64,000 nt of DNA from Microcoleus vaginatus WJT46-NPBG5. Lineage in GTDB: Bacteria; Cyanobacteriota; Cyanobacteriia; Cyanobacteriales; Oscillatoriaceae. Below, piece after piece: positions 1-64,000 of this stretch; position 1 is the first letter of the stretch; every line of letters starts with the position of its first letter. The translations under genes were made by a program, and so were the position numbers. The stretch lies in the NCBI GenBank assembly GCA_019359355.1, contig JAHHHM010000006.1, positions 62,001 to 126,000 of the forward strand, in the 5' to 3' direction. The notes under the pieces were generated by a model. It was given only the letters and a program-made list of their open reading frames with translations. It ran no database searches and was not told where the DNA came from.

Positions 1-639
1 GTAGAACCGCAGGCGCTGAATTAGGCCAAATCGGTCGCGCAGGGGGGAAGTTAAAGCTCCAACTCTTGTGGTTGCCCCTACTAAGGTGAAGCGTTGCAAA
101 GGGATGCTGCGAGTTCGGGCACTTTGACCTTTGCCTACAGTGATGTCGAGGCGAAAATCTTCCATTGCGGGATAGAGAATTTCTTCGCTCATTTTGCTGA
201 GGCGATGAATTTCATCGATGAACAGAATGTCTCCGGGTTGGAGGTTAACGAGCAAGCCGACGATGTCGCGGGGACGTTCTAATGCCGGCGCTGTGGTGAT
301 TTTGCACCCAACGCCCATTTCTGAGGCGAGAATCAGGGCCATTGTGGTTTTACCTAAGCCAGGAGGGCCGTAGAGTAAGAGGTGATCTAAACATTCTTGT
401 CGGGATTTAGCGGCTTTGATGGCAATATCGAGGAGTTCTTTAAGGTCTTTTTGTCCGATATAATCTGCGAGTCGCTGGGGTCTAATTTTCTCTTCTTGTT
501 TGCTGTTGCTGTCTTCCTCACCAATTGCTTGAGGTTCAAGCAGGGAGGGAGCCGGTGCGTTGTAGGTTGCCGGTTTTTCGGCAGCACTTTTTTGCCGTTT
601 TGGTTCTTGGGGTTGTTTGTTGGAGGAGACGATTGCCAT
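1..639 (-). CDS. ruvB: Holliday junction branch-migration helicase RuvB (3' end truncated by window edge)
   Basis: AAA+ ATPase motor that drives Holliday junction branch migration with RuvA in recombinational repair. The minus-strand frame is open from the ATG at 637-639 to base 1 (213 codons), so the C-terminal part lies outside the window. Visible motifs: an N-terminal extension of about 45 residues rich in Lys, Gln and Pro (longer than in most bacteria), then [11 protein letters not shown], Walker [10 protein letters not shown], Walker [10 protein letters not shown], and sensor 1 LVGATTR followed by [10 protein letters not shown]. These are diagnostic for RuvB. It is divergent from the gene at 892, with about 250 bp between them that could hold both promoters. 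No frameshift is seen in the visible part. Confidence 0.96.
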
Positions 640-891
640 AGGATTTTCGAGTTTAAATTTTAAATTTGGTTTGTGCTTCGCTGTGAGATTTAAATTTTTC
701 TCAGAACCGGCCTTTTGCTGTGAAATTATCCCTGTGGTTGGGTTTGAGAAGTGTGGCCATGTTTTTGATGAAAGAAACCAATTAACCGGATTTGATAGGG
801 TCGTATAAAATATTCCCCTAGTTCAAGTTACCTTGTTTGCCGGTTGGACTTTCCTGCCGGCCAACGTTCTGAGTTAACGATTTTTTAAATT

Positions 892-1458
892 ATGACTGTT
901 CCACTGTCTTTGTCAGTCCCAGAATCTTTGACGTTTGAGCAAGCGATCTCGCTAACTCAATCTTTACTCGACCAGATCGAAGGAGGAGCGCTATCGGAGG
1001 AGGAAATAGAATCGGTACTGACCCAGCTCGTTAGCAGCGAGAATGGGGCGCGGGGATTTTTTGTGACTTATTTAACGGATAGCCGGCCTTTGGCAGATCG
1101 TCCGTCTATTGGGGTGATTAACGCCTTGCGGACTTCTCCTGAGATTGTCTCAGAATTGCTGGTGAAAAATGTGGCGATGTCGGCGGCGATGGTGGTGGCG
1201 CACCGGCGCAGGCAGGATGAGGAGACGGCAGCGAGTTCTGCACGGACTTCCACCCGTTCGGCGGGTTTAATTGCCATGCTTGAGCTGCCACGGACATACG
1301 AGCTAGCTCAGCAGATGTTGGAGAGTGTGACTGCCGGCGAGGGGGTTTATGAGGCGTTTCTGAAGCGCTGGGGGTATGATGCAGAGCAACGGCAAGCGAT
1401 CCAGCAAGCGGTGCAGCCGGTGGTTTCTGAGAGCGGGCAAAACAAAAGTTTAGCTTAA
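892..1458 (+). CDS. Conserved cyanobacterial protein of unknown function
   Basis: 188-residue soluble, acidic, mostly helical protein with no signal peptide or membrane segment; I do not recognise a named family. Residues 1-100 read as short amphipathic helices; an Arg-rich patch (HRRR) and a low-complexity Ala/Ser/Thr/Arg stretch lie near residues 103-122, and a C-terminal helix follows. The ATG at 892 follows an AT-rich leader with no strong Shine-Dalgarno. Codon use resembles its neighbours. It is divergent from ruvB and not obviously part of the polysaccharide cluster that starts 250 bp downstream. The clean ORF and typical composition support a real gene; function is unknown. Confidence 0.75.
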   Translation: MTVPLSLSVPESLTFEQAISLTQSLLDQIEGGALSEEEIESVLTQLVSSENGARGFFVTYLTDSRPLADRPSIGVINALRTSPEIVSELLVKNVAMSAAMVVAHRRRQDEETAASSARTSTRSAGLIAMLELPRTYELAQQMLESVTAGEGVYEAFLKRWGYDAEQRQAIQQAVQPVVSESGQNKSLA

Positions 1459-1652
1459 CAAGTTGAAAAATTCTGCATAAAATCTTAATCTATGGTGACA
1501 AGACACCGTTAAGGTGGGGTTAGGCTTGGCCAAACCGGCTTAACCGGCGCTTGCGGGGTGAGCGGGGAACGTTAGGAAACTCAAATTCATCACAGGCTAA
1601 AGGCGATTCTGTTCCTGCTGTTGAGATTGATTGCTGTTTAATAGAACGGCGA

Positions 1653-1669
1653 ACCCCAAAGCTTGGGGT
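1653..1669. promoter_or_regulatory. Short palindrome in the leader of the export cluster
   Basis: ACCCCAA and TTGGGGT form perfect 7-bp arms around a 3-nt spacer, about 45 bp upstream of the first start codon of the wzm-like gene. It could be an operator or a small hairpin in the leader RNA. No T-run follows, so it is not a typical intrinsic terminator. The role is not shown by the sequence. Confidence 0.3.
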
Positions 1670-1714
1670 GGAGTGTTTTAGGTGGTGTGTAGGTAGTAGG
1701 TAAGGAAGGTAAAA

Positions 1715-2572
1715 TTGCTGAGGTCGATGAAAGGAGTTGTCCACAAGGCCGGCAGAGTCAAACGCAGCCGCTTGATAGAAAATCAGTTGTGGCTGAAATT
1801 CGAGCTGTTAAGAACGCTGGTGCGGCGAGAGTTAGAGGCACGCTATAAAGGCTCAGTTTTGGGGAATTTATGGCCGTTAGTGACTCAGTTATCGCAATTG
1901 GTGATTTACACGTATGTCTTCTCAATTGTGTTGAAAGTCAAGCTCAGCTTGAACGGAATGCCGGAGAATAATTTAACCTTTGGGTTGTGGCTGTTTGCTG
2001 GATTGCTGCCTTGGACGGCGTTCACCGGCGGCTTTCTTCAGGCATCGGGATCGGTTGTGGCGCAGCCTAATTTAGTAAAAAAGGTGGTGTTTCCGCTGAA
2101 TTTGTTACCCCTGGTGCCGGTGCTTTCAGCCTTTATTGAGAGTGCTTTTGGTTTAATGGCTTTAATAGTCTTGTTGGCCATGACAACCCACTCTTTACAC
2201 ACAACTTTATCGTTGTTGCCATTGGTTTGGTTGCCGCAATTACTATTAACTGCCGGCTTTGGGTATTTAGGCGCTGCCATGACGGTGTTTTTGCGAGATA
2301 TTCCCCAAACGGCTTCAGTCATTTTAAATTTTTGGTTCTATTTTACGCCGATTTGCTATCCAGCAGAAATTATTCCCGAAAGTTGGCGGGCGTTGGTGTT
2401 TTGGATCAATCCAATGGCAGCAATTTCTGAAGTTTATCGGGATTTAATTTTAGTAGGGGAAGTCAAGCACTGGGGAGAATGGGGTGTCGCTTCAGTGGTT
2501 TCTTTAATTGTGTTTTATGGAGGATTATGGACGTATAAGCGTTTGCGTCCTGCTTTTGCGGATGTTCTCTAA
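1715..2572 (+). CDS. ABC-2 type polysaccharide export permease (Wzm/KpsM-like)
   Basis: Inner-membrane subunit that, with the ATPase encoded next, exports a finished glycan (O-antigen, capsule or exopolysaccharide). 285 residues, matching the family. A cytoplasmic N-terminus ends in LRTLVRRELEARYKGSVLGNLW, the typical ABC2_membrane entry with an amphipathic helix before TM1; about six hydrophobic segments follow (roughly residues 55-80, 95-120, 135-165, 170-200, 205-225, 255-275), including FWFYFTPICYP and WINPMAAISEVYRD, both typical of Wzm proteins. Two starts are possible: a TTG at 1715 with an AGGAAGG box about 5 nt upstream, or an ATG at 1727 (281 residues) lacking a well placed box. It lies 54 bp upstream of the Wzt-like gene, probably in one operon. 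Confidence 0.9.
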   Translation: MLRSMKGVVHKAGRVKRSRLIENQLWLKFELLRTLVRRELEARYKGSVLGNLWPLVTQLSQLVIYTYVFSIVLKVKLSLNGMPENNLTFGLWLFAGLLPWTAFTGGFLQASGSVVAQPNLVKKVVFPLNLLPLVPVLSAFIESAFGLMALIVLLAMTTHSLHTTLSLLPLVWLPQLLLTAGFGYLGAAMTVFLRDIPQTASVILNFWFYFTPICYPAEIIPESWRALVFWINPMAAISEVYRDLILVGEVKHWGEWGVASVVSLIVFYGGLWTYKRLRPAFADVL

Positions 2573-2626
2573 ATTTTCAAATTGAATTGTTAAATTATTC
2601 GTTGCCGGTTTTTACAGCAGAATCCC

Positions 2627-4027
2627 ATGCATGATGATGTCGCAATTTCGCTAAAAAATGTCTCAAAGTGCTTTAAGCGGTACGGGCATCCTGTAGACCG
2701 ATTAAAGGAAATTTTACTGCCTGGAAAAAGCCGATCTCAGGAGTTTTGGGCGCTGCGAGATATTAACCTGGAAGTGCCAAAGGGGCAAACTTTAGGGGTG
2801 GTTGGGCGCAATGGTTCGGGAAAAAGTACGCTGTTGCAAGTGATTGTGGGAACACTTGCGGCAACAACCGGCGAAGTCGAGGTAAAAGGTCGAGTTTCAG
2901 CTTTACTAGAGTTGGGGAGTGGGTTTAATCCTGAATTTACAGGCCGGCAAAATGTTTTTTTTAACGGTCAGTTATTGGGATTAAAGCATCAAGAAATTGA
3001 AGAAAGATTTGATGAAATCGCGGCTTTTGCAGATATTGGAGATTTTATAGATCAGCCGGTGAAAACCTATTCCAGCGGGATGTTTGTCAGGCTGGCGTTT
3101 GCGGTATCAACCAGTGTTGATCCGGATATTTTGATTGTAGATGAGGCGCTTTCAGTTGGGGATGAAGCGTTTCAGCGCAAATGCTTTGTCCGCCTGCAAA
3201 CGATTCAGGAAAGAGGGGGGACAGTTCTATTTGTTTCTCACTCGGCTGCGGCAGTGATTGAACTTTGTGATTCGGCAATTTTAATGGATCGCGGCGAGTT
3301 ATTGTTGTTTAATACCCCCAAGTTTGTTTTAGATAAATATCATAAGTTAATTTATGCGCCGGCTGATATTGAACAGTCTTTGCGGGAAGATATTAAGGCG
3401 CTGAATAAGCCGGTGAATCCTGAGTCGGTTAATCAAAGTGTGCTGATTTGTGAAAAAACTCCTTTATTATCTGTTGTGCCGAATCAAGCGATGGAGGATA
3501 AAGGGTTAGGGGAATTTTATGATCCAGAATTGGTGCCGGCGAATACGATTTCCTATGTGCCTCGCGGTGCCAAAATTATTAATCCTCAAATTACGACACT
3601 TGAGGGGAAACAGGTCAATCATCTGATTGGGCGAAATAATTACATTTACACATACACCGTTTCATTTTTTAAGCCGGCTTCTAAAATTCGCTTTGGAATG
3701 TTAATCAAAACCTTAAGCGGATTTGAACTAGGCGGCGCTTCATTTTCAACCGGCAGTCATTCCATTAACCATGTTGAAGCGGAAACGACTTTAATCGTTA
3801 AATTTCAATTTCAGTGTCTGCTGCATCCTGGTGTATACTTTTTAAATGCCGGCGTTTCAGGAATTGTTGATGGCAATTTTACTTACCTAGCTCGTTGTAT
3901 TGATGTTGCCATGTTTAGAGTGCAACCTCAAATCGAGTCTTGTGGAAGTGGAATTGTTGACTTACTGATTGAGCCTAGCTTATGCATTATTGAAGAAACG
4001 AAAAACTTGAACTTATCCGAACTCTAG
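2627..4027 (+). CDS. ABC transporter ATPase with C-terminal carbohydrate-binding domain (Wzt-like)
   Basis: Cytoplasmic ATPase partner of the permease at 1715. 466 residues. The nucleotide-binding domain (about 1-250) has Walker A GRNGSGKST near residue 63, signature YSSGMFVRLAFA near 148, Walker B ILIVDEALSVGD and the H-loop LFVSHS. Residues about 290-445 form a beta-rich extension of the Wzt_C type, which in E. coli O9a-type systems recognises the modified non-reducing end of the glycan. The long form therefore points to chain-end recognition rather than a simple KpsT. The next gene encodes a methyltransferase, the kind of enzyme that caps such glycans. Upstream gap 54 bp; downstream gap 109 bp. 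Confidence 0.92.
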   Translation: MHDDVAISLKNVSKCFKRYGHPVDRLKEILLPGKSRSQEFWALRDINLEVPKGQTLGVVGRNGSGKSTLLQVIVGTLAATTGEVEVKGRVSALLELGSGFNPEFTGRQNVFFNGQLLGLKHQEIEERFDEIAAFADIGDFIDQPVKTYSSGMFVRLAFAVSTSVDPDILIVDEALSVGDEAFQRKCFVRLQTIQERGGTVLFVSHSAAAVIELCDSAILMDRGELLLFNTPKFVLDKYHKLIYAPADIEQSLREDIKALNKPVNPESVNQSVLICEKTPLLSVVPNQAMEDKGLGEFYDPELVPANTISYVPRGAKIINPQITTLEGKQVNHLIGRNNYIYTYTVSFFKPASKIRFGMLIKTLSGFELGGASFSTGSHSINHVEAETTLIVKFQFQCLLHPGVYFLNAGVSGIVDGNFTYLARCIDVAMFRVQPQIESCGSGIVDLLIEPSLCIIEETKNLNLSEL

Positions 4028-4136
4028 GGGGATAAGTTTTTAATCCTATCCATAATTTATTGGATTGAATGCTTTGCTCGATCTTTTCACCCTAAATTTG
4101 TAAGATTACCGCACCCTTTGTCCTATTAAAATTCAG

Positions 4137-5015
4137 ATGAATAACCTTGAAGCTATCCAGCAAAGAAAAGCAGAAATCATTCAAAAATATGGGGAATGGA
4201 CGAATCATAATATTCAACTGGATGGCGATATTTATACTATTAGCCGGCAAACTATTACTGGCGCGGAAGTGAAGTTAAAACGCATCGTGCAAATGGTTTC
4301 TGATATCTCAGGTAAATCATTTGAAAATCTGCGAATTTTAGACTTGGCTTGCCTAGAAGGACTTTATGGCATGGAACTTGCCTTACAAGGCGCGAAAGTT
4401 GTCGCCATAGAAGGCAGAGAAGCAAATATAGAAAAGGCACGGTTTGCTAAAGATATTTTATCTGTAAATAATATTGAAATTATCCAAGATGATGTTCGCA
4501 ATCTCAGTCTAGAAAAATATGGAAAATTTGATATTGTTCTGTGCATAGGGATTCTTTACCACTTAGATACTCCAGATGTTTTTGAGTTTTTAGAAAAAAT
4601 TTCAGAAGTTTGTCAAAGTTTTGCCATAATCGATACCCAGGTTAGTATGGTGACTGAAACTTCTGCTTTATATAAAGAAAAAGAATACTGGGGAAGATTC
4701 TATACAGAACATGACCCCAATACAACTGTTGAAGAAAGACTAAAGGTTTTGTGGTCATCATTAGATAATCCCAACAGTTTTTGGTTTACCCGTCCCTCTT
4801 TGTATAATTTTTTATCTCATATCGGGTTTACTTCTGTGTATGAATGTCACAATCCTCCTGTTAAAAAGTATGAGATGATGCGATTAAAAAAAGAAACGGA
4901 TCGCAGCACGTTTTTAGCGATTAAAGGCAAAAAGGTGTCTGTCCTGTCCTCAGAAGTGATGAATGACTTACCTCAAGAAGATTGGGAAAATTCCTTAAAA
5001 GCTGAAGGAATGTAG
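4137..5015 (+). CDS. Class I SAM-dependent methyltransferase
   Basis: 292-residue Rossmann-fold methyltransferase. The SAM-binding core starts near residue 62: LRILDLACLEGLYG (variant motif I with Ala-Cys-Leu-Glu in place of the usual Gly-Cys-Gly), acidic end of strand 2 VVAIEGRE, motif near DDVRNL, and FDIVLCIGILYHL. It resembles the CmoB/DUF1698-type branch, but with a C-terminal region unlike tRNA enzymes (WFTRPSLYNFLSHIGF). Its place between the Wzm/Wzt exporter and a sulfotransferase suggests it methylates the exported glycan or its precursor, possibly as the chain-end signal read by Wzt; that is inference. No signal peptide, so it acts in the cytosol. Confidence 0.82.
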   Translation: MNNLEAIQQRKAEIIQKYGEWTNHNIQLDGDIYTISRQTITGAEVKLKRIVQMVSDISGKSFENLRILDLACLEGLYGMELALQGAKVVAIEGREANIEKARFAKDILSVNNIEIIQDDVRNLSLEKYGKFDIVLCIGILYHLDTPDVFEFLEKISEVCQSFAIIDTQVSMVTETSALYKEKEYWGRFYTEHDPNTTVEERLKVLWSSLDNPNSFWFTRPSLYNFLSHIGFTSVYECHNPPVKKYEMMRLKKETDRSTFLAIKGKKVSVLSSEVMNDLPQEDWENSLKAEGM

Positions 5016-5071
5016 CTTTTTAAAATTTAAAATATTTTATTAACAATACTAATAGCGGAGAGGGAAAAATA

Positions 5072-6100
5072 ATGGCACAGACTTTAATCATAACCGGAAT
5101 GCATCGTTCTGGCACATCCCTAACTGCTTCATTTATCCAAGCTTTAGGGATTAATTTAGGAGAAAATTTCTTTGCCGCTGATATTTTTAATGCCAAAGGT
5201 TATTTTGAAGATTTGGATTTTTTAGAGTTTCAGCGTACAATCCTGCAAAATAGCTGCCGGCAGGGAGAAGCCGGTTGGACAGATTGGGGTTGGACAGAAA
5301 GCGAATGGTTGGATCGCGATAAATTTCAAACCTATATTGAGCCGGCAAAAGAGTTAATCGCCTCTCGCCATCAAAAATCAGCTTTCTGGGGTTGGAAAGA
5401 TCCGCGTACTTCTCTCATGCTTGATTTTTGGGAACAATTACTTCCTGAAGCGCGATATTTATTAGTTTATCGCTTACCTTGGGATGTCGCTGATTCTATT
5501 CTTCGCCTCAATAGTGGAATATTCACCGAACATCCTGAGTATCCTTTAAAAGTTTGGGCTTTTTATAACCGGCATCTGCTAGATTTTTACGATCGGCATT
5601 CAGATCGGTGTATTTTAGTTAATATTAATACCTTACTGCAATCTCCAACTCGGCTGGTTGAATTGCTGGAGACTAAGCTAAATTTGAAAGTCGCCAGTGA
5701 TTATGAGCCGGCACGTTTGAAAGAAATTTATGATTCCAGCCTTTTTAATAGTTTAGGCCGGCAGCATCCCCTTGTTCAACTTTTACAACAGATTGCGCCT
5801 CAATATTTCTCCCTTCTCGCCGAGTTAGATCGCGCAGCCGATATTCCCAGTAATTTTTTACAGGAATCGGCAGATGGAAACATTTCTCATCCAGAATGCT
5901 TACCTTTATTACTCTACCGGCAGGCATTTGAAAATCAGGGACAGCTTCAGAATCTTTACCGGCAGCTTCAGCAGGATAAAATTAAACTGGAAGCTCAAAT
6001 CGCTCAATTAAAAGAAGAAAATTTAACTTTAAAAAGTTCTAAAGTTTGGAAATTGCATCGTGCCTTATCTAAAATTAAAAAGCTAGCTAAAATTAATTAA
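5072..6100 (+). CDS. Sulfotransferase-family protein with coiled-coil tail
   Basis: 342 residues. The N-terminal PAPS-binding loop GMHRSGTS (residues 7-14) and the later RLPWDVADSILRLN segment (position of the 3'-phosphate loop) place it in the sulfotransferase superfamily, so it likely moves sulfate from PAPS to a sugar hydroxyl. The catalytic domain ends near residue 285. A Gln/Leu/Lys-rich coiled coil follows, then a basic tail containing SSKVWKLHR and KIKKLAK. The same kind of tail ends the GT2 encoded next (6138), suggesting shared localisation or complex formation. A GGAGAGGGAAAAATA leader precedes the ATG. Second sulfotransferase of the cluster at 9335. Acceptor unknown. Confidence 0.85.
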   Translation: MAQTLIITGMHRSGTSLTASFIQALGINLGENFFAADIFNAKGYFEDLDFLEFQRTILQNSCRQGEAGWTDWGWTESEWLDRDKFQTYIEPAKELIASRHQKSAFWGWKDPRTSLMLDFWEQLLPEARYLLVYRLPWDVADSILRLNSGIFTEHPEYPLKVWAFYNRHLLDFYDRHSDRCILVNINTLLQSPTRLVELLETKLNLKVASDYEPARLKEIYDSSLFNSLGRQHPLVQLLQQIAPQYFSLLAELDRAADIPSNFLQESADGNISHPECLPLLLYRQAFENQGQLQNLYRQLQQDKIKLEAQIAQLKEENLTLKSSKVWKLHRALSKIKKLAKIN

Positions 6101-6137
6101 CCAAAACAACCATGACAAACCGGGAGAACCAACTTAA

Positions 6138-7400
6138 ATGTCTGCCTTAAAAGAATCTAGAAGCAGCCAGATCGCTTTGTCAGTGGTGATTCCCTGTTAC
6201 AATCAAGGCGAGTTTATTTTGGAAGCTGTTTCAGAATTACAAAATTATAAAAATCATGAGTCTGTAGAAATCATTATTGTTAATGATGGTTCAACTGAAC
6301 CCTTAACCCAAAAAGTTTTAAATTATTTAAAAGAAAATGGCTATCAAGTCATCGATCAAATTAACCAAGGATTAGCTCAAGCAAGGAATACAGGAATTAG
6401 CAAAGCTTTAGGACGTTATATTTTACCTTTAGATGCCGACAATAAAGTTAGAGAAAAATATATCGTAAAAAGTATCGAAATTTTGGATAATTCTCCAGAA
6501 ATCGGAGTTGTCTACGGCGATGCCGAATTCTTTGGCGCAAAAACAGGAGTTTGGCAAGTTCCCGAATTTGATATTAATCGGCTGGCACTGGGAAATTATA
6601 TTGATGCCTGTGCGGTTTTCCGAAAAACTGTCTGGAAAGATTGTGGAGGTTACGATCCAAAAATACCCGATAAATTAGGCTATGAAGATTGGGATTTTTG
6701 GCTAGGTGTTGCTGAACAAGGATGGAAATTTTATCACATTCCGGAAGTGATGTTTGACTACCGGGTGCGATCAGAGTCTATGGTAAGCGCTTGCAATCTT
6801 CCAGAAAATCGTAAGCAACTTTTTCGATATATTTGTACCAAACATTTGGGACTTTATACAACAAATTTTGCTAATATATTTGCAGAAAAAGAGTTTGCCT
6901 TGCTCAGAGAAAGCGCTCATTCTCAAAGTTTGCAGTGGCAGGTAAAACAAACCCAAGCTGACTTGGATCGAGCGCGAATGCAACTGCAACAAACCCAGGC
7001 GCAATTGCAGGCTGAACTTGTACACCGGCAGACTCAGCTAGCGCAAACTCAAAGTGAGTTGGAGAAGTCACAAACCCAACTCCAACAAACCCAAACCGAG
7101 CTAAAACAAAGCCAAACCGAGCTAGAAAATCGGCATAATCAGTTGCAACAAACCCAAGCCGAGCTTGATCGCATCCAAGGCGAATTAGGCAGCCGGCATA
7201 ACGAGTTGCAACAAACTCAAACCCAACTTGATCGCATTCAAGACGAACTCGTCCATTGTCAAAACCATCTGCAACAAACCCAACTGGCATTGGAGTCCTC
7301 ACAAGCAACGGTGGCTGCGATGGAAACCAGTAAATTTTGGAAGTTACGCGCCCAGTGGTTTAAGCTTAAAAAAGTTATGGGTTTAAAACATGAACCCTAA
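6138..7400 (+). CDS. Family 2 glycosyltransferase with long C-terminal heptad-repeat coiled coil
   Basis: 420 residues. GT-A domain at 15-250: SVVIPCYNQGEFILEAV at the nucleotide-sugar site, the metal-binding LPLDADN (DXD-type) and GYEDWDFWLG carrying the catalytic-base ED. Residues about 270-395 are an uninterrupted heptad coiled coil made of Gln/Thr-rich units (LQQTQxx, LDRIQxE, LxxRHNx) that recur as a 21-residue higher repeat. The protein ends in a basic TSKFWKLR...KLKK tail like that of the preceding sulfotransferase. It adds a sugar to a lipid- or glycan-linked acceptor at the inner membrane; donor and acceptor cannot be told from sequence. The start ATG follows a GGGAGAACC box. Confidence 0.9.
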   Translation: MSALKESRSSQIALSVVIPCYNQGEFILEAVSELQNYKNHESVEIIIVNDGSTEPLTQKVLNYLKENGYQVIDQINQGLAQARNTGISKALGRYILPLDADNKVREKYIVKSIEILDNSPEIGVVYGDAEFFGAKTGVWQVPEFDINRLALGNYIDACAVFRKTVWKDCGGYDPKIPDKLGYEDWDFWLGVAEQGWKFYHIPEVMFDYRVRSESMVSACNLPENRKQLFRYICTKHLGLYTTNFANIFAEKEFALLRESAHSQSLQWQVKQTQADLDRARMQLQQTQAQLQAELVHRQTQLAQTQSELEKSQTQLQQTQTELKQSQTELENRHNQLQQTQAELDRIQGELGSRHNELQQTQTQLDRIQDELVHCQNHLQQTQLALESSQATVAAMETSKFWKLRAQWFKLKKVMGLKHEP

Positions 7401-7463
7401 CCAGTTGCTTTCATTCCTTCACTTCTTCAATCCAAACTAGCAAGTTCACAAGCTGATAGATCG

Positions 7464-9338
7464 ATGTTTAAAAGTGCACTCTTCCGTCCCCGACATATTA
7501 TGTCACGTCTAAAGCATCTATCTATTATTTGGAAAACCAAAGGCACACGCCATACCTTATCAAAAGTATTTAAGAAACTTTATCTTAAGCTAGATACTAC
7601 CCCGCCGGCGGTAATTGAAGCAGCGCCGGCAATGGCAACAAATGACGATCCCTACGCGCGTTGGCTCAACAAACATTACCCCAGAACAGCCGATCTGCGG
7701 AAAATGGCTGAAACCTTGGAAATTTTTCCACACAAGCCGGTGATCAGTGTTATTATGCCGGTTTTTAACACACCTGAACGTTTCCTAAAAGAAGCAATTG
7801 AATCCGTGATTCATCAGGTTTATCCCTATTGGGAACTGTGCATTGCAGATGATGCTTCAACAGAATTGTATGTAAAATCAATATTAAAGGAATATGCGGA
7901 AAAAGATTCCCGCATAAAAGTCCTTTTTAGAAGCGAAAATGGTCACATTGCTCGGGCATCTAACTCAGCTTTAGAAATTGCCACCGGCGAATTTGTTGCA
8001 CTGCTTGATCATGATGATTTACTAACGCCAGATGCCTTATATGAAGTCGCATTGCTATTAAATCGGCATCCCGAAGCCGACATGATCTATTCCGATGAAG
8101 ATAAAATTGATGAGGGTAATTGCCTCAAAGATCCCTTCTTCAAGCCTGAATGGTGTCCCGACTCTTTCCTATCCCGAATGTATACGTGTCACTTGGGAAC
8201 CTACCGGCGCTCAATTTTAAATGATATTGGGGGATTTCGAGCCGGCTATGAAGGCAGCCAAGATTACGATCTCGTTCTCAGATTTACAGAAAAAACCGAA
8301 AAAATCTTCCACATTTCCAAAATTCTCTACCACTGGCGAGTTCATCCAGAATCAACGGCAACCGGCACCGCAAGCGTCAAATCTTACGCTTACGAAGCCG
8401 CCGAAAAAGCGATTACAGAAGCCATTCATAGACGCGGCGAAAAAGGAAAAGTAACAGGCGTTACTGACTATCTCGGACACTATACAGTTCGCTACAAAAT
8501 CTCCGATTATAAATTAGTCAGTATCATCATTCCCACCAAGGATTTAGCAGGAATGCTGAATCAATGCCTGGAATCTATCTTTAAAAAGAGCGTCTATCCC
8601 AACTATGAAGTCATTGTCATAGACAACGGCAGCACTGAACCCGCAACCGCCAAATTATTTGCTGACTGGAGTGCGAAAGAACCGAGCCGGTTTAAATGTT
8701 ATCCGCTCGATATTCCCTTTAACTACCCTAAACTGAATAACTATGCCGTAAGCCAAGCCAAAGGCGACTATTTGCTCTTTTTAAATAACGACACAGAAAT
8801 CGTTACACCTGATTGGATAGACGCAATGGTTGAGCAAGCGCAAAGACCTTCAATCGGAGCCGTCGGGGCACTTTTGTTATATGACAATGATACCATTCAA
8901 CACGCTGGCGTTGTGATGGGAATTGGCGACGTTGCAGGGCATAGTCACCGGCATTTCCCCTCCACCACCCCCGGATACGTTTGTCAGGTAAAAACCATCA
9001 GTAATTATTCAGCCGTCACTGGCGCTTGTTTAATGTGCCGGCGCGATGTTTTTGAAAAGATTGGAGGATTTACTGAAGAATTAGCAGTTGCCTACAATGA
9101 TGTTGATTTGTGTTTAAAAATGGTTGCCAAAGGATATCGCAATATCTATCTTCCCCACGTCGTTCTCTACCACTATGAATCGAAAAGCCGGGGTTATGAA
9201 GACACCCCAGAAAAAGAACTGCGACGCCTCCGAGAAGCCGCAATTCTCAAAAGCCGGTGGCAATACATGATCGACCACGATCCTTGTTACAGCCCTCATT
9301 TAACCAGAGGACGTGAGGACTACAGTATTAATATATGA
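7464..9338 (+). CDS. Tandem-domain family 2 glycosyltransferase
   Basis: 624 residues with two complete GT-A domains. The first (about 92-325) has ISVIMPVFNT, LLDHDDLLTP and QDYDLVLR; the second (about 350-600) has VSIIIPTKD, the metal-binding FLNNDTEIV, GAVGALLLY and YNDVDLCLK. The first 60 residues are basic and amphipathic and may touch the membrane. Two-domain GT2 proteins of this kind often make two successive linkages in O-antigen or rhamnan assembly; the second domain resembles the WbbL/RgpF rhamnosyltransferase style. The stop overlaps the next start (ATGA at 9335), so the downstream sulfotransferase is probably translationally coupled. Confidence 0.92.
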   Translation: MFKSALFRPRHIMSRLKHLSIIWKTKGTRHTLSKVFKKLYLKLDTTPPAVIEAAPAMATNDDPYARWLNKHYPRTADLRKMAETLEIFPHKPVISVIMPVFNTPERFLKEAIESVIHQVYPYWELCIADDASTELYVKSILKEYAEKDSRIKVLFRSENGHIARASNSALEIATGEFVALLDHDDLLTPDALYEVALLLNRHPEADMIYSDEDKIDEGNCLKDPFFKPEWCPDSFLSRMYTCHLGTYRRSILNDIGGFRAGYEGSQDYDLVLRFTEKTEKIFHISKILYHWRVHPESTATGTASVKSYAYEAAEKAITEAIHRRGEKGKVTGVTDYLGHYTVRYKISDYKLVSIIIPTKDLAGMLNQCLESIFKKSVYPNYEVIVIDNGSTEPATAKLFADWSAKEPSRFKCYPLDIPFNYPKLNNYAVSQAKGDYLLFLNNDTEIVTPDWIDAMVEQAQRPSIGAVGALLLYDNDTIQHAGVVMGIGDVAGHSHRHFPSTTPGYVCQVKTISNYSAVTGACLMCRRDVFEKIGGFTEELAVAYNDVDLCLKMVAKGYRNIYLPHVVLYHYESKSRGYEDTPEKELRRLREAAILKSRWQYMIDHDPCYSPHLTRGREDYSINI

Positions 9339-10081
9339 TGCCAGATTTTCTAATTATTGGCGGTCAAAAATGTGGCACAACCTCCCTGTACCAGTATTTG
9401 ATTCAGCACCCTCAAATTCTGCCGGCAGCCCAAAAGGAAGTACATTTTTTTGACCTGAACTTTTCTCAAGGAATTGAGTGGTATCAAAAGCAATTTGCCA
9501 TCCCCACCAACAAACAACAACTCACCGGAGAATCAAGCCCCTACTATCTATTTCATCCCTGCGTTCCCCAGCGAGTCTACCAACTCTTTCCCAACATTAA
9601 ACTAATCGTTTTGCTCAGAGAGCCGGTTGCTAGAGCTTGGTCACACTACCATCATGAAGTTAGACTGGGGTTTGAGTCCCTATCTTTTGACGAAGCCATT
9701 GCACAGGAAGCGGAAAGACTCCAGGGAGAAACCGAGAAGCTTTTAGCCGATGAAACTTACTATAGCTTCAATCACCAACACTACTCCTACCTATCACGGG
9801 GCATCTACATCAAGCAACTTGAAACCTGGATGAATCTGTTTCCCAAAAAACAGTTCTTAGTGGTCAAAAGTGAAGACTTTTACACAACTCCTGGGAAAAT
9901 TCTTGATCAGGTATTTCAATTTTTAGAGCTGCCGGCTTATCAACTTGACCACTACAGCAAGTACAATGTAGGGGATTACCCCCCACTTACCGATGCAACC
10001 CAACGTTACTTAAGCGACTATTTCCAACCCCACAATCGCAATTTACAGGAATATTTAGGCATGACATTCTTTCCCCACTGA
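9335..10081 (+). CDS. Sulfotransferase domain protein (heparan-type)
   Basis: 248-residue single-domain sulfotransferase. The 5'-phosphosulfate loop GGQKCGTTSLYQYL is at residues 8-21, the conserved KEVHFFD near 37-43, the ESSPYYLF motif follows, and the 3'-phosphate loop VLLREPVARAWSHYHHE is near 88-105. These are the hallmarks of the heparan sulfate N-/3-O-sulfotransferase-like bacterial family, so PAPS-dependent sulfation of a polysaccharide is the likely reaction. Start overlaps the stop of the two-domain GT2 by 4 nt; a second ATG lies directly after the first. Distinct in sequence from the coiled-coil sulfotransferase at 5072. Confidence 0.92.
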   Translation: MMPDFLIIGGQKCGTTSLYQYLIQHPQILPAAQKEVHFFDLNFSQGIEWYQKQFAIPTNKQQLTGESSPYYLFHPCVPQRVYQLFPNIKLIVLLREPVARAWSHYHHEVRLGFESLSFDEAIAQEAERLQGETEKLLADETYYSFNHQHYSYLSRGIYIKQLETWMNLFPKKQFLVVKSEDFYTTPGKILDQVFQFLELPAYQLDHYSKYNVGDYPPLTDATQRYLSDYFQPHNRNLQEYLGMTFFPH

Positions 10082-10171
10082 ATCTTGCAAAGCTGCCGGC
10101 TCTCCCAGCCAGTCGAGTTCGGTAAATTTCCATTAATTGCGTAGTCTTATTCTATATTTTTGGCCAATCCA

Positions 10172-11473
10172 ATGCGAGTTTTATTCCTTCATCCCAACTT
10201 TCCCGCTCAGTACCGCCATATTGTAACTGCCCTCGGCAGCGATCCCAATCATGAAGTAGTTTTCGGGACTAAAAATGAGCGTCCTGAGTGGAACATACCG
10301 GGCGTTAGAAAAGTCGTGTTCACACCCAGTCGAGATCCGCGTCCAGAAACGCACCACTATGTTCGTCCCTTAGAAAGTGCGGTTCTCTATGGACAAGCGG
10401 TATTTCGCATCGCTGAACAACTGAAAAAGGAAGGATTTGTACCGGATATTGTTTGCGGTCATTCGGGTTGGGGTCCAACACTTTTTGTAAAAGACGCCTT
10501 TCCCAAAAGTCGCCTCCTTTGCTATTTTGAATGGTTTTATCACGCCTACGGTTCAGATGCAAACTTTGACCCAGCAGATCCTCTGAGCCTTGATGATTTT
10601 CCCCGCATTCGTGTTAAAAATTCCCCCATTCTTATTGATTTATATTCTTGCGATTGGGGCGTCTCTCCCACAAATTGGCAGCGCTCGCAATTTCCTAAAG
10701 AATTCCATAGCAAAATTAGTGTGCTGCACGATGGCGTTGATACGGACTACTTTAAGCCAAACCCAGGCGCAAAGTTGATTTTGCCGAACCTGGATTTGTC
10801 CGGTGTTGATGAAATTGTCACCTATGTCGCACGCGGCATGGAACCTTATCGCGGCTTTCCAGAATTTATTGAATCGATTGCTTATATTCAAGAGCGCCGG
10901 CCTAACTGTCATGTTGTCGTTGTTGGCTCAGATAGAGTTTGTTACGGGAAATCTTTGCCAAACAACGAAACTTATAAAGAGCATATGCTCAAGAAGGTGC
11001 CACTCGATTTATCCCGCGTTCATTTTGTCGGTTCTCTCCCCTATGGTTTGTACCTCAAAGTGATTCAGGCATCCTCCGCGCACGTCTATTTAACCCGACC
11101 ATTTGTGTTATCTTGGTCGATGATTGAATCGATGTCAACCGGCTGTTTAGTGATCGGTTCTGACACTGCGCCGGTGAAAGAAGTCATCCGTGATGGAGAA
11201 AATGGGTTGCTGGTAGATTTCTTCTCACCTAAGCAAATTGCTGATCGAATTGATGAAGTCATGGATCACCCCACGCGCATGGCTGAGCTTCGCATGAAAG
11301 CTCGTCAAACAGCGCTGGAACGATATGCTTTGAAAGATATGTTACCCCGTCAACTTCAACTGATCAAAGACGTTGCCAGCGGTTCTATAACCCCACAAGC
11401 AAATGAAAAGCCTCGGAAACAGAAAACGAGTAAAGGCTTTGAAGTTGCCAAACGCGGCTCTAATAGAGGTTGA
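10172..11473 (+). CDS. Family 4 glycosyltransferase
   Basis: 433 residues from the ATG at 10172 (an in-frame TTG lies 12 nt earlier). GT-B fold: N-terminal VLFLHPNFPAQYRHIV, a motif of a cyanobacterial/proteobacterial GT4 subgroup; inter-domain HDGVDTDYFKP; C-terminal donor half with IVTYVARGMEPYRGFPEF and the catalytic-acid segment LSWSMIESMSTGCLVIGSDTAPVKEVIRDGENG (Glu-rich E-x7-E region present in variant form). A Lys-rich tail closes the protein. Likely a retaining glycosyltransferase of the same glycan pathway. Spaced 90 bp from the sulfotransferase, so it may have its own promoter. Donor unknown. Confidence 0.9.
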   Translation: MRVLFLHPNFPAQYRHIVTALGSDPNHEVVFGTKNERPEWNIPGVRKVVFTPSRDPRPETHHYVRPLESAVLYGQAVFRIAEQLKKEGFVPDIVCGHSGWGPTLFVKDAFPKSRLLCYFEWFYHAYGSDANFDPADPLSLDDFPRIRVKNSPILIDLYSCDWGVSPTNWQRSQFPKEFHSKISVLHDGVDTDYFKPNPGAKLILPNLDLSGVDEIVTYVARGMEPYRGFPEFIESIAYIQERRPNCHVVVVGSDRVCYGKSLPNNETYKEHMLKKVPLDLSRVHFVGSLPYGLYLKVIQASSAHVYLTRPFVLSWSMIESMSTGCLVIGSDTAPVKEVIRDGENGLLVDFFSPKQIADRIDEVMDHPTRMAELRMKARQTALERYALKDMLPRQLQLIKDVASGSITPQANEKPRKQKTSKGFEVAKRGSNRG

Positions 11474-11587
11474 TTTATTTGGAGTGAACAAGCTAATAGT
11501 TTGCTCAGGAGCAATCCAGTAATTTGACAATTTTAGGCCGGCTTCAGTTTAATGAACTCAACAAGCGAGATTCAAAAAGATTAATTT

Positions 11588-12325
11588 ATGTCTTAAGTTC
11601 TTTTTTCAATTATCATCACAACGCGTCAGCGACATGACACCTTAAAATATTTTATTCAAAGCGTCATCACTCAAACTAATAAAGAGTTTGAATTGATCCT
11701 TATGGACAATTTTAGCACTCCAGAAACGGCTGAAGTTGTCGCTTCATTTAACGATCCAAGAATTAAATATTATCGCGCAACTGAAAGACTCTCAATGTCG
11801 GACAATTGGGAGCTAGGTTTATCTTACGCAACCGGAGAATATATTTTTGTTTTAGGAGATGATGATGCTTTAATGCCTGACGGTTTGGAAATTGCTTTCA
11901 ATTTTATTACTGTTTCTTCTCCCCGGTTCTTAAATGAGCTAATTGGATGTGTGAATCTTTATCACATTGATCCATCCGATTTATTAGTGCTAGCAGACTT
12001 ACAAAAGCTTCGCAAACAACTGGCTGATTTTTGGCTGAGTGTGCCAACTCCGGCGTTAGAAACTTTCTACGCAGGTGATGTTGGTAAGGCACATTGCACA
12101 CTTATAAGCAGTGAAATGAAAGATCAGCCTCTGCCTGCAAATGAACAAGCTTTTGTAGACGAGTTAACAGCCAGTATCAATCAAGAAGTTAATCAAGCAA
12201 AAGCCCTTCATTACCTGCTAGCAGCCTCCCTTTATTACAGTACCGACCGGCTGCCGATGTCGGCTGACATTTCTCACCTTCCCAATTGGTTTCTCAGCGA
12301 CTACCAAAAATTGGCTAAAGTTTAA
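11588..12325 (+). pseudogene. Broken family 2 glycosyltransferase fused to an unrelated helical C-terminus
   Basis: The natural start appears to be ATG TCT at 11588, but the third codon is TAA (11594-11596). The same frame then stays open to 12325 and encodes a good GT2 N-terminus: VLFSIIITTRQRHDTLKYF, LILMDNFST and the metal-binding VLGDDDALMP. One nonsense change (for example AAA to TAA) would explain this. After about 115 residues the GT2 similarity stops abruptly at SSPRF, and the remaining about 130 residues (from LNELIGCVNLYHIDPSD) look like a separate helical domain, so an internal deletion or fusion is likely as well. Re-initiation at TTG 11693 or ATG 11702 would lose the first nucleotide-binding strand. 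I judge it non-functional as a GT; expression of the C-terminal domain cannot be excluded. Confidence 0.7.
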
Positions 12326-12432
12326 TGTTTTAACCCTTTCTACAGCAGTCAAATTAGCAAGGTTGAGTTTTTTCGGCTTCTGCTTTCAATCTCTTTCATA
12401 GGTAAGCGAATACTGACAGCTTTCTGACTCTA

Positions 12433-14745
12433 CTAACTGCTCTGTTTTGCAAGAAGTTCTTCAAAAACTGAATACATATCTACCGCAAACTTCTTAGGAT
12501 TCCACACCGGCGCTAAACTTTCTGGTTGTTTAGATCGCTCTAAACGCTCCCGGATTTCATTCCTTAAATCAGCATCAAGACCCAATCGAATTCCCCATTC
12601 TACATACTCTTCCCAAGAGTAACTAACACCCGCCTCAATGTCCAAGCTTTTTAAAAATGAGTAACCCCTTCTAGCAACACCTTGCTCACCTGTCCTCGTC
12701 ACCACCGGCACGTTAAACCACAATGCCTCTAGCGTTTGAATCCCACCATTATAAGGATAGGAATCTAGCAGCACATCAGCACTTTTATAAATAGATCTGT
12801 GTTCTTTCTCGGTCTGTATTGAGGGTAAAAATTTAACTCGGTGAGAACCAACTCCCTGAGCTTGACAGGCTTGCTGATAAGCCGATACACTTAGCTGTTC
12901 GTCTGCTAAACCTTTATAGAGCAGCACTCCATTAGGCACCTGCTTAAGAATTTTAATCTGCGCCTCTATCATTTTATCGCTCAACTTGGAAGCCGGGGAT
13001 ACGCATAGGTAAACAACCTGATCCAAGCCAATCCTTAAGGATTTACGAACAGCATTGCGGTCTATTGAGGTACTTTCAAAACCAGAAACTGCCAAAAACG
13101 AATCAGGCATCCTGACTAACTGCTCGGTGTAATACTGCTCAGTGCCGGCTGGGTGCGTATGCCAATCGCAAAGAAAGTAATTTTTATCAGAGATAAACGG
13201 CGCTTCACATCCTAGCCCAGAAATACAAACACGAGCCGGTTGGCAATCCAGGATCTCTGCATGACTAGAACCCGTCATAGAGTCCAAATCCACTAATATA
13301 TCTAGCTCATTTTCTAATATTTGTTTAACAATTTCCTGCTCATAAAGAGAAAACTCCTCACAAGGCTTTTTAAACTGATAAAACTTGGCAGCTACTTGTT
13401 CAAATTTCCGGCTTGTCTCATCAGATTTTATCCAATCAGTCGCACATAAATGAATGTTAGGGCTTAGTTTGGCTAGCTCCAGAATCACATCGACACTGCC
13501 TCCTGCCACTGCCTGTTTTGTAAAATCTTTTGAAAGTAACCCAATTTTTAACTTTCCCTCTCGCGTCTTAAACGGTAAAGCTTCATAAATGTTTCCGGGC
13601 TGGTAAGGATTTACCCTCAAATTATTGGATTTGCGGTACTGTTGTCCAACTAATTTAAAAAGGTTAGAGTTTGCCTCTGAATCATCTCGTAAATGAGGAG
13701 CAAGCAGCAGTAGACCGCTGTATAAAATCGCTCTATTATCTTGATTTAAAGTCTCGCCGCTCTGAGTAATTTTCGTTTCTACTTCTTTAAACTTCTCTTT
13801 AGCTAATTGATGCAACCCTGATTTAAGATAGGTAACAGAACAAGCAATTTCTGCTAAGACTTTTCCTTTTTCTCCACTGATTTCAAGATATTTATCAGCC
13901 GCTTTCCTTAAATAAGTCAATTCATTCGGATCTGTTCCTGAAGCGATGAGAGCATTACCCAAACCTTGTTGAGCTGCCATCAAATCTGGTTTACTTTCAA
14001 TCGCTCTCAAAAGACAGCTAATGGCTTCGGAGAAATTCTGTAAATTGAACTGATCCTGCCGCTCATTCAATCGCAAAAGCGCCAACCCTAGCTGGCAATG
14101 AGCTTCTGCCGAATCGGGTTTGAGCCTTAGAGCGCTTTGATAGCGACCAATTGCCTCTTCCCACTTGCCCTGCTTAACCAAAACATTTCCCAGATTAACC
14201 AGGAACTCGGCCCCACCCAATTCTGGCTTAAGTTCTAAAGCCCTTTGCAAACAGGCATTCGCCTCATTGAGCCGGCCCAGTTGCTTTAATAAATTTCCTA
14301 AATTCCAGTAGACCCCAGCTATATTGGGGTTGATGGTAACCGCTTTTTGATAGTAAGGCAGCGCCTCCTCAAGCCGGCCTTGCTTGTAGAACATACTGCC
14401 CAGGTTCGCCAAGGCTTCCGCAAAGTCAGGCTTGATATTGATGGCCTTTGAATAAGCTCGCATTGCCGGCTCTAGCTTACCTTGAGCTTGTAGCACATTC
14501 CCCAACGTCTTATACGCTTGTGCAAAATTAGGCTGGATCTTCAGCGCTTTTTGGCAAGCTACAATTGCCTCGGCTAAACGGTTCTGGGTATAGTAGACCT
14601 CAGCCAAGTGGTTTAGTACCTCAACGTGATCGGGTTCAATTTCCAAAGCTTTTTGGTAGTGGCCAATGGCCTCATCAAACTTTCCCAACTCTTTGAGCTG
14701 CTTGCCGGTGTTGAAATGAAGTTGAGCTGACTTGAAATTCACCAA
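12433..14745 (-). CDS. TPR-repeat O-GlcNAc-transferase-like protein (GT41/SPINDLY type)
   Basis: 770 residues. Residues about 5-270 hold seven to eight TPR units (for example AIGHYQKALEIEPDHVEVLNHLAEVY), the peptide-binding superhelix of O-GlcNAc transferases. The C-terminal half (about 395-765) is GT41-like: IGLLSKDF, a variant of the usual HP/HS-containing segment, ILVDLDSMTG, LYKGLADEQL, and the donor site SADVLLDSYPYNGGIQTLEALW with PVVTRTG. It would transfer a sugar from a nucleotide donor to Ser/Thr of proteins, or act in glycan assembly; bacterial members are poorly defined. It lies convergent to the broken GT2, opposite the surface-glycan operon, with an 840-bp empty gap upstream. No signal peptide. 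Confidence 0.88.
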   Translation of the reverse strand: MVNFKSAQLHFNTGKQLKELGKFDEAIGHYQKALEIEPDHVEVLNHLAEVYYTQNRLAEAIVACQKALKIQPNFAQAYKTLGNVLQAQGKLEPAMRAYSKAINIKPDFAEALANLGSMFYKQGRLEEALPYYQKAVTINPNIAGVYWNLGNLLKQLGRLNEANACLQRALELKPELGGAEFLVNLGNVLVKQGKWEEAIGRYQSALRLKPDSAEAHCQLGLALLRLNERQDQFNLQNFSEAISCLLRAIESKPDLMAAQQGLGNALIASGTDPNELTYLRKAADKYLEISGEKGKVLAEIACSVTYLKSGLHQLAKEKFKEVETKITQSGETLNQDNRAILYSGLLLLAPHLRDDSEANSNLFKLVGQQYRKSNNLRVNPYQPGNIYEALPFKTREGKLKIGLLSKDFTKQAVAGGSVDVILELAKLSPNIHLCATDWIKSDETSRKFEQVAAKFYQFKKPCEEFSLYEQEIVKQILENELDILVDLDSMTGSSHAEILDCQPARVCISGLGCEAPFISDKNYFLCDWHTHPAGTEQYYTEQLVRMPDSFLAVSGFESTSIDRNAVRKSLRIGLDQVVYLCVSPASKLSDKMIEAQIKILKQVPNGVLLYKGLADEQLSVSAYQQACQAQGVGSHRVKFLPSIQTEKEHRSIYKSADVLLDSYPYNGGIQTLEALWFNVPVVTRTGEQGVARRGYSFLKSLDIEAGVSYSWEEYVEWGIRLGLDADLRNEIRERLERSKQPESLAPVWNPKKFAVDMYSVFEELLAKQSS

Positions 14746-15587
14746 AGAACCCTCATATCAAAATAGGCAATGGATGACAGGTAAAAGAGGCCGCTTTGCC
14801 AGGAAGCCAGGAATCCCCAATCGTTGATCTGCATCCTCCCCTCAAAACCATCGCTGGCATTATACGATTTTCCGTTGAGCGATCAAACTGTAGCCAAGCT
14901 TCGCCCATTCCCGGCTAATCTCGTGAAGGCACAAACTCAATCAAAGACAAAACTTCTACAGCCAGTTGCTCTACTGCTTTCGCCATCGCCAAACCCCCAA
15001 AAGCGCTAGGGCAACCCCAAGCTCAAGCCGGCACTATCCCCATCACTTATTAGCTTGGGGATTAATCCTCTTGTTAATCACACTGAGTCCGCTACCTGCT
15101 CGCGCACCGCATCGCGCGTTCTCGCGTTCCTAATAAACCCTTTTCCCATTCGCGAATCGAACCTTCTTTTCCTAGCTCTAGAGCTAAAATTGAAAAACTT
15201 TTGCGACTCCCTAAAATTTTGGGAACTTAAGCTGGAGGCGATCTGTCTTCAACGATACAATCAATGGGAACTCAGCCCATAAAGCCGGTGTGACAAGCGC
15301 AGCATTAACCTGTAAATTTTCTAAATTCAGACAGCAGCGGGATAATCTTGAAGCTAAGGCAACTGAACTTGTCAAGACAGCAATGAGCAACACAAATATT
15401 GAAAAAGGCAAGGAATCAAGAGTTTTCAAGGCGAACAGGCTAGACACTGCGCTGTAATCTAAGATAGACTTGCTGCGGACTGAATAGACTAGACGACTGC
15501 CAATTTAACGTCAAGGGTTTCAGGCGTTAGCCGATTTGGCAAGTATGACAACTACTACGACGCGCAACAGAGGAGCGAGACCAGGAA
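14746..15587. other. Long intergenic region between GT41-like gene and RTX gene
   Basis: About 840 bp without a convincing gene. Short ORFs on both strands have no recognisable motifs, no ribosome-binding site and no coding-like composition. It separates two divergent genes, so it must hold both promoters; the last 100 bp, with ACAGAGGAGCGAGACC just before 15588, supply the RBS of the RTX gene. No terminator, tRNA or repeat array was seen. Confidence 0.6.
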
Positions 15588-17123
15588 ATGACACAGATAC
15601 TCGACGATAACAGCAACGTACTGCAGCTGATCCAAGGGCCGGATACTGTATTGGCCTTGGGAGGCAATGACCTTGTCCAGAGTTTTAGCGGCGGGGGCAG
15701 TTTAATATTCGGTAACGCCGATGCCGACCTTCTCTACGCTCAAGGCTCTAACGATTCCTTAGATGGCGGTCAGGATGATGATCAGCTGACCAGTTCCAAG
15801 GGAAGTAGTTTATTATTTGGACGCGAAGGCGACGACGTCTTATTAACCTCAGCTGCAGGTAGGGATACCTTGATTGGCGACGGCGATAGCTTGGGAGGTG
15901 GCAATGATTCCCTCGTCGGTGCGACTGTTTCAGAAGCACCAGTAAGTCCCGTGGAGTCGTTGTTGGGGGGAGCTAGTGGAGGAGGACTGATTGCCACCAA
16001 CAACTACTACTTTGGTAACCAAGGAAATGACACTATCTCCGGCAGCGGTAGTGGGGAAACGATGTTTGGTGGCCAAGGCAACGACTTGCTGACGGCAGCA
16101 AAGGGTTCCACCGACAACTTCCTCTCAGGTGACGTTGGTAGTGACACACTCATTGGCGGCGGCTCCGATGATACCCTTCTGGGTGATTACGACCCAGCGG
16201 GCGGCGGCAATGACAGTGTTGTGGGTGGAGTAGGCGATAACGTCTACATCAACGGCAATATCGGCAATGACACCCTAGTGGTTGGTGATGGAGCTGAATC
16301 TTCAGTGTATGGCGGCCAAGGCAATGACTTTATTGATGCCTCCGGCGTCGGTACTGGCGACACCATTGGAAACTTCTATTTGTCTGGGGACAAAGGCAGT
16401 GACACTATTCTTGCCGGCTCCGAGAGTGACACCGTGCTAGGTGGCGACGGCGACGATTCTCTACAGGGTATAGGGGGGACTAGTGAAACTTTGCAAGGAA
16501 CCGCGTTATTCGGTGGCAACGGTAACGATATTCTAATTGGTGTCGGCGCTCAAAAGCTAGTTGGTGAGGCTGGCAATGACTACCTGTTCTCAGAGTCGGG
16601 TACCGACTTCTTTGATGCTGGAGATGGTAATGACACCCTAGACGCAAGAGGAAGCGCAGGGACATCGGGCATAAGCTGGGCGGCCGGCAATGGTGATGAC
16701 CTGCTCCTCGGTAGCGCCCAAGTAGAGCAGCTAAGTGGGGGGGCCGGTAATGACACCCTGTACGGCGCTGAGGGTGCAGACCAGATGAATGGAGGTGATG
16801 GTCAAGATCGCTTCCAATACCTAAACGTTGGTGAATTTGGTGATCAAATCGGCGACTTTGTCAGCGGCACTGACAAATTCATATTCCAAGGTGCCAACAT
16901 TGGAGGTTTCCCAGCAGCATCCGGTCTCAATGACGCACAGCTCGTGATTGTATCTAATTACAACGGAACAACCGGCGCTGCCGGCACTGCGCCTCTGTTT
17001 GCTTTTGAAACCGCCACTAAGAACTTAGTCCTTGACATCAATGGTAGTACAGAGGGCGGCACATTCGTCGTTGCCACAATTTTCGGTGGCACCGTCACAG
17101 AGAATGACATTCAGATCTTCTAA
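15588..17123 (+). CDS. RTX-type calcium-binding repeat protein, probable type I secretion substrate
   Basis: 511 residues, Gly/Asp/Asn-rich and strongly acidic, with no N-terminal signal peptide. From about residue 45 to 405 it consists of hemolysin-type nonapeptide units (GGQGNDLLT, GGDGDDSLQ, GGAGNDTLY, GGDGQDRF) that form calcium-binding beta-rolls. The last about 100 residues (GEFGDQIGDFVSGTDKFIF onward) resemble the uncleaved C-terminal secretion region of type I substrates. An HlyB-like exporter and HlyD adaptor follow at 19488 and 22496, so this is probably their cargo, ending up at the cell surface or outside. An AGAGGAGCGAG ribosome-binding box precedes the ATG, and a strong terminator follows. 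The exact role (S-layer-like, adhesin, oscillin-like) cannot be told. Confidence 0.9.
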   Translation: MTQILDDNSNVLQLIQGPDTVLALGGNDLVQSFSGGGSLIFGNADADLLYAQGSNDSLDGGQDDDQLTSSKGSSLLFGREGDDVLLTSAAGRDTLIGDGDSLGGGNDSLVGATVSEAPVSPVESLLGGASGGGLIATNNYYFGNQGNDTISGSGSGETMFGGQGNDLLTAAKGSTDNFLSGDVGSDTLIGGGSDDTLLGDYDPAGGGNDSVVGGVGDNVYINGNIGNDTLVVGDGAESSVYGGQGNDFIDASGVGTGDTIGNFYLSGDKGSDTILAGSESDTVLGGDGDDSLQGIGGTSETLQGTALFGGNGNDILIGVGAQKLVGEAGNDYLFSESGTDFFDAGDGNDTLDARGSAGTSGISWAAGNGDDLLLGSAQVEQLSGGAGNDTLYGAEGADQMNGGDGQDRFQYLNVGEFGDQIGDFVSGTDKFIFQGANIGGFPAASGLNDAQLVIVSNYNGTTGAAGTAPLFAFETATKNLVLDINGSTEGGTFVVATIFGGTVTENDIQIF

Positions 17124-17181
17124 ATGCTGTGATTAAGATAAGTGCCGGCTCTCAATTAAGCGCAGAGCTGTAATTAAATGA

Positions 17182-17209
17182 AGCTGGGGAGGCAATCCCC
17201 AGCTTTTTT
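17182..17209 (+). terminator. Rho-independent terminator of the RTX gene
   Basis: Arms AGCTGGGGA (17182-17190) and TCCCCAGCT (17196-17204) pair perfectly over 9 bp around a 5-nt loop and are followed by a run of six T. It lies 60 bp after the RTX stop codon. On the minus strand the tail is only partly T-rich, so it mainly acts on the plus strand. Confidence 0.93.
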
Positions 17210-17259
17210 GTGGGTTTTCGAGCGCGGCTATTTGAACCGGCTGCACCCCACACTTGGCC

Positions 17260-18150
17260 TCAGCCGGCCCCTTGGCACGTCTCTTCTGTAGCCGGAAAGC
17301 GCACTTTCCCTCCAATCAAACCAAGGAAAGCCGTCCCGAAATGCTGAATTTCTAGAAACCCCGCTTGAGGTGGAGCCGGCTTATAAATCCTGAAAGTTTT
17401 CATAATTCCTAACGTTGCTGCACTTTCCAGGGGGCCAACAAAGCTGGTATCCCGGTCTAAAAAATAAGGCTGCCCAGCCCAGTGGGCCATCTGGCCGGCA
17501 TTCAGAAAATAGCAACCCGAATGAGGATTCAACGCACGGCGGAACAGCACCGGCGTTTCCATAATCTTGCCCTTCAATTCCGCCTGTTCCCCCACGTTCT
17601 GGAATTTTGCCGTCACCCGAGGTCGTAAATCGCCATCAACATAAGCTTTGTGAACTTTGCCGTAAAGTGAAACCTCATAGCGATTAGGCTGGAGCAGGTT
17701 CAACTCCCCCGATATCTTGCTAAACCAGTGTAATTTCACGAAAAACCAAGGGTCATGCAGAATTAAGTCGTCTTCCAAAAAACAGTAGTAGTCATACTTA
17801 CCCAAACAATCCCGCAGTACAGCTTGGCACTCAAAGCCCAGCAGCATTGGTTCCGCACTCGTGGCATGATGAGTGTATAAGTGAGACGGCAACGGAACCT
17901 GGGACAAAATATGACAGTCTTGAGTTGTACAGACGATAATATCAATATCGTGAGATTGCGATTGATTGGCAGGCAAGGCTAAAAGCTGGGCAATGTCAAT
18001 AATGCTCTGAGACTTGCCAAATAACTGGTGCAAGGCAGTAATGCCGGCACTCAAAGCTTGGATACGGGGTTGCGGGTCTTTTTTTTGAGAACCGTGAGAA
18101 CCACCGCCAGCAGGATTAAAAAAATGGGCAATTGTGAACAGAATACGCAT
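17260..18150 (-). CDS. Unknown protein, possibly a GT-A-like glycosyltransferase
   Basis: 296 residues from the ATG at 18150 (an in-frame TTG sits 12 nt upstream at 18162). No family recognised with certainty. The N-terminus MRILFTIAHFFNPAGGG and the segment DIDIIVCTTQD suit a Rossmann-like start, and YDYYCFLEDDLILHDPWFF carries an acidic triad like the DXD site of GT-A enzymes, followed by an aromatic-rich region and NAGQMAHW. This makes a sugar-transfer role plausible but unproven. It lies opposite and between the RTX gene and the parvulin gene of the secretion region, so it might modify the exported protein; that is inference only. Confidence 0.7.
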   Translation of the reverse strand: MRILFTIAHFFNPAGGGSHGSQKKDPQPRIQALSAGITALHQLFGKSQSIIDIAQLLALPANQSQSHDIDIIVCTTQDCHILSQVPLPSHLYTHHATSAEPMLLGFECQAVLRDCLGKYDYYCFLEDDLILHDPWFFVKLHWFSKISGELNLLQPNRYEVSLYGKVHKAYVDGDLRPRVTAKFQNVGEQAELKGKIMETPVLFRRALNPHSGCYFLNAGQMAHWAGQPYFLDRDTSFVGPLESAATLGIMKTFRIYKPAPPQAGFLEIQHFGTAFLGLIGGKVRFPATEETCQGAG

Positions 18151-18335
18151 AGAGGTTGCCAAATTGAATCAGCGCCGACGCACTCATAGCATTAACATTA
18201 TGTAGCAGTTGCGAGGCAAGTGAAATTGGCACATTTGACAACCTTAAAGCAGACAAATTCATCGGCAGCCTGAAATTAAGGTAAGGCCGGCAAGCAAGTG
18301 ATTGGCCCCCTTTTGATGGCTATACAGAAACCCTC

Positions 18336-19112
18336 ATGAGCACAGGTGAACCGGAAAACATGGCAGAACTTTTCCAAGTAGGCAACACAGTCATCCAAGC
18401 GCATGAAATCCCCTCGCTCTTGAATCGCTATCAGTTAATGCCCCAACTTTTGCGAGGCATTATTATTGACCAAGCGATCACCGGCATCACTTGCACTGAC
18501 GAAGAGCGTCAAGCAATCATCCAACAGTTTTACCAGCAGCACCAGCTGAGTTCTGCCCAAGCACGGGACGCTTGGCTGCAAAATCAGGGGATGACCCAAG
18601 CGCAAATGGAAGAGTTCGCAGTTCGCCCCCTATTGTTAGAAAAATTTAAAACAGCTACTTGGGGAGCCAAAGTAGAATCCTATTTTCTCACCCGCAAGGG
18701 CAGCTTAGATCAAGTCGTTTATTCTCTGATCCGCACCCAAGATCCGGGAATGGCTCAAGAAATTTATTTTCGCATCTCAGAAGGCGAACAGTCTTTTACC
18801 GAGCTTGCCAAAGAATACTCTCTAGGCCCAGAAGCCCGCACAGGTGGGTTATTAGGGCCGGTTCCCCTTTCTCAGCCTCACCCAGCCATCAGTAAACTTT
18901 TATCTGTCAGTAAACCCGGTCAGCTCTGGCCGCCACGCGTTCTGGCAGAATGGTTTGTGATTATTCGATTAGAAAAATTCCTACCGGCTCGCTTAGATGA
19001 ATCGATGCGCCGTCACCTGATTGACGAAATGTTTGACAACTGGATCAAAGAGCAGATCCAGCAGGTCAGACCTTTGCAATCTCTTTTGTCAGCAACTCCA
19101 ACTTCAGCGTGA
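18336..19112 (+). CDS. Parvulin-type peptidyl-prolyl isomerase, cytosolic
   Basis: 258 residues. The N-terminal SurA/PrsA-like helical region (about 10-115; LLNRYQLMPQLLRGIIIDQAI, then EERQAIIQQFYQQH) precedes a parvulin domain (about 125-225) with FTELAKEYSLGPEARTGGLLGPVPL, the conserved PPIC core. There is no signal peptide or lipobox, unlike SurA and PrsA, so it should act in the cytosol. The next genes encode an HlyB-like exporter and HlyD; a cytosolic parvulin upstream of such a pair suggests a chaperone that keeps the export substrate unfolded. The start could also be the ATG 24 nt downstream (MAELFQ). Spacing to the exporter is 375 bp. Confidence 0.87.
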   Translation: MSTGEPENMAELFQVGNTVIQAHEIPSLLNRYQLMPQLLRGIIIDQAITGITCTDEERQAIIQQFYQQHQLSSAQARDAWLQNQGMTQAQMEEFAVRPLLLEKFKTATWGAKVESYFLTRKGSLDQVVYSLIRTQDPGMAQEIYFRISEGEQSFTELAKEYSLGPEARTGGLLGPVPLSQPHPAISKLLSVSKPGQLWPPRVLAEWFVIIRLEKFLPARLDESMRRHLIDEMFDNWIKEQIQQVRPLQSLLSATPTSA

Positions 19113-19487
19113 TTAAAACAGTTAATTGTGGCGTCCCAATCACTACCGACCGCGACAAGTATTTAGAACCAAGCCAATACAAATCTTTTTGAGTCAATCG
19201 GTTTCAAGCAATTCCAATCTCCTCTAAATTTGCCAGCAATCATAAAATTCCACAAATTCTACACCCAACACAAAAGCGCTTTCATTAACGCTAAAATGCT
19301 TGAGGGTGGATGGCTGATTGTAAAAGCTGTATTTTGCCAAGCCGGCAAAATTACTGAAATGGGGCATCATAACGAGAATCGCCTTGGAATTCGTTGAGAT
19401 TTGTTGACATAGAGAGCAACAAATAATGGCTTAAAGTTACCATCGGATGAAAGCGACCCACCCGAAGCCAAGTTCAAAACTTCCGGT
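19113..19487. other. Intergenic region upstream of the HlyB-like exporter
   Basis: 375 bp, no gene seen. It probably holds the promoter of the exporter-adaptor pair: a TTGACA hexamer is present near 19404, but no good -10 partner at the right spacing, so no promoter is called. No terminator follows the parvulin gene, so read-through is possible. Confidence 0.5.
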
Positions 19488-22400
19488 ATGACCCAAACAG
19501 TTTCCCCGTCTCAAATTCCTGCTTTTTTGGCGCAAACGGCCCCGTTCGATCGGCTGGGAGTAAATGCTTTACAAGCGATTGCAGCCAAATGCCAACTCCT
19601 GCGTTACCGCACGGGGCAACCAATCTTTGAACGTGAAAAAATGCCCACTCAGGTGGTCATGATTTATCAGGGGCAAGCGCGATTGTTAGGCTATGACCAG
19701 CGCATCCAGATGCCCGTCAGCTTAAAATTAGTAGGTTCAGGAGAAATTTTAGGCTGGGCCGGCTTGGTGCGAAACGTACCATGCGAAACAGCGATCGCCT
19801 CTACAGAAGTCGTATGTATCAGCCTTTCAGCCGCAGACTTTTTAGCCTCCCTAGACGCAGAACCCGTCCTGAGCCAAGCCTTTCGTGAGCGCCCCGCCCT
19901 TAGCGAAGTTTTTGAACTCTTGAGTGCAGAACTCCAGCGCAGAGCCGATGGAGTCGCAAACCTCAAAGACTTAGCGTTCCGAATTTGGGAAGATTCGGTT
20001 GTCTTAAACTTACCATCCGGCCAGCTGAATCTCGCCAAATTAGACCCTAATCGGGTCTGGTTAGTCAGCAGTGGCGAAGTCGGAGATTTCCCCACAGAAA
20101 GCCGGCTGTCTCTTGACGGCTCACAGCGTGTCTTATCTGTGCCCGGAAAAAGAGGAGCCAGATTGCTTGGTTTGCAGTTTCAAACGGAAATGACAAGCCA
20201 AGCAGCCCCAGAAGTAACAATTATCCAGGACTCAGTCCCACTCGACGGGATCACCGCCGGCCTAGAGCGGTTACCGCCAACCCCCACCTACCAAATTACC
20301 GACGCTCCGCCACGTCCTCCAGAGCCGGAACCAGACCCTTTCGCACCACGGGCGAAATACCCGTTTGTCAAGGGAAGTGGACCCATTAATGCGCCCTTAG
20401 CTTGCTTTCAAATGTTAAGCAAGCATACCGGCGTTACATTTCGTAAGGACATCATTCGCCGGGTCCTCGATGGCCAGATGAAAACCAAAGGGCAAATTTC
20501 TTTACAAACCTGCGGAGCTGTAGTAGAGATGATGGGACTGCGTGCCCAACTGGTGCAAGTTCCTGCTACAGCAGTAAACCGGCTCAAAGCACCTGCCCTG
20601 ATTAGCTGGAAGGATAGCTTTGCCATCCTTTACAGCATCACTGAAAAAGAGCTGGTCATGGCCGTGCCAGAGACCGGCATTATCAAGAAGGTTCCCAAGG
20701 AATTTATAGAAACCTGGGGGGAAGTCGGGCAGATACTGCTGCTACAAGTTCCTCAAGGTGAGCGAAAGGAAAAGTTCAGCCTTAACTGGTTTATTCCAGC
20801 AGTTATTAAATATCGCGGCGTCTTAAGCCAAGTCTTCATTGCTTCATTCTTTGTCCAGCTGTTCGGGTTGGCCAACCCGCTGATCACCCAGGTCATCATC
20901 GATAAAGTGCTGGTACAGCGCAGTATCGAAACCTTAGATGTTTTGGGGTTCTTTTTGCTGGGTGTAGCGCTATTTGAAGCCCTGCTGACCGCCCTACGAA
21001 CCTATTTATTTGTGGACACCACGAACCGGATTGACCTGAGTTTGGGTTCGGAGGTGATTAACCATTTAGTCCGCCTGCCACTGAACTACTTTGACAACCG
21101 GCGCGTCGGCGAACTGGCCGGTCGGATGAATGAACTCGAAAGAATTCGGCAATTTCTCACCGGCACAGCCCTGACGGTGGTACTCGACGCCGTCTTTTCA
21201 GTGGTCTACATCGTCGTCATGTTCATTTACAGTTGGATACTGTCAATTGTGGCATTAGCGACGGTGCCCTTATTTGCCGCCTTAACCCTGCTGGTATCTC
21301 CGATCATCCGCCAGCAGTTACGCAGAAGGGCCGAACGCTACGCGGATGCAGAATCCTATCTTGTTGAAGTCCTTAACGGGATTCAAACCGTCAAAGCGCA
21401 GAACATTGAACTGCTAGCCCGGTGGCAATGGCAAGAGCGTTATGCGCGATATGTCAGTGCCGGTTTTCAATCGGTATTAACCTCTAGCACCGCCGGCTCA
21501 GTTAGCGGCTTCTTACAAAAACTCTCAGGCTTACTCATCCTGTGGGCTGGGGCGCATTTGGTCTTGAACAATGAGCTGAGTTTGGGCCAATTAATCGCAT
21601 TCCGGATTATTTCAGGCTACGTCACTAGCCCACTGCTGCGGTTAGTCCAGCTATGGCAGAATTTCCAAGAAACAGCGCTCTCGATCGAACGACTCAGTGA
21701 TATTCTGGATGCGCCCTTAGAAGCTGACGCAGATAATAGGAATAATATTCCCCTGCCGGAGATTCAAGGAAATGTCAAATATGACGGCGTTTCGTTCCGC
21801 TTTGCCGCCGCTGGAGCGCTGCAACTGGTTAATATCAACCTAGAGTTTCCAGCCGGCAAATTTGTGGGCATTGTAGGTCAAAGTGGCTCCGGTAAAAGTA
21901 CCTTGATGAAGTTGCTACAGCGCCTTTATGACCCACTCTCTGGTCGCATTCAAATTGATGGGTACGATATCACGAAAGTAGAACTGTATTCCTTGCGCCG
22001 GCAGATAGGCATGGTTCTCCAAGACACCCTGCTATTCAATGGCTCCGTCCAAGAAAATATCGCCCTCAACAACCCAGAAGCTACCACAGAAGAAATTATT
22101 GAGGCTGCAAAAATTGCCTTCGCCCACGAGTTTATTATGTCTCTGCCAAATGGCTATAACTCAGTCGTAGGAGAGCGGGGTTCAGGTCTATCTGGGGGTC
22201 AGAGACAGCGAATTGCCATCGCCCGCACGGTATTGCAAAACCCCAAACTGCTTATTTTAGATGAAGCAACCAGTGCCCTCGATTACGAGTCAGAACGACA
22301 AGTGTGTGAAAACTTGAGGGTTGCCTTTAAGGGGCGTACCGTCTTTTTCATTACTCACCGGCTCTCCACCGTGAGGAGTGCAGATGAGATATTAATGATG

Positions 22401-22499
22401 GCTCAAGGTTCTGTCGTCGAGCAAGGCACCCACGACGAATTAATGGCCCTGAAAGGGCTTTACTATTGCCTCTATCAGCAACAGGAGTCACAGCTGTGA
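19488..22499 (+). CDS. HlyB-like type I secretion ABC exporter with N-terminal cNMP-binding and degenerate C39 domains
   Basis: 1003 residues. Order: cyclic-nucleotide-binding-like domain (about 10-145); linker with a Pro-rich stretch (TPTYQITDAPPRPPEPEPD); C39 peptidase-like domain (about 295-420); six-helix ABC membrane domain (about 440-725); nucleotide-binding domain with Walker A GQSGSGKST near 800, signature LSGGQ near 901, Walker B LLILDEATSALD and H-loop FITHR. In the C39 region the usual DCGxAC reads NAPLAC, so the catalytic Cys is Ala, and the His of the dyad is not apparent. This matches the non-proteolytic C39-like domain of HlyB, which binds RTX cargo, and fits the RTX gene upstream. 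The architecture resembles Synechocystis sll1180. GTG of hlyD overlaps the stop. Confidence 0.94.
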   Translation: MTQTVSPSQIPAFLAQTAPFDRLGVNALQAIAAKCQLLRYRTGQPIFEREKMPTQVVMIYQGQARLLGYDQRIQMPVSLKLVGSGEILGWAGLVRNVPCETAIASTEVVCISLSAADFLASLDAEPVLSQAFRERPALSEVFELLSAELQRRADGVANLKDLAFRIWEDSVVLNLPSGQLNLAKLDPNRVWLVSSGEVGDFPTESRLSLDGSQRVLSVPGKRGARLLGLQFQTEMTSQAAPEVTIIQDSVPLDGITAGLERLPPTPTYQITDAPPRPPEPEPDPFAPRAKYPFVKGSGPINAPLACFQMLSKHTGVTFRKDIIRRVLDGQMKTKGQISLQTCGAVVEMMGLRAQLVQVPATAVNRLKAPALISWKDSFAILYSITEKELVMAVPETGIIKKVPKEFIETWGEVGQILLLQVPQGERKEKFSLNWFIPAVIKYRGVLSQVFIASFFVQLFGLANPLITQVIIDKVLVQRSIETLDVLGFFLLGVALFEALLTALRTYLFVDTTNRIDLSLGSEVINHLVRLPLNYFDNRRVGELAGRMNELERIRQFLTGTALTVVLDAVFSVVYIVVMFIYSWILSIVALATVPLFAALTLLVSPIIRQQLRRRAERYADAESYLVEVLNGIQTVKAQNIELLARWQWQERYARYVSAGFQSVLTSSTAGSVSGFLQKLSGLLILWAGAHLVLNNELSLGQLIAFRIISGYVTSPLLRLVQLWQNFQETALSIERLSDILDAPLEADADNRNNIPLPEIQGNVKYDGVSFRFAAAGALQLVNINLEFPAGKFVGIVGQSGSGKSTLMKLLQRLYDPLSGRIQIDGYDITKVELYSLRRQIGMVLQDTLLFNGSVQENIALNNPEATTEEIIEAAKIAFAHEFIMSLPNGYNSVVGERGSGLSGGQRQRIAIARTVLQNPKLLILDEATSALDYESERQVCENLRVAFKGRTVFFITHRLSTVRSADEILMMAQGSVVEQGTHDELMALKGLYYCLYQQQESQL

Positions 22500-24148
22500 A
22501 ATCTGATTCAGTATTTGATCAACCCGTCATTTTAGAGCAGCCAGCGATTTGGTCGCAAGTCTTCGTTTGGCTGATTGTAGGCGTAACAGCATCGGGTCTG
22601 ATTTGGGCAGCGGTTGCTAACGTTGAGCAAGCCATCCCCGCCACAGGCAAATTGGAACCAAAAGATGCCCCTAGAGAAATAAGAGCACCCACGGGCGGAG
22701 TTGTCCGTGAGGTTCTCGTTGACGACGGAGACTTTGTTAAACAAGGCGAAATCTTACTGACGTTTGACCCCACCTCACCCGAAGCTGATGTAGGATCTTT
22801 GAGAAATCTCAAAGAATCGCTGATTCGCGAAAATCAGTTTTACTCCTCAGTAGATGGCACTAGCCCCGCCGGCAAAGGCTCCGATTTACAATCACTCACC
22901 AAACTGCGCGAGAACTTAATCACACAAAATCAATATTACCAAGCGCTGGCGAATGAACCCGATGGGCTAGTCGGCGGCAGCGGCGCATTTGACGCCACCC
23001 AAGAGCGACTTTTAGGAGCCAGCCGCGCCGAGTATCAGTCTCGCGTCCAGGCCGCCCGTTTGCAAGTTCAGGAATTGGAGAAACAGCTTTCCCAAACTCA
23101 AGGACAATTATCATCAGCCCAAGAGCGATTAGCATCGGCTAGGCAACAAATCCCAAAAGCTCAAATCCAATTAGCAACGGCTCAAAGACGAATTGAAACG
23201 CTCCAGCAACAAAAAGCCAAGTCTGAAGAGGTGCTAGAGCTGAATCGACAGATTCTCTCCCAGGTATCGCCATTGGTAGAAGAAGGGGCGCTCTCTAAGC
23301 TGCAACGTCAGCGTCAAGAGCAAGAAGTCTTAACTCGCCAAGCTGCCGTTCTCTCAGGTGAATCTGATCTGCTGAGCAGCCTGAATGATATTGAAACGCG
23401 GCAGCGGGAACTGTTGACCAGTCAGGATGAAATCACGGCACGCCAAGCTGAGGTAAATCGGCTTAGCGATGAAGCGCAGCGCATTGTCGTGCAAATTGAA
23501 CGGGCGAAGCAAGAATTGCAAAATACACAAGAGTTGTCGAGAAAAGACGTTCTCACGAAAATTTCAGACAATGAAAAGCAAATTGCAGAAATTGATTCCC
23601 AATTAGGAAAGTCTAAGCTGGAAAATCAAAAAACGATGGCCCGGATAGAAGGGGAGCTGACAAAGGCTCAACAAGCTCTTCAATATCAAGAATTACGGGC
23701 ACCTGTGAGCGGTTACGTGTTCGACCTCAAAGCATCATCCGGGAGTGTGGCAAGGGAAACGGATCAAGAGCCGATTCTCAAGCTGATTCCCAATGATAAG
23801 CTGCTCGCCAACGTATATATTCAAAACAAGGATATTGCGTTAGTGAAAGAAGGAATGCCGGTGGATGTCAATATTGAAGCGTTCCCGGCAATGGAATTTG
23901 GGACGATTGAAGGCAAATTGCTCTCGATCGGCAAAGATGCTTTGCCCCCCACTCAAGAACGCCCCTTCTATTCTTTCCCAGCAAAAATTGAACTGGATCG
24001 CCAGTATTTTAAGGTAAGTGATAAACAGATTCCCATCCAGTCAGGGATGGCAGTCCAAGCGACGGTTAAGATCGGTAAGCGGACTGTGATGGAGATGTTC
24101 CTGGATCGGATGAACCGAAAAGTGAAGACTTTAGAGACGGTGAAGTAA
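22496..24148 (+). CDS. HlyD-family periplasmic adaptor of type I secretion system
   Basis: 550 residues from GTG 22496, chosen because AGGAG lies 8 nt upstream and GTGA overlaps the exporter stop; an upstream in-frame TTG exists. Membrane fusion protein linking the ABC exporter to an outer-membrane TolC channel. One TM segment near residues 18-40, lipoyl half-motif with APTGGVVREVLVDDGDFVKQGE, a very long coiled-coil hairpin (about 165-395; many Gln/Glu/Leu heptads), the second lipoyl half ELRAPVSGYVFDLKASSG, and a C-terminal beta domain (IPIQSGMAVQATVKIGKRTVMEMFLDRM). No TolC gene is in the window, so a shared chromosomal TolC is expected. Confidence 0.94.
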   Translation: MKSDSVFDQPVILEQPAIWSQVFVWLIVGVTASGLIWAAVANVEQAIPATGKLEPKDAPREIRAPTGGVVREVLVDDGDFVKQGEILLTFDPTSPEADVGSLRNLKESLIRENQFYSSVDGTSPAGKGSDLQSLTKLRENLITQNQYYQALANEPDGLVGGSGAFDATQERLLGASRAEYQSRVQAARLQVQELEKQLSQTQGQLSSAQERLASARQQIPKAQIQLATAQRRIETLQQQKAKSEEVLELNRQILSQVSPLVEEGALSKLQRQRQEQEVLTRQAAVLSGESDLLSSLNDIETRQRELLTSQDEITARQAEVNRLSDEAQRIVVQIERAKQELQNTQELSRKDVLTKISDNEKQIAEIDSQLGKSKLENQKTMARIEGELTKAQQALQYQELRAPVSGYVFDLKASSGSVARETDQEPILKLIPNDKLLANVYIQNKDIALVKEGMPVDVNIEAFPAMEFGTIEGKLLSIGKDALPPTQERPFYSFPAKIELDRQYFKVSDKQIPIQSGMAVQATVKIGKRTVMEMFLDRMNRKVKTLETVK

Positions 24149-24251
24149 AAAAAGTAAGGGAGTGATGAATAATGGGTAATTGGGGATTTTCTCCCTCTCC
24201 ACGTCCCCTTGTCCCCTTTCCACTACTCCCTTGTTGAGGGCTTGTGCGTCA

Positions 24252-24803
24252 ATGAATATTTTGCCCACCGAAATTCCAGATGTTTTAATTGTTGAGCCTA
24301 AGGTGTTTTCAGACGCCAGAGGCTTTTTTTTTGAAAGTTTCAACCGGCAGGTGTTTGCCGAGAAAACCGGCGTTAATGCTGAGTTCGTCCAAGATAACCA
24401 CTCCCGTTCCGCCCAAAATATCTTGCGGGGTTTGCACTATCAAATTCAACAGCCGCAAGGAAAATTAGTGCGGGTAGTTGTTGGTGAAATCTTTGACGTG
24501 GCAGTTGATATCAGAAAAAATTCCGCCAGTTTTGGCAAATGGGTGGGGTGCTGGCTGAGTGCTGAAAATTGCCGGCAACTGTGGATACCACCTGGGTTCG
24601 CTCATGGCTTTTTGGCGGTTTCCGAAGTCGCTGAGGTGTTGTACAAAACAACAGAATACTACGCGCCCCAGTATGATCGGTGTATTCTATGGGATGACCC
24701 GGATATTGGGATTGACTGGCCGCTTAACGGTGCTTCGCCGATTTTATCGGCTAAAGATGAAGCCGGCAAGGCTTTCAAAGTAGCAGACTTGTTTGAAAGT
24801 TGA
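24252..24803 (+). CDS. rfbC: dTDP-4-dehydrorhamnose 3,5-epimerase
   Basis: 183 residues from the ATG at 24252, the normal RmlC length; an upstream TTG at 24180 would add 24 non-conserved residues, so it is rejected. RmlC converts dTDP-4-keto-6-deoxyglucose to dTDP-4-keto-rhamnose. Motifs: VFSDARGFFFESFN, QDNHSRS, LRGLHYQIQQPQGKLVRV with the catalytic His, VDIRKNSASFGKWVG, and IPPGFAHGFL (cupin core). It is the first of rmlC-rmlD-rmlA, which supply dTDP-L-rhamnose to the neighbouring glycosyltransferases. Gap to rfbD 80 bp. Confidence 0.95.
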   Translation: MNILPTEIPDVLIVEPKVFSDARGFFFESFNRQVFAEKTGVNAEFVQDNHSRSAQNILRGLHYQIQQPQGKLVRVVVGEIFDVAVDIRKNSASFGKWVGCWLSAENCRQLWIPPGFAHGFLAVSEVAEVLYKTTEYYAPQYDRCILWDDPDIGIDWPLNGASPILSAKDEAGKAFKVADLFES

Positions 24804-24883
24804 AAATGATCAGTAGAATCAGGCCGGGATTAGAAAATTAAAGACTGGCAGGGAAAAATTTACCCTTTACTGTTGACTTTTTT

Positions 24884-25771
24884 ATGCAGCGAATTTTAAT
24901 CACCGGCATTCATGGGCAACTGGGTCAAGAATTGCAGCGCACGCTTGCCCCAGTTGCGGACGTTACGGGTGCCGGTCGCGATACCCTCGATTTAGCCGAT
25001 CCAGACGTTGTTCGCCGATTTGTGGGCGATCTGAAGCCAGATGTGATTGTGAATGCCGGCGCTTATACGGCTGTCGATAAAGCGGAAAGCGAAGCGGAAC
25101 TGGCTACGGCGATTAATGCGACTGGCCCTGGTATTTTGGCCAAAGAAGCCCAACAGTTGGGGGTGAGGCTGATTCACATTTCCACAGATTACGTTTTTGA
25201 TGGCGAAAACAGCCGGCCTTACTTGGAAACTGACCCAACGAACCCGCTAGGGGCTTACGGTCAGTCTAAACTGGCAGGAGAAGAGGCGATTGGGGCAGCC
25301 GGCGGACAAGCGATTATCCTCAGAACGGCTTGGGTTTATGGAGTGGGGGGCAAAAGTAATTTTGTGAAAACCATGCTGCGATTGGGTGCTGAACGTGAGG
25401 AATTGCGGGTGGTGGCCGATCAAGTGGGCAGTCCAACTTGGACGGGGGATCTGGCAAATGCGATCGCTCAGCTTATTTCCCAAATGAGTCCAGAAATTGC
25501 CGGCATTTATCACTACACGAACAGCGGCGTCGCCAGTTGGTATGACTTCGCTGTGGCCATTTTTGAAGAAGCAAAAGCGCTGGGTTTTCCCTTAAACGTT
25601 CAACGCGTGATTCCCATTACCACCGATCAATATCCAACGCCGGCAAAGCGTCCCGCTTATTCTGTCCTCTCCTGTGCGAAAATAACGGCAGTTCTGGGAA
25701 CCCACCCCCCTCATTGGCGGAACGGACTTAGGAATATGCTTGCAGAACTATCCAATACTCCTAAGTCTTGA
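24884..25771 (+). CDS. rfbD: dTDP-4-dehydrorhamnose reductase
   Basis: 295 residues; NADPH-dependent last step to dTDP-L-rhamnose. Rossmann motif ITGIHGQLGQEL at the N-terminus, DVIVNAGAYTAVDKAE, STDYVFDG, catalytic Tyr-x3-Lys in YGQSKLAGE (Tyr near 125, Lys near 129), and the DQVGSPTWTGDLA substrate-side motif typical of RmlD. Length matches the family. It follows rmlC and precedes rmlA by 37 bp, in an apparent operon. Confidence 0.95.
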   Translation: MQRILITGIHGQLGQELQRTLAPVADVTGAGRDTLDLADPDVVRRFVGDLKPDVIVNAGAYTAVDKAESEAELATAINATGPGILAKEAQQLGVRLIHISTDYVFDGENSRPYLETDPTNPLGAYGQSKLAGEEAIGAAGGQAIILRTAWVYGVGGKSNFVKTMLRLGAEREELRVVADQVGSPTWTGDLANAIAQLISQMSPEIAGIYHYTNSGVASWYDFAVAIFEEAKALGFPLNVQRVIPITTDQYPTPAKRPAYSVLSCAKITAVLGTHPPHWRNGLRNMLAELSNTPKS

Positions 25772-25808
25772 ATGAATTTCTAAATCCCTAACCCCTAGTC
25801 GCTAAAAT

Positions 25809-26882
25809 ATGAAAGCTCTGATTCTCTCTGGCGGTAAAGGAACTCGTTTGCGCCCCCTCACTTACACCGGCGCAAAACAGTTAGTTCCAGTTGCTAATAA
25901 GCCGATTTTGTGGTATGGAATTGAAGATATTGTTGCCGCCGGCATTACGGATATTGGCATTATTATCAGTCCAGAAACCGGCCAGGAAGTCCAAGCAAAA
26001 ACCGGCAACGGCGAACGTTTTGGGGCGAATATCACTTATATTCTGCAAGAGCAACCGGCTGGTTTGGCCCACGCCGTCAAAATCGCTCAGCCTTTTTTAG
26101 GCGATTCTCCCTTCATTATGTATTTGGGAGATAATATTATCCAAAGCGAGTTGGCAACCTTTTTAAATACTTTTAAAAAGCAACAGTTGGATGCCTTAAT
26201 TATGTTGCGGCGGGTTGCCAATCCCAGTGCATTTGGGGTTGCAAAAGTAGATGAAAATGGGCGGGTTTTGCAACTAATAGAAAAACCTAAAGATCCTCCT
26301 TCTAATTTAGCGCTCGTTGGGGTTTATTTCTTTGCCAGCACAATTCACGACGCAATTGCAAATATCCAACCCTCAGCGCGTGGGGAATTGGAAATCACAG
26401 ATGCGATTCAAAAACTGATTGATCGGGATCAAAAAGTAGAAGCTTGTACTCTAGAAGGCTGGTGGTTGGATACCGGGAAAAAAGATGATTTACTAGAAGC
26501 CAATCGGATTATCTTAGATACCCAAATCACGCCTTCTATTGAGGGAGACGTTGACGAGAAAAGTCAGATTATTGGGCGAGTAAAAATTGGCGCTGGTACT
26601 AAAGTCGTTAATTCCTCAATTCGAGGGCCGGTGATTATTGGGAGTGACTGCTATTTAGAAAATTGCTTTATTGGCCCTTATAGCAGTATTGCTGATGGGG
26701 TAACTCTGATTGAGGCCGACTTGGAACACAGTGTGATATTGCAGAAAGCGACAATTGCCGGCATTCACCAGCGGATTGTGGATAGTGTAATCGGTCAGAG
26801 AGCGCAGTTGGGCGTCGCCCCCCGCCGCCCGAAAGCTATCCGGTTTATGATTGGGGATGACTGTCAAATTGAATTGGCGTGA
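25809..26882 (+). CDS. rfbA: Glucose-1-phosphate thymidylyltransferase, long form
   Basis: 357 residues, longer than the about 290 of the common RmlA. It makes dTDP-glucose from dTTP and glucose-1-phosphate. The nucleotidyltransferase domain has LSGGKGTRLRPLTYTGAKQLVPVANKP at the N-terminus, MYLGDNII and GWWLDTGKKDDLLEAN. Residues about 245-350 add a left-handed beta-helix (repeats such as GRVKIGAGTKVVNSSIRGPVIIG), the StrD-like long form. The stop overlaps the next start by 4 nt (GTGA at 26879). rmlB, the 4,6-dehydratase needed between RmlA and RmlC, is not in the window. Confidence 0.94.
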   Translation: MKALILSGGKGTRLRPLTYTGAKQLVPVANKPILWYGIEDIVAAGITDIGIIISPETGQEVQAKTGNGERFGANITYILQEQPAGLAHAVKIAQPFLGDSPFIMYLGDNIIQSELATFLNTFKKQQLDALIMLRRVANPSAFGVAKVDENGRVLQLIEKPKDPPSNLALVGVYFFASTIHDAIANIQPSARGELEITDAIQKLIDRDQKVEACTLEGWWLDTGKKDDLLEANRIILDTQITPSIEGDVDEKSQIIGRVKIGAGTKVVNSSIRGPVIIGSDCYLENCFIGPYSSIADGVTLIEADLEHSVILQKATIAGIHQRIVDSVIGQRAQLGVAPRRPKAIRFMIGDDCQIELA

Positions 26883-27748
26883 TCTACCTGGTTACGGTTA
26901 ACTATTATTCCACAGGACTGCTGGAAAAACTCATCACGTCAATTGAAGAAAATCAGAATATTTTCTATCAAATCGTGATTGTAAATAATTCCCCGGCTGA
27001 TTTATCTATTCATTCTTTAAAGAATGGTAGAGAAATCGTAATTTTGGATGCCGGCGAAAATATCGGATTTGGGCGAGCTTGCAATTTAGGGCTGAATTGG
27101 GTTTACGATCTAGATCCCCAAGGGATTGTATGGATTATAAATCCTGATGCTTTTTTATTAGAAAACTCGCTCAAACAAGCCTGCGAATTTGTAGAAGCTA
27201 ACCCAGAAGTTTCTATCACCGGCACCAGTGTTTACGAACCCAACGGGAACGTTTGGTTTGCCGGGGGGCAATTTGCACCAGAAAAGGGGACAATTATTGC
27301 CGATGAAGGGGTATTACCCGGTGATTGTTCGCCATACGTGCCGGTAGACTGGGTAACAGGATGCAGTATGCTGATTAACCTCAAGCATTTTCCTGAATGC
27401 CCTCAATTCGATTCAGACTACTTTCTTTACTATGAAGACTTTGATTTCTGCCGGCGCTATGCAAAGCAGGGACATCTCATCGTTTTTACCTGTGACATTA
27501 AAATCATTCACAACCCTTCCTCAATTACCAGCCGTCACCCGGATTTAAAGCAGCAACACAGTATTTACAGTTATCTTCTGGCTCTAGAAAAACATACGAG
27601 TCCCAGTGTATTATTTTCTAGACTAGCGAAGATTTTTTTATCAGCGCTGATTTCCCTGCCGGTGAAACCCAAACCGGCACGAAACAAACTCAAAGGTGTG
27701 GTGAAATATTGCAAGCGAGTGCTGCCGCTGTGGCCAATCCACTTCTAA
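26879..27748 (+). CDS. Family 2 glycosyltransferase, rhamnosyltransferase-like
   Basis: 289 residues from a GTG overlapping the rfbA stop. GT-A motifs: LVTVNYYSTGLLEKLI, GENIGFGRACNLG (typical of the WbbL/WsaF-like rhamnosyltransferase branch), the metal site WIINPDAFLL, and YYEDFDFCRRYAKQG with the catalytic acidic residue. Coupling to the dTDP-rhamnose operon makes dTDP-rhamnose its likely donor (inference from context and motif). Its 3' end overlaps the next gene by about 40 nt if that gene starts at the TTG. Confidence 0.9.
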   Translation: MIYLVTVNYYSTGLLEKLITSIEENQNIFYQIVIVNNSPADLSIHSLKNGREIVILDAGENIGFGRACNLGLNWVYDLDPQGIVWIINPDAFLLENSLKQACEFVEANPEVSITGTSVYEPNGNVWFAGGQFAPEKGTIIADEGVLPGDCSPYVPVDWVTGCSMLINLKHFPECPQFDSDYFLYYEDFDFCRRYAKQGHLIVFTCDIKIIHNPSSITSRHPDLKQQHSIYSYLLALEKHTSPSVLFSRLAKIFLSALISLPVKPKPARNKLKGVVKYCKRVLPLWPIHF

Positions 27749-28803
27749 TTAATTTATCATTTCTGATTGCTGAGCCGACCGGAATAGCAACCTATGCAAA
27801 TAATATTATTCCGCAACTTCAGCCGCTAAATCCAACGTTATTGGTGTCTCAAGAAGTCGCCCCTTATAGCTGCTACCCAGTACCGGCAGATATGACGCCG
27901 GATCAAGGCACAAAAGGACATTTGCGAAGAATTCTTTGGACGCAGTTTCAACTGCCGGCAATCTATAAAAAGCTCAAAGCAAATTTGCTCTTTTCCCCGC
28001 TTCCAGAAGCGCCAATCTTTTCTAATTGCCGTTATGTTGTCACCGTCCACGATTTAATACCTTTGAGGTTTCCAAAACGATTTTCTAGGCTAACAGCCTA
28101 TTTTAGGCACTACATTCCCCAGGTTATTGGGCAAGCGGAGCATATCATTTGTGATTCGACAGCAACGGCAAAAGATGTCACGAATTTTTTCAATATTAAG
28201 CCAGAAAAAATCACATCAGTACCCTTAGCCTATGATGCTGAAAACTTTCGATTTCTCGATTTGCCGGCTAGCAATTATTTTCTTTATATAGGCCGGCATG
28301 ATCCGTATAAAAATCTGCATCGGTTAGTTGAGGCATTTGCGGCTTTGCCAAATTTCACTGATTTTGAATTGTGGTTAGCCGGCCCTGCGGATCGGAATTA
28401 CACACCTGAACTGGCAAGTCATATTCAAGAATTGGGTTTAAGTGAGCAGGTGAAATTCATTGGCTATGTGCCTTATGAAAAACTGCCGGTGTTGATGAAT
28501 CAGGCAATTGCGCTGGTTTTTCCCAGCCTTTGGGAGGGATTTGGCTTACCGGCACTTGAAGCAATGGCGTGTGGAACGCCGGTGATTACATCTGGGCGCT
28601 CATCTTTACCCGAAGTTGTTGGGGATGCGGCGATCTTAGTTGATCCCTACAACGTCAGAGAAATTACTGAGGCAATGGTAACAGTGACAACCCGTTCGGG
28701 ATGGCGAACGCGCCTGCGGGAACTCGGTTTAGCGAGAGCGAGTCAATTTAGCTGGGCAAAAACAGGCAAAAGTACAGCAGAAATCTTAAAAAGATATATT
28801 TAA
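27709..28803 (+). CDS. Family 4 glycosyltransferase
   Basis: 364 residues from a TTG at 27709; a GTG at 27730 just before [10 protein letters not shown] is a good alternative and would shorten the overlap with the preceding gene to 19 nt. GT-B fold: [15 protein letters not shown] (glycine-rich loop), [31 protein letters not shown], and the donor-site signature [22 protein letters not shown] with the E-x7-E pair. The VHDLIP motif is common in mannosyl/rhamnosyl-type GT4 enzymes. It follows the rml genes and the GT2 in the same direction with overlap, so it is probably in one transcript. Confidence 0.91.
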
Positions 28804-28897
28804 CGCTTTTTTTCGCCTTAATTCATTGCCGGCCTCAAGTATATCCGGATTTTCGTTTTTCTTAGGGTTAAGTGGGATAGCTCATGGAAATGTTATT

Positions 28898-28924
28898 CTC
28901 CACTGTGAGTGTGTTTGTGTGGAG
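28898..28924 (+). promoter_or_regulatory. Hairpin that could cover the glmM ribosome-binding site
   Basis: CTCCAC (28898-28903) and GTGGAG (28919-28924) pair over 6 bp around a 15-nt loop. The 3' arm contains the GGAG that is the only Shine-Dalgarno candidate for the glmM ATG at 28937. Sequestration of the RBS is possible but unproven; the stem is short. Confidence 0.35.
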
Positions 28925-28936
28925 TGAATTAAAAAT

Positions 28937-30430
28937 ATGGTAGCAACACCAGCTCGGACTCAGTATGGCTTAATCAACCCGACTGTATCTTTATCACAAG
29001 CGCCGGCAGTCAAGCCGGTACAACCAGCCAGCCGGTCAGAAATCGATCCGGTTTGGCTGGCCCGCCAATTGCCAACAACCGCCTTATTTGGCACAGATGG
29101 CATTCGCGGACGAGTCGGGGATATTTTAAATGCACCCTTGGCGATGCAAGTCGGTTTCTGGGCCGGCCAAGTTCTGAAATCGCACGCCACTAATCCGGGT
29201 CCTATTATTTTGGGGCAAGACTCCAGAACTTCCAGCGATATGTTAGCGATGGCTTTGTCTGCCGGCTTAACTTCTGCCGGGTTGGAAGTCTGGAATCTGG
29301 GATTGTGCCCAACCCCCTGCGTTGCCTATCTCACCAGCATTTCTGGGGCTGTGGGTGGGGTAATGATTTCTGCCAGCCACAACCCGCCAGAGGACAACGG
29401 AATTAAATTTTTCCGCGCCGATGGTTCAAAGTTATCTTCAACGTTGCAACAGCAAATAGAACAGGGATTGCGAGGAAAAGCAGAAACAATTCCCACCTAC
29501 AGTTGGGGGCAATATTACCACCGGCCTGAATTGGTGAGCGAATATGCCGAGTCTCTACAGCGCCCCTTGCTGCCGGCGGGAAGCCTTCAGGGAATGCGAA
29601 TCGTTTTAGATTTAGCTTGGGGCGCTGCCGCAAACCTCGCGCCGGCAGTGTTCAGAGAAATGGGCGCAGAGGTAATCTGTTTGCACGATCGGCCCGACGG
29701 CAATCAAATTAATGTCCATTGTGGTTCCACCCATCTAGAACCGCTACAGAAAGCCGTGTGGCAACACGCCGCTGATATGGGGTTTGCCTTTGATGGGGAT
29801 GCGGATCGGGTTTTAGCCGTAGATAACCAAGGCCGGCCTATTGATGGCGATTACATTCTCTACCTGTGGGGCCAAACCCTTCGTAAAGCCCAACAATTGC
29901 CGGGAGATTTGATTATTGCCACCGTGATGGCTAATTTAGGCTTTGAACGTGCTTGGAAAGAGCAGGGTGGCCAACTGGTGCGGACATCAGTCGGCGATCA
30001 GTACGTTCAAGCTGAAATGATCCGGACTGGTTCTATGTTGGGTGGTGAGCAATCCGGCCACATTTTATGCCGGCATTATGGCATCACCGGCGACGGTTTG
30101 CTAACCGCTTTGCACATTGCCGCCTTGGTCAAACAAGCCGGTGAAACACTGGCATCACTCATCGATCAAAGCTTCCAAACCTATCCCCAACTGCTGCGGA
30201 ATGTGCGCGTAGAAGATCGGGAACGCCGGCTCAACTGGCAAAATTGCGACGCCGTGCAAACCGCCATTGCCAAAGCGCAAGAGGCGATGGGAGATCAAGG
30301 ACGCATCCTCGTCCGCGCCTCTGGTACTGAACCGCTGATCCGCGTCATGGTAGAAGCTGCCTGCCCGGAACTCACCCGTTATTGGACAGAAAACTTAGTT
30401 CTAGCCGTTCAGCAGCATTTAGCCGCCTAG
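28937..30430 (+). CDS. glmM: Phosphoglucosamine mutase
   Basis: 497 residues; converts glucosamine-6-phosphate to glucosamine-1-phosphate for UDP-GlcNAc synthesis. An N-terminal extension of about 45 residues precedes [18 protein letters not shown]. The catalytic phosphoserine loop [15 protein letters not shown] is near residues 143-157, the metal-binding [10 protein letters not shown] near 284-293, the sugar-binding GEQSGH loop follows, and the phosphate-binding [12 protein letters not shown] is near 458. All the key residues of the alpha-D-phosphohexomutase family are present. A housekeeping gene within the glycan region; UDP-GlcNAc feeds peptidoglycan and surface glycans. Confidence 0.95.
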
Positions 30431-30476
30431 GGACTAGGGCTAAGCCCCCTCACAACGCCCCTAGTGATTCGCCATT

Positions 30477-30512
30477 AGCCCTCAGATGCCACTAAGCTGG
30501 TAGCTGAGGGCT
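30477..30512. repeat. Nested intergenic palindrome between glmM and the O-antigen ligase-like gene
   Basis: AGCCCTCAG (30477-30485) and CTGAGGGCT (30504-30512) pair perfectly over 9 bp, with an inner CCA/TGG pairing. No T-run follows. Sequences of this style recur between genes in many filamentous cyanobacteria, so it may be a dispersed palindromic repeat; only one copy is in this window. A weaker inverted repeat (ACTAGGG/CCCTAGT) lies at 30433-30465. Confidence 0.5.
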
Positions 30513-30539
30513 GATTGCTGAAAGCTTAAAAATTCTTCA

Positions 30540-32210
30540 ATGCTGAAATCTAAGGCCAAATCAAAGCGGAAATCCAAGAAATCCAAACAGCAACCCACGG
30601 CTGAAAAGCCGCCCCTGAGTAAAAAAGAGCAAAAAGCACAAAAGCGACAGGCAGCACGTGAGCGCAAAGAAGCGGTTAAAACAATCACCCCCGCTGTGTT
30701 TGCCTCTGTTGCGATTGGGATCTTGCTGTTTCTCCTCAAAGGCCCGAAACTTGCGATTGCCGGCTGCGGTGGGTTTCTTGCCCTAACGCTTGCTTTTAAA
30801 TACCCTCGACAAGCGCTTTGGGCATTCCTAATTTACCTACCCATTAATGGCACCGTAACTTATTGGGTTGGGGGTGGAAATGCTGCATTTCAACTGGCTA
30901 AAGATGCGCTTTACTTTCCAGCCCTTGTGGCATTAGTTCAGCAGTTGAAACACAGCCGGCTGCCGCTCGTAATTTCTAAAGGGCTGGTACAGCCACTGCT
31001 GATTTTGCTGACAGTTTGTATCTTGACATTAATATTAGTTAATGGCTCTCAACAGTTCTCTCCAACTCCGGGCGGGAAACCCATCTTATTAGGAATTTTA
31101 GGTCTAAAAGTTTTTATCGGATATATGCCTTTAATCACTTGCGGTTACTACCTGATCCGCAACAAACAGCAATTTCTTTTCCTAACCCGAATGCACATTG
31201 TTCTTGCTTTGATTTGCTGTGGCCTAGGTTTGTTGCAATATATGATGCTGCAAACCGGCAAGTGTGTGGGCACTCGAAATTTGGAAGGAGCTGAATTATT
31301 TAAAGCAACGACAGATGCTAAATGTTTGGTAGGAGGTTCTCTCGTCTTTAGCCCCCAGGTAAATGCGATCCGCTTACCGGGAACATTTGTCTCGCCTTGG
31401 CATTGGGCTTGGTTCTTGATGTCTAACACCTTTTTGACCTTTGGATCTGCCTTTAGCGACCCTTCTTTACTCTGGCAAATTGCGAGTTTTGCTTCCCTGG
31501 CAGCCGTTATCATTAACGCTGTAATTTGTGGTCAAAGAATTGCTCTGGTTGCCGTGCCGACAATTATTATAATTCTACTGATTCTTACGGGCCAAGTGGC
31601 GAACCTAAAACGCTTTCTTCCCATTGCGGGGGGAATTGGCCTTTTGGCGGGTGCCGGTGTGGCGATGTTTCCCAAGTTTGTTCAAGATCGGATCACGAGT
31701 TTTGTTGAGCGTTGGCAGGCTTCACCGCCTACAGAGTTTTTTGCTAATCAAGTGCAGTTTACTGTTGAGGGACAGGCGGGATTATTGGGCAAAGGTTTGG
31801 GACGTGCAACAAACTCCGCTCGTGCCTTGGGTGACACTCAGCTAATAGAAACTTGGTTTCCTAAATTACTCTATGAAATCGGGCCGGTTGGGTTGATTGC
31901 GTTTCTAATTTTTGTAACAGCTTTGAGCGTGGTTACGTTTAAGGCTTATCGTTCTCTCCAAGACAAAAACTTACGAAGTTTTGGGGCTTGTTTGTGGGTG
32001 TTTGTTTTGTTTGTCAGTTATAACCCTTATTGGTATCCACTAGATACCGATCCAATTGCGGTTTATTACTGGTTTTTTGCGGGCGTGATTCTTAAATTGC
32101 CGGTACTGGATCGTCAAGAGCAAGAAAAGCTTCAAGATGCAGATCCCAATTTACTTGTTGACGCTAAGAAAGAACGTCTGAAAAAAAATCGGCGTTCTGC
32201 ATTCGCATAA
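30540..32210 (+). CDS. hpsL: Polytopic O-antigen ligase/polymerase-like protein, probable HpsL
   Basis: 556 residues. The first 50 residues are extremely Lys-rich (KSKAKSKRKSKKSK), then about ten to twelve hydrophobic segments to residue 525, with one large loop near 235-300 (CVGTRNLEGAELF... FVSPWHWAW) as in Wzy/WaaL-type enzymes, and a charged C-terminus. Such proteins polymerise or ligate glycan units at the periplasmic face. The lysine-rich start and the following GT2, GT4, GT4 genes match what I recall of the hormogonium polysaccharide hpsL-hpsP locus; the hps assignment is from memory and gene order, not alignment. Alternative: a generic O-antigen ligase-family protein. Confidence 0.8.
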   Translation: MLKSKAKSKRKSKKSKQQPTAEKPPLSKKEQKAQKRQAARERKEAVKTITPAVFASVAIGILLFLLKGPKLAIAGCGGFLALTLAFKYPRQALWAFLIYLPINGTVTYWVGGGNAAFQLAKDALYFPALVALVQQLKHSRLPLVISKGLVQPLLILLTVCILTLILVNGSQQFSPTPGGKPILLGILGLKVFIGYMPLITCGYYLIRNKQQFLFLTRMHIVLALICCGLGLLQYMMLQTGKCVGTRNLEGAELFKATTDAKCLVGGSLVFSPQVNAIRLPGTFVSPWHWAWFLMSNTFLTFGSAFSDPSLLWQIASFASLAAVIINAVICGQRIALVAVPTIIIILLILTGQVANLKRFLPIAGGIGLLAGAGVAMFPKFVQDRITSFVERWQASPPTEFFANQVQFTVEGQAGLLGKGLGRATNSARALGDTQLIETWFPKLLYEIGPVGLIAFLIFVTALSVVTFKAYRSLQDKNLRSFGACLWVFVLFVSYNPYWYPLDTDPIAVYYWFFAGVILKLPVLDRQEQEKLQDADPNLLVDAKKERLKKNRRSAFA

Positions 32211-32248
32211 AACCCTTATTTTGAGTTTCCACTTTTTCGGGACAGAAG

Positions 32249-33229
32249 ATGCAAGCTGTAAATGAGCCTTTAATTTCTGTAATTGTTCCCACTTATGGAC
32301 GGGAGGAACCTCTGCGGCAAACTCTGGTGGATGTATTGCAGCAAGATTACTCTAATTTTGAAGTGCTTGTTGTTGATCAAACGGCAAATCATGAAGCAGA
32401 AACGCAACTTTTTTTAGAGCAACTGTTTTCTGCCGGCCAGATTCAGTGGTTCCGGGTAAATTGGGCAAGTTTGCCGGCTGCGCGTAACTATGGTGTGCGT
32501 CGGGCATCTGGGGAAATTATTGTGTTTATTGATGATGATGTGAGGCTGCCGGCTGGTTTTTTAGCAGCTCATAGACGAACCTATCAAAAAGCATCGATAG
32601 GGGCGGTTGCTGGACGGGTATTCGACCGAATGAAACTGACTGATTCGGGCGGTGATTTAACAATTGAATATCTTCCTCCAGAGGCGAAAGATCCGGGGAT
32701 TGCTTGGTATTATATTGACCTAGTGCATACGGTAAAGCCTCAGCCGGTAATTTCAGCGAGAGGCTGCAATATGTCTTTTCGCCGGCAAGTTTTTACTGAG
32801 TTTGACTTGCGTTTTGATGAGCGATTTAAGGGCAGTGCGGTGCGAGAAGAGTCTGATTTTTGCTTGCAATTTCGCAAAACCGGCTACGAAATTTGGTATG
32901 AACCCGAAGCGCATTTAATTCACTTGGGTGAGGAAACCGGCGGTTGCCACGATATCAGCACTCGCTCGGCTCAATATCAGATTAATCTTTACCATAATCA
33001 CTTTTTAATGGGGTTTAAAAATCTCACCCCTTCTCAATGCTTGAAATTCTTCGCTCGTTTATTTGATTGTCAAGTTTTAGGCCATCCTCCTTGCAACAAA
33101 AGTGGGTCTTTGATTAAAACTTTGGGGCGAGCCGGTTTCTATACTCTCGGTTTCTTAAAAGCGTTCGCTACAGTGGTTCAATCGGCTTGGGATGACGGAC
33201 AAATCTACAGTCGGCAAGATTCTATGTAG
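32249..33229 (+). CDS. hpsN: Family 2 glycosyltransferase, probable HpsN
   Basis: 326 residues. GT-A motifs: ISVIVPTYGREEPLRQTL, LVVDQTAN, ASLPAARNYGVRRASGEIIVFIDDDVRLP (metal site in FIDDDV), ISARGCNMSFRRQVF and REESDFCLQFRKTGYEIWYEP with the catalytic base. The C-terminal about 60 residues are weakly hydrophobic. It sits 38 bp after the ligase-like gene, hence probably in its operon, and the neighbourhood suggests the hormogonium polysaccharide GT2 (HpsN). The symbol is tentative and rests on neighbourhood and remembered sequence style. Confidence 0.8.
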   Translation: MQAVNEPLISVIVPTYGREEPLRQTLVDVLQQDYSNFEVLVVDQTANHEAETQLFLEQLFSAGQIQWFRVNWASLPAARNYGVRRASGEIIVFIDDDVRLPAGFLAAHRRTYQKASIGAVAGRVFDRMKLTDSGGDLTIEYLPPEAKDPGIAWYYIDLVHTVKPQPVISARGCNMSFRRQVFTEFDLRFDERFKGSAVREESDFCLQFRKTGYEIWYEPEAHLIHLGEETGGCHDISTRSAQYQINLYHNHFLMGFKNLTPSQCLKFFARLFDCQVLGHPPCNKSGSLIKTLGRAGFYTLGFLKAFATVVQSAWDDGQIYSRQDSM

Positions 33230-33393
33230 GTGAGTTAGCTATCAAATAAAAAGCAATGTGTAGAACTTTTTTAACTGTAGATGATAGCAAGTAGGAGAAG
33301 AGATTTGTGAAAACCTCAATCCTATTGAGCTAGAAAGTGTTAAATTATGAATTTATTGCCTAATTTCTGTCGGCCTTTACATTCAGTTGCATC

Positions 33394-33951
33394 ATGATAT
33401 TTTCAAATCTTTTGCGGGGTGATCGAATTCGACTCACTGCTTTAACATCAAAGGATCTCACCACTGTTGCCGGCTGGCATGAAGATGCTGACTTTTTACG
33501 CATGGTAGATGCGCGTCCAGCAACGCCTCAAACTGAGGAATTGCTAACGCAATGGTTAGAAGAACGTTACAAAGCAACAGACGCTTTTGTTTTGGCAGTT
33601 CGAGGTAAAAGTAGCGAGGATTTGATTGGGGTTATTGAATTTGAAGGAATTCTCTGGACGCATCAAGTAAGTTGGATGAGCGTTGCGATTGGCAATCGCA
33701 GTAATTGGGGCAAAGGTTATGGTTATGACGCAATGCAACTCGCCCTTATATTCGCTTTTGATGAACTGAATCTATATCGAGTACAACTAACCGTTTTTAG
33801 CTACAACGAACGTGCAATTGCTTTGTATGAAAAGTTGGGTTTTCAACGTGAAGGCGTCTACCGGCAATTTTTACAGCGCGACGGCAAGCGCTATGATATG
33901 TATTTGTATGGACTCTTGCGCCCAGAATGGGAAAAGGTTAAAACTCACTAA
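33394..33951 (+). CDS. GNAT-family N-acetyltransferase (RimJ/RimL-like)
   Basis: 185 residues. GNAT fold with GDRIRLTALTSKDLTTVAGWH at the N-terminus, IGVIEFEGI, SVAIGNRSNWGKGYGYDAMQLAL (acetyl-CoA pyrophosphate loop, Q/RxxGxG variant) and YNERAIALYEKLGFQREGVYRQ. It acetylates an amino group of a small molecule, sugar or protein N-terminus; the substrate is not evident. Its 3' end overlaps the convergent glycosyltransferase gene by 4 bp. The position suggests, but does not show, a glycan-related role. Confidence 0.9.
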   Translation: MIFSNLLRGDRIRLTALTSKDLTTVAGWHEDADFLRMVDARPATPQTEELLTQWLEERYKATDAFVLAVRGKSSEDLIGVIEFEGILWTHQVSWMSVAIGNRSNWGKGYGYDAMQLALIFAFDELNLYRVQLTVFSYNERAIALYEKLGFQREGVYRQFLQRDGKRYDMYLYGLLRPEWEKVKTH

Positions 33952-35120
33952 TTTTTATTCGCTAAAATTTGCTCGTAAGCTTGAATCGTTTGTTGGGCAA
34001 TCGTCTCCCAATTATAATACTTTAAAGCATAATTCTGAGCGTTTAATCCTCGCCGCTGGCGCTCACTTACATCCTTTAACGCTAATCTTAGCGTATCAGT
34101 AAGCGCTGCCACCTCACAGGAACAAACCCAGCCGGCTTCTGCTTGCTGCACTTCCTCCCAAATATGCACTTGATCGGAAATAACTACCGGCGTTCCCGCA
34201 GCCATCGCTTCTGCTACTGCAATTCCAAAGTTTTCGTAATAAGAAGGCAAAACAAAAATATCAGCATTTTCTAGCAAAGCTGCTTTCAAATTTCCAGAAA
34301 CAAAACCGGTGACTGTAGTGTGTTTAGCAAGGGTGGAGTTTGCTATTTGTTTACGAATTTTAGCCTCATAGTTGGGATCTTGGGGGTTATTTCCAGCTAA
34401 TACAAAGTGAAAACTTAATCCTTCAGCGAGAAGGTTTTCTAAAGCCGGCAACAGCAAATCTAGTCCTTTTTTTGAGTCAATTCTGGACATAAAAAGCAGT
34501 AACGGGTTGGCTAAATTTAAATTATGAAGTTCTTGACTATTGACTGTGTTTTTGGTAAGGTTAACGCCTAAAGGGATGACTAAATCCTGTGTAATTAAAC
34601 CAAATCGTTCTGAAATCTTAGCTTCCTGTTGACTGGTGAAATGAATAGCCGCAGCACCGCCTAAGTTAGGCCGTTCAAACAAGGCTGCATAAACTCGCTT
34701 TAGCTGCTTTTTCTTTTGGAGATCGGCAGGGTCAAGAGTGCCTAAAGGACGCAAAATATAAGGTAAATTTCTAGTTCTCGCCACTGTTGCCGCAGCCGTA
34801 CTCACTGGCGAAAATAAGGCATGAATATGGGCAAGATCGAAGGCTTTCGCGTGCCGGCTTAGCCAACGCAGCAAGTCAAGAGAAAATTTGTAACGCCGAA
34901 ACGGAGAACAGGGAAAATAATACACCTGATAACCATTTTGTTCTACTGGCCGGTTTAAGGGTACATCGAGCGGTGGCTGACCCACATCTCCGTTAGAATT
35001 GGTCGTGAGAATGGTTACTTCAATTCCTTTGCCGGCAAGTGCTGCGGAAAGTCCTAGCACCATTTGACTGGGACCCCCGTAGACTAGGGAAATTGAAGGG
35101 ATGATTTGCAGAATTCGCAT
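33948..35120 (-). CDS. hpsP: Family 4 glycosyltransferase, probable HpsP
   Basis: 390 residues. GT-B: ILQIIPSISLVYGGPSQMVLGLSAAL at the N-terminus (glycine-rich acceptor loop), HIHALFSPVS, FMSRIDSKKGLDLLLPAL, and donor-site PSYYENFGIAVAEAMAAGTPVV with the E-x7-E pair. Together with the gene at 35285 on the same strand it faces the hpsL/hpsN-like pair. The starting segment matches what I remember of HpsP; treat the symbol as tentative. The ATG at 35120 is the first residue of the conserved strand, which supports this start. Confidence 0.82.
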   Translation of the reverse strand: MRILQIIPSISLVYGGPSQMVLGLSAALAGKGIEVTILTTNSNGDVGQPPLDVPLNRPVEQNGYQVYYFPCSPFRRYKFSLDLLRWLSRHAKAFDLAHIHALFSPVSTAAATVARTRNLPYILRPLGTLDPADLQKKKQLKRVYAALFERPNLGGAAAIHFTSQQEAKISERFGLITQDLVIPLGVNLTKNTVNSQELHNLNLANPLLLFMSRIDSKKGLDLLLPALENLLAEGLSFHFVLAGNNPQDPNYEAKIRKQIANSTLAKHTTVTGFVSGNLKAALLENADIFVLPSYYENFGIAVAEAMAAGTPVVISDQVHIWEEVQQAEAGWVCSCEVAALTDTLRLALKDVSERQRRGLNAQNYALKYYNWETIAQQTIQAYEQILANKN

Positions 35121-35284
35121 ATTTAAAGTTTTTTTAACCGCAGATAAACGCAGATGGGTTAAAGATCAGTTGATAATGGGATGTTTTTGCCGGCGCTTGA
35201 GTTAAGTGTCTATTTTGCAGGGATAGGAAATTATTTATTTCAGGATTAAATGTTGGAATGGATGGGCTAATCTCTGTATTTTCT

Positions 35285-36451
35285 TTAAAGAAGCTCTTTA
35301 TAAAATTTAAGTAATTGCTGAGCGAGGGCTTTATTAGTATATTTTTTTTTGACTCGTTCATAACCCTTTTGTGATAAGCGTTTAGCTAATTCTGGATATT
35401 CTATTATCTGAGTTAAACATTTTTTTAGTGCTTCTGCATTTCCTTCTGGAAAGACTAAACCGGCTTCTCCAATGACATGAGGAATTTCACCGGAATTGGA
35501 GCCTATAACCGGCACTTGACAAGCCATTGCCTCGATCAGTACATGACCAAATTGTTCTTTCCAACCGGCAGCCGTTAAAGTTTTAAATTTATCAGTGGTT
35601 TCCGAGGGCAAAACTAAGGCATTCATTAGGTTAATATATTGGTAAACTTGGTCATGGGGAACACTTTCTACCCAAATTAGTCGATTTTGCAGATTATTTT
35701 CAATTGCCCATTCTATTAAAGCTTGCTGTAATTGTCCTCGCCCTACTAATAACCATTTCCAGGGAAAGTTTTGCAAATCTGTTAAGGCTTTAGCGAGAGT
35801 CAGTAAACCTTTTTCTTCCACAAATCGGCCTACAAATCCCACAACGAAATCATTCGGCTGAATATTTAAGTTATGACGTAGTTCTGGCTGGAGTTGACGT
35901 TGAAACAAGCTTTCATCTACACCCAATTGCGGCATCACTTGAACTGCACCTTGATAGCCACGTCCACGCAAAATTTCAGCGCCGTCCTGATTGCCGGCAA
36001 TTAAACCGTGAGTGTGGCGCAAATTATAAGCCTCTAATTGAGAAATCGGCCATTTCAAATGGTATGGCAAATTCCACCAAGTAAAAAATAAGTTTTTCGC
36101 CTTTAGTCCCAGCAGCCGGTTGAGCGTAATTAACTGAGCATAAGCCAGGGAACGAGAACCCTGTTCCACCTGAATAATATTAGGTTGAAACCGACGCAAT
36201 AGCTGAACTAAATCAGCCCCAAAAGTGAGCAGTCCTTGGTGATTTTCACTAAAATTAGAAACCGGCACCACTTTAAAAGACCCTTCATCAATCAATTGCA
36301 TCTCAACCGTCTGGTTTTGCACACCCCCTGGTTTCCACCGGCGCGGTACCACAACTGTCACCTCAATCCCCGGTTCCAAATTAGCTAAAACTCGCAATTT
36401 CTCACGGTTGAGGTCAACAATATAAGTGTGGCTGGCAACTAAAATTCTCAT
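35285..36451 (-). CDS. hpsO: Family 4 glycosyltransferase, probable HpsO
   Basis: 388 residues from the ATG at 36451; an in-frame TTG at 36487 would add 12 poorly conserved residues, and MRILVASHTYIV is the expected first strand, so the ATG is used. Motifs: VTVVVPRRWKPGG, IIQVEQGSRSLAYAQ, VVGFVGRFVEEKGLLTLAKAL and the donor-site segment FGHVLIEAMACQVPVIGSNSGEIPHVIGEAGLVFPEGN. It lies 164 bp upstream of the hpsP-like gene on the same strand. Retaining sugar transfer to a lipid-linked glycan is the family role. The symbol is tentative, from gene order and remembered sequence style. Confidence 0.8.
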   Translation of the reverse strand: MRILVASHTYIVDLNREKLRVLANLEPGIEVTVVVPRRWKPGGVQNQTVEMQLIDEGSFKVVPVSNFSENHQGLLTFGADLVQLLRRFQPNIIQVEQGSRSLAYAQLITLNRLLGLKAKNLFFTWWNLPYHLKWPISQLEAYNLRHTHGLIAGNQDGAEILRGRGYQGAVQVMPQLGVDESLFQRQLQPELRHNLNIQPNDFVVGFVGRFVEEKGLLTLAKALTDLQNFPWKWLLVGRGQLQQALIEWAIENNLQNRLIWVESVPHDQVYQYINLMNALVLPSETTDKFKTLTAAGWKEQFGHVLIEAMACQVPVIGSNSGEIPHVIGEAGLVFPEGNAEALKKCLTQIIEYPELAKRLSQKGYERVKKKYTNKALAQQLLKFYKELL

Positions 36452-36586
36452 AAAAGGGGATAATAAATGAACAAGGATCTCTTGCAAAAGTCGAAAATCT
36501 TTCTAATCTATTTGTGATTAAAATCAAAATTTCCAACTTTTGCAAAAGCTCTAAAAAATTCCACGACAACGTTAAATACCCTCCCC

Positions 36587-37888
36587 TTATAAAGGCGTTA
36601 AAACCAAACTACCTTCATTTGGAAAACCTAATTCATTGCGCTCACCAAACCGCCAGTGTTGCTGATACCGGCTCAAAAAATTCTGACCAATAATCCCCTC
36701 AACACCCAGCAAATCCAAAACATCACTCTTAAGAATCACAGCATCAAGATTTGAAACTTGGTGTTCTCGTAAACTGAATTGAGGCAAGGTTGTTTGTTTA
36801 CCGGCTTCTGTGCCACAAAAGCCCTGTACCTCAATATCTTTAGCATTAGCCAAATCCAAAGAAAGCTTACCAGCCAAACGATCAGAAACCACACTCAGAT
36901 CAGCGCCGGTATCTAGCAGAAAAGTAAATGGCCCTTGACCGTTGATTTCAACTTGAGCCGTCATCACCCCCATTTTTCCTTTCAGGGGAATCACATCGGC
37001 AGTCGCACCAGAAGGCGGCAAAAGTTGCAGTTGAAAGCTTTTAGGATTCACCACCATATCAAAGCCACTGAGAAAATCAAGTCCCAAAACCCCAGAAACA
37101 TCGCCCGGAATTGCTGTTTTAGGCAATCCCATGCCGGTGATCCCCTGAACACTCGCCTTGTCAACCGCCATCACCGGCATCTCATGCAAAGACGCATTAA
37201 TATCAGAACAATTGTCACCGACAACCATATAAGCCAGCATTTCCTGGGGAATGGGAGTTGCTGGCAAACCGAGTTGCTGGGCGATCTGACTGTCCACAAT
37301 CGAATTCGATGCGCCGGTATCTAGCAAAAAAGTTTTAGGCTGCCCGCCGACACTCACCGAGAGGCTAAACAGTTGTTGTTCAGCAACCGGCTTCAGCGTC
37401 ACAGAAGCTTGTCCCTGACTTGACGGTTTCGGCAGTGTAATGCCGGTGGTTTTAACCAAAGCAATCATGCGTTCATTCGCATCTGGGCGAATGCTGCCGT
37501 CTGGCGCTAACATCACCACCTTAAAGACACATTGCGAGGAAGCTGCTTGAATTTGCTCTAGGGAAGGCATCTGTCCGCTAGGGACAGTCGTTTTTACACA
37601 CTCAACCACTTCTTGCAAAATTTCCTCGCCGGCAACGCTGGGGGTTGGGCTGGTTTGCTGCGCCAGTTTAGGGGGAATTGTGCCGACTTTTTGAGCAGAT
37701 GAATCGAATTTTTCACCTTTAAAGGGCACCCTTATCAAAGGGGAAGTTTTTCCCGACTGTGCTGAAGCGGCTGGCTGCCACTGGCTGGTAAGCGAGTTCT
37801 GGGCTAGGTTGGGCAAAGGCGTTAAGGCAATTCCCCCGCAGATTGGGGCGAGGGCGATCGCTAAGACAGCAGTCCAAGATAGTTTCAT
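36587..37888 (-). CDS. Secreted retropepsin-like aspartic protease with two DTG domains
   Basis: 433 residues with an N-terminal signal peptide (hydrophobic core near residues 6-25) and a low-complexity linker to about residue 85, then a helical segment with two Cys. Two retroviral-type aspartic protease halves follow: FLLDTGASNSIVD near 188 and FLLDTGADLSVVSD near 325, each with the LGLDFLS / IIGQNFLSRY strand typical of the fold. Retropepsins normally dimerise; here two halves in one chain could give a pepsin-like intramolecular active site. It would act in the periplasm or outside. Monocistronic, convergent to none. Substrate unknown. Confidence 0.88.
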   Translation of the reverse strand: MKLSWTAVLAIALAPICGGIALTPLPNLAQNSLTSQWQPAASAQSGKTSPLIRVPFKGEKFDSSAQKVGTIPPKLAQQTSPTPSVAGEEILQEVVECVKTTVPSGQMPSLEQIQAASSQCVFKVVMLAPDGSIRPDANERMIALVKTTGITLPKPSSQGQASVTLKPVAEQQLFSLSVSVGGQPKTFLLDTGASNSIVDSQIAQQLGLPATPIPQEMLAYMVVGDNCSDINASLHEMPVMAVDKASVQGITGMGLPKTAIPGDVSGVLGLDFLSGFDMVVNPKSFQLQLLPPSGATADVIPLKGKMGVMTAQVEINGQGPFTFLLDTGADLSVVSDRLAGKLSLDLANAKDIEVQGFCGTEAGKQTTLPQFSLREHQVSNLDAVILKSDVLDLLGVEGIIGQNFLSRYQQHWRFGERNELGFPNEGSLVLTPL

Positions 37889-38151
37889 AATCAGAGTTAG
37901 GGTTCAGCCGTTAGTTTACTCAGCAGCCGGGGCGCTTCGCTAAAGCACCCCATACACAAGCCGGAATTTCTCGTTCTGATCTCTGCGTCGCTTTCTTTCC
38001 ACCGAAAGGATTATTTGCTTGCCATCCAAAAACTATTAGTAATATCAATAGCAATGATTGATTAACCTCGCAGTCAGGCTTAACACTAGACAGTTCTCAG
38101 TGGAGAGGCCGGCAATCGAGTGCCGGGGCACTATTAGGAGGCAATGGAAAA

Positions 38152-38532
38152 ATGACGTTAATTCTCATTATCGAAGATGCTTGGTTTACCCGCAGGGCGA
38201 TCGGCAAAATTTTACAACAGTCAGGTTACGAGACGCTGGAGGCTGAAAATGGACGCGAAGGGCTGGAGATAGCTGCGAGCCGGCCAGACATCGACGGTAT
38301 CCTTTTAGACCTGTTAATGCCAGAGGTGGACGGTTGGGGCGTTCTCAAAGCGCTACGTGAAAAGCAGTCACGGTTGCCGGTGATCGTGCTGACTGCAGAC
38401 ATCCAAGAAAGCACTCGCCAACAATGCTTAGAACTCGGTGCGTTCACAGTCATTAACAAACCTCCCAAACCGGAAGAACTGCGCCAGGTTCTTCAAACCG
38501 CTTTAAGCGCCAGCGAGGAAAGCCAGTCATGA
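38152..38532 (+). CDS. Single-domain response regulator (CheY-like)
   Basis: 126 residues; receiver domain with acidic pair ED at residues 7-8, phospho-acceptor Asp53 in ILLDLLMPEVDGW, Thr in VIVLTAD and Lys in VINKPPKPEEL. There is no output domain, so it signals by protein contact. The ATTAGGAGGCAATGGAAAA leader gives a strong RBS. Its stop overlaps the start of the CheC-like gene (ATGA), suggesting coupled translation and that the CheC-like protein dephosphorylates this regulator. Confidence 0.94.
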   Translation: MTLILIIEDAWFTRRAIGKILQQSGYETLEAENGREGLEIAASRPDIDGILLDLLMPEVDGWGVLKALREKQSRLPVIVLTADIQESTRQQCLELGAFTVINKPPKPEELRQVLQTALSASEESQS

Positions 38533-39137
38533 ACTTGACAGCTAACCAAATTGATGCATTGCAGGAACTCGTCAACATTGGGGTTGGCCAAGCCGCAGGC
38601 GTTTTAAATGAGATGATCGACTCTCACATTCGCTTGCAAATTCCTTTTGTGAAAATTCTGTCGCCGGTGGAGTTACAACAACAGCTTGAAGGTCGTGTTA
38701 ATGGACAGCGCATCTCCGCAGTTGGGCTTGGCTTCACCGGCTCGTTTACCGGCTTAGCTCAGTTAGTTTTTCCCGCAGACAGTGCCGATCTGTTAGCAGC
38801 CATGCTCACTGGCGAGGAATTGGGAACCCCTGACCTTGATTTAGTGAAAATTGGTACGCTGAGTGAAGTGGGAAATATTGTGATCAATGGGGTCATGGGT
38901 TCAATTAGCAATGTGCTTGATCAACGTCTTGACTACTCACTTCCGACTTACACAGAAGGAACAGTTGAACTGCTTCTGGCTTCTGGGAGTTTGGCCTCTA
39001 AAGCCGTTGTTTTATTGGCTCAGACCCGTTTTATTATCGAACGACTTCACATTGAAGGAGATGTCATCCTCATTTTTAATGTGGCTTCCTTTGATGCCTT
39101 ACTGGCTGCTATTGATCGGGTTGTTGGGGAGCAATGA
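38529..39137 (+). CDS. CheC-family phosphatase-like protein
   Basis: 202 residues. CheC/CheX/FliY proteins dephosphorylate CheY-P using a D/S-x3-E-x2-N helix. The first site is intact (Asp9-x3-Glu13-x2-Asn16 in DALQELVN). The second half has GTLSEVGN near residues 112-119, with the E-x2-N kept but Gly in place of the first Asp/Ser, so it may be weaker. The rest is the pseudo-symmetric CheC fold. Both ends overlap neighbours by 4 nt (ATGA), placing it in a tight three-gene operon with the receiver protein and a diguanylate cyclase. Confidence 0.9.
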   Translation: MNLTANQIDALQELVNIGVGQAAGVLNEMIDSHIRLQIPFVKILSPVELQQQLEGRVNGQRISAVGLGFTGSFTGLAQLVFPADSADLLAAMLTGEELGTPDLDLVKIGTLSEVGNIVINGVMGSISNVLDQRLDYSLPTYTEGTVELLLASGSLASKAVVLLAQTRFIIERLHIEGDVILIFNVASFDALLAAIDRVVGEQ

Positions 39138-41170
39138 CAAACGAAATTCTCAAAGTTGAAGAAAAATTTGGCGTTCTTGATCGCGTGCCGGTGGGGGTAT
39201 GCGTGCTGCGAGAAGATTTTGTTGTTCTGTTTTGGAACAGCTGCTTGGAAGATTGGACACAAATTCCTAAAAATGAAATTTTAGGAACCAACATCCATGC
39301 TCATTTTCCTCACTTGCATCACCCCAAATACACCACTCGCCTCAAGCTCGTATTTGCCGGCAGCCCCCCAGCTATCTTTTCTGCCCATATCCATAAGTAT
39401 TTGATTCCCGCCCCCATGCTAAACGGTCAGTGTCGCATTCAAGAATCAACAGTCACTGCTGTGCCGGCTCTCCTAGGAAAAGGGTTTTACGGACTGATCG
39501 TCATTCAAGATGTCACGGATCTGACCCACCGAATTAAAGATTATAGAGCCATGCGGGATCAGGCTGTAGATGAAGTCAAGGAACGCCAGCGAGTAGAACA
39601 GGAACTGCTCTCAAGCCAGCGTTTCATCCAAAAAATGGCTGATGCAATTCCTTACTTAATGTACATTTATGACCTTGTTGAACAGCAGAATGTTTATGCA
39701 AATAGTCAAATTACTGGAATCCTAGGCTATACACCTGAAGAAGTTCAAGAAATGGGACAGGCGTTATTTTTCAACTTAATGCATCCTGAGGATTTAGCTC
39801 TACTGCCGGCACACCAGCAAAAAATTATCGCCATGCAGGATGGTGACGTCATAGAGTTAGAATATCGCATCAAGCATCGCTCTGGGGAATGGCGCTGGCT
39901 TCGCGGTCGGGAGTTAGTGTTTAGCAGAACAGATGAGGGTGTGCCTAAACAGATTCTTGGAACCGCTCAAGATATCACAGAATACAAGTGGGCGGAGGAG
40001 GTAGTGCGCCAGCAAAATGAACGGGAGCGTCTGATCAGAGTAATCGCTCAGCACATTCGCCAGTCTCTTAATCTTCAGGAAATTCTGAATACAACAGTGA
40101 GAGAAGTTCGGCAGTTTCTTCAGACTGATCGGGTAGTTTTTTTTCGATGGCAATCACCTGATAAGGGAGTGGTAATAGTCGAGTCGGTCGGATCTAATTG
40201 GACGCCGCTATTAGGAAAAGAAATTTATGATCCCTGTTTTGCCAAAACTTATACCCAACTTTATCAACAGGGCCGCATCCGAGCGATTGAAAATATTTAC
40301 ACGGCTGATTTATCTCAATGTTATATCGATCTATTGAAGCCGTTTGAGGTGATAGCTGATTTAACAGTTCCAATTTTACAAGGAGTTAAGAGTCAAGAAG
40401 AATCAGAAAAAGGTTTAAGCGAACAGTGGAATTACGAAAGCATTCAAGAGCGAGAAGAGGTTAATTTATTACCTCATCATCGTATCACTTCATCACCTGA
40501 GTTATGGGGTTTGATAATCGCTCATCACTGTAGCGGTTCTCGGCAGTGGCAGCCTTTAGAAATTGATTTACTTAAGCAATTAGCGACTCAAGTTGCGATT
40601 GCTATTCAACAAGCAGAACTTTATGAACAATTGCAAGCTGCGAATGAAGAGTTGCAACGCTTAGCAACTTCAGATGGGTTGACTCAGCTTGCTAACCGCC
40701 GCCGGTTTGATGAATACTTGGAGTTTGAATGGCGGCAACTGGCACGCAAGCAAGAGCCACTCTCTTTAATTTTGTGTGATGTGGATTTTTTCAAGAGCTA
40801 TAATGATACCTACGGACATCAAGCCGGTGATGATTGTTTGCGGTTGGTGGCGGCAGCTATTCGTGATGCCGGCCAGCGGACTGCTGATTTAGTTGCTCGC
40901 TATGGAGGAGAAGAATTTGCTTTAGTTTTACCCCACACAGATGTTACAGGTGCGGCTTGTGTGGCAAAGGTAGTTCGCTCGAAATTGAATAATTTGCAAA
41001 TCCCTCATAGTGGTTCTCAAGTGAGTCAGTATGTCACCGTGAGTATGGGTGTAGCTAGCACGATTCCCCAACATGATCGCACGCCAGCCATGCTGATTGC
41101 CACAGCTGATAAAGCGCTCTATCAAGCGAAAGCAAAAGGGCGTGATCGGATGTGGGTTGCTCAAGCTTAA
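39134..41170 (+). CDS. PAS/GAF diguanylate cyclase
   Basis: 678 residues, cytoplasmic. A PAS-like N-terminus (about 10-130; VPVGVCVLREDFVVLFWN), a second PAS with PAC (about 155-285; ILGYTPEEVQEMGQALF... GEWRWLRGRE), a GAF domain (about 300-500), and GGDEF domain (about 515-678) with LTQLANRRRFDE and an intact GGEEF active site near 591-595, so it should make c-di-GMP from GTP. RTAD five residues before it is a complete RxxD inhibitory I-site. The GAF has VVFFRWQ but no obvious chromophore Cys, so a bilin is not supported. Start overlaps the CheC-like stop by 4 nt. Confidence 0.94.
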   Translation: MTNEILKVEEKFGVLDRVPVGVCVLREDFVVLFWNSCLEDWTQIPKNEILGTNIHAHFPHLHHPKYTTRLKLVFAGSPPAIFSAHIHKYLIPAPMLNGQCRIQESTVTAVPALLGKGFYGLIVIQDVTDLTHRIKDYRAMRDQAVDEVKERQRVEQELLSSQRFIQKMADAIPYLMYIYDLVEQQNVYANSQITGILGYTPEEVQEMGQALFFNLMHPEDLALLPAHQQKIIAMQDGDVIELEYRIKHRSGEWRWLRGRELVFSRTDEGVPKQILGTAQDITEYKWAEEVVRQQNERERLIRVIAQHIRQSLNLQEILNTTVREVRQFLQTDRVVFFRWQSPDKGVVIVESVGSNWTPLLGKEIYDPCFAKTYTQLYQQGRIRAIENIYTADLSQCYIDLLKPFEVIADLTVPILQGVKSQEESEKGLSEQWNYESIQEREEVNLLPHHRITSSPELWGLIIAHHCSGSRQWQPLEIDLLKQLATQVAIAIQQAELYEQLQAANEELQRLATSDGLTQLANRRRFDEYLEFEWRQLARKQEPLSLILCDVDFFKSYNDTYGHQAGDDCLRLVAAAIRDAGQRTADLVARYGGEEFALVLPHTDVTGAACVAKVVRSKLNNLQIPHSGSQVSQYVTVSMGVASTIPQHDRTPAMLIATADKALYQAKAKGRDRMWVAQA

Positions 41171-41600
41171 GACAGAGATTTCCAGAAAATTGCCGGCAGC
41201 ATTAAATGCAAAATAAAGCACTTTTAGACTCCTTTAAAAAGTTGGTTTTTCTTTAATAAAAAAATTAATCAGCAGTTTTGCCGATAAAAGATAGGACAAC
41301 GACTAAATTTGTTACTTAAATTAAATTTTTATTAAGACTTTAATTATTTTAAATAAATTTTTAATTTATAAGATACAATTCTTAAATTGAAAAGACACCT
41401 AAAGTTAGCTGTTTACTAAGTTTACTCCAATTTAATTTACTTTAAATGAAAACTTTATCACCTTAATTTTTGAATTAAAATAAAAATTTTCAAATTTTGT
41501 CCTCAATAAATCAACTCTAAAATATTCATGAAGTTGCTGAACCTGTAGCTTTTTTAATAGGATTAATCCCCCACACTTCAGTAAAAACAAGCAAAAAATC
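41171..41600. other. AT-rich intergenic region upstream of histidine kinase
   Basis: 430 bp, markedly A+T-richer than the surroundings (long A/T runs at 41250-41490). No gene, tRNA or clear hairpin. It presumably contains the kinase promoter; possible extended AT elements are too many for a single -10/-35 call. Confidence 0.5.
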
Positions 41601-44375
41601 ATGAAGGCGATACTACCGGACTACTTAACTAATCTAGGACAAACACCCCTTGAGCGGCAGCAAATTCAAAAAGTTCGTAAGCAATTCTTGCAGAAGATTG
41701 TCGGAGGCTTAGGATTAGCAACCTTTACTTTAATAGTTATTGGGGGAGTCTGTTACCAGAGCATTACTCAACTTGTTAAAACAAATGAGTCATTGGACGA
41801 AACGTTTGCGATTATTAAACAGCTTGATAACGTCCTCTCCCAAATGAAGGACGCAGAAACAGGGCAGCGGGGCTACATAATAACAGGAAATCAGTCATAT
41901 TTAGAACCCTATATTTCTGCTAGTTCGAGTGTTTTTAAAGAAGTTGAAACTCTCCAGTTTTCGAGAAATAACACTTTGAATCAACAGCAAAAATTAACGC
42001 TCCTAAAGTCTTTAGTCAACAGTAAATTAACGGAATTAAAGCAAACAATTGAGTTACGCAGAGAGCAGGGATTTGGGCCGGCAATGCAAGTTGTCGCCCT
42101 GAACGAGGGAAAACAAATAATGGATCAAATACGAGTAATTGTTAATGATTTAGAAAATGAACATAAACAATTATTGAAGCAGCAACAACAGCAAGCAAAA
42201 ACTGCTGCCAACAGAGCTATTGTTACATTTTCTGGTGGAATATTATTGAACATTGGAATTGTTTTCTGGATTTACAATATTATTTATTTGCAGATTAAAG
42301 AACGTAACCAAACAGAAGAAAACCTCCAAAAGGAACGCGATTATACAGCCTTTATTATTCAAAAAACTCCTGCAATGATTCTGGGGATAACGCCCGATGG
42401 AATAACAAACTTTATCAATCCGGCTGTTGAACAGATTACAGAGTATTCATCTGAAGAATTGGTTGGGCAGAACTGGGCAAAAAAATTCAATTTGGGTAGT
42501 GACTCTCAACAAATTCAGGAGTTGTTTGGGAGTTATGAGCGGGAAACCTTGCGCGACAGCGAGATGGTTTTAACAACTCGGAATGGGGAAAAACGAACAA
42601 TTACCTGGAAATCTCTATATCGTTTTGATGAAAATAATAACTTAATAGAAATCGTTGGATTTGGTAACGATATCAGCTACCGAGTTCGGACTGAAGAAAT
42701 TCGTAAAGGCGCGGAACTGCTGCAACTGGTGCTCGATAATATTCCGCAATCCATTCTTTGGAAAGATCGAAGTTCGGTTTACTTAGGGTGCAATCAAAAT
42801 TGGTGCGAAATTGTTGGAATTAGCAGCCCTGAGAAGATTGTTGGAAAGACAGATTATGATTTATGGTCTCAGGAAGTGGCAGACGAATTCACGGCACAAG
42901 AGCGCCGGGTAATGGAGCTGAATAAACCAGAACTGCACGATATTCAACGCAGAATCCAAGCGGATGGGGATGAAATATGGCTAGATATTAATCGATTGCC
43001 AATTCATGATCTGGAAGGGAAAGTTATCGGCATTTTAACAACGATTGAAGATATCACCGAACGCAAACAAGCTGAAGAAGCTTTGCGACAGAATATGCAA
43101 ATGCTTGATTTAGCGAGCGACGCCATCATTATTCGGAATTTGGATGACAAGATCGCTTATTGGAATCAGGGTGCTGAACAGTTGTATGGTTGGACAAAAC
43201 AAGAGGTGTTGGGGCAGTATATTCATACTTTCTTGCAAACAGTTTTTCCCCAACCCATTGAGGAAGTGTTAGCGAAATTTCTGCGTGAAGGGCAATGGGA
43301 AGGTGAACTGATTCACACCAAGCTTGACGGTACGCAAATCATCGTGGGAAGCCGCTGGACTTTGCAACGGGATGAATTGGGGCAACCTATAGCAATGCTG
43401 GAAATTAACAGTGATATTACTGAACGCAAGCAGGCACTGAATGCTTTAGGAGAATCGGAAGTACGGGAACGAGAAAAAGCCCAACAGTTAGAGCAAACTT
43501 TACATCAATTACAAAAGACCCAATCCCAATTAATTCAGACTGAAAAAATGTCTAGTTTAGGCCAATTAGTAGCTGGGGTTGCTCATGAGATTAATAATCC
43601 CGTTAATTTCATTTACGGAAATCTTGTCCATGCTGATGAATATACTCAAAACTTAATCAACTTGCTGCATCTCTACCAACAGCATTATCCAAAGCCGCCG
43701 ACTGATATTGAAGCGGAAACTGAAGCAATTGATCTTGATTTTCTCGTTGAAGACTTGCCTAAAATGCTGTCTTCTATGAAAGTGGGGGCAGATCGGATTC
43801 GTCAAATTGTTCTTTCCCTGCGAAATTTTTCGCGGCTGGATGAAGCCGACATGAAAGAAGTTGATATTCACGAAGGAATTGACAGCACCCTCTTAATTTT
43901 GCAGAACCGGCTCAAGGCTAAGTCAGATAGTGCCGGCATTGAAGTGATTAAAAATTATGGAAATTTGCCCTTGGTAGAGTGTTATGTCGGGCAATTGAAC
44001 CAAGTATTTATGAATATTCTCACCAATGCCATTGACGCACTTGATCAAAACAGCAATCAGGGTTCTGCTATAGGAAATCAGAACAATTGTGGTACAATTA
44101 CGATTCGGACTGAAAGGCAAAGTTCTGATACTATTACGGTGAGTATTTCAGATAATGGCCCTGGCATGACAGAAGACGTTAAGGCACGTCTTTTTGATCC
44201 CTTCTTCACAACCAAGCCAATCGGTCAAGGAACCGGCTTGGGGTTAGCAATTAGCTACGAAATTATAACGGAAAAACACAGAGGAACGCTGAAGTGTGAG
44301 TCGAAACCTGGCGTGGGAACAGAGTTCTTAATTGACATTCCAGTGCGGCAAACTCAATCATTATCAGGTTCTTAA
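41601..44375 (+). CDS. CHASE3/multi-PAS hybrid-free sensor histidine kinase
   Basis: 924 residues. TM1 near 35-55, CHASE3 extracellular domain (about 58-195; AETGQRGYIITGNQSYLEPY is the signature), TM2 near 208-228, three PAS/PAC units (about 245-360, 370-490, 492-615), a coiled coil, the HisKA region with phospho-acceptor His662 in VAGVAHEINNPVNF, and HATPase_c with N-box NAIDALDQN, G1 DNGPGM and GTGLGLAISYEI. The HEINNP form marks the kinase group without a classic HAMP. No receiver domain is attached and no response regulator gene follows; the CheY-like protein at 38152 is the nearest candidate partner. Ends 2 bp before a convergent gene. Confidence 0.94.
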   Translation: MKAILPDYLTNLGQTPLERQQIQKVRKQFLQKIVGGLGLATFTLIVIGGVCYQSITQLVKTNESLDETFAIIKQLDNVLSQMKDAETGQRGYIITGNQSYLEPYISASSSVFKEVETLQFSRNNTLNQQQKLTLLKSLVNSKLTELKQTIELRREQGFGPAMQVVALNEGKQIMDQIRVIVNDLENEHKQLLKQQQQQAKTAANRAIVTFSGGILLNIGIVFWIYNIIYLQIKERNQTEENLQKERDYTAFIIQKTPAMILGITPDGITNFINPAVEQITEYSSEELVGQNWAKKFNLGSDSQQIQELFGSYERETLRDSEMVLTTRNGEKRTITWKSLYRFDENNNLIEIVGFGNDISYRVRTEEIRKGAELLQLVLDNIPQSILWKDRSSVYLGCNQNWCEIVGISSPEKIVGKTDYDLWSQEVADEFTAQERRVMELNKPELHDIQRRIQADGDEIWLDINRLPIHDLEGKVIGILTTIEDITERKQAEEALRQNMQMLDLASDAIIIRNLDDKIAYWNQGAEQLYGWTKQEVLGQYIHTFLQTVFPQPIEEVLAKFLREGQWEGELIHTKLDGTQIIVGSRWTLQRDELGQPIAMLEINSDITERKQALNALGESEVREREKAQQLEQTLHQLQKTQSQLIQTEKMSSLGQLVAGVAHEINNPVNFIYGNLVHADEYTQNLINLLHLYQQHYPKPPTDIEAETEAIDLDFLVEDLPKMLSSMKVGADRIRQIVLSLRNFSRLDEADMKEVDIHEGIDSTLLILQNRLKAKSDSAGIEVIKNYGNLPLVECYVGQLNQVFMNILTNAIDALDQNSNQGSAIGNQNNCGTITIRTERQSSDTITVSISDNGPGMTEDVKARLFDPFFTTKPIGQGTGLGLAISYEIITEKHRGTLKCESKPGVGTEFLIDIPVRQTQSLSGS

Positions 44376-44376
44376 G

Positions 44377-45102
44377 TTAATCTACACATAGCCCATCTTG
44401 CTTGGGATCTTCATAAATTTTTTCTCGTGATGTTTCTGTCACTTCCCCGGTTTTCGTTACTGTATAATCCACTGTATAATGTGGGTGTGGGCCGCAACCA
44501 CATACTTGATAGTCAAACAGATGTACTTGATACCCATTCCCTATCTTTTTGACAGAAGTATCTTTAATTTTAGAAACAAAAACTCGAAACTCTTTCGGTA
44601 TAGTGATTTTGTATCTGGGATAAGATTTGGTTAAAGCGACTGCAAAACTTAAAGCCTCTTCTGGTTTCTCCACCGGCGCAAAAAACTTTTGAAACGCTTC
44701 TTTCGTTGCAATCTCTTTAAATTCATTGTCAGATGTTAAGACAATATACTTGTTATACAAGGGCAGCCGGCAACCTTTCCGCGATATTCCTGCGCTTGTT
44801 GTCGAGGCATTTCTATTGATAAATGTGCATTCAGCAATTGGCAATGCGGGAGATAAACCTATCAAAGCGCCTGATGGAGGAATTATTCTTTCACAAGAAA
44901 ACTTTTCTTCCAAGTTAATTTTGGAACAATTTAAACTTTCTCCTTCTTGCACACAGCCGGCTTTAATGAAAGCGGAAACATCTCCCGGTGAACTGCGGTC
45001 GCTTTTAGCTACACTCTCAAGTGGAGAGATCAGCCATGAAAGGCTAACAAGAATAACTCCTAAAATAAGCCCTATAAAAAAACGAGCTTTCTTGGATTGC
45101 AT
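44377..45102 (-). CDS. Unknown exported Cys-containing protein
   Basis: 241 residues from the ATG at 45102 (an upstream TTG would add 27 residues without a better signal). A basic N-terminus then a hydrophobic segment (RFFIGLILGVILVSLSWLI) give a signal anchor or signal peptide. The mature part has seven to eight Cys, including GCVQEGESLNCSK, FSCERIIP, CTFIN, KGCRLP and VCGCGPHP, suggesting disulfides outside the cytosol. No family recognised. It is convergent with the histidine kinase (1-nt gap). Confidence 0.7.
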   Translation of the reverse strand: MQSKKARFFIGLILGVILVSLSWLISPLESVAKSDRSSPGDVSAFIKAGCVQEGESLNCSKINLEEKFSCERIIPPSGALIGLSPALPIAECTFINRNASTTSAGISRKGCRLPLYNKYIVLTSDNEFKEIATKEAFQKFFAPVEKPEEALSFAVALTKSYPRYKITIPKEFRVFVSKIKDTSVKKIGNGYQVHLFDYQVCGCGPHPHYTVDYTVTKTGEVTETSREKIYEDPKQDGLCVD

Positions 45103-45217
45103 AATTTTTGAAAATTGAAATACTGTTAAATAGAAGATTGGATTTTTAAGAAATTTCTGCACCCAGTGTAAACTCACAGCCAATCTGCTGCAAACCGCGA
45201 AAAATGTAGGGATTAAA

Positions 45218-45288
45218 GCGGGCGATGGGACTCGAACCCACGACGTTCAGCTTGGGAAGCTGACATTCTACCACTGAATTACGCCCGC
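45218..45288 (-). tRNA. tRNA-Gly (anticodon CCC)
   Basis: 71-nt cloverleaf read on the minus strand: acceptor GCGGGCG / CGCCCGC (7 bp), D-arm ATTC-AGTGGTA-GAAT, anticodon stem TCAGC / GCTGA with loop TTCCCAA (anticodon CCC, reads GGG), T-arm GTGGG-TTCGAGT-CCCAT. The 3' CCA is not encoded. Confidence 0.96.
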
Positions 45289-45808
45289 GTCAAGTAATTT
45301 GTTACCATTTTTACCGGCTCGACCGGGATAACTTCAAACTAGAAAAAGATTATATCATGATTTTCTCACCGGCATTGCCCCATTCTTGACAGGAGAGCCG
45401 GCAGAAGTTGAGAGGGCAGAAAGATTGCCAAACGCGAAGCACAGAAGCAGAAGCGCAGCTCATCCCACTTTTGGCTAAAAAATACTCCCCTTTAACTTGA
45501 GGCTGCTCGCTTTTTATACGCCTTGGGGGGGATGAAGGAGTGGTGATTTACAAGACTTGAACCGTAAAATACGGTCATGAGAACAACAATAATGATGTTG
45601 TTAAGCCAAATGTTCTATCTGAACATTTTCCCCCACCCAAATACTTATGGTTCAGATACGCGGTTCCCAATGCACTCGAATCATCAGGCAGAACACTTGG
45701 TATCCATTTTTGACCGGGTTTCTCACTGCTGATGCTTGACTTTTAAACAAATTTCTGTTCACTTTCCCCTCTCAAACGCATTGCAATCAGCATAAGCGAG
45801 TAGCAAGT
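45289..45808. other. Intergenic region with two adjacent small dyads
   Basis: 520 bp with no gene. Two perfect dyads lie next to each other: ACCGTA-AAA-TACGGT (45561-45575) and AACAACA-7 nt-TGTTGTT (45582-45602). They could be operators for the HD gene or small hairpins; no T-run follows. Confidence 0.45.
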
Positions 45809-46648
45809 ATGTTCAACGCCACTGAACTTTTGATTGACACCTTTGTAGACAAGCTTCGGGACGGCTACCGCCGTACCTACGGAGGCTATAGGCCAGATTA
45901 CGAAGACATTATTGCCTGGGCTGGGGGCATGGCTTTGGAAAATATTGCCAATAGCGATGCCCTGTATCACAATGTAGAACACACAATAATGGTCGCGCTC
46001 GTCGGGCAAGAACTTCTGCGCGGCAAACACATCCGTGAAGGTGGAGTTTCTTGCGAAGACTGGTTGCACTTCATTATCTCTTTGGTTTGCCATGACATCG
46101 GTTATGTAAAAGGCGTATGCCGGCAAGATCAAGATGGAGTGTACGCCACAGGCCAAGATGGCACAATGGTAAGCTTGCCCCCCGGATCTTCAGATGCCGG
46201 CCTGACTCCTTATCATGTAGACCGTGCAAAACTGTTTATTGATGAGCGGTTTGGTGGTCACAAATTAATTGATTCTGAGGTGATCAAACGCAACATAGAA
46301 CTGACGCGTTTCCCAGTGCCAAAAAAAGAAGATCATCAAGATACCATCAATTATCCCGGCTTAGTTCGCGCAGCCGATCTCATCGGTCAACTCAGCGATC
46401 CGCGATACCTGAAAAAAATTAGTGCCTTATTCTATGAATTTGAAGAAACCGGCACCAATAAATATTTGGGTTACAACCATCCCGGACATCTGCGGAAAAA
46501 CTATCCCAAATTTTACTGGAATGGAGTTCATCCTTATGTCAAAGATGCGCTTCATTATTTATCGCTGACGCAGCAAGGTAAACAAGTGATTGCTAACCTC
46601 TACTCAAATGTATTTGTCGTTGAGCACGAAAAGCTCGATGATGAATAA
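45809..46648 (+). CDS. HD-domain metal-dependent phosphohydrolase-like protein
   Basis: 279 residues, cytosolic. The HD superfamily metal ligands are visible: His in YHNVEHTIMV (about 50-58) and the HD pair in LVCHDIGYVKG (near 94), with a further His/Asp region in DVTR-like TPYHVDRAKLF. It probably hydrolyses a phosphorylated nucleotide or second messenger, but the substrate is not given by the sequence and it lacks the GYP motif of c-di-GMP phosphodiesterases. It stands alone, ahead of an AI-2E exporter on the same strand (125 bp). Confidence 0.85.
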   Translation: MFNATELLIDTFVDKLRDGYRRTYGGYRPDYEDIIAWAGGMALENIANSDALYHNVEHTIMVALVGQELLRGKHIREGGVSCEDWLHFIISLVCHDIGYVKGVCRQDQDGVYATGQDGTMVSLPPGSSDAGLTPYHVDRAKLFIDERFGGHKLIDSEVIKRNIELTRFPVPKKEDHQDTINYPGLVRAADLIGQLSDPRYLKKISALFYEFEETGTNKYLGYNHPGHLRKNYPKFYWNGVHPYVKDALHYLSLTQQGKQVIANLYSNVFVVEHEKLDDE

Positions 46649-46773
46649 ATAGCTAGCGGCAAAACAAGAAGGGAGAAGCGACAAGCAACTTACAAGTTTT
46701 TCCCTTCTCCCCATCCCCATACTGCTAGCCAATCGTCAAACCTCTGCCCCGAACTCACCCTCACTCCAGATTG

Positions 46774-47901
46774 ATGAATCCAGTCTTTTCCCCCATCCAA
46801 AGGTTTTTGCTTACGTGGTTGCTGATCTTCTTTTCGGGTTGGGCGATGCTGAGTGCCCTTAGCTACGTGGGTGAGTTGATCAGTATTCTCATTACAGCCG
46901 GCCTGATTGCATTTTTGCTGAACTATGCAGTCGCAAGATTGCAGCACATTTTGCCCCGTGGGGTAGCCGCCGGCCTGGTTTATTTAGCAGCCGGTCTGGC
47001 AGTTGTGCTGATCGGGTTGACCATTGTGCCGCCGGTGTTTGCTCAAGGCCGGCAACTAGCAACTAATTTCCCTTCACTGCTAGACTCTGCCCAGCAGCAA
47101 CTTGACACATTCCAAACCTGGAGTGTTGAACACAATTTGCCCTTTGATGTGCGGATTTTGGCCCAACAGTTGCTAACACGACTGCAAGCCCAAGCCGAAG
47201 AAATCGCAGCCAGAGGTTTCGGCTTGGTTCTCGGTACAGTCAACTGGTTTTTGGACTTCATCTTGATCCTGGTGATCTCCTTTTATATGCTCGTTGATGG
47301 AGAGCGGGTTTGGAACGCTTTAACCAGTTTTTTCTCGCCCACAATTCGACACGGATTAACCGAGTCTTTGCAGCGCAATCTCCAGCGGTTTGTCTCAGGG
47401 CAACTGCTACTCGGTTTATTTATGGCAGTTACGCTGGCGGTGGCTTTCTGGCTGTTGCGGGTGCCCTTTTTCCTGCTATTTGCAGTCTTTATCGGCATCA
47501 TGGAAGCCATTCCATTTGTGGGAGCAACTTTAGGCATTGGCACCGTTAGCATTATTGTGGCCTTTATTAACTGGTGGCAAGCGCTGCAAGTCCTGGCTGT
47601 TGCCGTCGCACTCCAGCAAGTAAAGGACAATTTGATCGGCCCGCGAATTATGGGAAATCTCACCGGCTTGTCGCCGGTATTTATCTTCGCGTCTCTGCTT
47701 TTAGGCGCTAGAGTGGGGGGACTCTTGGGTGTAATCTTGGCAATTCCCATGACCGGCGTGGTTAAAAGTATTGCGGAAATTGTTCTTGACCCAACCCTAC
47801 CTCCTCAAACCGGCTCATTTTTCCACAATCCCATCGCTGATGACTCTCCCAAAGCGCTGCTGCCAGAGGAAAAATTAGCACAACCAAACTCTAAACTCTA
47901 A
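46774..47901 (+). CDS. AI-2E family transporter (TqsA/PerM-like)
   Basis: 375 residues from the ATG at 46774 (a TTG precedes it directly). Membrane protein with about eight hydrophobic segments: two at residues 10-60, one near 68-88, a soluble loop 95-150, then five to six from 155 to 350. Conserved features: DFILILVISFYMLVDGERVWNAL, LLFAVFIGIMEAIPFVGATLGIG, and DNLIGPRIMG, the family signature. Members are proposed exporters of the quorum signal AI-2 or Na+/H+-coupled carriers; the substrate here is unknown. Confidence 0.92.
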   Translation: MNPVFSPIQRFLLTWLLIFFSGWAMLSALSYVGELISILITAGLIAFLLNYAVARLQHILPRGVAAGLVYLAAGLAVVLIGLTIVPPVFAQGRQLATNFPSLLDSAQQQLDTFQTWSVEHNLPFDVRILAQQLLTRLQAQAEEIAARGFGLVLGTVNWFLDFILILVISFYMLVDGERVWNALTSFFSPTIRHGLTESLQRNLQRFVSGQLLLGLFMAVTLAVAFWLLRVPFFLLFAVFIGIMEAIPFVGATLGIGTVSIIVAFINWWQALQVLAVAVALQQVKDNLIGPRIMGNLTGLSPVFIFASLLLGARVGGLLGVILAIPMTGVVKSIAEIVLDPTLPPQTGSFFHNPIADDSPKALLPEEKLAQPNSKL

Positions 47902-47915
47902 CTTCTAAAATTGAT

Positions 47916-48983
47916 ATGAATTGGTGGCAAAAGCTTAAAAAAAATCCGTTAGCTCGCTTCGGGGCGCTGTTACTATTAACGTTCTACCTAGTAGCGATCG
48001 CCGCTGACTTTGTTGCGCCTTATGACCCTTACGAATCGCAACCCGATGGCGCATTACTGCCGCCCACCCAGATTGCTTGGAATAACCCAGGGGGGCAGTT
48101 TACAGGGCCGCACGTCTATCTCACCACACAAGGGCCGGTGGATCTGAACACCGGCGATCGCAAACTAATCAAAAATAAGCAACAATCTTCGCCCATTCAT
48201 CTGTTTGCTAAAGGCTACCCATACCGGCTGCTGGGGCTAATCCCCTCAGACCGGCACTTGTTCGGCACTACAGGGCCGGCTAAATTTAACCTGCTAGGCA
48301 CCGATGAGCAAGCCCGTGACCAATTCAGCCGGCTGGTGCACGGCAGCCGCATTAGTCTGTTCATCGGTTTAGTTGGCATTGCGATTTCCTTTCCCCTCGG
48401 TTTATTAGTCGGGGGAATTTCTGGCTATTTTGGCGGCTGGATTGATGGCACTTTCATGCGCTTAGCCGAAGTATTGATGACGATTCCCGGAATTTATCTA
48501 TTGGTTGCCCTTGCCGCTGTGCTGCCTGCCGGTATCAGTAGCGCCCAGCGGTTTCTATTAATTGTCGCCATCACGTCTTTCATTAGCTGGGCTGGATTGG
48601 CGCGGGTGATTCGAGGACAGGTACTCTCGATTAAAGAACGGCAATTTGTGCAATCAGCGCGAGCGATGGGCGCGAATCCCCTTTACATCATTGTCCGTCA
48701 CGTTTTGCCCCAAACAGCGACTTATGTGATTATCTCTGCAACGCTAGCCGTTCCAGGCTTTATCGTGGCGGAATCGGTGTTGAGTCTGATAGGGCTGGGC
48801 ATTCAGCAGCCTGATCCGTCTTGGGGAAATATGTTGTCTTTGGCAACAAATGCTTCGATTTTGGTGCTACAACCCTGGCTAGTTTGGTCGCCGGCTGTAT
48901 TAATTATCCTGACAATGCTGGCATTTAATTTGCTAGGAGATGCGTTGCGTGATGCCCTCGATCCCCGCAGTTTGCAACGGTAG
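47916..48983 (+). CDS. Dipeptide/oligopeptide ABC permease, DppC/OppC-like
   Basis: 355 residues. A short N-terminal helix (LARFGALLLLTFYLVAIAADFVAPYDPYE) typical of OppC_N, then a long periplasmic loop (about 40-135) with LLGTDEQARDQFSRLVHGSRISL, and a five-helix permease domain with the EAA loop VIRGQVLSIKERQFVQSARAMGANPLYIIVRHVLP. It imports peptides, nickel or similar small solutes with partner subunits. No DppB, ATPase or binding-protein gene is in the window, so it must pair with subunits coded elsewhere. 14 bp after the AI-2E gene. Confidence 0.93.
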   Translation: MNWWQKLKKNPLARFGALLLLTFYLVAIAADFVAPYDPYESQPDGALLPPTQIAWNNPGGQFTGPHVYLTTQGPVDLNTGDRKLIKNKQQSSPIHLFAKGYPYRLLGLIPSDRHLFGTTGPAKFNLLGTDEQARDQFSRLVHGSRISLFIGLVGIAISFPLGLLVGGISGYFGGWIDGTFMRLAEVLMTIPGIYLLVALAAVLPAGISSAQRFLLIVAITSFISWAGLARVIRGQVLSIKERQFVQSARAMGANPLYIIVRHVLPQTATYVIISATLAVPGFIVAESVLSLIGLGIQQPDPSWGNMLSLATNASILVLQPWLVWSPAVLIILTMLAFNLLGDALRDALDPRSLQR

Positions 48984-49067
48984 GGGGAAGAAGCCAGGAA
49001 TAGGAAATTGAAAATTATTTGCCAGCCCCCAATTTAATTTAAAAACCAACTCACCCACTCAGCACTT

Positions 49068-49823
49068 ATGTATCACATTGGCTTTGGGCGCGAGGATTTG
49101 GGTTCTCAGATGCCGGTGATGGCGCTGTTATCTGGCGATCCAGATCGCGCCCGTTTGATCGCCCAGACTTATTTGCAGGATGTGGTGAGTTTGTCTGAAA
49201 ATCGGGGATTGAATAGTTATTTGGGTAAGTTGCCGAATGGGCGAGTGGTTTTGTCTGCAACCACCGGCATGGGAGCACCGAGTTTAAGTATTGTGGTGAA
49301 TGAGTTGGTGCAGGTGGGGATTCGGCAGATGATTCGGGTGGGCACTTGTGGCTCAATTCAAGCTGAGGTGCCCGCAGGATCGATTGTGATTTCTCGTGCG
49401 GCGCTTTGCCGGCAGGGGGCTGCGAATGATATCGCGCCGGTGGAGTATCCGGCAGCCGCTGATCCGTTTCTCACGGTGGCGCTGATTCAGGCGGCGCGGG
49501 AATTAAACATTGAACATTATGCCGGCATTACGGCTTCGGTGGATACCTTTTATGAGGGGCAAGAACGCACCGACTCAGCAAATCCCCATTTGTTGCGTCG
49601 GCTGCAAGGCATTACGGAAGAATATCGCCGGCTGAATATCCTCAATTACGAAATGGAGTGCGGGACGCTGTTTAAGATGGCAGGGGTTTATAACTTTGCG
49701 GCTGGGTGCGTCTGTGGGGTAGTGGCGCAGCGTGCCGGTGGTGAACAAATTGTTTTAGAGTTGAAAGACAACGCGGTTGAGAATGCCATTAAGGTTGCGG
49801 TACGCGCCGCTGAGTGCTTTTAA
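49068..49823 (+). CDS. Nucleoside phosphorylase (uridine phosphorylase-like)
   Basis: 251 residues. PNP/UDP family: the N-terminal His-containing HIGFGREDLGSQMPVMALLSGDPDRA (phosphate-binding Gly and Arg), SATTGMGAPSLSIVVNELVQVGIRQMIRVGTCGSIQ, and the C-terminal NYEMECGTLFKMA, with the Glu that contacts ribose. It cleaves a nucleoside by phosphorolysis in salvage. Length matches the family; base specificity is not certain, though uridine is the best guess. Probably monocistronic. Confidence 0.92.
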   Translation: MYHIGFGREDLGSQMPVMALLSGDPDRARLIAQTYLQDVVSLSENRGLNSYLGKLPNGRVVLSATTGMGAPSLSIVVNELVQVGIRQMIRVGTCGSIQAEVPAGSIVISRAALCRQGAANDIAPVEYPAAADPFLTVALIQAARELNIEHYAGITASVDTFYEGQERTDSANPHLLRRLQGITEEYRRLNILNYEMECGTLFKMAGVYNFAAGCVCGVVAQRAGGEQIVLELKDNAVENAIKVAVRAAECF

Positions 49824-50329
49824 CAATCTCCGATGAAATTCTTCTGCCCTTTGCCCCATATAAAGCCCGAAAACAAAAATCCCATGCCTGTGAGCACGGG
49901 AGGTAAATGGGTTTTGGGTTTTTCATTGTTTACAGTATTGCAGGCCGCTTGCTAGGAGTTGGGTGAGCCTGTGCCGGATTTTCAAATGTCACAATATCCG
50001 TAGAATCACTGAAGGGGCAACGGCAACTGCATCGGTTCACTTTCAATAACCTATTTCATCCTTCTTCTGCCGGTATAGCGGTTTGTAAGGAGCCACACCT
50101 TAACGAGTTGAAAGCTGCTGTATGTAGCGTTTCATGACTTTATTGCAAAAAAATGAGGGGAATTCACCCTCTTGCAACTGTTAAAATGTTCTGAAAATGA
50201 TCCACCAGATGGCAACGCCCCGTGTGGATGTTTTTTTATAGGTGATGCCTAGTTCGCGTCAATCAGGCTTTTTTTGAAATTGAGCTTATTGACTCAAAAC
50301 TCAAGACTTAGAAGGACAAAAGGCCGTTA
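49824..50329. other. Intergenic region between nucleoside phosphorylase and tsaB
   Basis: 506 bp with no gene of known type. A possible mismatched stem (CCCATGC with GCACGGG) lies at about 49882-49900, and a GCCT/AGGC stem followed by seven T at about 50246-50275. Neither is strong enough to call. A small RNA is possible, but no known family is recognised. Confidence 0.4.
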
Positions 50330-50986
50330 CTAAGCGGTAACATTTTTATCATCAACTGGATGCTGGCCATAGAAGGGAAGGGCTTCTGACCAGTTGGGGT
50401 AAAGTCCCTGTTGCCAATCGAAATAAGCGAGTGTTAGCAAGCTGCCAACCGATGCCCCTAAGCCGGCTTCTGCGTGAATCAGGTAATAGGAATTAGGCCA
50501 ACTGTCTAGGGTTTGCTGCCATTGTTCTAATGTCATTGCGCTGTCTGGCAACAACGTTGTTAATCCTGTATTTTGGCAGGGTTTATAGATGCCGGCAAAA
50601 ATTTGTCCCCGTTGTGCCGGCATTTGAACGGCGAGAGCCATATTCTCCGGGATAGAAGTATTTGTAAGTTTTTGAAAGTGCGCTGCTGCTGCCAAGGTGG
50701 AGATGGCAAACAGAGGAAGATCTAACTGTTGGGCGAGGGTACGGGCGGTGACAACGCCGATGCGAGTGCCGGTGAAGCTTCCGGGACCTTTGGCAACGGC
50801 AATAAAGGCTAAATCTGACCAAGTTTGCGGCTGGAGAAATTCAGCGAGATACTGATGGAATTGGGTGGAGAGTTCCCGCCCTAAATCCCAAGTTTGGCTG
50901 CGAACTTCATCGGCAAAGTTGCTGATAGCTAGACCCAATTCTGGACTAGAGGTGTGGAGGGCGAGGGCGTATTTACTGGGAAACAT
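50330..50986 (-). CDS. tsaB: tRNA threonylcarbamoyladenosine biosynthesis protein TsaB
   Basis: 218 residues; ASKHA-fold partner of TsaD and TsaE for the t6A37 modification of ANN-reading tRNAs. Motifs: LALHTSSPELGLAI (replacing the LAIDTS start), FIAVAKGPGSFTGTRIGVVTARTLAQQLDLPLFAISTLAA, the TsaB signature. There is no metal-binding HxxxH, as usual for TsaB. Length fits. The ATG at 50986 has no strong box. The gene stands alone between two gaps. Confidence 0.93.
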   Translation of the reverse strand: MFPSKYALALHTSSPELGLAISNFADEVRSQTWDLGRELSTQFHQYLAEFLQPQTWSDLAFIAVAKGPGSFTGTRIGVVTARTLAQQLDLPLFAISTLAAAAHFQKLTNTSIPENMALAVQMPAQRGQIFAGIYKPCQNTGLTTLLPDSAMTLEQWQQTLDSWPNSYYLIHAEAGLGASVGSLLTLAYFDWQQGLYPNWSEALPFYGQHPVDDKNVTA

Positions 50987-51412
50987 TTACCTGATGATAA
51001 TTGAAAGCACACATCCTTGAAGGGTTGCGTGCCGGCTTTTACAAGTTCAAAATTTTTAGCTTTATTTAGAATAAATCGAATGGGTATTTATAAGTTAAAA
51101 ATTGTGATTTTTTACAATTATTCGGAATTTACTTTACAAATTAGTTCGGGTTGCTGATGAGCCAACACAATCGCTTGTTTAATGGAGGGTTGCTTATTTC
51201 AGAAAACTATCTAGCCGGCTCTCTATTTCCTAAAAATAGAAGAGTGAACTGTAAAGCCGGAAGAAAGTATTTTCTCTTCTTTGTTCACAGTTCACTCTTC
51301 ATACCGCTATCGATAAGTTTTTACAGAGGATTTAGACGTCTGTTCGGTGAATTATATTGCTTAAAAGCTTTTCTTTAAATTATTTCGCCGCTCAGCAACG
51401 CCTCTGAAACTC
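50987..51412. other. Intergenic region holding a long inverted repeat
   Basis: 426 bp with no convincing gene; a small hairpin (AATTGT/ACAATT, 51100-51119) and the 14-bp inverted repeat described separately are the only structure seen. Confidence 0.5.
51239..51300. repeat. 14-bp perfect inverted repeat with 34-nt loop
   Basis: GAAGAGTGAACTGT (51239-51252) and ACAGTTCACTCTTC (51287-51300) are exact reverse complements. The loop contains a second small stem (AGAAA/TTTCT). A T-poor stretch follows, so it is not a standard terminator. It may be a miniature repeat or a structured RNA between tsaB and the small exported-protein gene. Confidence 0.75.
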
Positions 51413-51769
51413 TTACCTGGCCGGTTCAAACTGAATGGGAAGCGCCACGGTCATTTTTTTGCGGCTTTGCTTATCGTACACGTCTGCCAGTCTGTAGAGT
51501 TGTCTTGCGGCTGGTGGGTTGGAGACTTGCACTTCTTGAGTCAAAGTCGGCAGAATTTCAACAACGCGATATCTTCTATCTGCACTCTTCCAGGTGTAGT
51601 TAATGATTGGGTTCCCCAATTCATTACGATTGATAATAATGGGCAGTTCGCTAACAACTGGATAATCTTCGCCGCCTACTTTAACGACTGTTTGGGAAAA
51701 AGCGGGAAACGGGAGTCCGGCAAATAGTAATGAAATCCCCGCGCCTACAAACCAACTTTTTACCTTCAT
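51413..51769 (-). CDS. Small exported protein of unknown function
   Basis: 118 residues. A clear signal peptide: two Lys, hydrophobic core WFVGAGISLLFAGLPF and an AFS-Q-like cleavage site near residue 25. The mature 90 residues are beta-rich (IIINRNELGNPIINYTWKSADRRYRVVEIL) with a basic C-terminus. No family recognised. Probably periplasmic. It stands alone with gaps on both sides. Confidence 0.7.
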   Translation of the reverse strand: MKVKSWFVGAGISLLFAGLPFPAFSQTVVKVGGEDYPVVSELPIIINRNELGNPIINYTWKSADRRYRVVEILPTLTQEVQVSNPPAARQLYRLADVYDKQSRKKMTVALPIQFEPAR

Positions 51770-52263
51770 GCTTTGCCTTTTTTGTCTCTAAGTTTGCACC
51801 TGCCAAACCTAGCAAAGTTTCCAGCATTTGTCAAGCTATTTAAAAGATGAGATAAACTTTTTTTATCGGAACTTTTTTGATAAAAACTCGTCTTACAATA
51901 GATTTAGGCTTTGCTGTAAATTGCCTCAAGTTGCTAGCTCGAAAAAGGCCGGTTTCAAACTACAGACGAAGCGCAACCCTAATAGTTTAAGAATAAATAC
52001 TGATCAAACCAATATATGAGGGAACGAAGACATTGTACCTTTGTAATTGGGCGCTTACACTCTTCTAATAGAATAGCGTGTGCGTGATTGATAGTCGTTA
52101 ACCCCGATTCGCAACATGACTTGTAGAATTACCTCGGCAATCAGTCATTTTTGCTTTAATCATCCCCAAAACCGAGGGGCTGGCAACCATACCCACCCCT
52201 CAATATAAATTATTTGCAACACCGGCACTCAAACGCCATCCGTTTTTCGTGCCAGATATTCCA
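51770..52263. other. Intergenic region downstream of the GH31 gene
   Basis: 494 bp with no supported gene. A CCTCGG (52132-52137) and CCGAGG (52172-52177) pair could stem-loop downstream of the GH31 stop, but the stem is short and without a T-run. Short ORFs lack coding character. Confidence 0.45.
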
Positions 52264-54708
52264 TCAAAGCGTACTGCCGGCAAACTCTCCCTGAAACCGA
52301 ACTTTCTCAAAACGTTGGCATTCGAGTTGTTGCCCCTGATACGAAACCTCGATATCATCCACCCAAGCTTGCTGTAGCGTAACGCCATGCAGATGCAGCC
52401 GGACATTTGTATAGGGGAACGGGTAATCTCCGGAAGATTCCCAAGTTAGCTCTAAACTGTTTGAGGATAACACCATTTGGAAACGATCCACCCGGTATCC
52501 TCCATAGCCATCCCCGGCATCGCTGTAGAGGTAATCCACAGATATTTCTCCCTCAGGTGGGTAAAGGTGCAGAGTTAATTGCCCATCCGCTTCCATTGGC
52601 AAAATCGTGCCGGCTTTCACCAACACCGGAATCTGTTCTAAAGGCGCATCAAGCTCAACCGGCTGCCCACCTTGAAGTTGGGTGTCATCCCAGAAATGAC
52701 ACCAGCGGCCCTGTGGTAATCTCACCTCTCGCGAACGTGCACCCTCGAATACAATCGGACAAATTAAGAGCGCTTCGCCCAAGAAAAACGCATCATCAAT
52801 CCCCCAAAGTGCCTCGTCATGACTATCAGACCAGAAAAGCGGACGAACCGGCGGATAACCTTTTTGACTCGCTTCCCAAGCCAATGTATAGAAGTAGGGA
52901 AGCAGCCGATAACGCAGTTGCAAAAATTGCCGAATGATACTCAGGTAAGGTTCGCCATACGTCCACGGCGTGCGCTGTTCAACGTTATTAGAAGAGTGGG
53001 TGCGGCAGAAAGTCAAAAAACTGGACATTTGGAACCAGCGCAGGTAAAGTTCAGCGGGAGGATTTCCTTGGAAACCGCCGATATCTGGGCCACTGTAAGG
53101 AATTCCTGACAATCCTAGCCCAACAACCGTTGCCACCGTCATTCGCAACGCAGCCCAGGTACACTCAATGTCACCCGTCCAAGTCCAGGCATAGCGCTGC
53201 AGTCCCGCCCAACCGGCACGAGAGACAATAAAAGGACGCCGATCCTGGTAGCCGCGCAGGGCTTCGTAGCCGGCTTCAGCTTGCAATAACCCATAAACAT
53301 TATGAGCTTCACGGTGATCCCCGCCTCTGCCCTCCATCAAATGCTGGGTGGGTTTGGGCAGTGAGCGATCACCCCAGAGGATAAAGGCTGCCGGCTCGTT
53401 CATATCATGCCAAAATCCCGCCACGCCGACATCAAGAAGGTATAAATACTGCCGGCTCCACCACTTGCGAACCACCGGGTTTGTAAAGTCTGGGAAAACG
53501 CACCAACCGGGCCAAACTGGGGCCACTACAAGCTTGCCATCAGGTAGCCGGCAAAATGCCTCCAGCAATTGACCTTCTAAAAATAAGTTACTTTGCCGGC
53601 TATATTTAATCCCCGGATTCATAATCGCAATAAACCGCACCCCTTGCTCTGCGAGTTCTTGCGTAAAACCCTTGAGGTTGGGAAACCGATCTGGGTCGAT
53701 TGTAAAGGCACGAAACCCAACCTGAATATCAATATCTAGGTGAATAGCGCTCAGCGGCAAATTGTGATGTTTAAAAGCCTGGGCTTCTTCTCTAACGACC
53801 TCTTCAGTACGGTAGCCCCAGTGAGATTGGTGATAGCCCAAAGCCCAACGCGGAGGCAGGGGGGCGCGTCCGGTTAACTCTGTATAGCGCTCTAGCAGAT
53901 GAGGCGGAGAGCCAGCACTCAAGTAATAACGTAGCGATCCCCCATTAAAATCGGCAGTGGCTTTATCATCAAAGGTAAATTTGGCCTCAAAAGAATTTTC
54001 ATAGAAAATGAGGTAACTCCCTAAAGCGTGGAGTCCGATATAAACGGGAATACAGATATACATCGGGTCTGAACCCGGCCCATACATCCCCGCTGCGTCG
54101 TAGTTCCACATCTGGTAGGAAGCTTGCACTCTGCCATCTTTGGGATCGCGCAAGTTGAGCGGAAATGCGCGTTCTCCGAGTCCGTAGATATGTTCTTCTT
54201 TTCGCAGTTGCGCTTGATGAACCCATCCGTCACCTTTGCGCTGGGGAGGCATTTCTTCCCGTAGTAGTTGCCCCGCTGCGTCGTAAAATTTCAGACTGCC
54301 ATCAATGCTGACCGTCACTTTAATGCCGGCTGGCTCTTGGCTGGATACACTCCAGCTATCACCGGCTTCTTCCAGTATGGTTTCTACATCTGGCCAATCT
54401 TTACGGGCGATGGCATAGGGAACCGGCGCGATGCCGCCTAACCAGTTTACCCGGACAAAATCAGGCTTGAGAAAGCAAATTTCTAGTTCTGTTTGCTCGA
54501 AGTAAAAATGAGCGCCTCTGGCAGTTGGCTCAGCCTTTAGGAGTTTTCCGGGTTTGTCAAATGCTTCCTGTGCCGGTGGGATCGCAAACTGGCGTTCTAG
54601 CCGATCTCGTTTGCGCGAATACAGATACGCCTTTGGGGTGTAGCTCACGTAAAAGAGCGACCCTAAAAAAAACTTAACTTTCAGTGATAGCTGCTTGAAG
54701 AGAGTCAT
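52264..54708 (-). CDS. Glycoside hydrolase family 31 (alpha-glucosidase-like)
   Basis: 814 residues, no signal peptide, so probably cytosolic. An N-terminal beta-sandwich (to about 250), then the (beta/alpha)8 domain: LPLSAIHLDIDIQVGFRAFTID, the catalytic nucleophile Asp in GVAGFWHDMNEPAAF (near 432), and the acid/base Asp in WTWTGDIECTW (near 510), GIPYSGPDIGGF, then C-terminal beta domains. GH31 enzymes cleave alpha-glucosides, alpha-xylosides or maltosides; exact specificity is not readable. Both catalytic residues are in place. Likely acts on glycogen-derived or imported oligosaccharides. Monocistronic. Confidence 0.95.
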   Translation of the reverse strand: MTLFKQLSLKVKFFLGSLFYVSYTPKAYLYSRKRDRLERQFAIPPAQEAFDKPGKLLKAEPTARGAHFYFEQTELEICFLKPDFVRVNWLGGIAPVPYAIARKDWPDVETILEEAGDSWSVSSQEPAGIKVTVSIDGSLKFYDAAGQLLREEMPPQRKGDGWVHQAQLRKEEHIYGLGERAFPLNLRDPKDGRVQASYQMWNYDAAGMYGPGSDPMYICIPVYIGLHALGSYLIFYENSFEAKFTFDDKATADFNGGSLRYYLSAGSPPHLLERYTELTGRAPLPPRWALGYHQSHWGYRTEEVVREEAQAFKHHNLPLSAIHLDIDIQVGFRAFTIDPDRFPNLKGFTQELAEQGVRFIAIMNPGIKYSRQSNLFLEGQLLEAFCRLPDGKLVVAPVWPGWCVFPDFTNPVVRKWWSRQYLYLLDVGVAGFWHDMNEPAAFILWGDRSLPKPTQHLMEGRGGDHREAHNVYGLLQAEAGYEALRGYQDRRPFIVSRAGWAGLQRYAWTWTGDIECTWAALRMTVATVVGLGLSGIPYSGPDIGGFQGNPPAELYLRWFQMSSFLTFCRTHSSNNVEQRTPWTYGEPYLSIIRQFLQLRYRLLPYFYTLAWEASQKGYPPVRPLFWSDSHDEALWGIDDAFFLGEALLICPIVFEGARSREVRLPQGRWCHFWDDTQLQGGQPVELDAPLEQIPVLVKAGTILPMEADGQLTLHLYPPEGEISVDYLYSDAGDGYGGYRVDRFQMVLSSNSLELTWESSGDYPFPYTNVRLHLHGVTLQQAWVDDIEVSYQGQQLECQRFEKVRFQGEFAGSTL

Positions 54709-55050
54709 AAGGCTTTTGTTAGTCGCTTAACAATTTCTTTGATAGTTAAACTCTTCAATTATTCGCAGCTTTCTGTGCCGGCGCTATCAATCCTGGGACG
54801 GATTTCTTCAAATAAACAGAAGCTTCTAACGTTTTTAACTTTTTTCTGAGTATAAATTTGATACTTCAGTTGTACTTGTTACTTTTGCTACAGTTGATTT
54901 CGCTTTAGTAGTGTGGGCTACAACTGATATTCACAGAGAACTATTCCTTAAGTAAAAAACAAATCAACTGTAAGGATGAAGGTGTTATTTTTAAGCTGTT
55001 GTTGAATGTAGAGGACAGCTCAGAATTCTTATACTCGAAACACTACAGCT
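54709..55050. other. Intergenic region with 11-bp inverted repeat between divergent genes
   Basis: 342 bp. ACAGTTGATTT (54890-54900) and AAATCAACTGT (54961-54971) are exact reverse complements 60 nt apart, and a similar GCTACAACTGAT follows the first. This could be a paired binding site for a regulator of either divergent gene. No gene is present. Confidence 0.5.
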
Positions 55051-55296
55051 ATGTTTGAAATCGGAGATTGCGTCGTCAATCTAAAAACCGACAACTTCGG
55101 TAAAGTTATTGGATACGGCCACAAAATGAGTGACAATGTTTATACGACAACGCTTAAAGTTTTAGTGGGGCAGTCTGAAACGTCTGGAAAAAGAGGATTT
55201 ATCGAAGAAGATTTATATTCAGCCTGGGTTTCGTGGCCGCAAAAAAATTCTTCCCCTGCTTCAGAATTAAGCAGTTTTCAGGCAAAAAAAATATAA
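55051..55296 (+). CDS. Small conserved protein of unknown function
   Basis: 81 residues. FEIGDCVVNLKTDNFGKVIGYGH followed by TTLKVLVG and FIEEDLYSAWVSW suggests a small beta-barrel (SH3/KOW-like) with a Trp-rich end. Similar short proteins with GKVIGYGH and an EDL...W end are familiar to me from cyanobacteria, but no function is known. No signal peptide. The C-terminal 20 residues are low-complexity. Confidence 0.7.
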   Translation: MFEIGDCVVNLKTDNFGKVIGYGHKMSDNVYTTTLKVLVGQSETSGKRGFIEEDLYSAWVSWPQKNSSPASELSSFQAKKI

Positions 55297-55368
55297 CGGA
55301 ACCAGGAGAGTGAGGGACACAATTGTAGGGCAGACATCTTGCCTGCCCTCGTTCGTGTATTTTTCCCA

Positions 55369-55842
55369 CTATGCTGCCTCAGGATTCAGTTGAATCATCT
55401 CCCAAGTTGTATAGGTTCCAACTGGACTCCACAGCAAATAAGGTAAAAGTAAGGCCGCCGCCCATCCTGAAATCGGCCAAACAATCAGTGCCAGTCCAAC
55501 GCCTAAAATAACCCCAGATCCTCCCAAAATTGTGCCAATTTTTAGGCTGCGAAGTCTCAGGGTCATTGGGATATAAGCGACTGTCACAATTTCCAGCAGC
55601 AAGTATAATCCCATCAGCAACCAAGTTTTGACGCTGCCAGGATCTTTGTCCCAAACAATCGTAGCCGAGCCGGCTCCTGCCGCAAAAATTGCAGTCCAAA
55701 TAAATGGAATTGCCGGCTCAAAAACTAGCCAATCAGGCCGGCGCAGGTGTACACCCCACATCGTATCTCGCGGCCTCATCAACACAGTGCCCAAGGCAAC
55801 TATGAAGGTAACACCTCCAATAACCATCCAAGATTCTATCAT
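55369..55842 (-). CDS. TspO/MBR family protein
   Basis: 157 residues from the ATG at 55842, where AAAGGT lies upstream; a TTG at 55857 would add 5. Five hydrophobic helices, as in TspO. Family marks: RPDWLVFEPAIPFIWTAIF (the W..RPDW.VFEP motif) and LLLPYLLWSPVGTYTTWEMIQLN near the C-terminus, which carries the cholesterol/porphyrin recognition-like region. TspO proteins bind or help turn over tetrapyrroles and respond to stress. In this family the helix-1 pattern WxPP is replaced here by MRPRDTMWGVHL, so it belongs to a divergent branch. Confidence 0.8.
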   Translation of the reverse strand: MIESWMVIGGVTFIVALGTVLMRPRDTMWGVHLRRPDWLVFEPAIPFIWTAIFAAGAGSATIVWDKDPGSVKTWLLMGLYLLLEIVTVAYIPMTLRLRSLKIGTILGGSGVILGVGLALIVWPISGWAAALLLPYLLWSPVGTYTTWEMIQLNPEAA

Positions 55843-55982
55843 TTTTTGACCTTTCAATAAACGGCAAACTTGCGCTTCTTATAAATTTAAAAAAGCACGA
55901 TAAAATGATCTTGTCAGGTTCAATCAAGACTTTAATCAGTCTTTGGTATGAAAGTGCTTTATAACCTAAGTTGAGTTCAGGC

Positions 55983-56624
55983 TTATTTGCCCAAAGATAT
56001 CGAAAAAGGCCCAAATCCTACCGAGGCCGAACGAGCTGCATCTTCTGCGATCTCTACAAGAGTTGGCAAAGCTACAAAGCGAACACTTTCAGGTGAGCTA
56101 AATTCGATTTGTCCGGGATCTTTGTTAATTTCAGAAGTAACAACTAACAAACGGAATGAATAAGTCTCTGTCTTCTGGAAAGGACGCAAAACAAAGTCAA
56201 TTTCAGACTTTGGTTCACCAAAGGTGAGCGGCGTAAGTTGCTCGACTTGATGATGTCGATCAGGTGATTGTGACTCTATATAGATTGCTACATCGCCTTG
56301 AGACAGGGTAATTCCAAATTTAAAGTCCTCAAAATCTTTGTCTCCTTGATTGCTGACATGGAGCTGAACGAGCTGTACTTCTTCATATTTATAATCTTTT
56401 TCACCGTCAGACAAGGTAATTTGGTTGCGGCTACTAGAAGGCCCAAGGGGGTCTTTAAAAGTAGGAAACGTATCAACTCGGCGACCAATGGGTTGTTTTT
56501 GCTTCCGAAAATTAGCAATAGCGGTTTGAATTAAAAATCCAACTGCAACACCGGCAAGAGCGATGCCGGCAAGCACAACGATTACAATTGTGTCCCACCT
56601 GATATCAGAAAATTGTTCTAACAA
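55983..56624 (-). CDS. Membrane-anchored protein of unknown function
   Basis: 213 residues. One TM segment near 13-35 (TIVIVVLAGIALAGVAVGFLIQ), then a basic linker and a soluble region of beta-strands with patterns such as VQLHVSNQGDKDFEDFKFGITL and SFRLLVVTSE that suggest an Ig-like or similar sandwich fold. No family recognised. It lies 141 bp upstream of the TspO-like gene on the same strand, so they may be co-transcribed. Confidence 0.65.
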   Translation of the reverse strand: MLEQFSDIRWDTIVIVVLAGIALAGVAVGFLIQTAIANFRKQKQPIGRRVDTFPTFKDPLGPSSSRNQITLSDGEKDYKYEEVQLVQLHVSNQGDKDFEDFKFGITLSQGDVAIYIESQSPDRHHQVEQLTPLTFGEPKSEIDFVLRPFQKTETYSFRLLVVTSEINKDPGQIEFSSPESVRFVALPTLVEIAEDAARSASVGFGPFSISLGK

Positions 56625-57053
56625 AGTTACTCCTTTGATTAAAGTAAATTATGACTTTAGATGTATTCGCTAACACACCATATTTTTACAAAAGAACTCG
56701 CCTATTTTCTATAAAAAATGCTGAGTTTGCTTTGTAAATCAGGATGTCTGTTTCTAATTCTAATAATTTTAATTGACTTGCCACCCTCAAACTATTCGCT
56801 AAGGCATAAATTTGGAGCCAATACAGTTCGGTTAAGGATATTGGTAAGTCCAAAAACATTGAATCAAGTGGGCGAGAAAGTGGGAAAGCACAGGGACAGG
56901 GCAAAGAGGAGACGACAGGAGGAAGTGTATCGGCAAAAAAAGCTGCTGTGGCCTTCACGTGGACACCTGTGGTTAAAAAATTCATTAAACTTTATCAAAG
57001 ATGGGGATGCTTATTGAGCAGCCCGCCGGCAGTTCTACAAAAACAAGAAGTTT
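56625..57053. other. Intergenic region upstream of methyltransferase gene
   Basis: 429 bp. Short ORFs on both strands have no motifs and are rich in unlikely charged runs; they are not supported. A G/A-rich stretch at about 56870-56930 resembles degraded intergenic repeats. No hairpin or tRNA seen. Confidence 0.45.
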
Positions 57054-57953
57054 ATGACGGTTCGCAAGGACACAATTTTTGAGCGCTTCTTAGCGCCGGT
57101 GTTTCAACTGCTGATTGATCGCGACGAACTTGAGCGTTTCGCTAAAAGTATCGATTGGGAAGCTGAAGCTGCTCGCTTTGCAGCCCCAGATTTTGACTAT
57201 CCCGACTATTACCGCACTCAGAATTTCCACGGCATCCAAAACGGATATCTCAATGCCGGCGCGGCAGTTTCCTACGATCCCATCACCCAGTATGTGATGC
57301 CGCCTCATGAAACTTGGGTGCGCCAAGGTTTAATTGATGGGATTCGATGCCGGCCTAGACGGATTTTAGATTTAGGCTGTGGCACCGGCTCAACGACGCT
57401 GATGTTAAAACAAGCTTTTCCCCAAGCCGAAGTCATTGGTCTGGATCTGTCACCCTATATGCTGGTAAGGGCTGAGTATAAAGCCAAAGAAGCTGGATTG
57501 AACATTCAGTGGCGTCATGGCAAAGCCGAAAGCACCGGCTTCCCCGACGCCTCCTTTGATTTAGTGACCGCATCGTTGCTGTTCCACGAAACACCGCCGG
57601 CAGTCTCCCAAGCGATCCTTCGCGAAAGCTTTCGGCTGCTTACCCCAGGCGGCGAGATGGTGACATTAGATGGCCATCAAAAAACTTTGCGTCAAACCGA
57701 GTGGTTAACTGATATTTTTGAAGAACCTTACATCCAAGACTACGCTGCCGGCAGCCTGGATGCCTGGATAGGAGCCGCAGGATTTGAGGCTGTGAACACT
57801 AAGGATCTGTGGTGGGTGCATCAAGTGAGTGCGGGTGTTAAACCGCTTTCAGCTCAAGATGCAGCAGCCAACAGAGCGCGAGTCCGCCCGGATGCAACCG
57901 GCATCTCGGACAGTCCCGATTCAGATAATTTGCCGGCTCCAGCCTTCAGTTAA
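57054..57953 (+). CDS. Class I SAM-dependent methyltransferase
   Basis: 299 residues. The SAM core begins near residue 100 with RRILDLGCGTGSTTLMLKQAFP (motif I), VIGLDLSPYML (acidic end of strand 2), then FPDASFDLVTASLLFHETPP and LLTPGGEMVTLD. The C-terminal half has an EPYIQDYAAGSL insert. The first 100 residues are a helical cap. Substrate unknown; similar to small-molecule or quinone-type methyltransferases only in fold. It is next to the HAD gene, 82 bp downstream on the same strand. Confidence 0.88.
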   Translation: MTVRKDTIFERFLAPVFQLLIDRDELERFAKSIDWEAEAARFAAPDFDYPDYYRTQNFHGIQNGYLNAGAAVSYDPITQYVMPPHETWVRQGLIDGIRCRPRRILDLGCGTGSTTLMLKQAFPQAEVIGLDLSPYMLVRAEYKAKEAGLNIQWRHGKAESTGFPDASFDLVTASLLFHETPPAVSQAILRESFRLLTPGGEMVTLDGHQKTLRQTEWLTDIFEEPYIQDYAAGSLDAWIGAAGFEAVNTKDLWWVHQVSAGVKPLSAQDAAANRARVRPDATGISDSPDSDNLPAPAFS

Positions 57954-58035
57954 GCGCGATGTATTAAGGCTTCTTGACTGTTTGTTTTTTTGTAGTTGAC
58001 CTATTTACTTTTGCCTTCCCAAGCCCCCAGTCCAG

Positions 58036-58758
58036 ATGACTCTCAAAGCAGTTTTATTTGATTTCAACGGTATCATTATCAATGATGAGCCAATCCACAA
58101 GCAGCTACTTGAGCAGCTATTGATTGAAGAAAACCTGCGACCTAAGCGAGGGGAGTTCCAGCAGTTTTGTTTGGGACGCAGTGATCGCGCTTGTATTAAC
58201 GAGTTATTTGCCTATCGGGGGCGAGTTCTGAGTGAGGGCTACTTAACTCAACTCATTGTCCGTAAGGCGCAAGCTTATCAGCAACACCTGGAAACTCTGG
58301 AAACTTTGCCGATTTATCCGGGATTGGAAGACTTTATTTTCAAATTGCAAGCTGCCGGTTTGAAACTGGGGGTGGTTAGCGGGGCGTTGCGGGTAGAGAT
58401 TGAATCGGTGTTAAACCGCGCTCAACTAGCACAGCACTTTCCCGTAATTGTGGCGGGAGACGATATCACAACCAGCAAACCCGAACCGGATGGATATCTG
58501 CTAGCAGTGGAACGCTTGAAGCAGCAGTATCCGGAACTCGACCTTAAACCTTGGGAGTGTCTAGCCATTGAAGATACGCCGGCAGGAATTCAGGCGGCTT
58601 ACCATGCCAGTATGCAAGTAGTGGGAGTGGCGAATACTTATCCCTTTCATATGCTCCAGCGCCAAGCAAGCTGGACAGTAGATTATCTGGCAGACTTGGA
58701 ACTAGATCGGGTGCAGCAGGACTATGAGCAAGCGATGCTGGAACAAAAAGCGGGATAG
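58036..58758 (+). CDS. HAD-superfamily phosphatase (beta-PGM-like) with Asn in motif I
   Basis: 240 residues. Motif I reads LFDFNGIIINDEPIH: the nucleophile Asp is kept, but the usual second Asp (D-x-D) is Asn. A helical cap follows (about 18-85), motif II GVVSGALR, and motif III/IV with SKPEPDGYLLAVERL and IEDTPAGIQAA. The fold is clearly the beta-phosphoglucomutase/phosphatase class. Loss of the acid/base Asp could change or lower phosphatase activity; I recall DFNG forms in other cyanobacterial members, so this may be lineage-typical. It is the last chromosomal gene before the integrative element. Confidence 0.88.
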   Translation: MTLKAVLFDFNGIIINDEPIHKQLLEQLLIEENLRPKRGEFQQFCLGRSDRACINELFAYRGRVLSEGYLTQLIVRKAQAYQQHLETLETLPIYPGLEDFIFKLQAAGLKLGVVSGALRVEIESVLNRAQLAQHFPVIVAGDDITTSKPEPDGYLLAVERLKQQYPELDLKPWECLAIEDTPAGIQAAYHASMQVVGVANTYPFHMLQRQASWTVDYLADLELDRVQQDYEQAMLEQKAG

Positions 58759-58875
58759 GCCGGCTCGTGATGTTCAAATTTAAAGCTGAGATTTGCAATA
58801 AATTCACACACAGTCCCCTTGGTTAGTGCTAAGATGGTTTAGGCACGAAATCACGCGTGCCGGTTTCGCCTGTAA

Positions 58876-58948
58876 GGGGAATTAGCTCAGCTGGTAGAGC
58901 GCTGCGATCGCACCGCAGAGGTCAGGGATTCGAGTTCCCTATTCTCCA
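58876..58948 (+). tRNA. tRNA-Ala (anticodon CGC), insertion site of an integrative element
   Basis: 73-nt cloverleaf: acceptor GGGGAAT / ATTCTCC with the G3-U70 wobble that marks tRNA-Ala, D-arm GCTC-AGCTGGTA-GAGC, anticodon stem CTGCG / CGCAG with loop ATCGCAC (anticodon CGC), T-arm AGGGA-TTCGAGT-TCCCT, discriminator A; CCA not encoded. The integrase gene starts 54 bp downstream, which fits use of the tRNA 3' half as attL. The gene appears intact, as expected when the attachment repeat restores the 3' end. Confidence 0.95.
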
Positions 58949-58990
58949 TAGTTTCAAGGTCATCTGCGGCGTCAAAACCTCAGTAGAAGA

Positions 58991-59012
58991 TTGTCAGAAA
59001 ATTGTCAGAAAA
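58991..59012 (+). repeat. Two tandem 11-bp direct repeats at the integrase start
   Basis: TTGTCAGAAAA occurs at 58991-59001 and again at 59002-59012, exactly head to tail. The second copy begins with the TTG that is the best available start of the integrase gene. Such direct repeats close to attL could be integrase arm-binding sites. Confidence 0.55.
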
Positions 59013-60123
59013 TTTATCGCCTCGACCAGGCGTACAAGTTGACTCCGACCGGGGCCGGTTATTGTGTCGGTGGTCGGTTGCCGGTAAGCGGTATCGGCTT
59101 TATTTAAAACTGCCCGATACCAAACGGAATAGAAAGTTAGCTGAAGCCAAGGCCACCCAGATTGAGTGGGACATTTTATCGGGCAACTTTGACCCAACGC
59201 TGGCAAAGTACAGAATTCAGCCCAAGCTATTTAAGGAAGCGCCAGAGGTTAAGCCCCTGTCGGTTGTCGAGCTTTTTGGGGAGTTTATTGAGCACAAAAG
59301 CCAAGATTTAGATCGGCGCACTTTGGAAAAGTATCGGGCGCTTGAGAGCCGGCTTGCCCAGTTTTTCAAAAAAACCATTTCAAGCGAGGTGACCGAACCG
59401 ACCGCGCGAAAGTTTTTAGACTTCCTTGCAAAGTATCAGCAACCGTTGACGATCAAGGATAGGCTTTTCCTTCTTAACGCTTGCTGGCAGTGGGCTGTAA
59501 AAAATGGGTGGTTGGTGAGCAATCCTTGGGCAGAGATTCAGGTAAAGGTAGCGCCCAAGCAAAAGCCCAAACCTTTTACCAGCACCGAAATTAAGGCAAT
59601 TATTGAGGCTTTTGAGACTGGCTCTTACAGCCATTACTGCAATTATGTGCGCTTCCTGTTCATGACCGGCTGCCGAACTGCTGAAGCGATCGGTTTGCGC
59701 TGGCGACACATTTCTGATGATTTCCGCAGTATTTGGATTGGCGAAACCATCACTAGGCGACGGCAAAAAACGACCAAAACTAACAAAGATCGCGTTTTCC
59801 CGTGCAACGAGCAGTTGTCAAGTTTTTTACGAGCCATTAAGCCGGCTGACGCCCAACCAGACGATCTGGTGTTTCCTTCGCTTGAGGGCGGTGCAATTCA
59901 TGATGACAATTTCAGGAAGCGAGCTTGGCTTTCTACATTGAAAGCGGCGGGGGTGCCATATCGAAAGCCTTACAACACAAGGCACACGTTTATTTCTCAT
60001 TGCCTCGCCGGCGGCATGAACCCCGTGGAAGTGGCAGCGGTCACCGGGCACGATGTGCAGACGCTTTACCGGAGTTATGCCGGCGTGGTTTCGTCGCGCC
60101 CTAAGATTCCTGATTTATTTTAA
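59002..60123 (+). CDS. Tyrosine recombinase (phage/ICE-type integrase)
   Basis: 373 residues. An N-terminal SAM-like/AP2-type DNA-binding part (to about 190), then the catalytic domain with Arg in FMTGCRTAEAIGLRW, the His-x2-Arg box YNTRHTFISH, the later GHD and the nucleophile Tyr in LYRSYAG. All catalytic residues are visible. It likely integrates the element into the tRNA-Ala gene 54 bp upstream. No in-frame ATG exists near the 5' end (TAG at 58984), so the TTG at 59002 or an ATT/GTC codon must serve; the start is uncertain. Its stop overlaps the convergent gene at 60101 by 23 bp. Confidence 0.94.
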   Translation: MSENLSPRPGVQVDSDRGRLLCRWSVAGKRYRLYLKLPDTKRNRKLAEAKATQIEWDILSGNFDPTLAKYRIQPKLFKEAPEVKPLSVVELFGEFIEHKSQDLDRRTLEKYRALESRLAQFFKKTISSEVTEPTARKFLDFLAKYQQPLTIKDRLFLLNACWQWAVKNGWLVSNPWAEIQVKVAPKQKPKPFTSTEIKAIIEAFETGSYSHYCNYVRFLFMTGCRTAEAIGLRWRHISDDFRSIWIGETITRRRQKTTKTNKDRVFPCNEQLSSFLRAIKPADAQPDDLVFPSLEGGAIHDDNFRKRAWLSTLKAAGVPYRKPYNTRHTFISHCLAGGMNPVEVAAVTGHDVQTLYRSYAGVVSSRPKIPDLF

Positions 60124-60481
60124 GCGGACGAATAATTTCCACATGATCTGCTATTTGGGCTATTAACTGGTGATATTCATTTACAGAGCGCCAGTCGCCA
60201 GTAATGAACCGCTCTTGAGCTTCCATGGCTTTGTTGATGGGCGATCTCCAGTCTTCCCCGTAAAGCCTTATAAATTGCTCAATTGCTATTGTGCGCTTAT
60301 ACCCGAATGCCGGCTTCCAAGGATCTAGATAACGCCAGGGAGTGACGACGAATAACCGCAGCGCGTATAAGTACCCGTTATTGAGCACCCACATTTCTAG
60401 TACATAACTTCGCTTTATTGAACTTGCCCCCGCCAAATAGTTTAAATTCATTCTGATTTTTTCGCCAACCTGTAAAAGCAT
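60101..60481 (-). CDS. Unknown protein of the integrative element
   Basis: 126 residues from the ATG at 60481 (a second ATG at 60451). Trp-, Tyr- and Arg-rich, mixed alpha/beta; segments such as LRLFVVTPWRYLDPWKPAFGYK and EAQERFITGDWRSVNEYHQLI. No family recognised. It lies downstream of the replication gene on the same strand, with a 60-bp tandem repeat in between, and is tail-to-tail with the integrase gene. Probably a small accessory gene of the element. Confidence 0.6.
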   Translation of the reverse strand: MLLQVGEKIRMNLNYLAGASSIKRSYVLEMWVLNNGYLYALRLFVVTPWRYLDPWKPAFGYKRTIAIEQFIRLYGEDWRSPINKAMEAQERFITGDWRSVNEYHQLIAQIADHVEIIRPLKINQES

Positions 60482-60486
60482 TGTCC

Positions 60487-60626
60487 TGTATGAGGCGCTT
60501 CGTTAATAGTCACTCCCTCATTACAAGCCATTTCGCTAACATTAAGTGTATGAGGCGCTTCGTTAATAGCCACTCCCTCATTACAAGCCATTTCGCTAAC
60601 ATTAAGTGTATGAGGCGCTTCGTTAA
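60487..60626. repeat. 60-bp tandem repeat, 2.3 copies, at the 3' end of the replication gene
   Basis: Copies at 60487-60546 and 60547-60606 differ by one base (T at 60510, C at 60570), and a 20-bp partial copy runs 60607-60626 into the stop codon of the replication gene (60623-60625). Each full copy can form a stem ATGAGG / CCTCAT (60490-60495 with 60516-60521). Near-identity indicates recent expansion. It separates two genes on the same strand. Confidence 0.95.
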
Positions 60627-63346
60627 GCCCAATCCTCGCCCCACTGACTTTCAATCTGGCGAGAGTCGCGGCTGTCTGGCGGAAGCTGAATATCCAGCCC
60701 AAGCTGTTTTGGATTTTCCGGGGTGGTCGCGGCAACCTTTAGCGCCTTGATATATTCACGCTCCGCCGGCAGCAAATTGCGCCACACAATCAGCCGATCA
60801 TCGTCAGTGATGCCGTCCATTAGTGCGTGAAATGTCTCCCAATCTACATTCTCTTCGATCGCATATTGAGCGAGCACTAAAAAAGTGTGAGCAGAATCGC
60901 TGAAATGAAGGGGTGACGGGTCAGGTGACGGGTCAGGTGACGGGTCAGACTCGTTACCCTGTAAGGGTTTGGGCGTGGTGACGGGTAAAACGTTAGTTAT
61001 TTTAATTTCGGATTTTTCTTCTCCGGGGTGATCAAAGTGATTTTGATTTTCGCCATAAGTTTGCTTTGACCCGTCACCACCCATCAAAGCTATACCCTGA
61101 GAGCATCCTGACCCGTCACCTGACCCGTCACCTGACCCGTCACCACCCGTCACCGCCAAAATAAGCCGATCATCGTGCGGCAAAATGTGGCTGTCAAATT
61201 CTGGGTTCCTGAGTCTCAATCCTTTGATCAATTTGCCGTTTTTGCTGGACACTCGCTCAACCTCCCAGCCCAAAATATTGCGACAAAGTTCTACTAAGTC
61301 AGGCGAGAAATTTTTGTTCGCCTTAGCCTGCGTACCCGATTGATAAGAGTGCTTGCAGTAGGAGCCGTAAAGAGTTGTCGCACGTTCTCCATTGATTGCC
61401 TCATCCTTGTTGACCCCTACCGGCGTCGTGGCGTTCGGGTCGTAAATTACCCAATCATTGAGCCAAGCGGCGATAGAGTCGGTTCTTAACCTACCTTCCC
61501 AGAACTCCAGGGTGCATTCTGGGGTAACGTCCTCGCCTCTCAATACCCGTGTAACTTGAGCGTCTGGGATTGACAGCACGTAGTTAGTGAAGGCGTCTAA
61601 CTCCCCCTGGAACTCCTCTTCTAGATTCCGCCGATCCTTTGGCAGAACTGAGGCGTTGAACGGGACGGTAATCACGCGACGGGCTAGACCGCTAGAGGTA
61701 TCGCCGGCGAAAATTGGGAAATTGGAGCTAACAACCGTCATGCCGTCGTAGAGAAACTGAAAGGCTTTTTTTCCTTTCTCCTCGGCCCTGAGCCAATCGC
61801 CCCCGGTCAGAGATTTAAATTTACCCAGCTTGCCGGCTTTTTTGTCCTCATCCCAGAAGGCGATCAGGCGTTTGCGGTAAGCATTGGCTGCTTCAAATTG
61901 ATTGCCGCACCAATCCTCTAGCGTTGAGGAGTGCAAGTTGGTTTGGCCGATCAGGTTGGTAAGCAGCCGCATAAAGGTGCCCTTACCGCTGCCGCCCGTT
62001 CCGACCAGGTGAAGAAATCGCTGCAGGTCGGATCGCCCTTTCAGTGTGGCGTTACAGAAACACAGCAAAATATCTTTGATAGATTGATTTCCCCCGCTGG
62101 CGTGATCTAGGTATCGCTCTATGCAATCCCAGTTACTGGCTTTCGGGTTGTGCTGCCTAGGTAACTGCCAAGTGAGCCGGTAACCTGGGGAGTGTGGCAA
62201 CAGTTTGCCGGTTTCAACTTCCAAGCATCCGTTTTCAAAGGGCAGCAACTCTTTAGGTGATCGCTCCAACCATTTGCGAATGATTAGCAGACAGCGCAAC
62301 TTTTTAACAATATTCACCACATAGCTATGGGAGCCGTAATCAGTTATCCCCTGACCGTCAAGAATCCCGGATACGATCGCTTCGATATATTCGTCTGTCT
62401 CTGGCGACCACATACCCTCACAATCAGCGCCATAGCGCATCCACTGTCTAGACTCGTTGTTGTAGGCGAGTTGTTCGCGGTACCGCTCTGCTAGTTGACG
62501 GGCGACTCTATCAGGGGGTGGAATTCTATCAGTTTTGTCTGATTCCTCTGACCGGCTTAACTGTTTTTCCCACGCCTCAATTGATTGCGCCTTGGCAAGA
62601 ACTTCTTTTTTGAATTTATCAATGCCGTGTTCCTGTAAATAATCGTCAATCCCTTTGCCTTCTTCCACCTTCCAAAGTCCTGTAATGCTGTAGACAGGAA
62701 CTTTAAATTTTTGCAGGTAACTGGCTAGTTTCTTCTGTGCCCAGTTAACGTTTTCGTTCGTCGCGGCGTCGGCATCAAATCCAAGGATAAAACCCAGCCC
62801 AGCCTTGGCTAATTCTTCCAGTGCCGGCACCAAGTAACGTTTACCCTGAATGTCAGACTTGGCTGAACTCAGTCCCATTTCTACGCCCAGTAGAGCAACT
62901 GTAGCGATGCCGGCAGAGCTGAGCGCGATCGCCTTAAAAAATCCCTCCGTAACAACTACGCAGGGATGCCCATCTATCTGGTAGCAGTGTCCCCTAAGCT
63001 TCTCTATGTCTTGCCAATAATCAAGCTCTAGCGGATTAATTGGCAGCATTGCATCATAATCACCCAAGGCACTGCGATACTTTGGTGCTTTTTTCTCGCC
63101 TTCACTTTTCCACGGCTTGTCAGGCTTGAATTGTCCCTGGATGCCGACACCTTCTAACCAGATACCGCTAGATTTAGCGGTGTATCCTAACAGGTGAGTG
63201 GCTACGGATTCATCAACTGATTTGCAGTTAATTTCTACCCAAGCAGCATCCAAACTTCGCTTGACGGTAAGCTCCTGGTAGTGTTGATCGTTCAAGCGAT
63301 CCACAATATGATATAAAGGCTTTGCAGTTAATATCTGGAGCTGCAT
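60623..63346 (-). CDS. DUF3854/toprim plus SF3-helicase replication protein (P4-like primase-helicase)
   Basis: 907 residues. The N-terminal region (about 90-250) has VVVTEGFFKAIAL (toprim Glu near 134) and LGFDADAATN (DxD near 191), as in DUF3854-type primase-like domains. A D5-type region (about 320-430) precedes an SF3 helicase: Walker A VGTGGSGKGTFMRLL near 448-460, Walker B IAFWDED near 496-501, motif C VVSSNFPIF near 540. The C-terminal part holds acidic low-complexity runs GDGS x3 (about 735-747) and DPSP x3 (801-812), encoded by the same 12-bp unit in opposite orientation. It should start replication of the integrative element. RBS AGGAG lies about 10 nt before the ATG. Confidence 0.93.
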   Translation of the reverse strand: MQLQILTAKPLYHIVDRLNDQHYQELTVKRSLDAAWVEINCKSVDESVATHLLGYTAKSSGIWLEGVGIQGQFKPDKPWKSEGEKKAPKYRSALGDYDAMLPINPLELDYWQDIEKLRGHCYQIDGHPCVVVTEGFFKAIALSSAGIATVALLGVEMGLSSAKSDIQGKRYLVPALEELAKAGLGFILGFDADAATNENVNWAQKKLASYLQKFKVPVYSITGLWKVEEGKGIDDYLQEHGIDKFKKEVLAKAQSIEAWEKQLSRSEESDKTDRIPPPDRVARQLAERYREQLAYNNESRQWMRYGADCEGMWSPETDEYIEAIVSGILDGQGITDYGSHSYVVNIVKKLRCLLIIRKWLERSPKELLPFENGCLEVETGKLLPHSPGYRLTWQLPRQHNPKASNWDCIERYLDHASGGNQSIKDILLCFCNATLKGRSDLQRFLHLVGTGGSGKGTFMRLLTNLIGQTNLHSSTLEDWCGNQFEAANAYRKRLIAFWDEDKKAGKLGKFKSLTGGDWLRAEEKGKKAFQFLYDGMTVVSSNFPIFAGDTSSGLARRVITVPFNASVLPKDRRNLEEEFQGELDAFTNYVLSIPDAQVTRVLRGEDVTPECTLEFWEGRLRTDSIAAWLNDWVIYDPNATTPVGVNKDEAINGERATTLYGSYCKHSYQSGTQAKANKNFSPDLVELCRNILGWEVERVSSKNGKLIKGLRLRNPEFDSHILPHDDRLILAVTGGDGSGDGSGDGSGCSQGIALMGGDGSKQTYGENQNHFDHPGEEKSEIKITNVLPVTTPKPLQGNESDPSPDPSPDPSPLHFSDSAHTFLVLAQYAIEENVDWETFHALMDGITDDDRLIVWRNLLPAEREYIKALKVAATTPENPKQLGLDIQLPPDSRDSRQIESQWGEDWA
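60912..61154. repeat. Two inverted arrays of 12-bp iteron-like units (candidate origin)
   Basis: The unit GGTGACGGGTCA occurs in tandem at 60912-60923, 60924-60935 and 60936-60947, with a one-mismatch copy at 60977-60988. The reverse complement TGACCCGTCACC occurs at 61067-61078, 61109-61120, 61121-61132 and 61133-61144, with a 10/12 copy at 61143-61154. The two arrays face each other across a clearly AT-richer stretch (about 60990-61066). They lie inside the replication-protein gene. Iterons near an AT-rich segment are classic origin features; the function is not proven. Confidence 0.9.
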
Positions 63347-63371
63347 TTGTTTACTCCTAAATAGTTAAAAA

Positions 63372-63410
63372 CCACCTACATAAACCGTTAGCAGCGATTT
63401 ATGTAGGTGG
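63372..63410 (-). terminator. Terminator or attenuator hairpin ahead of the replication gene
   Basis: On the minus strand a 13-bp perfect stem (CCACCTACATAAA / TTTATGTAGGTGG, 63372-63384 with 63398-63410) with 13-nt loop is followed by TTTTTAAC. It lies between the SAP-like gene and the replication gene (26 nt before the latter's ATG), both transcribed leftward, so it can partly stop upstream transcripts or act in the leader of the replication gene. Confidence 0.85.
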
Positions 63411-63415
63411 GTTGT

Positions 63416-63610
63416 CTAAAGTTGATTAGTGGTTTCTTCGGGCGTTCTGATGTCAAAGCCTTCGGTGAGTAAAACCCACCGCCAAAGCTTATTCCACAAC
63501 TGGTCGAGGTCTAGGCCGCTGTAGCCGGTGACGCCTTTGCCCTTGGCGTACTCCCTAAGCTGCTTTAGATTGAGTTGATTGAAGTCCGGATAAGTCGGTT
63601 TGTAGCTCAT
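63416..63610 (-). CDS. Small SAP/Rho-N-like protein
   Basis: 64 residues. The pattern LKQLREYAKGKGVTGYSGLDLDQLWNKL resembles the Rho-N/SAP helix-extended loop-helix (LKELRxxAKxxGIxGYSxLxKxxL) that binds nucleic acid. It starts within the last 56 bp of the methyltransferase gene and lies upstream of the replication gene on the same strand. Length and context fit a small regulatory protein of the element; the function is inferred from the motif only. Confidence 0.65.
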   Translation of the reverse strand: MSYKPTYPDFNQLNLKQLREYAKGKGVTGYSGLDLDQLWNKLWRWVLLTEGFDIRTPEETTNQL

Positions 63611-64000
63611 GGTTAAAATCCAGGTAATTTAACATTTGACCCGCAATCCATTCAGTAAACGCCGGCGGGATACATTGAGCGATTTCATCCCGGTTCATCC
63701 AAGGGACGCCCATCGCTTGACGGTAAACATCTAGCCCTGAGAAGTGGCCAGCCGGCCTAGCCAAAAGTCTTGTCTCCTCTGGCTTCCTGCCACATTTCTG
63801 AGTTCTTAGATTTGTGTGGCACGGTGACGGCGAGAGAATAATAGGCCGACATTCAAACAAGCGATGTCCGTGCATAGGAATCTCGAAGTTTAACCCGCAC
63901 AATGTGACAGGGAATTCCAGGGGGGCACCTACGACATTTTCAATGCAGTAAGGTTTTCCTGAAGCCTTAAACCGGCTCCTCGTTGCCTGAATAAAGCAGG
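63555..64000 (-). CDS. C5-cytosine DNA methyltransferase, C-terminal part (continues beyond window)
   Basis: The frame stays open from the stop at 63555 to the window edge, so the gene starts beyond 64000. The visible part includes KPYCIENVVGAPLEFPV (the ENV motif IV region of phage-type Dcm enzymes), LCGLNFEIPMHGHRLFEC (matches the M.5mC LCG...RHRLFE motif), and the terminal MGVPWMNRDEIAQCIPPAFTEWIAG (conserved motifs IX-X, with the AIPPAY-like box). The PCQ loop lies outside the window. It may protect the element from restriction or regulate it. A free-standing start at 63902 is not plausible because upstream homology continues. Confidence 0.88.
   Translation of the reverse strand, partial: CFIQATRSRFKASGKPYCIENVVGAPLEFPVTLCGLNFEIPMHGHRLFECRPIILSPSPCHTNLRTQKCGRKPEETRLLARPAGHFSGLDVYRQAMGVPWMNRDEIAQCIPPAFTEWIAGQMLNYLDFNHELQTDLSGLQSTQSKAA

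Follow-up and report, generated by a model that had tools for sequence, protein, structure and literature searches.

Mirrored iteron arrays inside a primase-helicase gene of a cyanobacterial mobile element as a probable embedded replication origin

The window analysed here, a 64-kb stretch of Microcoleus vaginatus DNA, contains a mobile element integrated at the 3′ end of a tRNA-Ala (CGC) gene (58876–58948, forward strand), with the tyrosine integrase of the element (59002–60123, forward strand) adjoining the integration site. The left 43-bp att repeat (58907–58949) recurs outside the window at C35:142397–142439 and C35:163887–163929. With these three repeats, the assembly holds two head-to-tail copies of the element (21,490 bp each; 100% identity over 21,533 bp) that span from window position 58907 to C35:163929, a perfect tandem dimer that may be real or may be an assembly product of a circular form. 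Of the 26 ORFs kept for the element, 14 were scanned against protein families (one of them in part); the matches include a DNA methyltransferase, a second recombinase, an HTH regulator and a C39-like peptidase, and weak matches point to a HerA/terminase-like ATPase. Two genomes of the same genus could be compared at this site. In one, the tRNA locus is present but just 43 bp of the right flank are found beside it; in the other, the same tRNA-Ala gene is occupied by a related element of ~18.5 kb.

This sibling element (L165; G002:C6:134000–153500) gave no tblastn match to the replication protein described below. It encodes a 307-aa ORF (2879–3802, minus strand) with weak winged-helix matches, and 5.9 exact 21-bp direct repeats lie inside the gene. 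This ORF recalls an initiator of the lambda-O type, whose gene contains iterons, and it is possible that one embedded-origin module has been swapped for another between the two elements.

The gene of interest (60623–63346, minus strand) encodes a protein of 907 aa, hereafter Rep, which was characterized by family profiles and an AlphaFold model; a 60-bp direct repeat in 2.3 copies (60487–60626) overlaps its 3′ end and continues just past it. The domain order is DUF3854 (Toprim-like; E 8.7e-24), D5_N and DUF5906/P4-family primase C-terminal (SF3/D5 helicase), the latter two matched by Pfam in the helicase part, followed by a winged-helix-like end (from predicted secondary structure only), a disordered linker that bears the arrays, and a C-terminal helical module. 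Four NCBIfam models were matched by Rep (primase_Cterm, two PRK models and dnaG). The top Foldseek match is the SaPI5 primase-helicase 7ola (E 1.1e-18), to which a sequence profile also led (2.5e-29). The AlphaFold model, built with 43 sequences, has a mean pLDDT of 82.4. Residues 737–814 fall below a pLDDT of 50, preceded by a confident fold and followed by moderately confident helices (817–874), and this stretch coincides with the DNA arrays at codons ~731–812.

The mirrored iteron region that we propose as the origin (60912–61154) contains nine exact copies of the 10-mer GGTGACGGGT, four in forward and five in reverse orientation. An outer array of three tandem GGTGACGGGTCA units (60912–60947, forward strand) and a single inner iteron (60977–60986, forward strand; 10-mer exact) lie on one side of an AT-rich core (60989–61066). 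On the other side are a single inner iteron (61069–61078, reverse strand; 10-mer exact) and a second outer array (61109–61154, reverse strand), in which three tandem iterons are accompanied by a fourth 10 bp farther out. Repeat steps in the outer arrays are 10–12 bp. Relative to 61027.5, the 10-mer centres stand at −111, −99, −87 and −46 and at +46, +88, +100, +112 and +122; eight of the nine thus pair as a mirror, to within 1 bp, around a dyad at 61027/61028, and the ninth is an extra outer copy. A degenerate reverse copy with two mismatches at 60949 makes a tenth, without a mirror partner. The 78-bp core is 67% AT, compared with 39% in each arm and 51% in the remaining gene, and is a candidate unwinding element.

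Neither the number nor the arrangement of the repeats is reproduced by shuffling. With up to two mismatches allowed, the 12-mer matches the window 11 times; nine of these matches fall within 60912–61154, and none of 100 shuffles reached the total of 11 (shuffle maximum 7). Seven of the nine are exact (60912, 60924 and 60936 forward; 61067, 61109, 61121 and 61133 reverse), and two are imperfect (60977 forward, one mismatch; 61143 reverse, two mismatches). The tail of the gene has a facing score of 13, a value attained by none of 1000 synonymous-codon shuffles (maximum 10), and the top facing score elsewhere in the window is only 6 (400-bp windows, step 40). A sequence-only reading of the region had already described nine copies in two facing groups around an AT-richer core, placed them inside a primase-helicase gene, and observed that the same DNA unit reads GDGS on one side and DPSP on the other. 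All of this is borne out, except that the reading took three copies to be imperfect and we find two. The genome search that it proposed gave 15 exact 12-mers: seven lie here, seven lie in the identical second copy of the element, and the remaining one is an isolated match on contig C41, where the facing score never exceeds 4 within the surrounding 10 kb.

For the relatives, we examined 123 loci, comprising 30 from 195 related genomes (our own gene among them), 80 from genome contigs, where 104 relatives were cut to the best 80, and 13 from viral contigs. A matching ORF was present in 118 loci, giving 121 ORFs, of which 11 without a core end and six cut by a contig end were excluded. Among the resulting 104 usable tails, 31 near-copies were counted once, leaving 73 non-redundant tails; two were shorter than 120 nt, leaving 71. 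Arrays were called from facing 10-mers with at most one mismatch, at a threshold score of 6. Facing arrays were found in 50 of the 71 non-redundant tails, in a sample that includes the best 80 of 104 contig relatives. By comparison, the threshold was reached by one of 211 similar-sized segments taken from the conserved portion of these genes, and by 188 of 2840 synonymous shuffles. The score exceeded that of all 40 own shuffles in 49 of 71 tails, namely 47 of the 50 together with L068 and L094 (score 5 each); the called tails that did not do so are L026, L038 and L040. Since L038 and L040 show a single reverse hit each and resemble protein repeats, 48 is a safer count than 50. The remaining 21 of the 71 tails stayed under the threshold, some with partial arrays and others with none.

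The layout of the arrays is conserved together with their presence. In the relatives, the median distance from the end of the conserved core to the start of the left array is 48 nt, steps are mostly 10–12 bp, and the arms are separated by a median of 122 bp, with varying gaps inside the arms. The DNA between the arms is 62.9% AT compared with 54.2% in the remaining gene, and is richer in AT than that remainder in 46 of 50 cases. For the left arms, the gap adjacent to the core is the largest in 21 of 48 against 13.1 expected, and for the right arms in 24 of 43 against 13.4 expected. Mirror symmetry is a moderate effect in the relatives, with 145 versus 129 matches out of 196; the mirror alignment was better than a shifted one at 16 loci, equal at 29 and worse at three. 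Of the seven members with short tails (<330 nt), L074 and L041 have a stop codon between the arms and the right array beyond it, and their arms show reversed polarity relative to the other called members; in the other five, no facing array was found at score 6. When 23 tails with a low score or none were extended by 500 nt past the stop, L074 rose to 14 and L041 to 10, while L027 reached 8 through a GCGATCGC palindrome and L015 reached 6 at 720–850 nt past the core.

Selection on the arrays acts at the DNA level. The iterons of one arm do not all share a reading frame in 27 left arms out of 50 and in 29 right arms out of 48 (arms with two or more iterons). Because of these mixed frames, the differing peptides of the two arms and the loss of the match in most synonymous shuffles, the encoded peptide is not the conserved feature. 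Furthermore, iteron letters differ between relatives, approximating a family consensus of G-G/T-T-G-A-C-G/A-G/A-C-T with much variation, and the two arms of one gene change together: left and right arms match at a mean of 10.15 of 12 positions within one gene, compared with 6.66 against the arms of other genes, and the own opposite arm is the best or tied match in 36 of 50 genes. Over 48 genes, identity between the arms is 65–99% inside the ~10-bp unit and 26–43% directly outside it; the inside value is inflated because the hits were chosen on that identity, an effect from which the outside value is free. Behind the arrays, the 47 C-terminal modules compared fall into 23 clusters (E 1e-4). In our gene and three relatives with cores that are 59–65% identical, most GGTGACG/CGTCACC motifs are kept while the module changes. 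The sequence-only reading had suggested DNA-level selection or copying rather than a protein need, and had proposed to check whether the arrays are retained while the protein varies; this check comes out positive, and the arrays of close relatives are neither absent nor randomly placed. Covariation in 40-residue windows, computed for 48 genes over residues 255–714 only, did not reveal that iteron type tracks the winged-helix-like segment; partial correlations between iteron type and protein ranged from −0.15 to 0.31, with the highest at residues 285–324 (without a permutation test).

Beyond the gene tails, we scanned 13 replicons, consisting of our own element and 12 whole plasmid records (11 circular, one listed as linear), some of which are also represented among the 71 tails. 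The best facing array of the entire replicon lies in a rep tail in nine of 13, and for L148 this is so in two rep genes; a further three show a tie with a place outside rep (L141, score 6; L144, score 5; L151, score 11), and L143 misses. Cumulative GC skew, a check that the earlier reading had also named, did not support the arrays as an origin. The minima are not at the arrays, the nearest being that of L147 (0.05 of the length), and across 12 replicons the distance from the rep-tail array to the skew minimum is 0.05–0.38 of the replicon length, mostly ~0.2–0.28 and hence chance-like, in what is a weak test for small mosaic replicons.

Three of the plasmids show additional features. L148 (Nostoc sphaeroides p4) has a pair of DUF3854 Rep genes, and both contain a facing array built from one and the same iteron, a state that probably arose by fusion or duplication of replicons. 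In L143 and L151, mostly one-way arrays of GTTGACTTGT occur near parA (7797–8080, six copies in one direction, and 25849–26238, 11 copies, respectively); these are perhaps centromere sites.

Taken together, we consider it probable that the region at 60912–61154 is a bidirectional origin embedded in its own initiator gene and loading two Rep hexamers. What had been put forward as a possible embedded origin is supported by the relatives, and its function as an origin is inferred. The replication origin of a tRNA-integrated mobile element would then sit inside the gene of its initiator, in which a Toprim-type primase is joined to an SF3/D5 helicase. The iterons of each arm would be bound by Rep monomers and, by analogy with SaPI Rep, the mirror layout could bring one hexamer to either side of the AT-rich core, the two facing head to head; they would melt the core, and unwinding and priming would proceed in both directions. 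For the protein, this DNA would amount to a disordered linker, tolerated between the body of the helicase and the exchangeable C-terminal module.

Several other explanations have to be weighed against an embedded origin, of which a control site is the sole one that is still serious. According to this explanation, which we regard as unlikely, Rep would bind the arrays to control copy number or expression (autoregulation, handcuffing), and replication would start elsewhere, such as upstream of rep. In its favour, the iterons of known plasmids often serve both control and origin, and GC skew does not mark the arrays as an origin. However, control needs no mirrored arms around an AT-rich core, no equal or stronger facing array lies outside the rep genes in nine of the 13 replicons, and the array adjoins the helicase end, where SaPI-type origins lie according to parts of PMC7581432.

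Two further alternatives place the function of the repeats in the gene product. A low-complexity linker of four-residue repeats that have no role as DNA is very improbable: the facing match is mostly lost in synonymous shuffles, the two arms encode different peptides, the iterons of 27 of the 50 left arms are not all in one frame, and the right array of L074 and L041 lies outside the coding sequence. A disordered linker does tolerate repeats, and L038 and L040, with their single reverse hit, would fit such an origin of the repeats, as would the failure of these two and L026 against their own shuffles. A hairpin or attenuator in the mRNA is suggested by the complementarity of the outer arms in the window, which extends over 37 bases. 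In the relatives, however, complementarity ends at the iteron borders (26–43% identity outside) and the arm gaps vary, and therefore no long stem is kept, which makes this explanation extremely improbable. There is equally little to be said for a role in partition, with the arrays as a centromere for a ParB/ParG-like protein. Although par genes occur on some plasmids of this family, the arrays studied here accompany rep and not par, and the separate GTTGACTTGT array near parA in L143 and L151 suits that role better.

Extending the embedded origin to the whole family, we give even chances to the view that these initiators of cyanobacterial plasmids and integrative elements share an in-gene mirrored two-hexamer origin. 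The reading frame would once have ended before the origin, as in SaPIs, and later have been extended through it, so that the origin became a disordered hinge for swaps of the C-terminal module. Iterons would turn over in concert and give each replicon its own specificity, and many related replicons could therefore share one cell. Cyanobacterial plasmid origins are described as little known in passages of PMC10079941. Here a testable candidate origin lies at a predictable place, just past the conserved Rep core, in dozens of genes from plasmids, contigs and integrated elements. Their concertedly changed binding sites make them a natural set of candidate origins for the study of initiator specificity, incompatibility and vector design. 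Moreover, they illustrate how an origin might be accommodated within coding DNA, at the cost of a disordered linker in the protein.

Embedded origins are already known, from lambda O and reportedly from PY54 repA; a family-wide mirrored version was not found in the literature searched, whose titles and abstract openings do not describe a mirrored in-gene layout. For the telomere phages PY54 and N15, whose primase-helicase is P4-alpha-like, work by Ziegelin from 2005 is said to place the PY54 origin in the 3′ part of repA. Our caller found no facing array in repA of either phage (score below 6), and an origin inside repA is not mentioned in the passages of two telomere-phage papers. In phage P4, the Type I iteron reads GGTGAACA on the opposite strand, similar to GGTGACGG, and crr follows the 3′ end of alpha at a distance of 46 bp. 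Unlike here, the P4 sites are located outside alpha and ori and crr form two regions, neither of which reached the facing threshold of 6 with the same caller. No facing array at a score of at least 6 was detected in the primase genes of S-EIV1 and UFOVP1367.

Lambda O, unlike the Rep described here, is not known to be a helicase, and the lambda iterons form a row beside an AT-rich stretch instead of facing arrays. Passages of PMC3985674 locate the lambda origin, with four 19-bp iterons, in the middle of gene O; the arrays here lie within the gene of the putative initiator and would be alike in placement if they serve as an origin. CyRepA1 and CyRepA2 are similar in that they belong to cyanobacterial replicons and contain a DUF3854 domain (parts of PMC10079941). 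They differ in their DEXDc helicase (same parts of PMC10079941), in place of which our Rep has D5_N/DUF5906 and no match to a CyRepA-type model. The replicating fragments reported for cyanobacterial CyRepA Reps in passages of PMC9978351 and PMC10079941 include the whole rep gene, and pSYSA 31000–37000, with slr7037, has no facing array (highest score 4).

The best structural match comes from the SaPI-type Rep/ori systems (SaPI5 Rep 7ola; SCCmec Cch2), which share the D5/Primase_Cterm helicase and, on the 3′ side of its gene, the iterons. As described in parts of PMC7581432, helicases of this type bind iterons beside their own gene, apparently as two hexamers. The primase domain differs, being DUF3854 (Toprim-like) here and not AEP. 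Judged by their published description, SaPI origins lie downstream of the gene whereas the present arrays lie inside it; in L074 and L041 the right array is found beyond the stop codon.
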